This document shows, piece by piece, positions 1 through 64,000 of a stretch of 64,000 nt of DNA. Below the pieces are notes generated by a model that saw only the letters and a program-made list of their open reading frames with translations, had not been told where the DNA came from and did no database searches. How positions within the stretch are numbered: position 1 is the first letter of the stretch; the number at the start of each line of letters is the position of its first letter. The position numbers were made by a program, and so were the translations under genes. This DNA comes from Beta vulgaris subsp. vulgaris (lineage: Eukaryota; Streptophyta; Magnoliopsida; Caryophyllales; Amaranthaceae). The DNA lies in NCBI RefSeq assembly GCF_026745355.1, contig NC_079204.1, positions 2,549,501-2,613,500 of the forward strand, read 5' to 3'.

Positions 1-100
1 TCGGTGAGCTATATTAAATTTCTTTTTCAAAAAGTTTTGTAGTAGGTTAAAAGCTCCATCATCCCTTTTGACCATTTTCTCTTCTCTTTTTGTCTTGTAG

Positions 101-2319
101 GTATCATATAACTCTGGCCTTAGACATTTCACCATACACTCTTATCCAATAAAGAACCGTGCAGTTGTTGTTTCCTGTTTTATGAAGCCTCGAAGATGTC
201 GGAAGGACTACCGGTTTTTGGCTTCTAACCCAGATGAAGCTCTTCAATGGGTTAATGCCTTCGCTGATCAACAATGTTATATCAATTGTTTGCCGCATCC
301 ACTTGTATCTTCAAAGAAACAAGCTTCAGAATTTGTATCTAGTGATATGTTTTTTGAACCATTTGAACCTTATATCAAATGTAAGAGTCCACCAAAAATG
401 CTTGTGATATTAAACCCACGGTCCGGCCGTGGCCGGTCAAGCAAAGTATTTCATGGAATGGTGGAGCCGATATTTAAGGTATGCTGATTGATGAATTCCA
501 TCGATAAATTGATACATGATTTAGCGTCTCGGCATTGTCTTTCTGATGTTCATACAGAATATTCTAATTTCTGGTACTTATCCAAATTTAGTTGACTCCT
601 AGGAGTGCAACTGGTTTGGATATTGTGCCCTTTATGTTTCTGATTTATAAGGTGACAATTGTTTGGCTCTGTACTATTCTCTTCTCACTTTTCTATCAGG
701 CATATTGATGTCTGAGCTGTGTGTCAGGGCAACAAGAAAATACAATGCTTTGAAATGTCTTCCCATATAAAATTATTGATGAATAATAGACGAGTTCGAT
801 TTCAGTTTTTGGATGGATATGCAGAGTACTTGATCTGCTCATGGCTGTCATTATTTCAGCTTGCAGGTTTTAAGCTGGAAGTCGTCAAAACAACTTGTGC
901 TGGACATGCTAAGAAACTTGCCTCTACTGTTGACTTTAGCACGTGTCCTGATGGTACTTGTTAATATTGTGACAATTTGCTTACTTTTTTCCCCCCATTA
1001 TATCACTTTAATCATTTTCTCCTTTCCCCCCCTGTTTTGTGTTGTAGGGATTGTATGTGTTGGAGGTGATGGTATTGTGAATGAGGTATGCCTTCAATCT
1101 TTCCCTATATGGTATGTTCTGACTATCATTTTTCTTGTGGCCTAGATTTATAATTATGGAAGGAAATATTTGGTTAAGGTCCATGAAGTCATGAACTCAT
1201 GATTTCTATGTTCAGTATAACACATATTTTGTGAGCTGTAAAGAAGAAATCAGAAGGTTTAGTTGATTCAAATGGGTGCACGGAAGTCTTGTATCAATCT
1301 ATTCATATACTGTGCAGGTTTTAAATGGTCTGCTCAGTAGGGATAATCAGAAAGAGGCCATTTCCGTCCCGATTGGAATTATTCCGGCTGGCTCTGATAA
1401 TTCTCTTGTTTGGACTGTTTTGGGGGTCAGAGATCCTGTTTCTGCTGCAATATCTATTGTTAAGGTTGGTGGTGATTTTATATTAAGCTTCATTGGCTGC
1501 TTAGAGTTTTGTTACTTCTTTGACTTCTGATGTGCAGGAAGTTTGTTAGTGTATTTGTATTGATTTCTTATGTCGCGCTTTTTTTCTTTTATTTCATTCT
1601 TTTGGGCATTTGTATCTTTTACTCCTTTTAATATGCTGCTCTAGTTATCTGTAAGGTTAAGGCTACTGTATAAATTCTGCTTCTATCCTCTGTTTTGGTA
1701 TTGAGATGTGTTATGCTGTATTACTAAGATAAGAATTGGCATTAGTTCGTTTCTTTTCTGTGGATTATTCTCTCCAGTGATTCTTATTTTTTCAATTTCT
1801 GCTCCATATTTTGCTTACTTATATATGCACTTGCTTGAGACAACTTTTCTTCAGAGATTCTCTTCCTCTCGCAGTCTATATTGGCTATTAAGCAAAAGGT
1901 CCGTGTCAATAAAAAGTGAATTTGGTTGTTTTGAGGTATTTTGGAAAGGACAAAGGTTAAAGTTGCTCAACTTTGGTAAATGAGAGCACCACTAATTTAC
2001 AGTCACATTCTGGTACTTAGCCTGCTTGTATGTCGCTCAGCAAGGCTCATCATAATGTTTCCTCGAGGCTTGACAAAAGTGGCAAACATGTACATTTGAA
2101 TAGAATAAGTAGTCCATGAGCAATCCGGATAAAGGAGGGTTGCATTAGGGGAAAACCAGCATAAAACCTTGTTACATCCCATGAGCAATCTATGTAGATG
2201 ACCACTAGAGAGAAACTTTTTCCATCTTATTGGGGTTAATGCTTTGACATTGTTGTTGTTGCTGCTGCTGTAATATATATATATTATTATTTATATATAT
2301 ATTATATTATTATATATAT

Positions 2320-2361
<42 letters not shown>

Positions 2362-2680
2362 TATTATATATATATATATATATAGGGGCAAGAGCACATG
2401 AGAATGTTTCTTACATGAGAAATGAGAATGAATCTCAACCACACGATTGGATTAGAGTTACACACTTGTTCATTAGAGTTATATCCCCCTAACAAAATTT
2501 TGAGTCCAACAATTTTATTTTTTTTTTGAACTTTTTCTCTAATATTCTTTTTTTTGGAGTTACATCACTTTTTCATTAGATTTATAACACTTACTCATAA
2601 GAGTTATAGCATGTAAAATTCTTTCTCATTTCTCATGTAAGTATACATTCTCATATGAACTCACTTATTATATATTATAT

Positions 2681-2740
<60 letters not shown>

Positions 2741-5598
2741 CGTAATGTCTAGTAATTTACGAGTAAATAATTGCTTGCAAAATTTTGCCTTTATTATTAA
2801 TAAGTTTCTAAGCTGTAAAATTGAGGGGAGTTACCTTGAATTTTAGTATTCAACTAGCATTATGAATGTCAGCTCTTGTTTTATGCAAGCAAGATCAACA
2901 TGTGAGCCAATTTCTATGGTTCTTGATTTCAGGCCCAATCCTTATTTTGTTCTTGTTTAAATTAGTTAGCTGAACTTCTGAAGTGAAGCTTTGCCATTTA
3001 TTATGTTTTTTTTTTTGCCTGGCTCCAGGGAGGCCTTACAGCAACGGATGTGTTTGCAGTTGAATGGATACAGACTGGATTAGTTCACTATGGGACGACT
3101 GTCTCATATTTCGGTTTTATTGGTGATGGTAAATATCACACTTGCAATGTCTTTGGTGTTGTCAATTTGGTATTTTTAAAAGTGAAGCATCATTTCTCTC
3201 TGAATTGTTTTTTTTACCAAGTGACTGTAATTTGAAGCATTAACCCATTTCTTAAGTTTACAATTTTGGGGGTATACCTTCAGGAATTTATAACCCTTTC
3301 CCATAGGATGATGTGTCATTTCTAGAGAGAAATCTGGAATGATATCATCTGCACCTAATTTTTCTATGTCAGAGTTGGCTGAAAAACTACTCTGAGATGT
3401 GGATGTTTTTAATGATATACTGATTATAGATCTCTGAATGTTACTAAAGGATAGCTCGAGATATTCCTTGTAGCAACCTCCAAAGAAAATTAGAATTATT
3501 GTTCCACTTCCCACAAGTTTTTTTAAAGTTAAATTTGTTATGTAAAGTCTTTTGATGTTTAAACTCTTGCGTATATGATGAGTGATTTTCCTTGTTTCTT
3601 TCTTTGCCAGCCCATGTTCATGAACCGGCCTTCCCCTCTGAAGATCTTGTCTTTTCTTATGGATAATTTTCTTCAATGGTGTCGGCCCAAGTCAGTGGTT
3701 CATCATATTCTGGAGAACTCCATAATTTCTATTGTTATTGGCAAACTCCTAGTAAATATATGCAAATTGTCAATGCAGCTTCTGATTGCTTTTAGCTCAT
3801 ATTGTTTGTGGTGCTTTATATGTAGAGTTGTAGACAGAGAGCAATCAGCTTGCTGGTAGGTACCGTTGTAACTTTTATTGTGTCTGTGGAGTCAATGTTT
3901 TGCTTTGATGGGGAAATGCGGCTTGAAAAATTAAGCACAAACTCTCGCTCGTATATAGCTATGTGAATTTATACATTCTCTGTTTCAATTGACCACTTTC
4001 TTATTTGCTTTACCTCCATTTCAGTGCTGGAGCTCTCTGAGAAATATCAAAAGCGGTTTGGTCCACTGCGTTATTTTGTTGCCGGTGTTCTCAAGTTTTT
4101 GTGCTTACCAAAGTATAGCTTTGAACTAGAATACCTTCCAGCATCAACAGGGGCAACTGAAGACGGAAAATTTCTAGCTGATCGGGAAGTAATTGATATG
4201 TCTGATCTGTACACTGATGTGATGAGGAAATCTAATGCAGATCGTCTTCCTAGAGCTTCCAGTTTGTCAAGTATTGATTCAATAATGAGCCCTAATAGGA
4301 TGTCAGGTGTGGATATGGATACAACTGGCAGTAGCACACGTGCCAGCACAGAGCCATCTGAGTACGTGCGTGGCCTAGATCCTAAAACAAAACGTCTATC
4401 TTCTGGGAGGAGGAATGATGTGGCAGAACCTGAGGTTATCCACCCCCAACTTCCACTGTCAACAACTCCCAACTGGCCGAGAACTAGGTCTAAGTCACGG
4501 ACAGACAAGGGTTGGAGTGGAATGACCACCACCCATGATGCAACTAGAAGCTCTTGGGGAAATACTGGACCAGATAAGGAGGATATTTCTTCCACAATGT
4601 CCGACCCTGGTCCAATCTGGGATTCTGAACCAAAGTGGGACACTGAACCCAACTGGTATGAAGAAAATCGCATTGAATTGCCTGGACCACCGCCAGAAGA
4701 AGACGAAGAGGAGAATAAGAAGGAAATTACTCCTAGATATGAAGATAAATGGGTGGTTAAGAAGGGGCACTTTCTTGGTGTTCTAGTATGCAACCATTCA
4801 TGCAAAACTGTTCAAAGTTTGAGTTCTCAGGTGGTGGCACCAAATGCAGAACCTGATGACAATGCCTTAGATTTATTATTGGTCCATGGAAGTGGAAGGC
4901 TCAGGCTGATAAGATTTTTCTTACGTTTACAATTTGGTCGACATTTGTCCCTACCATATGTTGAGTATGTGAAGGTATGATATGATTCCTTATTAGAGCC
5001 TTTTTTTTGAAACTCTTGGTTTGATGATTTTTGCATCCGTGAAGTACGAAACAAAGTATGCATGTATAGAAGTATTATATATTTTTAATAAATGACGAAA
5101 GGCTACTAAGCCTCCGTGTTCTTCAAGATAGCCAAGACCCTAGAAGGATGCTTGCTAGGTATTGAGATTATTCAATGGGAGGGTGTAAACTCTTATATCA
5201 TGAGGTTGGTGTCAATCCCCACAAGATGCTGTACTATGATGATTAGTTATTTTAATTTAGTTACCAAAAAAAAAGTTCCGCGGGTGCGAGTATTAACTCT
5301 TTTGGCACAAAATGTGCTCTGAGTTAGCATTGACTGTGCTTGTGTGTTCAGCTCCTCATTGCTGACAATTTACTGTTTTATATAGGCAGGTTAACGTATA
5401 GTGTGTTTCCAATTTGGTGGTGCTAAATCCTCTTGTATTGAAATACAGGTAAAATCTGTGAAGATCAAACCAGGAAAGCACTCTCATAATGGATGTGGGA
5501 TTGATGGAGAACTTTTCCCCGTCCATGAACAAGTCGTAACTTCTCTGCTCCCTGAACAATGCCGGCTTATTGGTCGACCTCCCAGCCGACAAATATGA
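101..5598 (+). CDS. LCBK1: Sphingoid long-chain-base kinase, LCBK1-like (5' end outside window)
   Basis: The family phosphorylates sphingoid long-chain bases to make lipid signals, using a diacylglycerol-kinase-type catalytic domain. Seven coding exons are readable: 101-478, 860-953, 1048-1085, 1318-1464, 3029-3128, 4025-4974 and 5449-5598. They give 618 codons in one continuous frame with GT-AG borders, ending in TGA at 5596-5598. The nucleotide-binding motif LNPRSGRGRS is near 410-440, the GGDG motif (VGGDGIVNE) is in the 38-nt exon 3, and the PAGSDNSLVW segment is in exon 4. Exon 6 encodes a long Ser/Pro/Trp-rich linker (SSLSSIDSIM, STEPSEYVRG) followed by GHFLGVLVCNH; this linker is typical of plant LCBK1. 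Upstream exons with the N-terminus lie left of base 1, where an intron ends at position 100. The 1.56-kb intron 4 holds TA repeats and a foldback element. The gene converges on the minus-strand gene at 6714. Family assignment is secure; exact biochemistry is inferred. Confidence 0.93.
2265..2390. repeat. TA-rich microsatellite in LCBK1 intron 4 (left block)
   Basis: Runs of TA dinucleotides with ATTATT interruptions. A second TA block lies at 2665-2738, and a small foldback element separates the two. This suggests a single TA tract that was split by an insertion. Confidence 0.9.
2385..2664. mobile_element. Small foldback element inserted in a TA repeat
   Basis: The left end (CATGAGAATG, then CTTACATGAGAAATGAGAA) is matched in reverse complement by the right end (TTCTCATTTCTCATGTAAG, then CATTCTCATATG), with a few mismatches. 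The interior repeats 'agagttaya' words. It is about 280 bp, has no coding capacity and is flanked on both sides by TA tracts. It lies in an intron and should be spliced out. The family is uncertain; Micron-like TA-targeting elements or MULE derivatives are the likeliest comparisons. Confidence 0.6.
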
Positions 5599-6713
5599 GG
5601 GTACTATTGGCAAGTGTAGATTGTTTTTCTTCAGTTTGCAGTTGGGGTTGGGTGCATGAGTTCCCGCTGCTTCTGTGTGTGGTAATAGAATGTGCAGAAC
5701 ATAGATGACATGTAAACATTTTAGTTTTTCTTGTGAATTGTGATCCATTCCCTCCTGCTATTTTCTCAGTTGCAGTGTAAGAGCTGCCTGTAAATTTTGT
5801 CAGATAATGAATGTCCTGTTGTTGCTCCTCCATTCTTTTTTGATCCACCCCCTTGAGTCTCGACTACGCTCTTTGTTCGTTGCTGCTTGCAGGCTGTTAA
5901 ATCATGTATTGGGAATTCTGTAGTCACCTTGAACTTGATCCCCGAGATATATGTACTATAAATACTATTCGGCTGTGCTTCGCTTGATCATTATATGGTT
6001 TTATCTGAGTCCAAATCTTCTGTTGCACTATTTTGATATTGTCCCATATTATCACTTACAAGGGCGTTTTGTGTAATGTTGGGCAAAAATATGGGTATAA
6101 TTCTCTCTATTCTTAAAAAATAGCGAAATCGCTATTGTGTTATGCACTATTTACATATCTAGGTGACAATTTCTTAGTTATTCATTTTCAAGCAATACAT
6201 GTGACAGAATTCACACATAAGTAATTGGTTCACGTCATCCCTTATTTTTCAACAGAAATAAATATTCAATAGATATGGACTAATAAGGAGGTATCAAACT
6301 ATCAATAGCGGTGCACTGGTAGTCTGGTACATAAATTAGGGGGCAAGATTTGAACCCTGAAGTTGACAACTTCTAGTTAAAAACTTTAAATCAAGTTAAA
6401 ACTTTAATATTTAACTTACGGTGTAATCTTTGAGACTAGTTCATTGGTCTAAAATTTCATCTGTTCGGAAATAAATGAAAGAAGTATTTTTCTCAAAAAG
6501 CACTCACATAAAGAAGAGAAAGTATTTAACGAAGGAAGTGAAAAATTAAGTATTGCCTGGTCAATTAGCTTTGTATCAATCTATTAATCTGCTCAAGTCA
6601 TACCTTCCCCCCTTTACAGTTCAACCATACAAACTGTTCTAGCAAAACACTAGTGACAAAGAATTGTAAAAACTTAACAAGTTGCAACCTCTGAAAATGA
6701 ATGCCAACAATAA
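5599..6713. other. Convergent spacer: LCBK1 3' UTR and downstream region
   Basis: This spacer separates the LCBK1 stop from the stop of the minus-strand MEB-like gene. The first 300-400 bases look like 3' UTR. A possible degraded tRNA-derived SINE is suggested near 6300-6440 by an A-box-like tagcggtgcactggtag and a B-box-like caagatttgaaccctg, but I found no target duplication. I see no other gene. Confidence 0.5.
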
Positions 6714-9700
6714 TCAATAAGAAGACCATGCTCTTCCCTTCACTACTTCCGCTTCAATTAGAGTCAAACCACCATCAAACACTTGAAACTTCTTAAGAAG
6801 CATGTTTGCTAATTGACCTGCTATATATCCAGGTCCAGCAACCATGACGCCGAGACTGATGTAGGAGAACACTGTCTGCATATACGTCTTAGGAGGCCTT
6901 TGGGTGTATGCTTTTCCTATCGAAAGCAATGTGATGCAGATAAGAGAAACTGGTGCAAGTGTCGCGAGTTTGAGGTACTTGTTATCACTCTTGTAGAAGG
7001 AAAAACCATAGACTATTGGAGACATTAGGCCAAACACAAGGTAGGATATGATGGTGATTGTTGCATGGAGTAGAAAATGGCCTGGCTTCCCTAGTTGTTG
7101 TTCATAATGCTCTGTGTTCTGCTCTTGTTTCAGCGTGCGAAGCTGCAATATCAAGTGTTTAGAGTACACTATTTGATCATAACTGTTTCAGTCTTGGAAG
7201 AACAGCATTGTAAGATTTTGTTTAACTGATATGTTACTTACATTATGTGCAAGAACAAGAAGTCCTCCAAAAACATTTGCCAGTGCCAAAGCTACTATAT
7301 TCACTGGAACATGATAAAAATTAACTTATATTGTGCAGGTACGGATCATTAATCTTTTATACTTCTTCCGTTCCTATTTTGTACTTAATCTTTTCAAAGA
7401 GAAAAAAAAAAGTCAAAGTAGGAAGAACAAATGGGAACGGAATAAGTATATAACAATAACAAGAAGAAACATTGACGACTATAAGTAACTTCCACGTTTA
7501 GCTATTAGAATATCTCGCGATAACTGAACTATCTATCTGGACCCAGCTTTCAAAAACTAGCATATGGTTTTACACAACACATTTTCTTTATTATAACTCG
7601 ATTGTTTTGCTCAACCCGATTTTTCCTCCTTTTCCATTTGGTACTTAAACAAATTTTTCATTAACTAAAATTATTAAAAGAGGGGAACTGAAAATTGGTG
7701 CAAAACAAGAAGTGTTGCATCAAATCAAGGTCCACATTACCAACCAAAATTCGGAAACAAAATTGTGCTTTTTTTTAGTACTTCTGTTCACACACATATA
7801 TATTTTGATGGGTTTTATTCATATATTTTAAACATTTCATCATATTAATTAGGCTTTGAAATTATCACCTAACTCAATAAATTGACTTTGCAGGAGAAAA
7901 GAGGGAAACTAAAAAAAATTCAATCCAAATTTATGACCCAATAATCAACAAAAAAAACATATAGATTACTAATTGTTGTCAACCACCATATTCGTTTTTA
8001 ATGTCCATGTTTAGTAGAGAACAGTTATCCAAATAACCCGACTTTTTCTATATGAAAAATCATTTCGCGAAACTCAAAATTTGTAACAGTAAAAGTATGA
8101 ACAACCACAAACATAATAAATGAAAAAAGGCAGAAAACTCACATGTAGAAGCGTCTCCACCCGCAGCACAAACTACGACACTTAAGCTAGTGATAAATTC
8201 AAGGAGTCCACCATATACGACGCTCTTTATCACGTCCAACCGACACTCTTCAGGTATGATCCCAACTTTAACTGTATTGTTCTCTATTATTTCAGGCATT
8301 GTTACAATCATTTCATGTCCTGCATTATTTTTCAACTTATTGAGTCAAAGATGTTGGATTTAAAGGTTGTATATTTTGAAAGCAGGTGTACCACTTTCCC
8401 ACTTTTTTTTTATTCTAATGTTGTGCTTGTCATTAGGGACAATTTGTCAAAAATAATATTTTAGGTACGCATCAAGTGGGTACGTGTCAAATATAATAAT
8501 AATAAAAAAATACTTCATCTGTTTTAAAATAAATGAAACACTTATCATATTTACCTGTGGTTTTGCTTCGGGTTCACTTAGGTAGGACACTAGCTCTCTT
8601 TTTAGGCTTTTAGCGCATATCATCAGTATGTGAGCTTGCCCTCTTTCTCTGCTTTTTTGAGTACGAGAAAGGGGCGGGAACAGAAATAAAGCAACTGGAA
8701 TTGTTCGTCAAAATATATAAGACGTTATTTTATTTGATATTCACTTCTCTTTTATCTCTTTCCTCATCAAATGGGTTCCTTTTTTATTTCTCTCTATCTC
8801 AGTATTCTCTTGAAAGTTAAATTTTTCATATCAAGACTTTATGTTTTATTTAAACAGAACAGAGGAAGTACAAAAGTTCTTATGAGGTGTTTCGAGATAA
8901 AAGAAGTTTTCAAAGGTGCTTTCTTAGAATTGTTTTATAAATTGTATTTGTACTGCTGACATATGTGATGCTGTTGTTGTTTAAAGATTTTATTTATTTT
9001 TAAAAGGATCAAGTGATAGCTTCTTTTTTGGAATGTTCAAATTGGATACTATATACTATCAGTTTCTTACCATTTGAAGTGTTCTTCTTATGACCAAATC
9101 TTTTCTTTTATTGAACTTTTGAAACATTAGGTTTTAAGTGCTGGACATGTCCTACTATGTGTTTTTTTTTATTGAACTATAGAATTAAATATATACCTAA
9201 GAATTACTACAGTATTTTTTTTTTTGACGATTACTATTACTGTATTACAACTTCCAAAGGACATGATAGGAGAACTTGAACCAAGTATTTATCTCTTGTG
9301 GTCATCCACATATATTAATTTTCATTCATGCAATTCTTTCTAGTGTCATATGTTCTTGCGAGCTTTGCCGAGTTCATAACAGTTATGATTTTATGAACTA
9401 ATTGTGTTCATAACATTGAATTATTAGGAACCCAAGGAGAAAGTAGGGAGGTTTTCTTGGAAAAGCGTAAAAAGTATCTGGATTTTTTTAGTGCTTCAGG
9501 AAGCACCTAGAATTAGGTGTTCTCTCTCACTTTTTTTGCACATTTTACATTTTATATTTTACTCATTCGAGTGAAATATGTGACAACTACCAAATGTGTA
9601 AAAACATACTATTGAGGGGACATAATTCTACGTGTTCCAACCTAAGAATTTGCAAAAAAAGTATAGGGCTGATTTGGGTAATTTAAGAAGCTCTATAAGA

Positions 9701-10613
9701 GGCTTTATTCCTAAGCATTTCTCATAATCCTGTACACACATTTTCTTCATACATATCAAATTTTAAATTCCTTCATTTTTTTCATGTATGACAAACTTTA
9801 GAAGAAAAATCGACGAGTAATATAAAACAGAGGAAGTACTATACGAGTTTGTAATATAACTTACCTGGCACTGGAAGGATGGCTTCTTCATCAGGAGAAA
9901 TATCTCTTCTATGTAGAATGATTCTCTGGGTAACGTATGAGTTACAACTAGAACAACACAAATCATGAATTTCCTGCTCATTTATCATCTTCTCCACCTG
10001 AAATTCCGCCACCCCTTGTGTTTCACTGGAAATAACTCTTCCATGTGATTGTGAAGTGACCCTTTTCGTGATGAATGAGTTACAAGTAGCACAATTTAAG
10101 CAATCATGCAGCATCTTCTGCTTTTTTATCACTCTCTGAGCAGAAATTGTACTGATGTCTGTCAGCCAAAAAACAAACAAATCTATTCTAATCAGTTAAA
10201 GCTGAAACAAAAGAAATATGCAGAAAATTATAGGCATTTTCTATGCATTTTACAGCTTTAAACCAAGTACTCTTACATGTTACATGTTACAATGTTACAT
10301 CCATTTTTGTGCATGAGAGTATTTCAGACATGTTTACATAGTTACATGGCCTTGATATGTGATCCATTCTTATGTTACTGTGTAGCACGAAAACAGCTGG
10401 GGTTGCGGAAATAGGATCGTTTCCCATATGGGGAAACCTCAAGTACAAGTCATTTCCGGACCATGTGCAGTTGCTCACCCTGCACATAGCTTTAGCCGCC
10501 TCTGACCACCACATATCCCAAAAAAACATAGGTGCCATTGAAAAAAAAAATAGAAGTTTATAATCAAGTTTACCTGCATTTTGAGCTACATTGATGATAT
10601 CCTCTCCCTTCAT
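6714..10613 (-). CDS. Membrane protein of ER body-like (MEB family), short paralogue
   Basis: Five coding exons read on the minus strand: 10574-10613, 9865-10158, 8143-8319, 7242-7303 and 6714-7142. They give 1002 nt, or 333 residues. The C-terminal half is the VIT/CCC1-related domain of the MEB family. It has hydrophobic segments around GGLLEFITSLSVVV, LNIVALALANVFGGLLVL, HATITIISYLVFGLMSP, LATLAPVSLICITLLSI and FSYISLGVMVAGPGYIAG. Upstream, exon 2 has two Cys motifs of the same kind (CLNCATCNSFITKR and CCSSCNSYVTQR). In Arabidopsis, MEB1 and MEB2 are ER-body membrane proteins proposed to move iron or manganese; ER bodies are known from Brassicales, so the role here is open. The 1.5-kb intron 2 contains none of the microexons of the neighbouring paralogue. 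The first in-frame ATG (10613) lies inside sequence that still resembles the paralogue's N-terminus further upstream, so the start may have been lost or moved. Confidence 0.8.
7362..7446. mobile_element. Short Stowaway-like MITE in an intron
   Basis: Inverted ends CTTCTTCCGTTCC and GGAACGGAATAAG, flanked by TA on both sides, lie in the intron between exons 3 and 4 of the short MEB-like gene. It is 85 bp with no coding content. Confidence 0.65.
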
Positions 10614-12079
10614 GGATTCCTTAAAGCTTCCTATTCCAACTTTATTAGGAATAAATTCTTCAATAACAAAATTTTCCTCAAAGATTTGAGCTTTTTCACT
10701 ATCATTAATAACTCTTGGTCTTGATATTCATGATTGCAAAATAATAAGAATAATGGGATATGAAGTTTCTCTGTGTTCTGATTTGTGAGACCAAGTATAC
10801 TTTTTTTTTTTTATAAACCGTAAATCTTCTGCACTTATTATCCTCTCTGCAAAAAGATTTTCCATTTCCTTAGACATGTCAAACCTACTATAGATAAAAT
10901 TAATGATCTTCAGCTTTACTCAGTCTAATACTCAATGATAAACAATCCTGTTATTAACTCTATGATAAACACTATGATTATATTATATACAAGTAGTTTA
11001 ATTATGATAATGGTATAGTTTAGCTGGCATAATGATGGATGGTGTAATGGAAGAGCATAAAAGATGATGGGTAATGCTAGCTGATCATGAGTTGGCTATA
11101 CACAATCAGATTCTTGGTCAATGATGCCTTAGAGCTAGGAATCAAAACTGTAAATTTTTATGATATGGGGCATATTCTATCTTGCTAATAGCCTTATTAA
11201 TATAGGTTTTCTCTAAGATCCCTACTGAGTTAAGGTCGCATTTTGATAGTCTGTGTCAGTGTTACTCCGACACCTTCCTTTACCTCAAAAACAGGGTGTC
11301 GTTTCCGACACGAGACTTTACTTCACTTTACTTGATTTAAACTAAAAACTTGACTTTTTCTACAAAATAGTCGAATCGGACTCTTGGACACCCGTATCCG
11401 AGTAGACACTCAATCCGTATCTGAGTAACATAGGTATGTGTCTTATCAGACAATTTGATAACGTTTTTGGTTAGGCCGCTTAAGTTTTTACTTTTTTTCT
11501 CTTAATTTTTCAGTATTTTATTGTAATTATGTAAGTGTTAAGATTTTTGCATAGCTATTTAACATTTTTTAACTTACTTCTTTTTGTAAGTTTTATACTT
11601 CCTCCGTTTCGTTTTAAATGCAACAAAGAGGTATTATTTGTGAGATATAAAATATTTATTTGTTGCATTTAAATCGAAACAGAGAAAGTACTTTGTTTTA
11701 TTTAACTAATTGACCATACAACCAATTTGATGATGTTGGATGGAAAAAGAAGAGACTTCTGTGTTTTGGGAGAGCTTCATCCTAGAAAAAAACTTGTGTC
11801 TATATACATTGTTATGTCTGAACTCAACTATTCCATTAAGAAAATGAACAAAATTTGAATGCATTAAAGAATTGCAGCTGCTTAAGAAAAAAATAGAATT
11901 AGCTTTTCTTCTTATTATGTTCCTCACAAAACTGTTTATAAACTTACATTAGGCTACAAAGAATACTAAATGATCAAATGCAAAGGTCAAGCATAATCTC
12001 TCACTCACTTATCAGTTTTCTAGTTGTAGAATAAAGCCTAAAAAGAGGACAAAAAAGCAGTCTCAAATACAAACAATGA
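10614..12079. other. Spacer between the two MEB-like paralogues
   Basis: About 1.47 kb lies between the first in-frame ATG of the short gene and the stop of the long gene. The stretch 10614-10730 still reads on the minus strand as relic N-terminal coding sequence, up to an in-frame TGA. The rest is AT-rich. It holds one small MITE (11598-11688) and no other gene I can support. Confidence 0.5.
11598..11688. mobile_element. Short Stowaway-like MITE
   Basis: Inverted ends CTTCCTCCGTTTCG and CGAAACAGAGAAAG, followed inward by GTTTTAAATGCAACAAA and TTTGTTGCATTTAAATC, are flanked by TA. It is 91 bp and almost entirely terminal inverted repeat. Confidence 0.75.
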
Positions 12080-15000
12080 TCAGTAAGATGACCATGGCCC
12101 CTTCATTGCTCCTGCTTCAAGCACAGGCATCATAGTGACAGGAGCCTTAGGGTCGAACACACCGAGCTTCTTAAGTAGCATGTTTATTAGATCACCAGCA
12201 ACATATCCAACACCTGACACCATGAATCCCATGACGACGTAATAAAAGATGGTTTTTAGATATGACTTTGGAGGCCTTCGGACATATGCCTTTGCTATAG
12301 AAAGAATAGTGATACAAGCAAGCGAAGCAGCTGCTAGTGTCGCGAGTTTGTAGTCCTTGTTATCACTCTTGCGGAAGGAAAAGCCGTAGATGACAGGAGA
12401 TAGTAGGCCGAAAACAAGGTAGGATAGAATGGCAACAATTGCATGCAGCACATAGTGGCCTGGTCTTCCAAGTTGATCTTCATAACGCTCTGTTGCTTGC
12501 TCATGTTTCAGCACCCTTAGCTGCAGAGCAAAGGTATCATGAGATGCAATCCTTTCTTTTATGGCAGATCTAATATCTTTTTTAAGTCTAATTCATTAAG
12601 AGAGCGTTTGGTTAGGAGGAAAACATTTTCTACAAAAGCTTTGTTTGGTTAAAAAAAGTGTAGAAAATAGTCCTCCAAGGATGGAAAACATTTTCCTTTT
12701 CAGAAGAAGGAATGCCACATTTTCCTCCATACTCTTTTGTGTTCTCCCATCCACCTTCTTTCCGTCCCCTTTTTTCTCTACCTTTTCTTCTAAGAAACCA
12801 AACAAAAGACAACTACTTTGGCAATTTTTTTTTTCTCTTGGAAAATGTTTTCGATTAAAGATAATTTTTCATTAAAAATTATATTCCACTCAATTTAACA
12901 GAGCCTAATTGATTAAGATTCCTTTCTTTAAGTTTCAGTTCTATAATTTTATGTATACTACCATTACACACATTAAATTTTCTTTATGTCTTAATGTAGT
13001 TCCAACCCCGCATCATAATTTATTGTCAGGATTCCAATTCTTTTCCATAGTACTGGGATTTTTATCACCTTCCGGACAAAAATTTGGTGTAGGCAACAAA
13101 AATGCTCAATTACTACGAAAAAGGATGTTCAAAATTTAGAACTCTCAGAGCCAAACTTCTGGCGCAAAAGTGGCAATGACTTATGTTCGTTTACTTTATT
13201 ATGCTTGTAAGAAGCCAAAATGACACTGACATTAAGCTGAGATGAAACTTACACTATGAAGAAGAACAATCAGCCCTCCAAAGACGTTTGCAAGCCCCAA
13301 AGCTACAATATTCACTGCAAGCAACACAAGATAGGACAATTATGATGTTCATGCAGCTCTCCAAACAACTTAGTGACATACGAACTAGCATTAAGGCATA
13401 TATAGCTTCTACATATACATAAAATGCAACCAGACATTTCTGAAGTTGTTTTATGCAAAATTACCATCATTAGCATATAATTTAGACTTGATGAAAGCCA
13501 GAAAACTCACATGTGGTGGCATCTCCACCAGCTGCAGAAGTTATTACACTTAGGCTGGTGATGCATTCCAAAAGACCGCCATACACAATGGCTTTAATTA
13601 TGTCCAACCCAGAAACTCCAGGTCTAGGAAGTTCAAGTGGATGTTCCAGGAGTGATTGCTTAATGCCCAGTGAAGGTCCTGATCCAGATGCATCAGGATG
13701 TGTGACTGAAGGTTGAGGCATAGGTTCATCAGAAATTGGCACGATCACATCCAGTGAAGGCCGTGATTCAGATGGATCACGCTGTGTAACTGAAGGTTGA
13801 AGTTTAGTTGCATCAGGAAGTGGCACGATCACCTCTTCTGTATTATAATAACATTTTAAGTCAATGATATAAGACAGAAAAGATAGTCTTTCATTTAAAA
13901 AGTTGAATTTACGGATCCTACAATTCATTATCACCCTAAGAATAACATAATGAACACAGAAGGCAACATCTCTAAGGAATATAATACTACTATGACTTAG
14001 TAAGATCAGAGAGGGGTACCGTTTGGAGGAGTACGAGGAGCTTCTGGCTCAGGTGGTGATAGGATGTCTGCATTATAGTGCAAGCAAGATTAAAAAGCCT
14101 CTTCAAAGATCATTTATGGACATTATATCATGCTACTTATATTTCAGAGAGGAGAGATACCATCACCAGGATTTATGGGAGATATAGGCTTAGTTGATAA
14201 TAGTTGCCCTACATCACATAAGAAATAAATAAAAATAAGCCTCTTATTCTGTTACTGATTGACTGGAGATGATGAGGTCCAGAGGCTATACCGGGTTCAG
14301 CTTTTACAGGAGGTTGAGGCATAAGAGGTACTTGTATATCTGCATCATAACAAATAGAAAGCTAATGAGCCTCTAATTTACGGCTGGAAACTATGTTGTG
14401 ACTTGTGATATGGACAAATTGTTTGATAGCATCTGGAGACAAAGGTTTGATGAATTAAATCAATAGCGGAATTTACCATCGGATGGTGCTGCAGGAGGTT
14501 CCCTCTCATGGTGTAAGACCCCTGTACCTGCATGGCAGAGACATGCAGCAGCGAGACAATGAGTCTTAATTTAAAGAATTGAATTTAAAGCTGAAAATTA
14601 ATTAAATATTTAAATTTCTAAATACAAGACTTCAATAATCCAATTGTTTGTTTTCTTTTGTTTTGTTTGGGGAGTTTCTTCAAACGGAAGGAGCAGAGAT
14701 GGAATCAGATCCTTGTCTGAAATGGGGAATGAATTTTACTTAAGTTTCATTGATAGCAGAAAAGGGTTTGAAGCTGGTATTTTACCTGGTTCCTTTGAAG
14801 GTTTTGATCTGCTTTCATCCATGGACGGTTGACAGCAGGTCAGGAACCATAATGGAAAACCTGTTTCTGCCACTGCCAGTAGAAGAAAGTTAAAACTTAG
14901 CGCAGAAAAGGTCAATCACACACAGAAATGCAAGCACAGATGTGATTAAGGGTGAGTGAGCAAGAGAGAGCAATGGATACCTGCTCCAGGTGTTACAAGA

Positions 15001-18000
15001 GGTTTGTGTTCAGGGAGTACAGGGACATCAGCATCTTTACACAAGAAGACAATAAGCCTGTTAATATGTTGCTAAAGGAGTTGGATCACAATGCTGATTG
15101 ATTAGAGAGGGCAGTGGGAGGGAGGGTGTACCATAAGTAGGCGTTTTGAAAGATTGAGCAGTAGAAATTGAAATATCTACATCAAAGCATTACAGGAAGG
15201 AGACGAATAAGACACTAATTTACAGCTGGAAATTGTATAATACAACTAATTGAATTTATGACTGCAATACGATATAGGAGGAAGACGATGAAGCTCTTTG
15301 AACACAAAAATAGGAAGACACTTACTCTGAGATGGTGGAGGAGGACGTTCACTCTCGTGGGGTGGTACTTTTGGACCTGCAAAGTAGAATCAGGTAAGCA
15401 TCAGCCACCTGAGAATTTGACTGTACATCTCTTGAGCAGAATAATACTAAATTAGACTGACAGGCTGAAAGCCTTTGATAATTAAGCCAAAAAAAGGTTT
15501 TGGTTCATGCAGTATCTTCTAACAGCGGAAAGGTATTATTTTTTGAAAAAGCTCAAGTAATTGCTCACGAGTACTGAGTAATGATTTCTCACTGCTAAGT
15601 TCAGGCTTCAGGGGTGAATCACTACAGTGCAAACCTTACAACAGCAGAAAGTGGACAACAGGCTTTCTCACAAATGCTCATCACTACAATGCAATATGGA
15701 ATATTAACATTGGTGAACCTTGACATTAGGAAATTGCAGATTCAATAATTTAATCTAGAGAAGATTAGCATTTAACAGGATTGCATTGGTGTGAACTGGT
15801 TCAAACAAACTTGTTTTCGGGAATATTATATAGTGAAGAGGAATTATTAGTGCCGTGTGATGGAATAAGAAATTCCCTGACAAGGCTTTGAAGAAACTTG
15901 GACATCTAACAGAGACAGAAATGTTGTGCGAGAATACACTCACATAGTCATGTCTATCTGCGTACGTGTGTGGGAAAAGAAGAGAGAGAGGAGAGCTACA
16001 TACCTTCATCAGATATCTCAAGAACTTTCTGTTTAAGTGGTAACTTGATTTCTGCACCATCAATCAAAAAGATCATGATAAGACTCTAATAGTTTATTGC
16101 TGATAACAGTTGTGAGTACAGCATGCTACTGAAAGGTTAGCCAAGAGAGAGGTACCGTCAGAAGGGTCTATGGGAGTCAGGGGATCCTTAGATACTGCAG
16201 AATCATAGGAAGAAATGGCTATAATTTACAACAACTTACAATTGGAAACTCAAGACATGCTAATGATTAGAGAAGGGGGGAGGGGAATGTACCAGATTCA
16301 AGTACTGCAGGAGATTGAGTAGGAAGTACTGGTATGTCTACGTCATAACACAATATAAATAGAAACAATTAAATCTCTTGCTTATAGATGAAAACGTAAA
16401 AATTGATTAGGATGAGGGGAAAAAGGAAGTTGCTTAAACAAAGGTTGGGTAGAGTTTAGCAATTTACCATCAGATGGTGCTGAAGGAGAGTTCGTCTCAT
16501 GGGTTGGGACTTCTGTGGCTGCACAGCATAAACACACAACTATGAGCCTGCTAGAAATGGTGTCAACAACCCACCAAATAAAACTATGCTAATTTTGAAA
16601 TGATTCAGGAGAAGAAAGGTTTTTATTCAAACCTTGGGTGCTCTCATTTATGCATTATACAGGAAATATTGAAATTAAAAAAATGCATACTACATAAATA
16701 TGAACAATGAGCTACTTTTCAAGTACATACTCCTTTTCTTAAATTGCAGTTACACAATACATTAAAAGATTATTGACATAATTACTTGTTTAATGTTTGT
16801 CTGAGAGAAGAAACGGGTTTGAGGTCAATGATGACGTACCTGTTGATGAATGCTCTGGTTTGACTTTGTCAGAAGGTTGACAGCAGGTTAGGAACCACAG
16901 TGGGAAATCCTTGCCTGACAGTAAAGGATTATTAGTACTCAAAGCAGAAGTCACTTGAGAACAGATACGCCTTAAATGTCAGAAGTTGCAATAAGCAAGG
17001 TGAGTTAGAGACACACAGAAAATGAAACATACCTCCTTCAGATGTTACAGGAGGTAGAGGTTCTGGTGCTAACAAAATATCTGCATCATTTCAGAAAGAT
17101 ATAAGGATAAGCCTTCAATCAATTAATGGGTAGAATATCTAGCTTGTTAGGCAGCTACTAATAACAAGAAAGAGTAGGTACCCTCAGCAGGTCCAGTGGA
17201 AGGTGGTAAGTCTACATAATCACAGAAAGAAGAGTGATAAGCCTCTTTAGAACTTACAATATGAAACCTTAACTGGATCAGATACTAATTGACCGAAAGA
17301 GAGATAAAGAGACACAGAGTACTAGAGTAGGGATGTACCAGTATCATCAAGTATTATAGTAGGTTGACCTTTGTGAGGTATGGGTGTATCTGCATTAAAG
17401 CAACATATACAGACCTTTTAAGACTCTGATTTATCAGATGGAAGCTACATCATACTACTACTTGGATTTTGGTGTAGTTGACTGCTAAAGACATCACAGC
17501 ATAAGGAAATGAAGTTCTGGTAAACAGAACAATGCGTTTTATACTTGTTATTTTTAAGGGGTGAGGTGGGGGGGATGTTTGATGGATAAGCACACAATGG
17601 TATGATACTTACCATGAGATGGCGGTGATGAAAGTTCACTATTAAGGGGTGGGACTGCTGCACCTGCATATTGGAACAAGTACTAGCACCTTAAGAAATT
17701 TGGTTTCAGGGTCCTTTTAACAGAACTACATAGCCACTAATTCCAAATTGAACAAGAAGAAGAAAAGTACCATCATCAGATATTGGTGGGAGCCTGGGTT
17801 CAGGCTTCGGTACTGTTTCATATGCATAAAATAGAGGGTTAGAAAAGAAGAGATGTATCCATAGAATGTGAAGGGGACAGTAAACCTCGTTTCAAAAGTT
17901 TGTCAGTCAAATGCTCTGGTGAGCTTAGATAAATATTTTTGCCAGCAATGTATATCACAATTCCTGAGAGGTTACAAATATAAAATTTTGTTTTTTTGTT

Positions 18001-20582
18001 CTCATATCTAAAGGTTTTAGAATTTAAAGCCAATACCATACCTGGCTTCTCAGTATGGTATGGCTGACAGCAAGTCAGGATCCACAAAGGAAAAGTCGTG
18101 CCTGCCATTAAAAGGACAATGCCTAAAATGTTATAGAAGAAACAAAGAATCCTAAAAAGTAAGAACTCAAAGCAAAGTTTTATTCAAAGAAGAAATGGAA
18201 GACATCTCTTCAAACTCATCAACTAAGGATACCTCTGCCACCATCTATTTCGGTTTCCACTGGATCCGTGGATTCGGTTGATGCGTCACCTGCAATCCCA
18301 TCAAACAATGATGTTAAAAGTGATGTTCAGTCTATCCCATTAATATGATTAATCTTAGTTTCTAATAGCTGCTGACAGCCTAGTTTACTGCATTGTCAAA
18401 TTGTTTTGTATTCCTGATGGTACTGGTTCATTAGGGTGTAAATTTTAGATTTGTCTACAGGGTAACAGACTAAAATTTCGAGAAATTGCATTATAGATAA
18501 TAATATTATTTCAAGGAAAGTCAACACCACTTCAAGGCAACAATGATCCATAAACTAATTCTCAAAAGAGGAATTTGAGAGTTCAGACAAATACTTTACC
18601 TGGCTGCAGCAAGACAGCTTGTTTAGGCTTGAATCTCCAGCATAGAAAACCATCTCCTGTTAAGTTAGATACAGAGTTTAGAACCAAGGTAGTTAAACTT
18701 ATAAGCAGAAAAAAAAAAAAAAATGCAATATCCTAGCTGAAGTTAGTGGATTGTATCTAAAGATGCTTTGTTCTCAGACATTAGAAATACAAATCTTAAT
18801 TTTACATAAGGCTAAAGTGTACTAAGAAGTTTATGGGAAACCTTACAGGCTTACATCAACATTTCTCAACTTTAGTTCCCAAATGGCCTATTAACTCAAG
18901 CACATTTTCAGATTTCAGCAACATGGCTCAAGAGAGGAACTTCAATTAACAGATACAGTATTAAAGCCTACCTTTAGGAACGAAAATGCTGAAGCACGAA
19001 AAGCACGATATGGCATCAAGACGCGCATCTGGACCTATTTCATCTCGAGGAAGTTCATTTTCTGGCTCCCTTTCATCTATCTCAGGAACTTCATCAGGAT
19101 TCATGGGAGTCAATTTACCATCTTTTTGTGCAACACTTTCATCCTTGGAAATGTCTTGGATTTTTCTTTTTCTTCTTTTCAGAATGACTCGTTTGGTAAT
19201 ACATGAATGACAATTAGGACAAAATAAATCATGTGTTTCCTGATTCTGTATCACCCTCTCAACATCAAATCCTTCAACTTCTGGTTCAACTTCTTGAGTA
19301 TGGCCTGTTTCAACAATTTCATTTTGGCCATTTACAATCAGAGTTTTGTTCACTATATTTTCAGTATTATATGTCTCAAACGGCGTGTCATTGACGCCGT
19401 TTGAGCCCTCATCCAACAAGCTCTCCACATACTTGAGTCCAACAGCTATTTCTGGGCTCTTAGAGAAACTAGAAGTATTCAGTCCGGTATCCGTTTCCTC
19501 ATCTCCTCCATTGATATCTGGAGAAGAGTATTCAACAACACCATCCCCATTTTGTTTGACATTGAATCCATTGTTGTCTGCAAGCAATAAGCAATTAACT
19601 CGTCTGTAACATAACAAAAAACTAAGTTTTACCAATATCAAAGATAAGCAACACTAAATTCCATTAACAGGAGATATATCTGGACAAAAAAGTAAGATAT
19701 ACAGAAAATTCAATGAAATTTAATTCCTTTCCCAAAAATTCATTGAAACACAGACAAATTAGTTTAGTTGGGTACATAAATTGGCTCAATTAAGAGGTTG
19801 AATTTTACTGAATAAAGAGGTGGTTTACAGTTCCATGAAAAGATTACACCTCAAATCTTAGTTCAGTAGAACTCAAAAACTTTCCTAATCAAGAATTGCA
19901 GACATAAATCTAGCAAGCAGAAAGTTTTCCAAAATTACCAAAAAAGAGGAAACTACTTACAGCATTTCATATGCAATTCACCCAAAATATGAAAGAAAAA
20001 AGCAACAACATTAGATGAATTAACAATCAACTACACCTTCATACAGATAATCATTTCTCAAATTTGGAGCAAAAAGATCAAATCTTTGGAACTGGGTAAT
20101 ACTCAAAAATCATGGATAAATCCAAAATTAACTAAATTTTCCTACTTTTTAAGACATTTTACTCAAAACCCACATGAAAATTACTAAAAGTAAAGATAAT
20201 AAACAGTGCCCATCAAATAAATTGACTTGCAAAAAGAAAAAAAAAAAGTGGGTCTACCTCCATTTTGTGCTACATTAATGTCATTATTCTCTCTATTATT
20301 GGGCTCCTCTTCATCAACTTCAGACAAAACTTCAACAGTATCTTCTTCAGCAACAAATTTACCCTCAATAATATTATGATTTTCACCATTTGTAACACTA
20401 ATAGTAGTATTATTATCCATACTTGCAGAATATTCAAAACTACTGTCACTTGTTAAAGTACTACTGTCACTGCTGGTAGAATTGTGACTTTTAATTGGTT
20501 GTTGAGATTCAAATCTTCTTCTTCTTGTTTGTAAGTCTGCACCAATTAATTCTTCATCTTCTCTTTCATAAGTGACCTCCAT
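12080..20582 (-). CDS. Membrane protein of ER body-like, long paralogue with 21-microexon insert
   Basis: I read 26 coding exons on the minus strand: 20258-20582, 18972-19577, 21 microexons (listed in the array entry), 13511-13837, 13253-13314 and 12080-12520. They total 2841 nt, or 946 residues. Residues about 1-310 are acidic and Ser-rich with a Cys motif CPNCHSCITKR, a basic stretch (KRRKRK) and CFSCFSIF. Residues about 311-670 come from the microexons and are Pro-rich with repeated Cys-Cys modules. Residues about 671-727 include a 28-residue tandem repeat. The rest is the VIT/CCC1-like membrane domain, closely matching the neighbour at 6714, including the same 62-nt exon. The start is the ATG at 20582, with a TATA-like box about 70 bp upstream. 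Splicing was inferred from GT-AG sites, and every junction keeps frame. Function is unknown outside Brassicales; metal transport is a family-based inference. Confidence 0.82.
12601..12905. mobile_element. Possible old TE in the last intron of the long MEB-like gene
   Basis: The stretch begins AGAGCGTTTGGTT and ends CAGAGCC. It is bracketed by near-identical 12-mers (taattcattaag and taattgattaag, one mismatch). The interior has inverted ggaaaacatttt words. It resembles an aged hAT-type or foldback insertion, but the ends are weak. Confidence 0.35.
13665..13832 (-). repeat. 28-residue coding tandem repeat, two copies
   Basis: Inside exon 13511-13837 the protein repeats a 28-residue unit twice. 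Both units start VIVP, share QPSVT in the middle and contain the PSL near the end. The first unit spans 13749-13832 and the second 13665-13748, each 84 nt, so frame is kept. The unit begins with the same [DE]-x-x-VP pattern seen in several microexons, so this exon may contain fused copies of the same module. Confidence 0.85.
14020..18101 (-). repeat. Tandemly amplified multi-exon block (phase 1-1 microexons)
   Basis: Exons in protein order, with block letter: 18042-18101 A, 17771-17812 A', 17613-17663 B, 17339-17389 C, 17182-17211 D, 17033-17080 E, 16840-16914 A, 16468-16518 B, 16293-16337 C, 16156-16194 D, 16004-16051 E or A', 15326-15376 B, 15132-15176 C, 14981-15034 E, 14786-14866 A, 14477-14527 B, 14292-14339 C, 14161-14208 D, 14020-14067 E. 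Two related-size exons precede them (18600-18656 and 18233-18289). All 21 are multiples of three (30-81 nt) and all introns are phase 1. Type A encodes FPLW[IF]LTCCQP in all three copies. Type B carries a P-x-H/N-[EST] core and ends PPSx or APSD. Type C begins D-I or D-T and is rich in P/Q. Type E begins D-[IA] with PP or LP. Copies of one type lie mostly 1.0-1.15 kb apart (about 0.85 kb in the last unit). One A and one D are missing in the third unit. Confidence 0.8.
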
Positions 20583-20648
20583 TTATCTTGGACTTGGAGC
20601 TTTCAAAGGTGCTGCACTGCTGCTGTCATGTAATTTTTACTTGGTCTC

Positions 20649-20660
20649 ATTTATATATGC
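20649..20660 (-). promoter_or_regulatory. TATA-like box of the long MEB-like gene
   Basis: On the minus strand this reads CATATATAAATG, about 70 bp upstream of the ATG at 20582. That spacing suits a short 5' UTR. The call rests on sequence and position only. Confidence 0.45.
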
Positions 20661-20989
20661 ATCATGCAACATGTTAATTAAATGTACTAATAATATTTAA
20701 ATTCCACTAAGCAACAATACTACCAATATATTTTGGTTTAGATTTGAAGTTCATATTTTATGTATGAATATCATTATCATAATGTCAAAAGTGTAGGTGG
20801 CTTGATGTTAGGTCTCTTGGTATTAAATGGGTATGGGTTTGCTACTTTGCTCATTGCTGATCTGGTTAGTTGACTGAATAATTATCCAACTTGTTTAGTA
20901 GTCAATGCTGTTTTTAAGAGTATAATTGAATATTGTTTAGTAATGTGAACATGGATTTTGAGGTGGTTTTGCTGTAAGCATCAATCTTA

Positions 20990-21127
20990 GGCTATATATG
21001 TTTAGTTCATCCGAAATTTTCTGATCTGAACTTATCTGATCTGATCTGAACTTATTCTTTCTGATCTGATCTGATCTAATCTGATTAGATTTGAAATAAG
21101 AAAAAATAAGATGAACTGAACATAGCC
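20990..21127. mobile_element. Tourist/Harbinger-like MITE, GATCT-rich
   Basis: The ends are GGCTATATATGTTTAGTTC and GAACTGAACATAGCC, flanked by the trinucleotide TTA on both sides (20987-20989 and 21128-21130), as expected for PIF/Harbinger insertions. The interior is made of repeated 'ctgatctgaacttat' words. A longer copy of the family is at 51717-52093. Confidence 0.75.
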
Positions 21128-21245
21128 TTAGTTCATTACACATTAGTACATTACACAAATAATTATACAAAAGAAAAAATGATGTCCATTAAGTAGAATC
21201 TACACACTGTAGCAGTATGCGAATTGTCACAATACATTAAACCCG

Positions 21246-21831
21246 AATTTTTTCCTTGAATAATGCAAAAGTGGGTTTTAATTCCCAAAATATGCCCAAA
21301 AATAAAAAAAATTCCCTGCGTACCGTCCACGTAGGACGGCACGCGAGAAACTAGTTTTTTTTTTTGTTTTTGCCCAGGTAAACCGCTACTCTAAATAGCG
21401 GTTTATACACATAAACCGCTATCTCAAGTAGCGGTTTATAAATATATACTACAAGAAAATACGTATCAACGACGGCTAAAAGCCATCGCTAATGACAAAA
21501 AACAGTCGCTGAAATCACCGACGGCTAAAAGCCGTCGCTAATGACAAACAACAGTCGCTGAAATCACCGACGGCTTTAAGCCGTCGCTAATGACAAAAAA
21601 CAGTCGTCGTTGTTGTAGGAGTAGCGTTTATCATAATAAACCGCTACTTGAAGTAGCGGTTTATAAAAAAAAAATTCAGTAAACCGTTACTTCAAGTAGC
21701 GGTTTTGTTGGAAGTAGAAAAAAAAAAATTCTCGCTTGCTGTCCTACGTGGACGGTATGCAGGGAATTTTTTTATTTTTGGACATATTTTGGGAATTAAA
21801 ACCCACTTTTGCATTATTTAAGGAAAAATAT
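21246..21831. mobile_element. Long foldback element with nested CACTA-like core
   Basis: The outer arms match in reverse complement for about 110 bp: TAATGCAAAAGTGGGTTTTA and TAAAACCCACTTTTGCATTA, then arms around CCGTCCACGTAGGAC and GTCCTACGTGGACGG. Inside are four hairpins of the form AAACCGCTA...TAGCGGTTT. At the centre, 21448-21620, is a CACTA-type end (ACTACAAGAAAA) followed by three copies of an approximately 50-bp unit containing GACGGCTAAAAGCC and a ..GTTGTTGTAG.. opposite end. No coding capacity. Confidence 0.8.
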
Positions 21832-24336
21832 CATATAAAAATAATATTTCTTTCATTTCAACATAGGTGATATAGTTTGACTTTTGTACTATCCACGCAC
21901 TCTCCTTTATCGTGTTTTGTGATTTTTACATATGGAAGAAATAGCCATGTAGGATCTTATTAGATTTAGTCTCGATATATAAATTCAAAATATAATTTTT
22001 TTTTATATTTTTTACATGTAGGAAACTAAATATAGTTAAATATATGTATTGACAAGTGTGTCGAATAAGTGCTTGAGTATTTTGAAAAAGCAAAGTATGT
22101 AACAAAAAGTAAAAGAACTCAACATAAAATTAGAAGAATATTGTGCTTTTGGAAGAGCTAAACGAACATTAGCAAGAAGAAAAATAAACACTAACATACA
22201 TAATGTATATAAAAGAACATTATAGGTAAGCATTCCTTTTTCACTTTCAAAGTACTTTCAATATTAGTATATTACATAAAAAATTTCAAAGAGGTGAGAT
22301 TATTCTTAAGAGAATGCACAATCATGCATTAAGTAGTAGTGTACGTACAATAATTGAATTTGAAGCAAATAAAACTAAACCACTCCATGTGAAATGACGA
22401 TGTACAAGATAACAAGAAGATATGTTTTGATATATTGCTTTGAATAAATCTTTTAAAAAAACATGACATTTAATTGTAGACGAATATTTCATTACATTGT
22501 TATAGTATATTTTTATTACTCTATGATTCTATTTTTTTCCCTCTCGAATACTCGTGATAAGATGAACTTCCTCTGGGTTGCCTTTGCACAGAGACACTCA
22601 CCCAGAGGCTCAACACGCCCCAAATACCCCCTTCCCTCAATATTATTGAAATTTTTGCTTCCACCAAGATATGAAGCGTGGTCTCCCATATAAGAGATAA
22701 CAAGTCATACCATTGGACTCAAAAATACTTGGTATTTCGCTATGATTCTATGAGAGCTGATAAGTGATAAACAAACATGGAAGGGAAATGTATTCCAACT
22801 TTTATGGGTTGGGTACTTGGGTTGGACGTGTGTGGATTAATTTGCAAACAAGCGGGTCCCACAACTGGAATTTGGACGATCCATATTGTATGGAGAAACC
22901 AACAAACTGCTGCGTTGATCACATGGCTATTAAATTATCATTGACTCCTGGCTTCCAGAAAAAGTCAACATCCAACAAAGCTGACATATACAATTATATA
23001 CCTTACATCTTATAATATAGTGTTTGTTTTCTTTTTATACGTCTTCAAGACGTACTTTTGATGTTCGATCTCCAATTTTGTATTTGATATATATATAAAA
23101 AAAAATATTATGAAAGCACACATTGAGGAACCTAACAAGAGCCAACATGATTAGATAAGTATATTTTTTGTATATATTAATGAGAATATTCAGTCAAATA
23201 TTTTAAAATTTAACCTGAAGAAAAATAAACGAGCATTATATTATGAGACGGAGGGAATATATACAAATATCAACTATCAAGTAAACTCTAGCCTACAAAT
23301 TATAGATGATAGTTTAGTATTTTTGACATCATTTTTTACATAAGAGATTATTGAATTGGGAGTCATCCACTCATCCCTTGTAAATGGGATCTCCAATCCC
23401 CCACCTCCTTATAAGGGATTTCAATTTGCCTATCAAAAAAAAATAAACTTTGATCTACTATTAAAGATTTAATTGATTTCATAACTATATCGGATCAAAC
23501 CCTTAAAATACTATTTAGGGGCCATGTTTCTCTTACAATTCGCCATCTGAATATGCCGGTAAGAATTATGAACCGTGAATTCAGTAGAGTCCTCCTCCCA
23601 AAAGATATTGATAGAGCATAAATATCAAGACTGCTTTGCACAAATTGACTTTAGGATATACTCAAAGGCAGATTTAGGATTTTAAATTTGGGGGTCCTAA
23701 CTAAATCAATCAAATAGACAAAGATCATAGTTTAATTTACAAATGAGGAGTTGAGTTTTAATGATAACAAAACTAAACTTTTATAATATTCGAGTCATCG
23801 ATTAGAGATACCTTCATTATATTTATATTTCAATATTATCTCCACTTTTAGTATAAATTGACTTCAACACTCATCAACAAACACAACTTTTACCTTTAAT
23901 ATTATGAATAATCTGATCTGTACCTAGAGTTTATAAGAAGTCCATATAAATTTCCTAAATGATGAATAGAGACAAGTCCAAAATCTTACATAATAGTTGG
24001 TTTTTTTTAAAAAAAAACGAAAGGAGAATTCATTATATTACAAAAATGAAAAAAAGGATAAATTAGAGGTAAAACTAGGAGAGAGATGGATACTATTCAA
24101 AATAACGAATTCCAAAATAGAAAATAGAAATGCTGAAATAGAAAACATAAAGAAGCAAAAAGTTTAAAGTTTGAAAAAAAAAAAAAGAGAAAATGTTTAG
24201 AGTTTAAAAAAAGAAAAGAAGGAAAAAGTTTTAAAAAGAAAAGAGGAGCAAGAACTGTTACTAAAGAAATTCGATCCGCCCTCAAAACTACCACGTGATA
24301 TAGAGTTTGCTTGAAGGTTGACGACTAGAGCAATGT
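21832..24336. other. AT-rich intergenic region, no gene seen
   Basis: Short ORFs here have no recognisable family features or splice-linked partners. One degraded Stowaway-like MITE sits at about 23009-23258. I saw nothing else that can be supported. Confidence 0.6.
23009..23258. mobile_element. Degraded Stowaway-like MITE
   Basis: The right end reads CATTATATTATGAGACGGAGGGA and the left end ATAATATAGTGTTTG, which are complementary except that the left terminal CCCTCCGTC part is gone. A related left end is at about 33570. Confidence 0.5.
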
Positions 24337-24345
24337 GCCCATTTG

Positions 24346-25746
24346 GAGTCCACTCATGGTACATCCGGGTGTACCATGCTCATGGTACACCCAGGGGAAT
24401 TTTCGTAGTTAATTGAAAGTTAAGGGGCATGCTGGTAATTTTGGGGAAATAATTGTTCTTTCTCCCTCTTCCTTCCAAAGCTTAGAAACAGAAAAAAATG
24501 GAGGAACCAACACAACCTTGCGGATCATTCATGGCGGTTTTGACTCAAACATCTGAATTAGAGTTGCAATTTTTTTATTAAAAGTAATAAATTGTATTAA
24601 CGATGATTCAGAAACTAATTTCGCTCATTTTTGCAAATCAACAATGGCGGATTCAACTCATTCGTGCGAATCATTAATGGCGGAATCAATTCAAACATGC
24701 GAATGAACAACAGAATTGCAAATTTCTTCATTCAGTGAAATACTTACTGTTGACATGCAATCAGAAATAATCGGGTAAATTTTGCCCTAAATATCTAATT
24801 AGTGATGCAATTTTAATTTTTCCCTGAACAGAAGATGAAGACATCAATGGTGAACTCAGAATATTGCCATATTTTCCTGTAGATAACATAAACATCTAAT
24901 ACCTTTTTTGATTTTTTTTATTCTTTTTGGAATTTACTTGTTATGTTTAGGAATTTGATAAATTAATCTTACAGTGATTCAAAATACTGTAAATGAACAT
25001 GAAGAATTTTGCTCAAGTGTTGAGTTGAATGACAATAGATGTCAGTTACTAGTTGCAAAATTCATTATCCAAAATTACTGTTCATTAACACAAAATGAGC
25101 TAGTTTATATGTTCATTTATTAAAATGTGCATTGTGTTTCTTATTCTGTTTTTGAACTTGATAAATGAATATTACAATGATTCAAAATAATGTAAATGAG
25201 CAAGAAGAGTTTTGCTCAATTGTTGCTTTGAATAAATATGTGTCAGTCCTTGTTGCAAAATTGATTCTCCAAAATCATTGTTCATTAGCACAAAATGAAC
25301 AAGTTTATATGTTCATTTGTCAAAATGTGCATTGTTATTTGATGATTTGATCATTATCTTTTTAAAATATTTGCTCATTATCTTAAAATGAGCATATTTT
25401 ATTTTGCTCATATGTGCACAAAAATATTATTCTTTGCTCAGATATAACAACTAAAGAAATTAAATTAAAATGAACAAAGAGCTTGAAAATGAGCATCAAA
25501 AGGAGCTTGCAAGAAGCTGAAACCAAGCAAAAATGGCAGTTAAAGATTGTCAGAGAGGAAAAATGAAGAAGAGAGAGACATAGTGACACAGGAGGGAGAA
25601 ATCAGACAAATTTTATATTCATTTGAAACATGATGACCTGGGCTGAAAAGTTTGGCTGGGTGTACACCTTAAGTTGCAATAAATTACGAAAATATCCCTG
25701 GGTGTACCATGAGCATGGTACACCCAGGTCTACTATAAAGATTCTC
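24346..25746. mobile_element. Non-autonomous MULE-like element with 9-bp target duplication
   Basis: The 9-bp GCCCATTTG occurs directly on both sides (24337-24345 and 25747-25755). The element starts GAGTCC and ends ATTCTC. Its subterminal inverted repeats contain a palindrome, GGTGTACCATG-[CA]-TCATGGTACACC type, repeated at both ends next to CCCAGGG. The interior holds two diverged direct copies of an approximately 180-bp segment (about 24952-25130 and 25150-25336). Length is 1401 bp. No transposase ORF is visible. Confidence 0.75.
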
Positions 25747-26438
25747 GCCCATTTGTGTGAAATATCAACATCAAAATTTTTTTTAACAGTTTTGCTGCTT
25801 GATGTTTAAGAGAAATCAAAAACTTAATTTTTTCCAAGATCCCTAATAGATCCGCCTCTTCATATACATCCTTTTACTCATAATCTCTTATTTACTTTTT
25901 ATTTGGCTTATACTAATCCCTTCTCCATATAATGATTTGAACACGTGTTGAGACGCTAATTTTTAATAGATAAGTTTACTAAAGTAAATTTAACATGAGT
26001 TAGTAAAATATAATTTATTAAAAAAATAGTGGAGGCTAGCTAAAAGTAGTATTAGAAAAAAAATATTAACATCGGGATCATATTGAAAAAACAAGTATTC
26101 AAGTTGATGGGACAAGCAACAAACGAAAATGGTTCAGATAAATCCTGGAGAATGGAAGTATATGTTACGTAATTTATATCCTTTTTAAGTATATTCCAAA
26201 ATATCCTAAGTAGAAACTTAAATATTTTTTTTAAGGAAGTACGAACTTAAATATGACCCTTATATTCGATTAACCAAACTCTTTTGTATGGAGCATGGAC
26301 CAAGCACCAAGGATGGGAGAAGCACATTTGTTATATTAGTGCTATTACTCTAAAAAAAACTTTGCCCTTAGTGCCAAACTAATGTCTTCCATTAGTTATA
26401 CTATCAGTATTCTTTTAAATGCAATATTTGATTATTAA

Positions 26439-26704
26439 TCTATACAAATATATTAAAAGGCATGCGAAAACAAGAAACTGCATCACGTGGCGCTTTCTTT
26501 ATGGAGTTTTAGTTCATATGATCTATGTACAATAAAAAAAAATCAAGAAATTGCAGAGTATAGGGTTTGATCTCGAGACCTCAAGTACATATACTAAAAT
26601 TTTAACCACTAGGCTAAGTTGTATTTAGTGTTACTATCATAAAGTATTATATTAATAAACGAATATTTTTCTTACCCGAGACATAGCTCGGACCTAATAA
26701 CTAG
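26439..26704 (+). mobile_element. Small Helitron carrying tRNA-like A/B box words
   Basis: It begins TCTATACAAATATATT after an A and ends CTAG before a T. Just inside the end is a hairpin, CCCGAG-acatag-CTCGG, about 12 bp from the terminus, as in Helitrons. Reverse-complement copies of the family are at 51634-52207 and, truncated, near 52265-52400 and 41880-42055. The interior on the minus strand contains AGCCTAGTGGTTAAAA and GAGATCAAACCC, which look like pol III A and B boxes. Confidence 0.7.
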
Positions 26705-27062
26705 TATATGCACCAGCCTCGAGTTTAGCATTATGAAGCCTTACACCATGTTCTTATGCGAGCATTGTATTTAACTATCAATATTCTTTTAAATGCAATA
26801 TTTGATTATTGATTCATCTATCAAAAATGCAAATGTTATATTTTTTTTTTAAAAAAAATATTTGTATCCAACTATGAATTAAGGTTGTTGATATCTTAAT
26901 TGTCGTTTCTACATTAGTATCCATATTGTGTTTCACGAGGACCAATAATTTCCATGTCATTCTTTGAATCTTTCCCTGTCACCAACTCACCATCATGACC
27001 ATCTCCCTCTACCTTAAATCTCATCTTCTCTTAGGTGTCTATTCCATATAACACATTATGTA

Positions 27063-27278
27063 CTTTCTCCGCTCTAAATTAATGCAACACTTGTTTTTTT
27101 AATTAATGCAAGATTAGTATAAATGAGAAAAAAATATGCCAATATAGAGGACCATTTACACCGAAGTATTCGTCTCTCTCCTAACTTTAACATAAATATT
27201 AACTCAATATCTTACAACCAGCTTTTTCCTAAATTTCCGCGTCATATACAAGTGTTGCATTTTTTATGAAGCTAAGGT
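27063..27278. mobile_element. Degraded Stowaway-like MITE
   Basis: Left CTTTCTCCGCTCTAAATTAA then TGCAACACTTG, and right CAAGTGTTGCATTTTTTATG then GCTAAGG, form imperfect inverted ends. Confidence 0.45.
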
Positions 27279-28284
27279 ACTATGTAACTAGCTCGGTTGT
27301 TCTCCACTTCACATAGTTTCCTTGAGCTAGCTAGAAGTTACGGCTTACAAGTGTCCTACTCCAATTGATGACTAGCTCTTATGTCAACTTGTTCTATATC
27401 AATCAGGCATGAGTCTGCTCAACATCAATCAATCGACTAACTTCGATGTTATCTTTGAAAAAGAGAAAGATCGCTCGCGCAACATATTGATCGAGGATGT
27501 AAACAAGTTGTGACAAAAGCTAATTTTGGATCAGAGAAAGTAGTAATATTTTATAATTATCATTGAATTTTACTCGTAATTGAAAAGATAAAAAACTTCG
27601 ATATCATTTCTTGATTTTGTAGGAATTTTATAGTCAAGATCTGATCTAAAAACATAAAACATAGAGCAGTCCAACGAGGTAGGAGAGGGTCCTAAAACAA
27701 TTCGAGATCACTCTCATAATTTGCCAAAATTCCTGGATCACATGTGACATGTCCCTTCATCAGATGGATATGTGAACAAATTAATGAATTATAATTTATA
27801 CAGACAATAGTGAGTTGCAATAATATGGCCTAGCACATAAATTAGTTTATCTTTGAATATCATTATCAATTATCATGTAAGAGTATCTCGTAAGAGTAAG
27901 AGATCCTAGAAGTCAACATTAATAAGCCCGCATATGTGACATGCAATTCAAGTACATATCACAAATGAAGCTCGATTGTTAGAGAACGATTGATACAGAC
28001 TGGACAATGATTTTATATTTAGGATAAAATATCCATCGATTGTGTATTTGCAAGCAATAAGAACGCGGAATTTACAATGATAAAAAGAACATATAAGAAA
28101 ATGACAAGATGACATTAGACTCATGTCATTTTTATTGGAGAATGTGTCATTATGTACGTGTGATATATTGTTATACAATAATATAAGTTATGGTGTAACA
28201 TGCTACACCTAAGAATTCAGATGCATTGTATCATTAGTTAGCTACATTTAACAATATTAATTTATCACAATAATACGTTTTATA

Positions 28285-28832
28285 TCTCTATTATATAAGT
28301 GAAGGGGGAGGTCGTGTGGTGTTCTCCTATTAATTGACTATATTACCCTTACTTTTCTAATAAAATCAATTTTGTTTGAATTTTTAAGATAATAATGCAT
28401 AATCAATCAATCAAAATATTTGCCATTTTTAAAAATTACAATTAAAATAACTTTAAATTTTATGTTAAAAAAAAGAAAGACTAAAAAAGTTTACAATAAA
28501 AACAAAGATAACATATTCATTTAAGAATATCAAAATCTTCTATCAAAAGGGAAAATTGCCAAAACAAAAAAGAATCAACGATATACTTCCACAACGTTAT
28601 ACACAGAAGACCATAATTGCAGATCAATTAACCTATCTGAACTTATTTTTGTTGAAAGTAACTTCAAATAAGTTGAATAAAACATGACCTTTATTGAAAA
28701 AACTGTCAACTTAAACTATTATAATTAATTGTCGCTGCATGTAATGTATGCATGTAAAACTAGGTACTCGACATTAGGAAATATAACAATAAAAAAATTA
28801 TCGTCGCACGCATCGCGTGCTTCAAAAGCTAG
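28285..28832 (+). mobile_element. Small Helitron
   Basis: It starts TCTCTATTATATAAGTGAAG after an A. It ends GCACGCATCGCGTGC-TTCAAAAG-CTAG before a T, giving the Helitron signature of 5' TC, a 3' hairpin and CTRR, with A/T target bases. It is 548 bp and non-coding. It shares both ends with the elements at 44359, 55382 (minus) and 62870. Confidence 0.85.
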
Positions 28833-29251
28833 TAATTAACTAATATAACAATTCATTAGTCCATTCTTGAGTAATCTATAGTCATTAAAATGACGTGATT
28901 GGGGGATTGTTAAAAAAAATGTTAGGTAATGATAAATTAAAAAAGTAAAATAAAGGGGAGAATGTGAATATGTGATTGACCAAAATTGATGGCAACATTT
29001 GGGATTTATTAGTCATACGTAGAATATGAGTTGGTCACGAGTGATCACATGAATGAAAGAGAAAAGTGGTAATATGCTAATCAATGACCAAATGTTTTGA
29101 GCAACCAATGTGTAATGTCATTCTATGGGCATGTATGCTCTAGATGCTAGTGTCTAGCGATGGACACAAACATAACTCTTCATGAACAACAGTTTGGAAT
29201 ATGTTCGAACTCGTTTCATTTGTTATGCGCCAAGCTTCAGCCTAAACTATA

Positions 29252-29498
29252 CTCCCTGTGTTTTAAATTATAAGGCATTTTCGCTAAAAGTTTTTGTTTC
29301 AAAATGTAAGGCATTTTACATTATCAATGTAAAATTAAATGCAATTTTATACTATCAAGATAATATTATAGGTTATTTTCTATTATCGTTACAATATTTA
29401 TTGTCAATTCTTATTATCTATGCAAATCTAACTAAAACTAACTAAATTCTTAATATGCGTAAACGGTTTACATGCCTTATAATTTGAAACGTAGGGAG
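29252..29498. mobile_element. Stowaway-like MITE
   Basis: The ends CTCCCTGTGTTTTAAATTAT and ATAATTTGAAACGTAGGGAG are flanked by TA. GCATTTT/ATGCC words continue the inverted repeat inward. It is 247 bp. Confidence 0.7.
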
Positions 29499-30383
29499 TA
29501 GTTGGAACATTAATCGAGCCAAAGACTCGAATTTCATGGTGTTCGACTCGAAAGCTCATGAGCTCATTAATACAAGTAATAAAATTAATTTTTTATGAGA
29601 TTCTTATATAATTGTTATACCAACGCCTAAATGATTAGTTTAATGATTAAGATATGGGGATTTTCAAACAACTTGTCCAAGTGAAACACTAAGTAATATA
29701 AAGCCAATTAACAACAACATTAAAATTTATTGTTGGCTAGATCTGATCAAATCAGCCCGGTCCGATTTTTTGGCCCGCAGGCGGACCCGATCCGATTTTT
29801 TTTGCTTTGGACAAGCTAAAAATGACTTTTTAGTCTATTTTTTGGCCCGGTTCCATTTTGGCCGAAAGTAGCGGGCTTTGGGCACAAAATTTTGGCTCAG
29901 TCCGACCCGATCAATGGACAATTTTTTTAGGCCCAGCCCGTGATCACCTCTATTGTTGGCACATATTTTAACTAGTCAAATTTGAAACTTGAATTATTCT
30001 TATCAAATCATGCTTAAGTCTGTTTTTTAAATTCAAGATGAATTCGAGCTTGGATTCGAGTTCAGGCTCGTAATCAAACCCAAGCCGAGTCATATTAGAG
30101 TTTGGCTCATGGCCAGCCCTATAGCTATGAAAAATGGAGAGGGGAGTTGACAAAGGTTCACTAATCATTCTGCTACTATAAGTTTGTTACAACCCACAAA
30201 CTCAAAAAAATAAGTGAAGAAAACAGGGTTACATATAATCTCACTTACAGAATGTTTAGCAACTAACTACAAGTATACAATAACAAGAGTTTATACATGA
30301 AGTTATTTGACAAAAAAATTACAGCAAATTAACAATCTTTTATGCTGATCACTGGACCTTTTTCCCGTTGGTAGTAGTCTTAG

Positions 30384-30659
30384 GAGCTTGTCTTGGCAAC
30401 CAACCGTTTGAGTCTCTTAGGGGACTCAAACGGGGATAATTTGGTCATTTTATGCGTTGGAAGATTTTACGCGCGTGTGGCTGACATTTACTTGGTACCA
30501 ATGCTAGGTTATAATGGTACCATTCTCCGAAAATATTGACTTGGTACCAGTCCTGATAACAATTTGATACCAATGTCAGGTTATAATGGTACCATTGTGT
30601 TTTATTTTAGGTGTTTGAGTCTTTTTTGGACTCAAACCGTTGGTTACCAAGCCTTTCTC
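30384..30659. mobile_element. MULE-type MITE inserted in the last codons of the desaturase gene
   Basis: The 10-bp GTAGTCTTAG lies directly on each side (30374-30383 and 30660-30669). The ends are GAGCTTGTCTTGGCAACCAA and TTGGTTACCAAGCCTTTCTC. The interior repeats GGTACCA words. At 276 bp plus a 10-bp duplication, it changes the C-terminus of the gene at 30644-35022. At least two further copies are in that gene's intron 2 (31912-32590). Confidence 0.85.
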
Positions 30660-33600
30660 GTAGTCTTAGGGTGGCGAAGTGTCCCAAATAGCCAGTCCAT
30701 TAAGATGGTATAGTTACCATAATTATGATGACCTGATGTATGGTGAATGGTATGATAATCAGAACCCAAAATAGGCCAAACTTTTGCATCACTTCTGTCA
30801 TGTATCATGATTCCCCATACTGCTTCAAATAGGAAAAGTGCCAAGAATGTAGTGAAATGGAGAGGCACAAATAGTAGTACTATACCATAAGGGATTTCTT
30901 GTAACGCTCCGTCAAATGGATGCCCCGACCAACCTAATATATGTATAGAATCATGCGACATCTTGTTATATTCATTCTAATTGTTTTAGTATATCAATTT
31001 TCGTAAAATTATACATTCTAATAGTATGTAATTAAAGATATTAACATTTAAATATGAGTCTTGAAAATGTGGAAAAACAAACATATTAAGTAAAATTACA
31101 CAAAGGGAGTACTCGGTATGGGTACGTTTTTCAAATCATCATCATCTTATATGTGAACTTAATAATATTTTCTAATTTTATTTGGTTATATCAAAAAACA
31201 AATATTGAAGTTTCAGGATCGTTCATCAATGGTGAACTTAGCTTCACATTTGAAATCAATATTGCAGTTTCAAAATAAGCAAACATTTATGCTCATTTGA
31301 GAGAGTGATAAAAAAAAGTTTGCTCATTAACGCAAAAGACATTAGAGGTGGGCATGGGCCAGGGTAGCACGCGGCCCGGCACGAGCCCCTCGAGACTCGG
31401 CCCGGCCCGTTGTTCACTATGTGAGACGTGGAACTGTCACGGTCAAGAAATTTCATTTCAGACCCGCACCAACATGAGCCCGCCTAGATGGCCCGCGGGC
31501 CGAACACTCATTTCCTTTGTTTTTTAGCCTAAAACGGTCAAAAATACAAAAAAACAACATAAAACTCGAGCCAGTCCCGCGGGAGGCACAAGTTTGGCCA
31601 GTGGACAATATCTGGAAATTTCAAGACTGGCCCGGCACTCATGGACCCGGGCCCGCCATTTCCCCAAGCCCACGGGCCGCGTCTGTGAACAGACCCGACC
31701 CATGCCCAAGACTAGCAAAAATGTTTGCTCATTTTCTCAAATAAGTAGCTAGAAGTATTCGTCCATTTTAAAAAGTTAATGCGTATGGGCGAATGAGCAG
31801 AATTGATTGAGTAAAATTTTGCTCATTAGAGAATTTCAAATGAATAATAATTGAAAAAAGTTAATCTTTAATGTACTATCAGCATACTTGGGTGTACTAT
31901 AAATCCCCCCCGAGAAAGGCTTGGTAACCAACGGTTTGAGTCCAAAAAAGATTCAAACACCCAAAATAAAACACAATGGTACCATTATAACCTGACATTG
32001 GTATCAAATTGTTATCAGGACTGGTACCAAGGTATCAATATTTTCGGAGAATGGTACCATTATAACCTAGCATTGGTACTAAGTAAATGTCAGCCACACG
32101 CACGTGAAATCTTCCAACGCATAAAATGACCAAATTACCCCCGTTTGAGTCCCCTAAAAGACTCAAACGGTTGGTTGTCAAGACAAGCTCCCCCAATCCT
32201 GATAACAATGGATACCAATACCAGGTTATAATGGTACCAATGTGAGTGTTTGAGTCTTTTTTGGACTCAAACAGTTGGTTACCAAGGCTTTCTGCCTTGG
32301 TAACCAACTGTTTGAGTCGAGTTTGTCTAGGCAACCAACCGTTTGAGTCTTTTAGGAGACTCAAACAGGGGCAATTTGGTCATTTTAAGCTTTGAAAATT
32401 TCACTCGCGTGTTGTTTGGTACCAATGCTAGGTTAGATTGGTACATTGTCCGAAAATTTTGATACCAAAGTAAGGTTGCTTGGTACCAATCCTGATAACA
32501 ATGTGATACCAATACCAGGTTATAATGGTACCAATGTGAGTGTTTGAGTCTTTTTTGGACTCAAACAGTTGGTTACCAAGGCTTTCTCCCACCAAACTAA
32601 CTTCAACAATATATAAAGCTCGTGTTTTCCCTTTACTAGCTACTATAGCCTTTGTAATATTTGTAGAAACTTGGAAGACGAGATACAAACAGGAGGAGAA
32701 TATGGCCACCGAAGGAACTACTAATATTTACTGATTCATTTCATCTTAAATTATAGTACACCTGTACACCAATACTACTAAATAAATGCTTTACTTAACA
32801 AACAAAACTTCGATGCCACCACCTATTTTAGTTCATTAAATAAATAAACTCACTAACTACTACTTATTACTTCCTCCGTTTCTAAATAAGTGCAACACTT
32901 CTTGTTTTCACGTTTGCCAATGCATTATTTTAACCATTAATATCTTCAATTATCAATAAGTAAAAATTATAAAAAGTTGATATTAAAAAAATTCACATTC
33001 AGACGAATCTAACAAGATCCCACATGACTATGTTTTTCCTAAAATGTAAATCACCAAAGCTAATTAAAGTTTAAACTGTGAATAGTAAACACTATGCAAA
33101 TGTTGCACTTATTTAGAAACGGAGGAAGTATATTACATTATTCTAGGTTACTTAATTATCACTATCACATGTTGCTAATCACTCCTAACTAATTTGCTTA
33201 CTACTCCCTCCGTCTCAAAATATAGTTCTCATTTTCATTTTAGGTGTCTCAAAATATAGTTCCCATTTCCATATTTAGTTCCACATTTTTCCGTAATTTG
33301 TCTAGAAAAATCATGTCCCATCATTTATTTTCTTTTTGAAATTTGTTTTTTCCTTTGTTTATTCAACCAAAATGTTACAATTAATGCTCTTTCACCAATT
33401 ATTCTCCACTCTCTCTCTTAAAATCATCTTTTCCCATACACCATTTATTTAAATAAACAAAAAATCTTTACTATCCCTCTTAAATTCTACTTACATAAAT
33501 TACCGTGAAAAAAGGAAAATGGGAACTATATTTTGGGACGGAGGGAGTACTATTCTTACAACTCCATCCGTCCCATAATATAATGTTTGTTTCTTTTTTA

Positions 33601-35022
33601 TACAGTTTTCAAGACGTAACTTTAACTTTTAATATTTCAATTTCGTATTAATAAAAAATATTAAAATTTGATATATGAAACTACAAATTGAAACGAATAT
33701 ACTATTAAAGATCATAGAAACACACAAAAAAAAAAATTAATGAATATACGAACTATTAATATTTGAGATGAGAGTAATTAAAAGTTAATAGAGTTAAGTT
33801 ACCTGCAAAAGGAGAAAGCATGATCTCCTTACTATAATGATGATGAGGTGCATGAATATACTTGTAAATTGGCTTGATTTCATGCATTAATCTATGAGCC
33901 CAATAAATCCCAAATTCCACCAGAATAAGATAGATTAGTGTATAAAACACATAAGATGACCAACTCATTACACTAATATGGGGGTAACATTTAGTCCAAC
34001 CATTTTCAGCCATCCATTCAAACACTGTTGAAAACAATGTGCTTATTGGAATCGATGCCAGAGCTCCTTTTGCTTGTGATATCATAACTCTTCTTGAAGG
34101 CATGGTTTCTACAATATCATCCAAATTGTATGAATTATATTTTTCAATAAAACTAAATTTTGCTAAAACTCATTTACATAACCAAATTTCCCATTTTTTA
34201 GACTAGAAATATTTAGTTTTTGTGGCATTTAACCAGGAACAAACATATATATATATATATATAACAAAAAAAAGTGAATCGCCAACAAGTTCAACAAGCT
34301 CATGACATAGCTCAGATGTGTGCTAGAACTTGTTTGGAATTCACGACTTGTATCCCTTAGTTTATGTAAACAATTGTATTCTTTTTGTTTAATTTCGTCA
34401 CTTGATTTTTCATGATTTTCATATTCTTCAACGTAATTAAACCTTTGCCTATTTTTTTTTAGAAAGAGTTGACCATTATTATTCTTAATTAGCATGAGAG
34501 AGATGACAAATTGACAAGCAAGTGGTAAAACCGTTACTACCAAGCAAAGCTTTTTTTTTATGTAGTACTACAAGTTTGCATCTCACTTTATCTCAAGGTT
34601 GTGGGATCATATCTCAAGGCACCATATTTGTTAAGTTGGATCAGGTTGATTTATACTAACCGATCAGATAGAAATAAAGAAGTGGCAATACGTATGTATT
34701 ACTTTTACAACATATAAGTGGTCATGGGACGTGGATTACTGGATTATATACTTTTCACCCTCCCTCTTTATCCGGATTCCGGACATTCACCCTAGTGACC
34801 AATTACCAAAAAAAAAAAAGACGTACCCTTAGAGGCATCAGAAGCATAGCGTTTCCAAAAGTTGAGGCAGAGGAAGGCAACTAATGGATAGAGCACAAAA
34901 GCACAAAGAGTTGTTCGAAGCCAAGAGCATAAAAAGTGAGGCAACAAGGAAAATAACTGCTTTGGTAGCACAATCTGATTATACAAACTTGTTTCCTCCA
35001 AGAACAATTTTGAATACTCCAT
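30644..35022 (-). CDS. Delta7-sterol C5(6)-desaturase (DWF7/STE1-like), copy 1
   Basis: Members of this ER membrane family introduce the C5 double bond into delta7 sterols in sterol and brassinosteroid synthesis. Exons on the minus strand are 34827-35022, 33803-34108 and 30644-30933, giving 263 residues with phase-1 introns and good borders. The three histidine boxes are present: HRLMH, HAPHH (HAPHHHY) and HTIHH (YHTIHHTSGHHNYG). Hydrophobic segments flank them. The ATG at 35022 opens MEYSKLFLEE, as in the neighbouring copy. Intron 2 is 2.9 kb and full of mobile elements. The annotated stop (TAA at 30644-30646) is supplied by an inserted MITE. Before insertion the reading frame would have continued to ...NGKKVQ and a TGA at about 30350; now it ends ...TTRKAW. 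The catalytic core is intact, so it may still be functional. Confidence 0.88.
31346..31706. mobile_element. GC-rich palindromic element in desaturase intron 2
   Basis: The left GGTGGGCATGGGCC and right GACCCATGCCCA arms are inverted, with long GC-rich subterminal arms (CGGCCCGGC and similar). It stands out from its AT-rich surroundings. A partial relative is at about 29737-29955. Confidence 0.55.
31912..32590. mobile_element. Cluster of MULE-type MITE copies in desaturase intron 2
   Basis: At least two copies of the 30384-30659 family are present, in tandem or nested: GAGAAAGGCTTGGTAACCAA at 31912, a junction near 32296, and a right end near 32590. The internal GGTTATAATGGTACCA words recur several times. 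Confidence 0.7.
32870..33128. mobile_element. Stowaway MITE, 259 bp (copy 1 of a near-identical pair)
   Basis: It is flanked by TA. The ends are CTTCCTCCGTTTCTAAATAA and its reverse complement. The interior matches the 36789-37047 element, in opposite orientation, with only about two differences by eye, yet the terminal arms differ. It lies in intron 2 of the desaturase gene. Confidence 0.85.
33204..33547. mobile_element. Stowaway-type MITE, CTCCCTCCGTC family
   Basis: It is flanked by TA, with ends CTCCCTCCGTCTCAAAATAT and its complement GGGACGGAGGGAG. On the left the terminal word TCTCAAAATATAGTTC occurs twice in tandem. An opposite-orientation copy is at 41544-41877, in intron 2 of the other desaturase copy. 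Confidence 0.85.
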
Positions 35023-35757
35023 TTTGTTGCTTACTTTTCGTTGACTTGCATCGAAGTAGAACTATTTTCTTTGATTTTGACCTTTTTTCCTTCTTTTGTG
35101 TGTGTGTGTGGAGTATTTCTAGCTTGTTTGTGCTACTTAAATACAGGTATTGACGCATATATTTTGATCAACTAGTGGAAATTCTTGGGGATTTTATGAG
35201 TACATCCAATATTATTTTACCACCTAAAAAAAGCATGGTTATTTGCTACGTAATATGTGGATCTAGCGCGGGGCCCGGATCCCCTGCTCTCTACACCGCA
35301 TTGCAATTGAAAACAATAGACTTTTGTAGTTTGTATGTGAGATTTTGTGAGTTACTCTTATTACCCACATGGCCACCTCAATCCCCATAAGTATGAGTTC
35401 ATTAATCATATACATTTAGGTGTATCGAGTAAATAGTATATTTAAGACTAGTTTTTATTCATTTGAAACTCTCCTTTTTATACATTTTGCTCATGTGGAT
35501 GATTTCAGATGAGAAATGAGCAAAAAAATTAGCATTGGATTTACTATGCTTATGGTACAGTCGGGTGTGATAAACTTTTTGGTATAAATACATTCTTTGA
35601 GTTAACTTAACTTGAAATAATAATAAAAATTCAACATATTTTAACTTTGGACTCATCTGCCAGGGTAATTAGGCCATATTATTTTGAGTTAAATTAAACT
35701 GAATGAAACCAAACTAAACTGAAACTGAAATGAAGTGTACCGAACTAAATTGAACTT

Positions 35758-35893
35758 AATGATGATGATAATGACAACGATAACTATGACGAAAACGATG
35801 GCAATGGCAATGCCAATGATAGTAACAGTACAAAATAATAACAATAATAATAATTATTATTATAATTATAATAATAATAATTATTATTATTTC
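35758..35893. repeat. Compound trinucleotide and hexanucleotide microsatellite
   Basis: A run of gatgat, aacgat and aatggc words passes into AAT/ATT trinucleotides that fold back on themselves (aataataata...attattatt). Confidence 0.85.
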
Positions 35894-36580
35894 TGTCTAA
35901 AAACTGAGGATTGCTGAAGTGTGTTGAGTAGGGGTGAGCCCTAACAACGTTCGCTTGAATTGATCGTCCATACGCCGGAAACCTAAAAGACAAGGTTAGA
36001 ATACCCCGGGATTGTTCCGGAATTCCCCCCCCCCCCCGACACTCAAGTCAGTTGAGGTAGAGAGATATGCTCTACTTAGTTAGGTGAGAATTCAATACAT
36101 GTTCATTGATAAGATTGTTGATATTTGTAGCATTGCGAATTTTCAAATAGGCAACATTGACGGGATGGACTTTTTTTTGAGGGAACGGATCAAGTTGTTT
36201 TTTTTTGGTATCAAATCTTTCTCGTTAGTACCAATATATTTGATATCAAATTTACTATTACTTGATACCAAAATCTAACTTCGATAACAACTTGATTTTA
36301 GTTTAATACTACTAAATTGACTATTTAGCATGTGAAATTAAAGACTCCAAGAATTGAAATAATTAGTAGGTTGCAGATTGCTACTATGACTCATTGAGTA
36401 TTATTTGTACGCTTATAGAAGTTTTAAGCGTCGTCTGTCGTGGTCTCGTGGACGATATATATAGTATATGTTCTTCAGACACCGTTGCAGGCTGCTATTG
36501 CTATAATAATGCTGATTTTGCTTTCAAGTGTCAGAGACTGATAATTTTGATAAATGATAATTCATCCTTTACCCATCCAG

Positions 36581-36624
<44 letters not shown>

Positions 36625-36627
<3 letters not shown>

Positions 36628-38044
36628 GTAGGATCCGCTGAAAACAGCTCTTAGTCTGAAAATGAAAACAAGGGTAACTTTTACCACTTTTAGGATAACT
36701 TTATATACTTTAGGGGTAACTTTTGCCTGTTTTAGGGTAACTTCATTATATTAAGGATAACTTTATATATTTCAAGGGCAACTTTATACTTCCTCCGTTT
36801 CTTTTTAAGTGACACATTTGCATAGTGTTTACTATTCACAGTTTAAACTTTAATTAGCTTTGGTGATTTACATTTTAGGAAAAACATAGTCATGTGGGAT
36901 CTTGTTAGATTCGTTTGAATGTGAATTTTTTTAATATCAACTTTTTATAATTTTTACTTATTAATAATTGAAGATATTAATGGTTAAAATAATGCATTGG
37001 CAAACGTGAAAACAAGAAATGTGTCACTTAAAAAGAAACGGAGGAAGTATATGATAAGGGTAACTTTTAGTACGTTTAGGGTAACTTTGAGTATTATAAG
37101 GATAACTTTGAGTATTATAAGGATAACTTTTAACTAATAGTATTACTATAACTTCTAAGTCTTAATATTTTCCTCACCTTCTTCTTCAACTTTCATCTTC
37201 TTCAACCTTCTCTTTCTTTCTCAACTATCATAATAAAAAATCTGGACAATTCCAAAACAACCCCATTTCTGGAACATTCTCAAATCTTCACACGCACAAA
37301 CACAAAAACAAACTAACTAAATTATGGCTTCAGATTGAGGGAAAAAAACAAATGGAGTTTTCCAAATTAATGCTAAGATTGAACATGCATTTTATTCAAC
37401 AAATAGAATAGATCTTTAACTTCAAATTCTCACTCGTTGCTTGCGGCTTACCCTCACCAGTAGCAAAATTAATTACCTGAAATAGAAATAAATTTGTCAA
37501 AGATTTTAATGTAGGTAAAGATAAATTTGAGTGGAAAAAGAAGAAAAGCGATCGAGGTCAAAGAAAAAAAAAGTGAAAGACGCCATGTTTGCTAGACTCT
37601 ATGTTTGCTTCAATATCTTCAACAAGAAGTGAAGTCAGACATTAGAATTAAAGAGAGAAAAAAATCGTCATTTCACAGTACATTATCAAACATCAGCCAT
37701 AATTCTGCAGAGAAAAATCAGACGAATTTAATTTGCACTGAAGAAAAAAATTTAATTTTGCGAAGAATTCAAGCATTAGAATACATTAATTCATCCGAAA
37801 TGGCAAATTTTGCCCTTGAATTATGCATACCTACCATGAATTTGCTTAAGTTCCTAGAAATCAAATGGTGAGAGGAGAGAGAATTTGGGGTTTTTTTTCT
37901 GGGGGGAGAGGATCGAGAGAGGGGAGTTTATTTTGGATTTGGACAAAGAATTCCAGCCTTAGATCATCTTTGTAATTTTATTTGATGGCCCAGATCTTCT
38001 GTTTTCAGTTTTCACATTAATGAGTGTTTTCACAAGATCCTATT

Positions 38045-38048
<4 letters not shown>
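36625..38048. mobile_element. Element inserted between TA tracts, with nested MITE
   Basis: Left GGGGTAGGATCC-GCTGAAAAC and right GTTTTCAC-AAGATCCTATTCC are imperfect inverted ends of about 45 bp. Both are directly bordered by long TA tracts (36585-36624 and 38048-38084). The left interior repeats GGGTAACTTT/GGATAACTTT words. The right part, 37190-37960, has less repetitive unique-looking sequence that could be captured DNA. A 259-bp Stowaway MITE is nested at 36789-37047. Confidence 0.65.
36789..37047. mobile_element. Stowaway MITE, 259 bp (copy 2 of a near-identical pair)
   Basis: It is flanked by TA. The ends are CTTCCTCCGTTTCTTTTTAA and its reverse complement. It has the same length as the 32870 copy and nearly the same interior in reverse orientation, but different matched arms (TTTTTAAGTGACAC instead of TAAATAAGTGCAAC). 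Confidence 0.85.
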
Positions 38049-38085
<37 letters not shown>

Positions 38086-38787
38086 CGAAGTTTTTTTATA
38101 TTTTTATTTTTCTAATAGCTACATTAATGCTAATCATATGATATAAAGTATAATTTATTTTTATTTCTTTTAAAAAAAAATTAGATACAAAGTCAATTTG
38201 GCTTCCAATCACTCCCAATTGAGTTATTCTGCTTTTTTTTTTGTCAAAGAATTCCGATTTTGACTACTCAGTTTCCTCATGATACCAAAATAGAAAGTAA
38301 AAACTATATATGGAATGTTCATTTTTCAAAAGTATAATATAAATATATACTAAATCTAATATGAAATGGATTTACAATAATTTGAATGTAAGATCTAAGA
38401 GGTACTCCTGTTTTTTTTATCTCAATTTTTTTCAATTTATAAGAAAAAAATATAGTCATGTGGGTTGTTCTTGTTTGATTCGTTTCAATTGATACATTGT
38501 TAATATTCAATCGTTATAATTTTTACTAATTTATATTGAAAGATATTTAAGTTGAAAGAGGTGCATTGGGAGACGCGTATTGAAAAGTGAAAAAAAAAAC
38601 AGGGAGTAATTCTTTACTATTTGTAGAGATTACTTCCAATGTTTACAATAAATTTTGTAAGTCTATCTCACATAAGACTTGTTCACGAACATAAATTTAG
38701 AAATGTCATTTTCATTTCAGTATAATATAATAATAGAGAAAGTTCCAAATACATAATTAAAAATAGTATTTGTCAAAGTTGTACATT

Positions 38788-38965
38788 TTATATTTAAGGT
38801 AAGGAGAAGACGCTCTAATCGGACCAGAATCTCGTATAGGTTAACCCAGCCCGGGTTTGCTGGCAAGGCCTCTTAGGAGGAGGACATTGTTAACATGAAG
38901 ATTCGAACCCACAACCTCAAGTATGAAAGAAAGATATCCAACCATCACTCCACCATACTATTATT
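38788..38965 (-). mobile_element. tRNA-derived SINE with 18-bp target duplication
   Basis: The 18-mer TTGTCAAAGTTGTACATT flanks it on both sides (38770-38787 and 38966-38983), the hallmark of target-primed retrotransposition. Read on the minus strand it has an A-box-like TGGTGGAGTGATGG and a B-box-like GGGTTCGAATC. Confidence 0.8.
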
Positions 38966-39137
38966 TTGTCAAAGTTGTACATTGACAAACATAAAAGTCA
39001 AACTATTATACGTATTTAAAAATGGAGAAAGTACATATATATATATTGACCATTTAAGTATATTGAAATATTGAATAATAAAGTTTAATAAGTACAATCA
39101 ATAACGTCTTTCACCTACAAGTAGTAATTAGGTTAAA

Positions 39138-39228
39138 TTTCTTAGGTGACTAGTTTAATCCATTTAATGACTAAGTCTACTTTTATATTAAAATTGGACC
39201 GTCTCTTTTAATAATTTTTGTTATACTG
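39138..39228. mobile_element. Partial copy of the element that breaks desaturase copy 2
   Basis: It matches, in reverse complement, the left part of the 43774-43945 element (tagtttaatccattta, tctacttttatattaaaatt, gtctcttttaataattttt). It lies about 0.4 kb past the 3' end of desaturase copy 2. Confidence 0.7.
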
Positions 39229-40784
39229 AATCCCATCACTTAAAAAATTAAAAATCATAGAATATATTAAAGCAAGCCTATAAAAATAAATGACATACAA
39301 GCGATACACAATATATTATCTCCGACAAGAAATTTAGTTTCCATGCATTTGAAGGAGAGGGTACGTACTACGTAGCATGCAATGATGCAAAGCATCGTTC
39401 TCGTCTCAAGTGATGAAGTAAATCGAGTATAAGGCATGGTCGCATGGATACAAGCCACATCTTAAGTTCCAACACTCAAATTAAATCACAAATAAAATTG
39501 ACATATCAATTCACAATGTTTACAATCTACAAGATAAATTGATGTGTAATAATTTCACTTGACAAAAAAGTTGCAACATTTTTTTACCTAATTTATTTGC
39601 ATATATATAATCACTGAACCTTTTCAGCATTATTGACATTACACTTCTTAGGGTGACGAAGTGTCCCAAATAACCAGTCCATGAAGATGGTATAATTACC
39701 ATAATTGTTACGTCCGGATGTATGATGAATGGTATGATAATCAGAACCCATAATAGGCCAACCTTTTGCATCACTTCTGTCATGTACCATAACACCCCAC
39801 ACTGCTTCAACAAGGAAAAGCCCCAAGAAAGTTGTGAAATGCACCGGCACAATTGATAATACTATACCATAAGGAAGTTCTTGTAAAGCTCCATCTAGTG
39901 GATGCCCTGACCACCCTGATATATATATACAAAATGGGGAACAAAATAATTTAGCAATATAATTATGTTCATTAAAGGATAAGATGTTAGAATATTTTAG
40001 GTGCTAAAATAATTAGTAGAGTTTGAGAATAACTTGAAATAAAATTTTAAGTGGTTAAAATGACTGAAATTGATAAGTTAAAATTTTTAGATCATCAAAA
40101 TCAAGTGACTGAGATTCCGGGAAAGCTTTTTAAGATTTTGATAACAACTTAAATTATCAACTTAAAGCAAAATTAATTTTGCCAAATAATTAAAGTAGTA
40201 ATTATTAGTTATCTTATCAGTTACAACTCCTTTTCAACTAGTATTGTCAAACAGATCCAAAATATTAAATTTTTAAATGACTAAAAGTAATATAATTAAG
40301 CAAACGAGTCAACTCTGCTAATTAAGGTCCTTGAGGAAGAGGATAAAGGATACTTCTTTTTGTATAGATATTCACACAAACACAAAGGATATTGTTGCAT
40401 ACAAGATTTTTGCTTCCAAATTTTAGAAAACCTCCCAAGAGTAGTAAAAAAAACTTTTATACACTTGGTCCACATTAAATGTGCATGAATCTGGTGTTGA
40501 TATATGTAATTTATTTTAGAAGAATTCATTAGTTAAAATTATTGATATAAAAGATAAGTAGTTATAGATTATAAAGAGTGATTATGTGAGGAAAAAAGAT
40601 ACTATGTTGAATAATATAATAATATCATTTTTTATTATAATAAACTAATGTAAGAATGGGTGACTATATGGAAAAAAAAATTCACTATATTATAGTTTAT
40701 ATTAGTGTAACTTTATATTATAAAAATTGGCTATATGACAAAAAAGAGGTCATTATCTTACATGGGTGTCTTTGGTCCATATTA

Positions 40785-40908
40785 TTTTTATAAGATAAAA
40801 TGAAATCTCTTGCAATTAAGGAGGGGGGAATCGGGGATCCTTCCTGGCAAGGTATGAGGCTCGATCTCGAGAACTCTGAAAACACCACTAGGCTATCACC
40901 TGCTGCTT
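40785..40908 (-). mobile_element. tRNA-derived SINE with about 17-bp target duplication
   Basis: Near-identical 17-mers (gtctttggtccatatta and gtctttgatccacatta) flank it at 40768-40784 and 40909-40925. On the minus strand there is an A-box-like TAGCCTAGTGGTG and a B-box-like GAGATCGAGCC. It lies in intron 2 of desaturase copy 2. Confidence 0.7.
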
Positions 40909-41543
40909 GTCTTTGATCCACATTAATATTAAACCAAGTTTATACAAGACTAACTTCGAAAACTATACGAGCTAACTTAGACATTCTCTACAAAGATAAT
41001 TATTTTATTCTAATTTTCTTTTTAATCAATTAAGTTTAGATACATTTTAGTATATAAACATACAATTTTGGTTACGTGGAAGCAAACCCCTAACATGTTA
41101 TTTTTTCACTAATACGCAAGTATTTTGACCAAGTTGTCTCTTTCCTTATCCAAGCTGTGTTGCATAAGATGATAGTGACATTTTAAGCTACCATCGTCAT
41201 ATATTCTTAAGTGACATCTAATAATGTTTTCTTAATCTTAATTCTTATCTGGCTGCCATTATTTGCAGCTAAGCTAATGTATTTTTAAGTCACATGATAA
41301 GATACCCAGTTGAGAACTTATTGCTATACCGGTTAAACAATAATATACTTAAAAAAGAAATAAAATAAATAAATTTAAAATACTTCCTCAAATTAATTGT
41401 TCCAAACCAGAAGTTGAAAGCTACTAAATGTCAATTTTGTATACATAAAAGTTAGCATTTAATTTTAAAATTAGTTTTTAAATCTAGATTATACCTCTGA
41501 CAATTATAACTTTCATTTATTAATATTTTACTCAAAAATTATA

Positions 41544-41877
41544 CTCCCTCCGTCCCAAAATATAGTTCCCATTTCCCTTTTTTCACGGTAATTTATGCAA
41601 GTTGGGATAGTAAAGATTTTTTGTTTATTTAAATAAATGTTGTATGGGAAAAGATGATTTTAGGAGAGAAAATGGAGATAATTGGTGAAAGAGCATTAAT
41701 TGTAACATTTTGGTTAAATAAACAAAAAAAAAAAAAAAATTCAAGAAGCAAATAAATGATAGGACACGATTTTTCTAGACAAATTACGGAAAAATGTAGA
41801 ACTAAATATGAAAATGGGAACTATATTTTGGGGAAACCCAAAATGGAAATGAGAACTATATTTTGGGACGGAGGGAG
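41544..41877. mobile_element. Stowaway-type MITE, CTCCCTCCGTC family
   Basis: The inverted ends CTCCCTCCGTCCCAAAATAT and its complement are flanked by TA. The doubled terminal word is on the right. It is the opposite-orientation relative of 33204-33547. Confidence 0.85.
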
Positions 41878-43773
41878 TAACACCTAATATTACTTTGATA
41901 GTTAAGACTTTATTATATAAGTTTAAAGTTATGAGATCAAATCTTATATCATGCATCTTCTAATTTTTTATTGCATGTGTGTTTACTTAAAGTTAACACT
42001 CTAAAGGATAACACCATTTGACACAGTTCCTTGTTTAGGAACGCCTTTTTAATATATTTGTATAGATATCATATGTCATACTTATATATTGTTATAAATG
42101 ATTGAATATTGTTTTAGAATAACATACAAACGGACAAATAAAAGATTGATAATTACACTTTGATCGAGAAATAATAATTTATCTATACAAAGATAAGTAT
42201 ATTAGTATATTAAGACGTAATTCCTTATTTCCGAACGTACACCTTTTAATATATTAGTATCGATATCATATGACATACTTATATAATATTATGAAAGATT
42301 GATAATTAAATTTGTACCGAGAAATAATTCATCAAAACATAGATAAGTATAATAAGATTTTATCGAATTCAAGATATATAATTCAAGGCATATATGTATA
42401 TATATTTGTTTCTTCATAAAAACCTTATCTTTTTATATAATTTTTTTTGGGAGATAGAGTGCAATAGTGATATCTTATTTGAAATTAAAGTTACCTGCAA
42501 AAGGAGAAATCATGATCTCCTTGCTATAACGATGATGAGGAGCATGAACATACTTGTAAATTGGCTTAATATCATGCATTAATCTATGAGCCCAATAAAT
42601 CCCAAATTCCACCACAAAAAGATAGATAAGTGTAGAAATCACATAATATGTCCAACCCACATCACTAATTCGAGGGTAAGTTTTCGTCCAACCATTCTCA
42701 GCCATCCACTCGAACGTAGTTGAGAATAATGTGCTCACTGGAATAGATGTGAAAGCTCCTATTGCTTGGAAAACCATAGTTCTTCTTGAAGGCATACTTT
42801 CTGCAACAATATCCAAAATTAAATTTCAAAAAAACAATTTCGTATTTCGTTAATAATGATTTTTTGGTAATTTAAAATGAAATATCTTAAAGAAAATACT
42901 TTATTATAAAGTATCTTTCTTATAAAGGGCGAGAATCAGACTCTTATTATAAAGACTGAAAGTCTATATATATAGGTGGTGAAAATTGGAAAGAGAGGCT
43001 TTAATCACTCGATAAAATCTAATTCTCAACAATTATGTAAAACTTACATCTACTTATGTGGGTAAATTGAAAGTGAAAAAATTTGTTATGTAATTAAAAT
43101 CATGAAAGACTATTTGTTTAATTAACTAGCTACTAACTTCTAGTATATGTCACCACTTTCTTTTACATATTGCTTTTTCATAATAAATAGATTTCACTCT
43201 ATTATAAAATATAAATCAATTATAGGTGTATTAAGAACTTGGTATATTAATTTAATTTCAAATCATCTTTTAATTTATATTTTTGGAGGAATCTACTCAA
43301 AAAACTTTACCTATGACCAAAAGGCCATATAAAGATCCAATTGTCATCACTTGATACCATTTCAACTTTCCATTTTTCAAAATATATTGTCAAAGTTTTT
43401 CATATTCGTGTATACTGTTAAGATAGTACTTGATTCAGAATTATAATCGCCCTATATATGAATAATATATGACAATCAAACCAAAACCTATAAACTACTT
43501 TGATTTGATATAAATTCAAAAGAAATCACAATATATAAGCCCTAAAAATCAATTTGTAAACCTAATTATAATATAGATAATTAAGAAAACATATTCCAAA
43601 AGTTGATATAGTAAAATATAATTACCTTTAGAGGCAGAAACATATCGTTTCCAAAAGTTAAGGCAGAAAATTGCAGCAAGTGGATAAAGCACAAAAGCAC
43701 AAAGAGTTGTTCGAAGCCAAGAACTCAAGAAATGAGGCAATAAGGAATTTAGCTTCTTTGGTAACACAATTTG

Positions 43774-43945
43774 CAAAAATTATTAAAAGAGACAGTCTAA
43801 TTTTAATATAAAAGTAGACCTAGTAACTAAATGGATTAAACTAGTGACCGAAATAAATTAACCTAGTCACTATTGGGCTTTAATATTGGGCTTAGCTTTG
43901 CCTAATTTTAATTTAAAAGTAGGCGGTCTCTTACAAGACAAACTC
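43774..43945. mobile_element. 172-bp MULE-type element inside desaturase exon 1
   Basis: The 9-mer CACAATTTG flanks it directly (43765-43773 and 43946-43954). The subterminal inverted repeats share AAGAGAC-[AC]-G-[TC]-CTA and TTTTAA words. Removing the insert and one duplication restores frame with the paralogue. Confidence 0.85.
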
Positions 43946-44358
43946 CACAATTTGATTATAAAAACTTGTTTCCTCTAAAATCATTCTCAAAGAATTCTCC
44001 ATTTTTGTAGCATAAAAGCTTGTTAGAGTTATGTATATAAATACTAGTACTTGTTTATCATCATACATAGAGATGTCTCTTAATTATAGGTATGGAAGTA
44101 TTTGCAAATTGCAATAAAATATTGGGTGTATTAATTGCTCAATGCATAGATTTATTGCACATGATTAACGTCTTGTTTTAATAATTAAAAAATCAAGTCG
44201 ATCACCACTCAAAAATAAAAAATAAAAATATCAGGTTGACCAAATCTTTAATAAATTCGGCACTCAACTTGTAGCTTGCAAACTGAAACAACTTTATATA
44301 AATTATATTCTTATAAATTTATATGTTTATTTTTTTAAATTGAATTTCAATTCAAATA

Positions 44359-45060
44359 TCTCTATTATATAAGTCAAGGGGAACAATAGTGTCCCCTTTT
44401 GAATTTAAATATTCACCCCTTTACGACACAAAATCATTATACACATAAACTTACCAAAAAAAAAAAAACCAACCAAATCTCAATTAAACTCAATCAACTC
44501 ATAATTGTCAATCATATAAACTTGCCACTAAAAAAGATTCAATCATATGAAATTTAGATCCAATTAACTAAAAAGTTCATAATCAAGAACTTAACTAGAA
44601 TTAATACCACAAACAATAAAAAAAATATGACATTCTCATTACAAAGACAACTCATATACAAAATCAGAGCATGTTCTCCTCAACTTATTTTCAGTTCAGT
44701 TCAGCTCTTGACAATACTTTTACTCTCACATATCACTATTCATTTCAGTTCAGTTCAATTCAGTTCAGTTCAATTCAAATTAATTCAGCTGTTTTATGCC
44801 GAAGAGAACAGGCCCTTAATCACAAATACAAACTCCAAAAAAGAAATCGATTTTTTCATTACTTGGATATGCAATTTTATCACTTATAGTTACTTTATAA
44901 ATGTTTTTAGATACTATTTGTAAGTATTTAAATACTTCTTACTCAGCAAATGAAGGTGAACGTAAATACGTACTTTCATAATTTTATTTTTCATTTCTTT
45001 TAATACCGAGTAAAGGTTATACTTAAAATGTCCACACGCATAGCGTGCAGAAAAAGCTAA
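44359..45060 (+). mobile_element. Small Helitron
   Basis: It starts TCTCTATTATATAAGTCAAG after an A. It ends CACACGCATAGCGTGC-AGAAAAAG-CTAA before a T. It is 702 bp and contains a TTCAG/TCAAT pentamer-like run (44690-44790), with no protein of its own. Confidence 0.8.
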
Positions 45061-45639
45061 TAGTCATGTATGCATGGAGTATATGGCAATTCAAGTTGAG
45101 AAGGTGATACTTGATTTTGTTTTATTTCTTTTCAATAGATCTCGCATGTGTGATATAATTCAAAATTAGGCTATATTCTACTCATATGAAATAAGGTGAT
45201 CTGGTTTGAATTTCTCATAATTTGTTTTCATCTATTTTAGACTAGCAATTTCACTAAACATTAATGGTGTGTTTTCAGTTTTTCCACCAATTCATTAGGA
45301 AAAATTTATTCACGTGAAATCTTGTTAGATTTGTATTAACATGTAATTTTCAAAAATCTACTTTTTATGATTTTTACTAGTATAAAAAAATTATATATAT
45401 AGTGTAACTATGGAACAGGATTAAGAAGATATGTTCTGATATAATTCTAACGAGAATGAGTTTAAATAAGGTAAAGAGAGCATGACTTTAATTTAGAATG
45501 CACACATGTAAGAGCGATAAAAATAAACCAAATTTGGCCCCTATCATTAATTGTGATTAATTCCAACATAAAGATCAAACAACTTGCATTGATGTTCAGT
45601 TCCTTTAGAATCACAAACATCTAATGAAGTATTGGTTTT

Positions 45640-45746
45640 TATCCATATGAATCACGAAGACAATACAAAAAAGGGGAAGGGAATTTGAGCCTGTGACATA
45701 TCGTTCACAGCACATCAATCTTAACCACTAGGCTAAGACATCTTTG
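45640..45746 (-). mobile_element. tRNA-derived SINE with 16-bp target duplication
   Basis: The 16-mer ATGAAGTATTGGTTTT flanks it (45624-45639 and 45747-45762). The minus strand has an A-box-like TTAGCCTAGTGGTTAAGA and a B-box-like GGCTCAAATTC. It is short, 107 bp. Confidence 0.8.
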
Positions 45747-45834
45747 ATGAAGTATTGGTTTTAAACCCCATTTATAATTCATTCTGAACTCTTCAAGCTA
45801 GTTAAGATGCTCAAATTTCTAAAAAGGAACACAT

Positions 45835-45968
45835 TTTTTTTCAAAGGTAAGATGAAGAGGATTCACGGAGATAAGGGGAAATCCTCAAATGAGTCCCATG
45901 AGGTTTGATCCATAGACCTCAAGGATATGAAATGGAAAGCGATGTCACTACTCCACCACCTCAACCTC
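45835..45968 (-). mobile_element. Possible tRNA-derived SINE
   Basis: The minus strand has GGTGGTGGAGTAGTGACATC and GGTCTATGGATCAAACC at A-box and B-box-like spacing. The flanking repeat (aaaggaacac / aaaagaaacac) is imperfect. Confidence 0.45.
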
Positions 45969-46109
45969 AAAAGAAACACTTCTTACCTTCTCAATCAATT
46001 ATCCTCTTTAGGATCGGATTCATATATACGTGTAAATAACAAGGGAGTCGATTTTTGAGTAAACAGAATAAAAGTACGAAAAATAAATAAAAGCAGGGCG
46101 AGCTCTACA

Positions 46110-46435
46110 TCACATGAAAATGACGAGAGTATGATTAACCAGTGTTTAACATTGTCAAAGAAAGATCAAGGAATGAGATCTTAAACTGTTAACAATTACT
46201 CGAGCTCGTCACAAAGATAACAGTGAAAATTACAACTCTTTTCCTCTAAAACTATTCATCAGGACATCTTAATAACATGAATATGACGAGAAAATATGAT
46301 TTACCAGTGTTTAACATTATCAAGGGAAGATCAATGAATGAGATCTTTAACTGTTAATAGTTACTCGAACTCAGCACAACAGTGAAAATCACAACATTTT
46401 TCCTCTAAAACTATTCATCAGGACATCTTAAGTTC
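46110..46435. repeat. Direct repeat, unit about 163 bp, two copies
   Basis: Matching landmarks recur about 163 bp apart: 'catgaaaatgacgaga' and 'catgaatatgacgaga', 'ccagtgtttaacatt', 'aaaactattcatcaggacat'. Function unknown. Confidence 0.75.
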
Positions 46436-47087
46436 ATTAGCACAACGATTAACAGTGAAAATACGTCGAATTTCTTCTTCAATGGAAAACTTAGTTTACA
46501 GAGAGGAAGACCCTTTAACCTCAAAGAACATGGCCAGCTATAGCAGTGATCTTCCCTCTACATCATTAAACGCCACAAAAATCACGCGTGATTTTTAGAT
46601 TCTCAAGTAGAAAAAACTCAACCAGTGCAAGTTTTATGTCACAAATACTAATCAAATAAATTTGTTTTGTAGGAAATTAGATGGACTAGTATAAGATTAC
46701 AGATCTTAGGACTTTTCTTCGATTGGGAAAACATGGAAAACTTCTATTGATGAATAACGACATGTGAGAATCTACAGAACGATACAACGTGCGGACATGG
46801 AATCCTAATATGAAAAAATTACAAGAAAGCATGCCAATCAAGCAGGACATCTGAAAGCCAGTGTCTTCGGAAAGCACCAAATGCCACATACCACAAAGAA
46901 CCTAAATTTAAACATGACCATATATTGGGAAAAACTTAATTTATCTAGTAGAGAAGTAGAGATCGACATCAATACCTAGTAGAACTCAACTCGGCAATAT
47001 GAAGTATACGAATTGCCTATTTGTAGTGGCCTAATGGGTAGATTGCCCACTGATAATGTAACATCCTCCTCTTATAAATATCAAGTC

Positions 47088-47322
47088 TTGTATAAGACTA
47101 CCTTACAATAAAAGTATTGTAAGACCACCTCATTTTGATCCCTAAAATGGTCACTGTTAAATCAAAGAGGTCATTTTATGAGTTACAAAATTCACTTGTA
47201 GAAGATGGGCCGTCTTTCACTTTAAAGGGGTCACTTTTACTATAAGTGACCCCTTTCGAACAAAAATAACCCCCACTTTACAAAAAAATATTGTAAAACG
47301 GCCTTATATGCGATTTTTCATC
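47088..47322. mobile_element. MITE with AAGACNNCCTTAC-type ends
   Basis: The left GTATAAGACTACCTTACAAT and right ATTGTAAAACGGCCTTATAT arms are inverted. A shorter internal hairpin (gggtcacttttactataagtgaccc) sits near 47240. Confidence 0.6.
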
Positions 47323-47855
47323 CTATAACAGCTAGCTTCAGAGCACTTTATATCAACTCACCTGGATAATAAATAAGCAAAACTCTCCTTTAAAACCAAA
47401 AAGCTGGCATCATATAAAGCACCAGCAACTTCATAATGGAGGAAGAGATGAGGAGCAGACCATACGCCTTTCTAACACATGATACATACATCAGCAGACA
47501 AAGGCTCTAGTAGGCTGAAGCACTCCGCATCTTTTAAACATCTTTATTTCCAACAAAATTTCAAGGAATTCTGTTCTGAAAAAGTACTGATAATCACTTA
47601 TCGGGTCCGAAATCCAGTTGTTTTCTCAGCCTCCCCATTCATTGCAAGACCCTCACGTTTTGTCTGGTCTGACATCCAGTTGCAAGTGAAAACTGGAGAT
47701 GTTGATAGTCTAATGCTACATATCAAGTAAATAGATGCGTTCATCTACAAGAAATCACAGCCAGATAGAGGAGGGTGGAGGAAGGGGGACACGTAATTAA
47801 CAAGAAGTTAGCAAAAACCTGAAAGAGGCTCGCAGACGGCAGAACATGATTCTAT

Positions 47856-50800
47856 CTAGCATTCTATGCGAACACTGGACAAATTCTTCAGCTGCTCAAT
47901 CTCCTCTACATTAGCAATTCCAGGATCAACATAGCACAGCTGGAGAAGAAATCTTTATCAACTGATTGATCAAATGGTAAACTCAAACAAAAGCAGCACT
48001 AGATTTTCTTAGACCTGATACTGAGGCTTCCTCAAAGTATGAAGTCCTCTTTTCAGAAATTTCTGCCATCCAAAATTTTCTTTCAACGACCTCTCCAAAG
48101 CCTCTGTCATCTGTACAAGGTTACATTTTGTAACAGAATACATCACACGATAATATCCTTTAGCAGATTAAGATATATAACGAAAATGTCGAAAATTCTA
48201 ATGCATTCCCACTCACAGAGAGGATAGGAATGTAGGTCATTTTTTTTCTCTATTAAATGCAGATGTGTCGTGGATCCACTACCTTGAAGAGATTTATGCC
48301 TAAAAAAGGTCCAATCAAGAAGTGCATCACCCATAAATGTGCACTTGATTTAGAAGAGAAGGAACTCTCAGAATTGCTCAGAACTAAAGAGGGATAAAAC
48401 GAAAGAAGGGAGATTTTTGGTTTTTCTCTAGATAATTCATTTCTACCAAGCCAGATAAGTAGCAATCGAGATCAGTTATGCTCATGCGGCAAATTTTGCA
48501 GAAAAAGAGATAGTGAGGAGAAAGATGCAGGAAGTTAAAGAGCAAAATCCACAACAACTGTCGACTGAGTCAAGAGAAGATAATTTGAACTCCAATAAAG
48601 AAGAGTCTCGCAAATATTTCTGACAGCTGAAACTTGAAAGTGGCGCAAAAAGTGGGCCACAGCCAAGCCAGCCAGCGTTAGCCACACGCGTTGTAGCATG
48701 GGGTTACCCAAATCTAGCACAATCCGAGGAAACTCAAGCACAGAATGTAAATTAAGCAATAAGCAAAAGTCATGTTTCCCCAATCCCTTCCATTACCAAC
48801 TTATTAAGACATATTCTTAGATCGAGTAGGCGTAGTTGGCTACTTGCTAGCAACTGATTCTTCATGTTACGAAGAATATCAAAAACTTGTAGGCTTACAA
48901 CTTCTAAGCAAGTGAAGTAGTGACATGGTGAAGTGTCAATTCCAGGAAAGATTCTAACAACATGACATGTAACCAGCTGAAAGTACATGGTAAACACAAG
49001 AATCAAGATGATATCAAGACGCAATGCCAACTAATAGATCGCCAACAACTACAATCCTTGACTTTATAAAGAGGCTATAAAAAGGCAGTGAAGAAGAAAT
49101 TCCATAGTTAAGGTATATGAAAATGTTAATTAGTAACAAATTAACACAAACAAAAATTACCAGCACTTCCTGAAATGTTAATTTGAACACAAAGTATAAC
49201 GTAAAGGTTCCTTAATTGCTGCAAAGGGAAAAGCGAGTGCGACCAAAATGTCAAAAGAATTATAAGTTGCAAGCTAAAAAAAACAGAAATTTGCTTACAT
49301 GACCAGGATCTAGGACCAACAGATTGTACTGTTTCCGTCCATTTTTCTCATGCTTGACTTGAATACCAATAATGGTCCTTGAATGGCCCTGATGCTGAAA
49401 ATATAATGGCCTGTTGGAAAAGGTTCACAAATGGATAGAAAGAAGTAAAAATTAAAGGAAGAAAAAAAACAGATGAGCAAACATAGAGGATGGTTACAAT
49501 TAATACAACGAAGAACTCAAGAATGCCACAACTAATAGTCAAAAGTCAAAACAGTCTCTTACATCTTATTAGTAACAAGAACCCGACGTTGACGTGATTC
49601 CTTTGGTTCATACTTAGAAAAGTAATCCCAAACCCAATCAATCAAAGCTTGATAACCCTTTCTATTCTGCGCAGATCCCTCACCAAACTTAGCAAGATCT
49701 TCTTTAATGTCAATTTCCCTTCTGACAACAAATTTATCCATAGGTCCACAAGCTCGCCCTACACCATTCTTAACACCCTTACTGTCAAAATCAACTATCC
49801 TCGCTCGAAGACCAAAAGAACATAAAACTGCCGCACACTCTGTTGTCCCTATCCATTTACTTGAACCATAAATTTTCCCCTCAAAATATTTTGACCCAAC
49901 AGTGTCAAAACCCCTTTGCCAAGCAACTTCAAGCCATCTTTGAAGCGAACCAATATCTGGCACATATCCTGAACCTCCAAACAGAACCCCTCTTGCTTCC
50001 GGCCTTTCCTTAAGTAAGTGTGAGCTAACCATTTGAATGTTACGCCATCCGCAACCCCATCCCATATCTTCTGATCTAATGCTTTGAAAATGATCAACAT
50101 AACCTGAAAGTAAACTTGTAGAATTTTCATTTTCCAAGCATTTTTTTAGTAAGTTGACTAATCCTCCTTCAACCTTATAGAAAGTTTCCCTACTCTGTAA
50201 GTTAAAAATACAACAAATCTGTTCATCAATATCTTTTCGCTTATCCTTACTACTACTACTATTATTCCTTTGATCCCTGGATGTACTACTTTCTGGAACC
50301 CCTTCACATACTGTCTGAGGATTCAAATTCGACCAGAAGCTTCTGTCCTGCAAATCCATCTAAAAATCTCGAATCAACTTTGTCTTGCAGCAAAGTATTA
50401 ACAACATTTATACAGCAAATTTAGAATTATCTCCTGTTCCTAGTGTTTCTTCTGTTTGAGGAAAGGGGAAGGGGACAATGGCCATCCAATATTCAAGCAA
50501 ACTACCTCAATTAAGTTCATGCAATCATGAGACCAGGAGCAATGGGGCATAGATTTGGATAAGTTTTTGTAACATAGACGGATTTACAACTACCTACTGA
50601 AGTTCAAGTCTACCTTAATAAAATTTCTAAGTTCCTTCAACACATCATCATGCATTGTAGTAACTTTTCTTGTCTCCATCCGCGGCTCCTAGTCACTAGG
50701 TACAATTCAAATTTAAAGCCATACTATAACGAATTCTCGGACAAAAAGAGCATAGTTGTAAGAGGCCTACCCTGAGATCATTGTGTTGTATCATAGCAAT

Positions 50801-51385
50801 CAAAATTTTCAACCCAGCAAAAAGAAACAAAACAGCCCAAAAGTTCCATGCCCAATGTTACAAAATCAACCCCCTCCTACCAATTCTTAACAAACATGTT
50901 CATGAAGGCAATCATACACAGTCGAATTCGTACCAAATTTGTAGAAAATCAACTACACTTTATGTTGCTCTATTAAATTCATATGAAAACAAATAACATA
51001 TCTAGCACATAAAACAACCCAATTGATTAAAGTTCATATACAAAAAAAAATACCCACAAATTGAGGTGGGCTTGGTGGGGCAAGTGCAATTTGCTGAGCT
51101 AATTCCATATCCTTGCTGAACTCATCATCCTCAAAGTGATTGTTCACATGCCTGCACCATAATTCTCACTTCAATATTCAATAATTTCATTCTTTTGCAA
51201 ATTTTGGAAAATACAATTCAATTCAATAATATACATTCAAAGTTTAGAACTTTATAGCTTATATATTAACACCCAAAAAAAAATGTTATATACTTCATAA
51301 AATCATAGTATAGTCATGAGTAATACCTTTCAATTTCATGGATTGATATCAGATTTTGGCAGATGGGACAGCAAGAATCATTCAT
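47856..51385 (-). CDS. Zinc-finger C78 (UFM1/ubiquitin-specific) peptidase, ZUFSP/ZUP1-like
   Basis: Six coding exons on the minus strand, 51327-51385, 51058-51151, 49563-50347, 49299-49410, 48015-48110 and 47856-47939, give 1230 nt, or 409 residues. The ATG at 51385 opens MNDSCCPICQNLI. A C2H2-type finger, C-x2-C-x12-H-x4-H, spans the exon 1-2 junction. The C78 domain follows, with the likely nucleophile Cys in DMGWGCGWRN and the Asp/His pair in LLVLDPGH. The C-terminus (QKFLKRGLHTLRKPQ, then LCYVDPGIAN) fits the family. In animals this class cleaves long K63-linked ubiquitin chains in genome maintenance; C78 relatives also process UFM1. One finger is seen here, fewer than in mammalian ZUP1. 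The second donor read (GTGGGT) was chosen because it keeps phase 0. A complete gene with no visible lesion. Confidence 0.9.
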
Positions 51386-51633
51386 TTTTGTTGTATTTGA
51401 TTCTTCTTCTGGTTATAGAAACATGGGTGCAATGCAAATTAAGTTTTCTGATGAAATATCTTGAAATTGAAGAGCTTGTTTTTGAGTGATGCAAACTGAA
51501 GTGGAAATTACGAATTATGATTATGAAGCACAACAGGAGAAAAGGCCGAGGGGTTTCTATTTTTTGAACGGAGGGTGCACTATTTGAACTTTTGGAAGGG
51601 ACTAGGGAGGTTTGCAAGATAATTATCTAGGAA

Positions 51634-52207
51634 CTAGTTATTATTAGGCCCGCCCTATGTTTTGGGGAAGAAAAAATTTCATTTATTAATAGGATACTGT
51701 GTGATAATAACACTAAGGTTATGTTTAGTTCACCTAAATTTTTTTGATTTGAACTTATCTGATATGATCGAAACTTATCTTTTCTAATCTGATCTGATCT
51801 GAACTGATCGGATCTGATTTACAATATCCGATTTACAAGATCTTACCTTTTAGATTTTTCTCAATATATACGAAAAAATATAGTCATGTGGGTCTTGTTT
51901 GATTCGTCTCAATGAGTACTTTATTAATATTCAATTATTATAATTTTTACTAATATGTAATGAAAGATATTTAATACTAATAATGATTTTTAAATATAAG
52001 CATGATCTGAACTGATCTGATCTGAACTTATTTTTTCTGATCTGATCTGATTAGATCTGAAATAAGCAAAAATAAGGTGAACTGAACATAGCCTAAATAT
52101 AACTTAGTATGGTGGTTAAGACTTTAGTATATGTATTTGATGTCTCGGGAGAGCGCCACGTGGCACAGTTTCTTGTTTATGCACACTTTTTAATATATTT
52201 ATATAGA
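51634..52207 (-). mobile_element. Small Helitron (minus orientation) interrupted by a MITE
   Basis: The plus-strand left border ACTAGTTATTATTAGG is the reverse complement of the CTAGT end of the 26439-26704 family. The right border TTTAATATATTTATATAGA is its TC start. Internal words (aacactaa|atataactta, tggttaagactttagtatatg, cacgtggcac) match the same family. A Harbinger-type MITE is nested at 51717-52093. Confidence 0.7.
51717..52093. mobile_element. Tourist/Harbinger-like MITE nested in a Helitron
   Basis: The ends GGTTATGTTTAGTTCACC and GGTGAACTGAACATAGCC are flanked by the trinucleotide TAA. Removing it and one TAA rejoins 'aacactaaatataactt', as in the uninterrupted relatives. The interior is full of gatctgatct words. 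Confidence 0.85.
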
Positions 52208-53120
52208 TATTTGTCAAAAACAATTTTTTAGAATCCGGTAGAAGAATAACCTTTTACAAAGAACTGGTTATTAAGTTCACCTCGGGTAAGAAAAAGTTTC
52301 ATTGACTAATATTGTACTTTAAAATGATAACACTAAATACAACTTGGTTTAATGGTTAAAACTTTAGTATATGAACGCTTTTAAATATATTTACTAGTAT
52401 TTTGACCCCTGCAACGCCTCGGGTTAGTTACAAATTTATAGTATTATATATAAATTTCGTAATTAATTTTATTAGTTTTTTGTAATATTTTATCTAGTGA
52501 GAAAATGGAAACTAAACATTATGGCATGTGAGTTGTTTAAAAAAAACTTGTAAGGAGTTGGGGATTAAAATAACAATTTCAATAGAATTAGGGTAAAAGA
52601 ATGTTCTTACTTGATAAAAGTGTTAGAGATCAAAAAGTTAATCTATGTCTTTATAATTATAAGACTTTATTATGTTTTCCTTTGAAATATTAAGCATTAG
52701 AATTCTAGTATGGATAGTAGTTAACACTCACATTTTCTTTCAAAGGTCTTGTATTCGAATCCTAAAAACTACAACCATACAGGCCTTGTGACCCATTTAG
52801 AAATGGGGTTGAAACTGAAGAGATGTAGGTCACATACCCTGCACACATTTGGTTTAATGAGTCAATGCAGAATATACTTTAGTCATACAGAAATATGGGT
52901 CAAGGTTGTTCCTTGTAAAATTTTTCTTTCAATGTCTTCTTTTGCCAATTTTTTTTTATAAAAAGGTTGTTTCTTGCAAAAACCTATATTTTAGAAAGTT
53001 TATTTAAATTGTTTACCCATCTATTACACAAGTCTACAATATACTCATATTAAAGCATAAATCATAAACGATACATATCACTCTATAATTAAAAACCTTT
53101 CTATCTAAACCACATACTTA

Positions 53121-53207
53121 CTCCATTCTGAAATAAGTGAAATACTTCTCTCAAAAAGATATCACGCAAACGAAATAAGTGCTTTACTTATTTCGTAATG
53201 GAGGACG
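53121..53207. mobile_element. Short Stowaway-like MITE
   Basis: CTCCATTCTGAAATAAGTG and ACTTATTTCGTAATGGAGGACG arms are flanked by TA. It is 87 bp. Confidence 0.65.
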
Positions 53208-53311
53208 TATAAGATATCATAGGAATATGATATTTTATATTAAAAAGAACACTATTTTTTAGATAATAATCTTAAATTGATAAACTGAATTTATGATAAT
53301 TTAATTATATA

Positions 53312-53390
53312 TCTCTATTATATAAGTGAAGGGAGGGAGGAAGATAGTGTCTCCTTATAAAAAAAATCTGATATATCCTTAATGAATTTA
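53312..53390 (+). mobile_element. Helitron 5' end (3' end not found)
   Basis: TCTCTATTATATAAGTGAAG follows an A, identical in type to the complete elements at 28285 and 44359. I found no matching hairpin plus CTRR terminus on this strand before 55380. The element may therefore be truncated, or the downstream gene-fragment region may lie inside it. Confidence 0.5.
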
Positions 53391-54229
53391 AAAACCTGCC
53401 AAAATAGTTAAAATACTGGTAGCAAACACCTCATAATCAAGTAGGATGCATGAAAATCATCAAACTTATCAAAAGTACATCAAATGCTCTAGGAAGAATT
53501 TGAGTAAACCCTTCACTGTCGTAGTGTATGTGTATGGCATTGTATTATTAATTCAAATTTATGACAACTTATTTGAATTTATCAAAATATATTAGATCTG
53601 AAAATTATTTTTTAAAGGTAAAGAGCAACATACCTAGCATCACTTTCACTATATTTTTAATTTTGGAAATTAAATACTCATATAATACTCAAATAGTGGA
53701 AATCTCATTAGATAATACGGGGATACAAGAATGAGATACTTATAGGGAATTAATAAGGTGCGTTTTCTTTGCATTAAGAAAATAAGTTTTAGTTTTCATA
53801 AATTCCAATAGATTCAAATCAAAAGTGACACATTGACCTCATAAACTAAATTTCAATAAGTTCACATAGACTCTAATTAATTGAAGATCTAGACTCTGGA
53901 GCAAATTCAATCTTATAAACTTTAGATCTAAACACCTTTTAGACAATATTTAGATGTATTTTTTCGCCTTAAAAAAATAAGTTTCTAATTTTGATGATTT
54001 CAATTAATAAGTTCAGATAGGTTCTAACACCTTATAAAATGAACTTAAATAAGTTCACATTAGTTTAGTTAAGTTCTAATAAGTTATGCTCAGATAATTT
54101 CAATAAAATTATGGTGAAAAGAATCAATCCTTGATTTTGGTCATATCACCTTAACCCAGCCCAAAGACAAGGACGGAATCAGAAAAATACTTTGAATGAG
54201 ACCAAAAATATAATTTATTTTTCTAAGTG

Positions 54230-54270
54230 AAACTATTGGGTCAGACCGTCTGACCTAATAGTTTCCGTCA
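54230..54270. repeat. Hairpin at the left edge of the gene-fragment region
   Basis: GAAACTATTGGGTCAGA and TCTGACCTAATAGTTTC face each other around CCG. A second hairpin, GATTGTGTC...GACACAATAC (about 55080-55108), lies on the right of the same region. The pair may mark the ends of a single element. Confidence 0.55.
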
Positions 54271-54354
54271 GACGGGGCTGACCCAAATAAAAAACCGCGC
54301 TTCCAAGACCTCCACACACCACCGTGAGGACGACAAAACCGTCTCAAAGAAGCT

Positions 54355-54699
54355 ATGTGCGACACCATATCTGAACTTGCTTCGGGTATTCTTCCTGACA
54401 ATGGATGGCCTGAACTTCTTCCTTTTATGTTCCAGTGTGTTTCATCTCATTCCTCCAAGTTGCAAGAGTCTGCTTTTTTCATATTTGCTCAGTTGTCTCA
54501 GTTCATCTGCGATACTTTGGTGCCTTATATTAAGGAACTTCATCAAGTGTTCTTCAATTGCCTCACCAATTCTCCTTCTTTTGATATTCGAATCGCCGCT
54601 TTGAATGTTGTAATTAACTTCATCCAGTGTCTTGAAACCTCCGCTGATAGGGATAGGTTTCAGGACTTATTGTCTGCCATGATGAAGACCTTGACTGAG
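54355..54699 (+). pseudogene. Importin-5/IMB3-like gene fragment
   Basis: The open frame resembles one HEAT-repeat exon of plant importin-beta-3-type nuclear import receptors: CDTISELASGILPDNGWPEL, then KLQESAFFIFAQLSQF, then IAALNVVINFIQCL, then RDRFQDLLSAMMKTLTE. The similarity stops at GAG|GTTAGAAG, which looks like an exon-intron border still attached to intron-like DNA. This points to DNA-level capture rather than a retrocopy. The rest of the approximately 1100-residue protein is absent on both sides. Upstream 'gtctcaaagaag' may continue the homology with a 1-nt shift. The frame runs on into a 21-bp tandem array, so any protein would be chimeric. Probably non-functional. Confidence 0.75.
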
Positions 54700-54762
54700 G
54701 TTAGAAGTTTTCTTCATGAATTTCTTAATTTCAGTCTTCATTCTTTTCCTATTTTCCATTTT

Positions 54763-55055
54763 CAGTTGGACTTTGTTTTGTTTCAGTTGGACTTTGTTTT
54801 GTTTCAGTTGGACTTTTTTTTGTTTCAGTTGGACTTTGTTTTGTTTCAGTTGGACTTTGTTTTGTTTCAGTTGGACTTTGTTTCGTAATATGTATACCAA
54901 CTGAAACAAATAATGGACCAACTGAAACAAAAAATGGACCAACTGAAAGAAATAATGGGCCAACTGAAAGAAATAATGGACTAACTGAAAAAAATGAAGA
55001 CTACCTGAAAAAAAAAATGAAGACTACCTGAAAAAAATTGAAGACTACCTGAAAC
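54763..55055. repeat. 21-bp tandem array followed by an inverted 21-bp array
   Basis: Six copies of CAGTTGGACTTTGTTTTGTT-type 21-mers run from 54763 to about 54886. From 54897 the complementary theme appears as CCAACTGAAACAAATAATGG-type 21-mers (four clear copies), then ACTACCTGAAAAAAAATGAAG-type units to about 55055. The two arrays can pair as a long imperfect hairpin. Confidence 0.85.
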
Positions 55056-55381
55056 TCAAGTGAAGTGGTCCGACGGGCTGATTGTGTCGGACTCGTCAGA
55101 CACAATACGAACTCTTTTTCTAAAGGGGAGCCAACTAGAAAATTAACCTATTATATTCGAAAATGTACATTTTCGACCTTACTATTTTACGAAAACTCAA
55201 AAGTTGGTCGGGAATGCGGCTCCTACTCGGCTACCCGCCCTTATGGTGTTCCGCCACTAGTAAAAAAGAAGCAAACCAACAAATACGAATGTCAACGAAT
55301 CAAGTTCGGATATGATAAAGCTTCACCCACATCTATCACCCGCCTCCATTCGCTCCATTGCATCACTCTCTTAATCCACCA

Positions 55382-55901
55382 CTAGCCTCATATGCACGCG
55401 ATGCGTGCGTTAATTTGAAAATTTGTTATTCTATTAGATACTCCATTCGTACTTTATTTATGATTAAACTTAAATGTGAAAAATTCAACAGTTAGATGAA
55501 TTTAGATATATTAATTCGCTAATGTAAAAAAATAAAAAGGTTGTGAGTGATTGTTAACATTAATTTTCTGTGAATGAATATTGAACAGAAAGAACAAAAA
55601 TAATGAGTTGGTTTAACTGGATTAAAGGGTATCAAAGGTAGTGAATGTTCAGACTTTTCATGTGCACGTTATGTATGCCATCTTTTTTTATAAGGTATAA
55701 TAATTTTGTCCATTTAATTTTTGATTGAAGTATTTGATGCATATACCATTTTAAACTTGTTTTAAATGGCAAGTTGGAATGAGAATTTTTAAATGATTTG
55801 CTTTTGTAATGTTTTTCATTCCATTAATTAGATCATTAAGGGTATTTTAGTCACTTCAAAAAAGGACACCACACCTCCTCCCTTGGCTTATATAATAGAG
55901 A
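55382..55901 (-). mobile_element. Small Helitron (minus orientation)
   Basis: Read on the minus strand it begins TCTCTATTATATAAGCCAAG and ends GCACGCATCGCGTGC-ATATGAGG-CTAG. A and T border it as expected. It is 520 bp and non-coding. Confidence 0.85.
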
Positions 55902-56933
55902 TTCATATCCTCATATTCGGATCAAACCGGGTGGATCCTACCTACAAAGGAAATGAGGAATCAAATACGTTGGGCGCTTCTTCAATTTTCAAAGACAAGA
56001 TAATCACGTCAAAAATCAACGCTTCAAAATCCTCCAATCATACATCTTTTATACCTCATTCTCAATTCTTAATTCTCATTTCACATCTTTCCACAGATCA
56101 AACTATGCGATGACTTCACTGGTATGGAGATTAGCGAACAACCCTTTTGATTAATTACCCACAAAACATTCAGTTCATAAATTCAACTTATGTAAAATCA
56201 TAACATAAAGTTTTAAAAAAAGCCCTCCTTTCAGTTTCCTTTGCTTCTCTTACCCTCTAATTTCTATATCCACTTCACGCAATCACTTCTATAATTTCAC
56301 GTCTTCTCTCTCCTCTTAAAACTTCTGTAAGTTCTTTCATTGTTATTTCTTTGTTGATTTGAGTTTGATTTTGAAGGAATTTGATCTCATTACTGTTTTT
56401 TTTGGTTATTGAGTTGAATTTAGCTTTACCCATTTTTTTTGTTTATCTGAAGTTTTATTTTTGTTGTTGTTGTTGTTGAAATTTGGTTGATCAGGGTTTT
56501 GAATGTCTTAGTCAACTGATTATGCATCTTCATGTGAAGATTGATCATACCCATCTCGAAATTTTGGTGAAATTTCTTGATTTACTTCTGTAAGTTTTCT
56601 GGATTGGAATGGAATATTGCTATCTGATGTTAATACTACTGGTATAGTATTTGTTACTTTGAGTAATCAATATATCCCACCTTATTTTTTGGTTGAATTG
56701 TGATTCTGGGTGTGCTTTTGATCTACCCTTTTATGGAAAAACTGAGGTTCCAAGTGCATTTTGGTTTGAGCTTGATGATCAGAAACTCGAAATATCCTGG
56801 TGAATATCGTTGAATTCGATTGCTTAGGTTGTAGTGCTTGGTGCTTTGTTGCTGTGGTTGGATTCATTGAGTGTGAAGGGTGGAGTAGTGCATTGTGTTA
56901 CACCTGAAATGACCCTTGTAAATTGAGGAAATC

Positions 56934-59900
56934 ATGGATTTTCAAGTGAGTTCTTCATCTGAGTATGGAAGATTCGAGCAGATCATCGCGCAGTTTCTCC
57001 TTAAAGCCTTGCATATAATTCTGGAATCAAGGATTCCATCGCTAAAACTCCAAGATCATAGTGGAGACCTGTTGTCCAATTCAAAGGCAAAAAAGACTGA
57101 TAAATGGTTCAATTTAGCGCTAGGGGACAGACCTGCGGCTCTAGAAAAGCTGCAGTTTTGGCACAGGAATTTGATGGATCCAATGGTGATTGATGTAATA
57201 GTCATTCGTCGAGGACTGGATGACTCATCTGGTAATGATTTATACTATGAACAGATTTTTGAGGGGGGAGCTGTTGAAACAGTTATCGAGAGATGGGTAG
57301 TCCAGTATGAAAATCATAAGATGATGCCTGTACAAACTAGTGACATTTCTTTATTGTATAAGAAAATGTACCAGAAATCAATCATACTTTTCCGCTCTCT
57401 TTGCTCAATGATGAGGCATTTACCTGCTTATAAGATATTTAGGCAACTTAGTTCCTTGAGTCAACCTTCTGACATTGATATTATATATAAGGTTTCTTCG
57501 TTCAGTAATCCCTTCTCTAGGGAAGATGAGCAAATGATGAAGCAATATACTTTTAACCCAGTGGAAGCTGTAAATGGTAGACTCTGTGTTTCTGTAACTT
57601 ATAGATCAAATCTGTCAGAATTTAGTATTAAAAATTCAACAACATTTCCTCCTGTAATTATTGCTGATTATGTTGGTAGTCCTGCTCTTGATCCCATGAG
57701 AGCCTTCCCGTCCGTTGAGAAAGTATCTCATTCAATCTCATTCTCATTAAGTGGAAGTAGAAATGCATGTTCAACTTCAAGTCAACGTCCTCATAGCTGG
57801 TCTAGCGGCATCAATTTTGCTGCTGCACACATGCAAAATTATCCCCTTAGTGGATCTCCACCTGCACATCGTTCTTCACTTGTACCAAATGATAATCCAT
57901 CTCTGCCGACATATCTCCAAGGCCAAAGAGTTGAGAATTATAGGATGCTTGGTGGACGTCAAAAAATTAACAGCTATGATGAGTCTCTTTCACCTCCATT
58001 CTCTCCATCTTCATCTCCATCTCCCCCAGCATACCTCCCTAAACATAATTCTAGCCAGTCTCGACTTCGGCCAGAGTCAGCACCTGTGACCATTCCGCAT
58101 CCCATGTTGAACAGAAGTCCTAGATACCTTTCTCCAAATCTATCTGATCCGAGTAGACAGTCCCTCCCTCCGTTGTCTCCAAGGAGTACAAAACCAGAAC
58201 CTTCCCCACATGGGTCTCCATCTCCCTCTGGAAACAGGTTGTCCAGAAAATTAGATGCATCACGGTCTGGAGAGTTGTATTCTGGGATGACAAATCTCTC
58301 TTTTGGTTCAAAGGTAATACTTATACTCCTCATATTTTGTCAAGACAAGAATTCAACTTTTACAAAGTTTCAAATGTGTACACTTCATATGCTCTGCTTT
58401 GACATCAAATGCATTTGTCATCAGGTATCTAGAGATACCAAAGAGGAATCTGGGCGTTTCTCTTTGTTATCTTCTAGTAGCTCACCACATAAAGCATATT
58501 CAAGAAGCTCAAGTAGGTTATCGTTCCAGGATGAGTTGGGTGTATTTGATTTCTCTTGTCCATTTGATGTCGATGATGTGGATACATCAGATTCCCAAGC
58601 TAGGTACTTTTCTCTATCTCTGTTGCCATGGTGTCTTGCTATAAGTGTGACACATCCACTCCTAACATCCTAATTGAAGTTATTATCATGTGGATGTATT
58701 TGTAATATTGTTCAGTTTCATGTCACTCTTTGACTAAAGATAAGGTTGTGTATATCTGAAGATTCCCAAACTGTGCCAGCACTATTACATTTAGGTTGTC
58801 CGTTGTTGTCATCATCATCATTGTTGTTATATTATCTATTTCATGTGAGTGAGTTGCTTACGGATATGTTCAAAATTTAAATAGTGAAACTCCATTATCC
58901 TCTGCTTTATGTATGATAAATCTTGTGTGAAACCACCACAGGGTTTTCATCTTCTCTTAATTATGGAATTCCTGAAAATAGATACTTGGGTCCTCCAAGC
59001 CCTTCTACTGCAAGAAAACAACAATGGAATCCTTATGGTTTAAGACTGAGGAAAGCCATTTGGTTAAGCGACCCCTTATTGGATCTGGTAGACTGGTACT
59101 GTGAATACCATGAACATGATAACTGTTATCAATACCATCATATTTCTCTAATTGAGGAGAGTGAGTAGCCTGATCTGTATAGGGTTAACTGATATATTTT
59201 CCCCCTAAATGGATCTCTATTGATCCTGAGCTTGTACTATAAACATTTTATATTCTCCAGCCGCCTGCTCTCCAATCTCAGTGATGGCTCCATTTGAAAT
59301 TGATGTCTGTGAGACACAAATTGCCTTTAATATTATGCCCTCAAACTTCTGATTCTAGATATATCTAGCTGTTATTATTCTATGCCAGACCACATACCCT
59401 TTATTAACTGTGATCTGCCTTAATAATCTAACCCAAACACATTTGAGGCTCTAAGTTAGCTCTGCAAGTCTACAATGGCACTCTTTGACTATAGCTATAC
59501 TAGAGTGTACAATATTGGGAGAAAAGGACGAGTGGATGTTAATTCCTCAAATATCTGCGGGTTTAATCCTCTCCAAATGAACCATGAAATTGCCAAGAGA
59601 ATCATCTTATCTTTCACAATTCAGTACACAAGCATAATTTCATCTTTGATTTCTAGGAAACTAGAATATCTTAGACGGAATGAAGAATTGAGGATGTTCC
59701 CAGTTAAAGCCAGTTAAGGGTAAAGAAAAGTGCCAAAGAAAAGAATAAGACAAAGGAAAAGAAGATGATTCAGATTTTTCTTCTTTGAGGTAAGAACTTC
59801 CTCGATTACGGCCACCCAAACAAAATAGCAAGTCTTAGAAGTAGCTTTGTCTTCCTAATATTAAAATGACTAAATCCATGGCCAATTCTCTTTTAATGGA

Positions 59901-62243
59901 AGATGTAGAAGCTCTTAACAGAATAGGATCCACTGACTTGTTAAATGATTCTTTCTCTAGAGGTTGGTTGTGCTGTGCCTGAAGTTATTACGTTCTAAAC
60001 CGATGAGTTTCTTTTTACGAATTGTTACTGTAGTGCTTTAGCCTTTATGTAAGATAATGTTAGTTCCAGGGCCTCTTTTTTTTATTATTATTATTTATTT
60101 TATTTTTTTAATCTTAGCTTTTCCAAGAAACCCATTCGATTGTGACTTAAAATTTTCTCTGAGAGAGTTTGCCTGGTCTAAACATTTTTTCATAGCTGAT
60201 GATCAAGGTGCAAGGTCTGTAAGATATACTGCTTCTGCATTCTCCTTGTGAGTGGCAGACTTGGACTGTTTTCCAGTGATTTTGCTATGAATCAACATAG
60301 CTTAGACACCAATAAATGCATAAATTGAGGAAGAAGAGAAGATTTGATTGATAAACTGAAAATTACAGAAATAAAAGATAGATTGCCAAGTATTCGAGTG
60401 ACTTGACACACTCCCAAATGAACTCTTAAAAGCTCCCTAATATTCTCAACAATTTTCAACATACTATTCTCTCTCTAATTATTCCTATATATAGAGTAAT
60501 TTTCTTGACATAACTACCTAGCTTATTCCCCAAGCTACTCATTAAGATAAAACCTAAACTACCCTTCCCCTAAAATACCAGTTCATAGCAGATTTCAGAT
60601 AAGTTTCAGTTAGAACTCAATATGGAGTTGGGAAAATTAATCATTCACAATTTTGGAGCATCAAATTCATGTATTGAGTGTCAACTCCCTGTTGTTTTTT
60701 TTAATAAACAAAGCACTATCAAACTTGGACTGGTCCGCAAACCAGGGTTGGAGAAGTGGAATCATGCAATTTAGTTGGCAGGGGGGGGGGGGAGGGGGAT
60801 GCTTTGCTACAGACAGTTTCTTGAACGTGTTGTGGCTCTTAAATGGAATTTCCATTGTGCTGTTACAAAGTTGGAAGGTGAGTCATGTATGCCACAGGTC
60901 GGTCCTGCAAGCCTGCAAAACAAGGATAATAACTCTTTTGGTTACGTCATCTCCCCATCTGATGCTTAAGTAAGTAGTGTCTGGTGAGAAACAATAAATT
61001 TTGGGGATGGAAAGTAGATGGAAAGGAGAGCTAGTCACTGACGAAATCTATAGTTCACTGATTTATACCTTTCTTCAGGAGTTAGTGCTCCTAAAATGAC
61101 CTAATGCTGGCTTCCAGTTCGCTGATTACTCTAGATACGACAAGTGTCTTGATACGGTTGTAACCATCTGATATTCTTGCTTTGATAAGATCAATTGGGC
61201 TTTTTATAAGGCCATTCGTTGTGATTAATACCCATAATGAAAGAGCACTTTTTAGCACTGAGGGACACTTGGCTTCTCTTCGCAGCTTCATGTGTCAATC
61301 ATCCAACTTTGCCACATCACATTGTTGCATGAAAATGCAGTCACGACAAAACTCCCCAGCACCTATTTCAATAGGTTCTGTTCTCTTGCGGGGCAAGGGT
61401 GCTTGAAACCGGGAATAGTTGGATAGGCATCCTACAAAGATCTTTTTGTTAGAAATAAGAGCTCGAAGAGAATAAGAGTGATGGTTTTATTCTAAGGGAC
61501 CCTGCTGCTCAAGAGTTTGTAGATTAGGCCCTGTGCCGCTGACTTGGTTCATGTATGTCTACGTGAAGGGTCACTGCTGGTCCAGAGCTCCTCATTCTGA
61601 CATAGAGTGAGTGTTCATAACCATGCCTAATTGTAGGGCAGCCATATGCAATTTGACTCTTAATACTTAAATACCTTGAGATTATAGTGTTGGAAGTTGC
61701 TTTAGCTTGAAGTTAAAAGGCATTTGCTAAAACAAGTTTTATTAGGCATGTGAATCTAACAGCAACAACTTTCTTGCCACTTGCAGTTTCTTCTATGATC
61801 TTTCAGTTCCTAGAATTACAAGTAATGCATCTAACTGTGATATGTGCTATTCTTCAGTGTTTAAATGCCATGCTTCTTGTGTTTGTTGTTACAGTAACAG
61901 TCTTGACGCAAAGAAAGGACCGGAATTCAATTCTGCACTCTCATTGGGCCGGAAATCTCAAGATGCTGCTGTTGGTGCTCTTGTTCATATGCTCAGGACG
62001 GCCCCACCGTTGCGTCAAGATTCAAGCTGCTATTCATCACGCTCTCAGAGCGTCACACAACAAGAGGGTAATTTTGGAACTGCTTCTGGGTTTTTTATGA
62101 CACGGAGGGCATCAGATGCTCTCGAAGAACTGAAGAGTTACAGGGAGATGAAAGAACTTCTTCTCTCTAAGAGTGGAAATCGAGTGGTTAACAGGGAAGA
62201 CGTTCAAGCTAGGCCCTTGGATATCAAAGGGAGGAAACTATAG
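56934..62243 (+). CDS. ATG13: Autophagy-related protein 13 (ATG13)
   Basis: This is the regulatory subunit of the ATG1 kinase complex that starts autophagosome formation. Coding exons 56934-58313, 58425-58603 and 61895-62243 total 1908 nt, or 635 residues, with phases 0 and 2 that join correctly. The N-terminal HORMA-type domain occupies about residues 10-250 (FEQIIAQFLLKALHIILES, SIILFRSLCSMMRHLPAYKI, VNGRLCVSVTYRS). A long Ser/Pro-rich disordered region follows (SPPFSPSSSPSPPAYLP, SLPPLSPRSTKPEPSPHG). The conserved C-terminal segment is AAVGALVHMLRTAPPLRQDS, followed by ALEELKSYREMKELLLSKSG. The ATG is preceded by in-frame stops in the leader. Intron 2 is 3.3 kb; a candidate cassette at 58942 fails because it meets TAA in the required frame. 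A complete, apparently functional gene. Confidence 0.92.
58604..61894 (+). other. Long last intron of ATG13
   Basis: It contains a T/TTA-rich stretch (60075-60110), a G run (60781-60796) and short unrelated ORFs. I see no second gene or clearly bounded mobile element in it. Confidence 0.5.
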
Positions 62244-62631
62244 AACTAATGTCAACAACTTTGGTATGTATATGGCTTGTTGATGCTCACTGCAATAGTT
62301 ACAAGAGTGAAGATGTTGGAAAAACTAACGTTACTTGTACATAGATGAGACTTCAATTGTGTATTCTTCTTTGCCTGAGTTTAGCTGCTTACAATCCAGG
62401 TGCATTGCTTCACATTCTGTTTCTAAACCTATTTGGCTGGCATTCTTGTCAAATTTCTTATCTATCACATGCTCAACAGTGAACATTGATGTACATTCGA
62501 ATATCTAGATTTGACTTTTGAGGAATTATACTCATTTCATCTGAGACTAGTGATCATATTACAACGAAACCTTTTTCTTAAGTTTTTCATCGTAATTTTG
62601 CTAAAAGACCCTTCTCATAGATGCTTACTCG

Positions 62632-63450
62632 GCTACTCGCTATTTCTGTCATTACAATTAAGTACGGGTATGTTTAAAAGTTCAATTATTATCTAATTCT
62701 ATGTTTATTAATAAAAAAGTTTTGAATATTGACAATAGTATATGTCAATATTCATTCAATATATACCTAATCAGCTACTTGCCATCTCTGTCACTACAAT
62801 TAAGTACGAGATGTTTAAAAGTTCAATTATTATCTAATTCTATGTTTGGTAATAAAAAAATTCTGAATATCTCTATAATACAAGCCAAGGGGAGCTATGG
62901 TATCTCCCCAATGAAATGTCGTTTTAATCCTTAGCTAAATAGGAGTATATATAGTTAGTTGGATATTTAGATTTTGTACAATTATATCATTTCCTAATTT
63001 AAAGATAGTTCAAAAATTCCAAATAAATTAAATAAGCATTAACAAAGTAACTTGACATAATAAGAAAAATGGTTACTCGATAAAAAAAATTACAAATTAA
63101 ATTTGACTACAAAACTTTACATCTAAATGTTTATCTCAATTTCTAAAAACTTTATAGCTTACAGTAATTTGTATAGCAATAATTATAAATCACAATTCTA
63201 TAATTATATTTTAAAAAAATTTACCAAGAATAGACACAAACAATCGACGCATGCATCACGTGCACAGAAAACTAGTTGACAATATTATATGTCAATATTC
63301 ATTCAATATATACCTAATCAGCTACTTCCATCTCTGTCATTACAATTAAGTACGGATATGTTTGAAAGTTCAATTATTATCTAATTTTATATTTGATAAA
63401 ATAAAAAATTTCTGAATATTGACAATAGTATATGTTTATATTCATTCAAC
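62632..63450. repeat. Tandem repeat, 142-bp unit, three copies, one with a Helitron
   Basis: Units start at GCTACT: 62632-62773, 62774-62869 plus 63276-63320, and 63321 to about 63450 (partial). Each contains 'acaattaagtacg', 'agttcaattattatctaatt', 'tgaatattgaca' and 'tcaatattcattcaatat'-type words. Unit length is 141-142 bp once the insertion is removed. Confidence 0.85.
62870..63275 (+). mobile_element. Small Helitron with paralogous empty site
   Basis: It starts TCTCTATAATACAAGCCAAG and ends GCATGCATCACGTGC-ACAGAAAA-CTAG. It is inserted at GAATA^TTGAC of the second tandem unit. The neighbouring units carry the uninterrupted GAATATTGAC, so the 406-bp borders are exact and no target bases were duplicated. 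Confidence 0.9.
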
Positions 63451-63747
63451 ATCTAAAATTAGCTTATTTAAAGACTTCCCCCACAAAAAAAAAAACACGA
63501 TAATAGGTATTTCAGTTGAATTGAATTTAACAAATTTAAGAAATTCCAACATGTTCTCGATTGAATTGTACACATAAAATTTTCAACATTTAAAATTCAG
63601 CAACTCTGACATTTGAGGCCATATAACATAATATGACCCCCCAAAAAACGCAAACAATTCGTTGACAAAAAGGTTAGCTACTACGTCAACAAAATCTCAT
63701 TAAAATTTGTGGATACAATGAACCTAGACATTTTAAAGGACACTTAC

Positions 63748-63757
63748 TATAAATAGA
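63748..63757 (+). promoter_or_regulatory. TATA box of the gene starting at 63897
   Basis: CTATAAATAG is a good plant TATA match, about 150 bp upstream of the ATG. It implies a leader of roughly 115 nt. Confidence 0.55.
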
Positions 63758-63896
63758 GATAACTCATTAACTTATTTCTCCTGTGCCAAAAAAATTGTAC
63801 GAAAATTTTCAACCAAAAAAAAAGTTGCACTTTCTTCCCAAAAAAGAAACCTACTTTAATTTCTAACATAATCTTAACTAGTTTTGTTTCATAAAT

Positions 63897-64000
63897 TATG
63901 GCACACTCAAGTGATTATCAAGAAAATTATGATCTTAAGAAATGTAACGAAGAATTAGAAAGGAAATTAAGGGAAAGTCAAGTAAGAGAAAAAAAGATAA
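63897..64000 (+). CDS. Unidentified protein, N-terminus only (cut by window edge)
   Basis: From the ATG at 63897 the frame is open to the window end: 34 residues, starting MAHSSDYQENYDLKK and rich in Glu, Lys and Arg (EELERKLRESQVREKK), with a coiled-coil look. A TATA box and an A-rich leader precede it, which supports a real 5' end. I do not recognise the family; too little is visible to assign a role. Confidence 0.45.

Follow-up and report, generated by a model that had tools for sequence, protein, structure and literature searches.

A tandem array of 21 symmetric microexons in a MEB-like gene of Beta vulgaris

Introduction

How a plant membrane protein comes to be encoded in part by a long run of very small exons is the question raised by a locus of Beta vulgaris subsp. 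vulgaris, found in a 64,000-nucleotide stretch of DNA (here the window; C3:2549501-2613500 of a 569-Mb, 20-contig assembly). A preliminary description, made from the letters of the window alone, had placed 21 successive exons of 30-81 nt, all of phase 1-1 and multiples of three, between an N-terminal cysteine region and a VIT-like membrane domain. It had sorted most of them into types A to E recurring in the same order about every 1 kb over about four units, and had proposed that the block was copied as exons plus introns and that any exon could be skipped in frame. The available text of PMC11922923 presents the MEB subfamily as VIT-like transporters whose N-terminal region is long and variable and lacks an assigned role.

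Results

Gene model and exon composition

The gene (LOC104888095, a VIT-like gene assigned to the MEB subfamily) lies on the minus strand from 20582 to 12080 of the window, and its chain of 26 coding exons, modelled from splice sites over the whole gene, encodes 946 aa. Exactly 21 internal exons of 30-81 nt were found between 18656 and 14020, all multiples of three, of phase 1-1 and bounded by GT-AG, so that the location and the exon properties given in the preliminary description were confirmed. RefSeq isoform X4 (P0002) is identical to the modelled protein at 930 of 930 aligned residues; it is a separate annotation of the locus, the underlying DNA of which is probably not independent of the window, and one of 17 sequences in its own 90% cluster. 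The exons are as follows.

20258..20582, minus strand, exon 1 with the start codon, phase 0-1, identical in RefSeq P0002
18972..19577, minus strand, exon 2, Cys region CPNCxSC ... CFSC, phase 1-1, five cysteines (C228, C231, C234, C300, C303) invariant in 42 of 42 aligned homologues
18600..18656, minus strand, microexon A0 (GFLCWRF), leading exon, weakly like type A, 57 nt
18233..18289, minus strand, microexon F0, leading exon, weak F match, 57 nt
18042..18101, minus strand, microexon A1, FPLWILTCCQP, 60 nt
17771..17812, minus strand, microexon B1, 42 nt
17613..17663, minus strand, microexon C1, 51 nt
17339..17389, minus strand, microexon D1, 51 nt
17182..17211, minus strand, microexon E1, 30 nt
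17033..17080, minus strand, microexon F1, 48 nt
16840..16914, minus strand, microexon A2, FPLWFLTCCQP, 75 nt
16468..16518, minus strand, microexon C2, 51 nt
16293..16337, minus strand, microexon D2, 45 nt
16156..16194, minus strand, microexon E2, 39 nt, X4 consistent with a 3' site 24 nt farther upstream
16004..16051, minus strand, microexon F2, 48 nt
15326..15376, minus strand, microexon C3, 51 nt
15132..15176, minus strand, microexon D3, 45 nt
14981..15034, minus strand, microexon F3, 54 nt
14786..14866, minus strand, microexon A4, FPLWFLTCCQP, 81 nt, X4 consistent with a 3' site 6 nt farther upstream
14477..14527, minus strand, microexon C4, 51 nt
14292..14339, minus strand, microexon D4, 48 nt, missing from RefSeq isoform X4
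14161..14208, minus strand, microexon E4, 48 nt
14020..14067, minus strand, microexon F4, 48 nt
13511..13837, minus strand, exon V1, 84-nt in-exon tandem repeat, then the first VIT-like helix
13253..13314, minus strand, exon V2, VIT-like domain
12080..12520, minus strand, exon V3, remaining VIT-like domain and C-terminus, stop codon 12082-12080, fold match to VIT1 (6iu4, 6iu3)

The acidic N-terminus and the Cys region come from exons 1 and 2, the VIT-like membrane domain from the last three exons. Introns 1 to 24 form an unbroken run of 24 consecutive phase-1 introns, and 15 of the 21 microexons do not exceed 51 nt. The array contributes 360 of the 946 residues, 20% of them proline, with seven cysteines; A1, A2 and A4 have one Cys pair each. 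Directly after the array, exon V1 carries an 84-nt tandem repeat (13667-13832; two copies of 28 codons each), which lengthens the linker a second time, here within an exon alone.

The gene was placed in the MEB subfamily because its product is homologous to MEB-like proteins of angiosperms, both in the Cys region and in the membrane domain. For the VIT/CCC1 (DUF125) membrane domain the outcomes were mixed: Foldseek gave VIT1 as the best match and the sole PDB entry at E<=0.001 (6iu4, E 1.0e-3, target TM 0.51; 6iu3, E 1.2e-3, 0.54) and PF01988 is precomputed on many relatives, while the beet protein itself had no PF01988 match in Pfam at E<=1 and a sequence comparison of the family with PDB chains found none. 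The AlphaFold model is of poor quality overall (mean pLDDT 46), with values of 70-84 in places in the VIT-like helices; in the array it shows no residue with secondary structure, and none of the 36 ten-residue blocks between 311 and 670 has a mean above 54.

Repeat structure of the array

Comparison of 13990-18700 with itself gave 13 matches at E<=1e-3, against none in 100 dinucleotide shuffles, and one match (E 6.6e-4) in a reversed-sequence control of a larger segment. Since 8 of 11 array-sized control stretches of the window also match themselves, repetition alone is not the point; the specific feature is that the self-matches keep to exon type: exons of one type pair with each other, and their introns with them. 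Their offsets fall at about 0.85-1.17, 2.0-2.3 and 2.7-3.2 kb, so the periodicity of about 1 kb, on which the preliminary description had made its proposal depend, is present. Exon spacings agree with it: 1145, 1142 and 849 nt for type C; 1052, 1161 and 837 for D; 1209, 1029, 1017 and 967 for F, the first interval starting at F0, a weak match; 1017 and 1986 for E; and for A, 555 (A0-A1), 1187 (A1-A2) and 2048 (A2-A4).

When exons were aligned with 60-nt flanks, A1/A2/A4, C1-C4, D1-D4, E1/E2/E4 and F1-F3 clustered, types D, E and F proved mutually related, and the leading exons A0, F0 and B1 grouped only weakly with other exons. The earlier naming A to E was re-ordered, the unit now reading A-C-D-E-F. 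Read in this way, the third unit is without A and E. No A-exon remnant was found in the 627-nt intron of unit 3: the candidate for a decayed A exon scored within 100 shuffles, while the A2/A4 control exceeded all of them. Exons and introns aligned together across units, and all 6 C-to-F unit pairs scored above all 100 shuffles, which supports the proposal that exons and introns were copied together. Duplication of a block of two (units 1-2 giving units 3-4) was also considered; the offsets near 2.0 kb fit it, and the unit scores do not decide the order. The repeats are about 60-77% identical, which suggests that the array is old.

Frame closure, isoforms and candidate splicing signals

The last base of a microexon is G in 20 cases and A in one. 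As this final base opens the next codon, any order-preserving subset of the cassettes splices without stop or frame shift: no stop codon arises at any of the 253 possible forward joins among exon 2, the 21 microexons and V1. Skipping of any exon therefore keeps the frame, as had been proposed, in a formal sense, and the annotated isoforms are consistent with it. X4 carries 20 of the 21 microexons with borders as modelled save two alternative 3' sites: D4 is missing from it, E2 is preceded by 8 extra residues and A4 by 2, and upstream AG sites matching both extras are present in the window. K4Q463 (P0003) is without 12 of the 21; of its 775 aligned residues 28 are mismatched, in part where the alignment paired unlike segments. 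It resembles an allelic variant and is perhaps no more than a gene prediction.

Similar differences are annotated elsewhere. P0007 and P0008 of A. tricolor, apparently products of one gene, are identical at 762 of 762 residues and differ by segments of 29 and 16 residues and a 2-residue shift, and the A. hypochondriacus products P0009 and P0010 differ by 10 and 92 residues. Annotated isoforms of beet and Amaranthus thus differ by microexon-sized in-frame segments, exon borders being known for beet only. Thirteen more pairs of annotated products, from legumes, poppy and others, were compared: in 7 of them one product is shorter by an in-frame linker segment of 20-137 residues, and the rest show differences of 1-5 residues or within the N-terminal part. 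The isoform diversity of the array is at present an annotated, predicted one.

A CTCTC or TCTCT motif, picked after the sequences had been inspected, occurs at intron positions 7-50 after 11 of the 21 microexons, against a mean of 2.6 for windows drawn at random from these introns, with overlap of the tested stretch allowed, and none of 2000 draws reached 11. The first part of these introns holds 28 such motifs and the remaining 2626 nt hold 6. The tract follows 9 of 12 D, E and F exons and 2 of 9 A, B and C exons (Fisher p 0.03, post hoc). The two groups have no significant difference in donor strength (p 0.11), and several microexon donors score low. D4, missing in X4, is without a tract, but E1, F0 and all four C exons also lack one and yet are kept, so that no tract is required for an exon to be included in X4. 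Purine motifs of the GRP20 type were considered as well; purine runs in the 21 microexons reach at most 9 nt. In an Arabidopsis PTB2 reporter, according to the available part of PMC10914923, the exon-skipped form alone remained once the pyrimidine-rich motifs downstream of a cassette exon had been lost, and the CU tracts of the array may be a parallel to these motifs.

The A motif and its distribution

Over the 11 codons of FPLW[IF]LTCCQP, the three copies pooled give pS 0.81 and pN 0.03, with about 7 synonymous sites per pair. The values are 0.31 and 0.34 for the C exons, 0.38 and 0.55 for D2/D3, and 0.48 and 0.45 for F1/F2/F4/D4, and these linker exons (C, D, F) show no constraint of the A kind. 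A hand count gave about 9 synonymous changes against 1 amino-acid change in the A codons (binomial P 6e-6 if the synonymous share is assumed to be 0.21, and 3e-4 if it is 0.33), in a test that covers 11 codons only, of copies that are not independent, in a stretch picked after inspection; because the motif was picked for looking conserved, these statistics are descriptive. In the first A motif, residues F, P, W, C, C, Q and P are invariant in 11 of 11 proteins of an alignment picked from motif-bearing relatives.

Homologues were taken from a first protein search (the best 120 of 141 matches), and P0122-P0125, found in a later search, were outside the scan. A pattern written from the motif-bearing sequences themselves was present in 17 of these 120 (P0002-P0015 and P0017-P0019), with 1 to 3 motifs per protein. 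Apart from P0017 and P0018, the 15 named carriers belong to Beta, Amaranthus, Spinacia, Chenopodium, Saponaria, Heliosperma, Gypsophila and Carnegiea, which we take to be core Caryophyllales; the order was confirmed for two genera. The relatives from Amaranthus, spinach, quinoa, Saponaria, Gypsophila and Carnegiea have the same motif with Pro-rich stretches between. The scan did not detect the pattern in the remaining 103 of the 120, including Bienertia (P0016), Ancistrocladus, Drosera and Rumex. A link of the array to the distinct seed-iron pattern of Caryophyllales was dropped, since in the available text of PMC6341002 that pattern is also found in Polygonaceae, while Rumex is without the motif.

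Linker repeats were sought in 34 proteins against shuffles. Strong repeats unrelated to the array occur in Apium (P0028, 163-residue offset), Aristolochia (P0031, 94), Cichorium (P0029, 60) and Gypsophila (P0015, 50), and the linker therefore seems prone to expansion in several plant lineages. The linker repeats of three Arabidopsis sequences were not above their shuffles; 6 of 10 legumes were likewise not above them and 4 were above by 1-4 points. Among motif-bearing proteins, P0006, P0012 and P0014 were only 1-3 points above and P0011 was not above.

Paralogue and array fragments in the genome

6714..10750 (limits approximate), minus strand, tandem paralogue with exon-1-like, exon-2-like and V1-V3-like segments

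Nothing similar to the microexon array was found in this paralogue by blastn and tblastn. Its Cys region is partly changed, with CSSC and SYVT in place of CPNC and SCIT.

In the whole assembly the array matched 14 places, one of which is the gene itself. Exon D1 with its flanks (window 17613-17228) recurs at two loci (L011:4443-5536 and L012) as a 382-bp array fragment between two direct repeats of about 358 bp; the enclosing repeat is 95-97% alike between the two loci, and from this arrangement the copies are read as captured exon fragments. The C3-D3 intron (window 15337-15153) is copied at two C3 loci (L013 and L014) sharing a several-kb repeat, 95-96% alike. One locus (L010) has a copy of A0 (window 18683-18590), one diverged locus (L009) has copies of F0-A1 (window 18317-18036) in two places, and six further matches are of 35-50 bp.

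Two other tandem repeats were recorded in the window: about three copies of a 49-nt unit with a self-complementary stretch (GACGGCTAAAAGCCGTC) at 21465-21606, upstream of the gene start, and a nearly perfect 21-nt repeat of 5.9 copies at 54760-54883.

Discussion

The account that we prefer, with a probability of about three in four, is that the linker of a MEB-type protein was lengthened by copying of symmetric microexons, the A exons being its working part and the linker exons spacers. The linker between the Cys-rich N-terminal region and the membrane domain would have grown through recurrent unequal exchange at phase-1 introns, in which a symmetric microexon block (A-C-D-E-F) was copied along with its introns; with the leading exons this makes 21 cassettes. 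The array would encode a disordered Pro-rich arm with three copies of FPLW[IF]LTCCQP, in which the linker exons may serve mainly as spacers. The A exons would most likely provide a short docking or membrane-anchoring Cys-Cys motif, possibly S-acylated, the copy number of which would set valency, and the CU-rich tracts just past the 5' splice sites probably aid splicing of the D, E and F exons. Of all this, the gene model, the repeats, the closure of the frame, the spread of the motif over the scanned homologues and the contrast in selection are observed; the exchange mechanism, the side of the membrane, the roles of A peptide and CU tracts and the use of isoforms in tissues are proposed. The array looks like an old feature of its clade, mostly drifting around one strongly conserved exon type, and not like a fresh amplification.

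The alternative that survives best, which we think possible though clearly the less probable, is a neutral by-product: similar phase-1 introns recombine, the linker tolerates disordered inserts, exon number drifts, and the isoforms are splicing noise. The linker exons, with pN about equal to or above pS, fit such drift, as do the unrelated repeats in the same linker of Apium, Aristolochia, Cichorium and Gypsophila, the seven product pairs of 13 that drop a linker segment in frame, and the neighbouring paralogue with no detected array. It accounts less well for A exons that stay FPLW.LTCCQP at near-saturated synonymous distance, for the recurrence of the motif in all the genera named above from Beta to Carnegiea, and for 21 intact frames with their splice sites.

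We regard it as unlikely that the A exons are thiolate metal-binding sites that feed or sense iron or manganese for the VIT-like domain, exon number setting metal capacity. To our knowledge an adjacent Cys-Cys with a hydrophobic FPLW flank is no classical metal site, and the array is predicted to be without structure. What speaks for such sites is the Cys pair in A1, A2 and A4 within a protein bearing the invariant CPNC..C/CFSC region, and the report of MEB3 as a vacuolar iron transporter in the available text of PMC11922923. That the exon chain is partly a modelling artefact, the real transcript skipping most of the array, is very improbable, for the 12 microexons missing from K4Q463 and the low-scoring donors are outweighed by the borders of X4 and by relatives encoding the motif and Pro-rich stretches.

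Beyond the preferred account of a lengthened linker with working A exons, a more far-reaching version is put forward only tentatively: a combinatorially closed splicing array of 21 stop-proof cassettes, whose spacer exons are governed by CU tracts (PTB-type) and whose splicing sets arm length and Cys-Cys valency, in a linker that was repeatedly and independently a target of tandem expansion across angiosperms.

No description of the exon array of the beet gene was found in the open-access literature searched, and the available texts of two MEB papers (PMC11922923, PMC3947992) contain no word beginning 'exon'. Because tandem exon duplication in CENP-C and the micro-exon genes (MEGs) of schistosomes are already known, the array is best seen as a large plant form of a known phenomenon. 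As far as the accessible part of PMC549713 describes it, grass CENP-C has tandemly duplicated exons 9-10 and 11-12 and is likewise a plant gene with exons copied in a poorly conserved middle region, with recurrent gain and loss and three copies in rice. Its exon pairs, however, are of about 25-38 residues, in up to three copies and partly under positive selection, whereas the beet array is a five-type block of 30-81 nt exons, 21 in total, with one type conserved between copies.

Schistosome MEGs, in the available text of PMC4350168, share a region of mostly very small symmetric exons, and their alternative splicing yields similar proteins; they are genes of an animal parasite with secreted or membrane-anchored products, whereas the beet gene encodes a plant membrane protein with repeat-derived exons, and the two are likened by structure only. 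In MEGs most of the coding sequence lies in tiny symmetric exons; in beet the 360 of 946 residues are part of the gene, as in VAL-6, which joins a MEG-like part to an ordinary gene. Judged by homology and exon structure, then, the beet gene is a MEB-subfamily gene built in part like a micro-exon gene.

Arabidopsis MEB1-3, clear homologues, have the same long variable N-terminal part and C-terminal VIT-like membrane domain in the accessible parts of PMC11922923 and PMC3947992, but the linker of the Arabidopsis proteins P0122 and P0123 (261 residues) has no Cys and no internal repeat above 20 shuffles. The known plant microexons, some of which need special factors for splicing (PMC8831610, PMC10808074, as available), share with the array that they are small plant exons; the available text of PMC8831610 covers exons <=15 nt and has no word beginning 'tandem', and a tandem array is described in neither of these texts.

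With such cassettes the plant could make a flexible arm of the protein longer or shorter and still keep the protein intact. The array is a compact natural experiment in how tandem exon duplication builds modular plant proteins, in which A-motif number varies from 1 to 3 between relatives, one exon type is conserved among drifting neighbours, and the adjoining paralogue with no detected array serves as a control. It also offers a testable crop case of microexon splicing control, in an iron-transporter family with a long N-terminal region of no assigned function.
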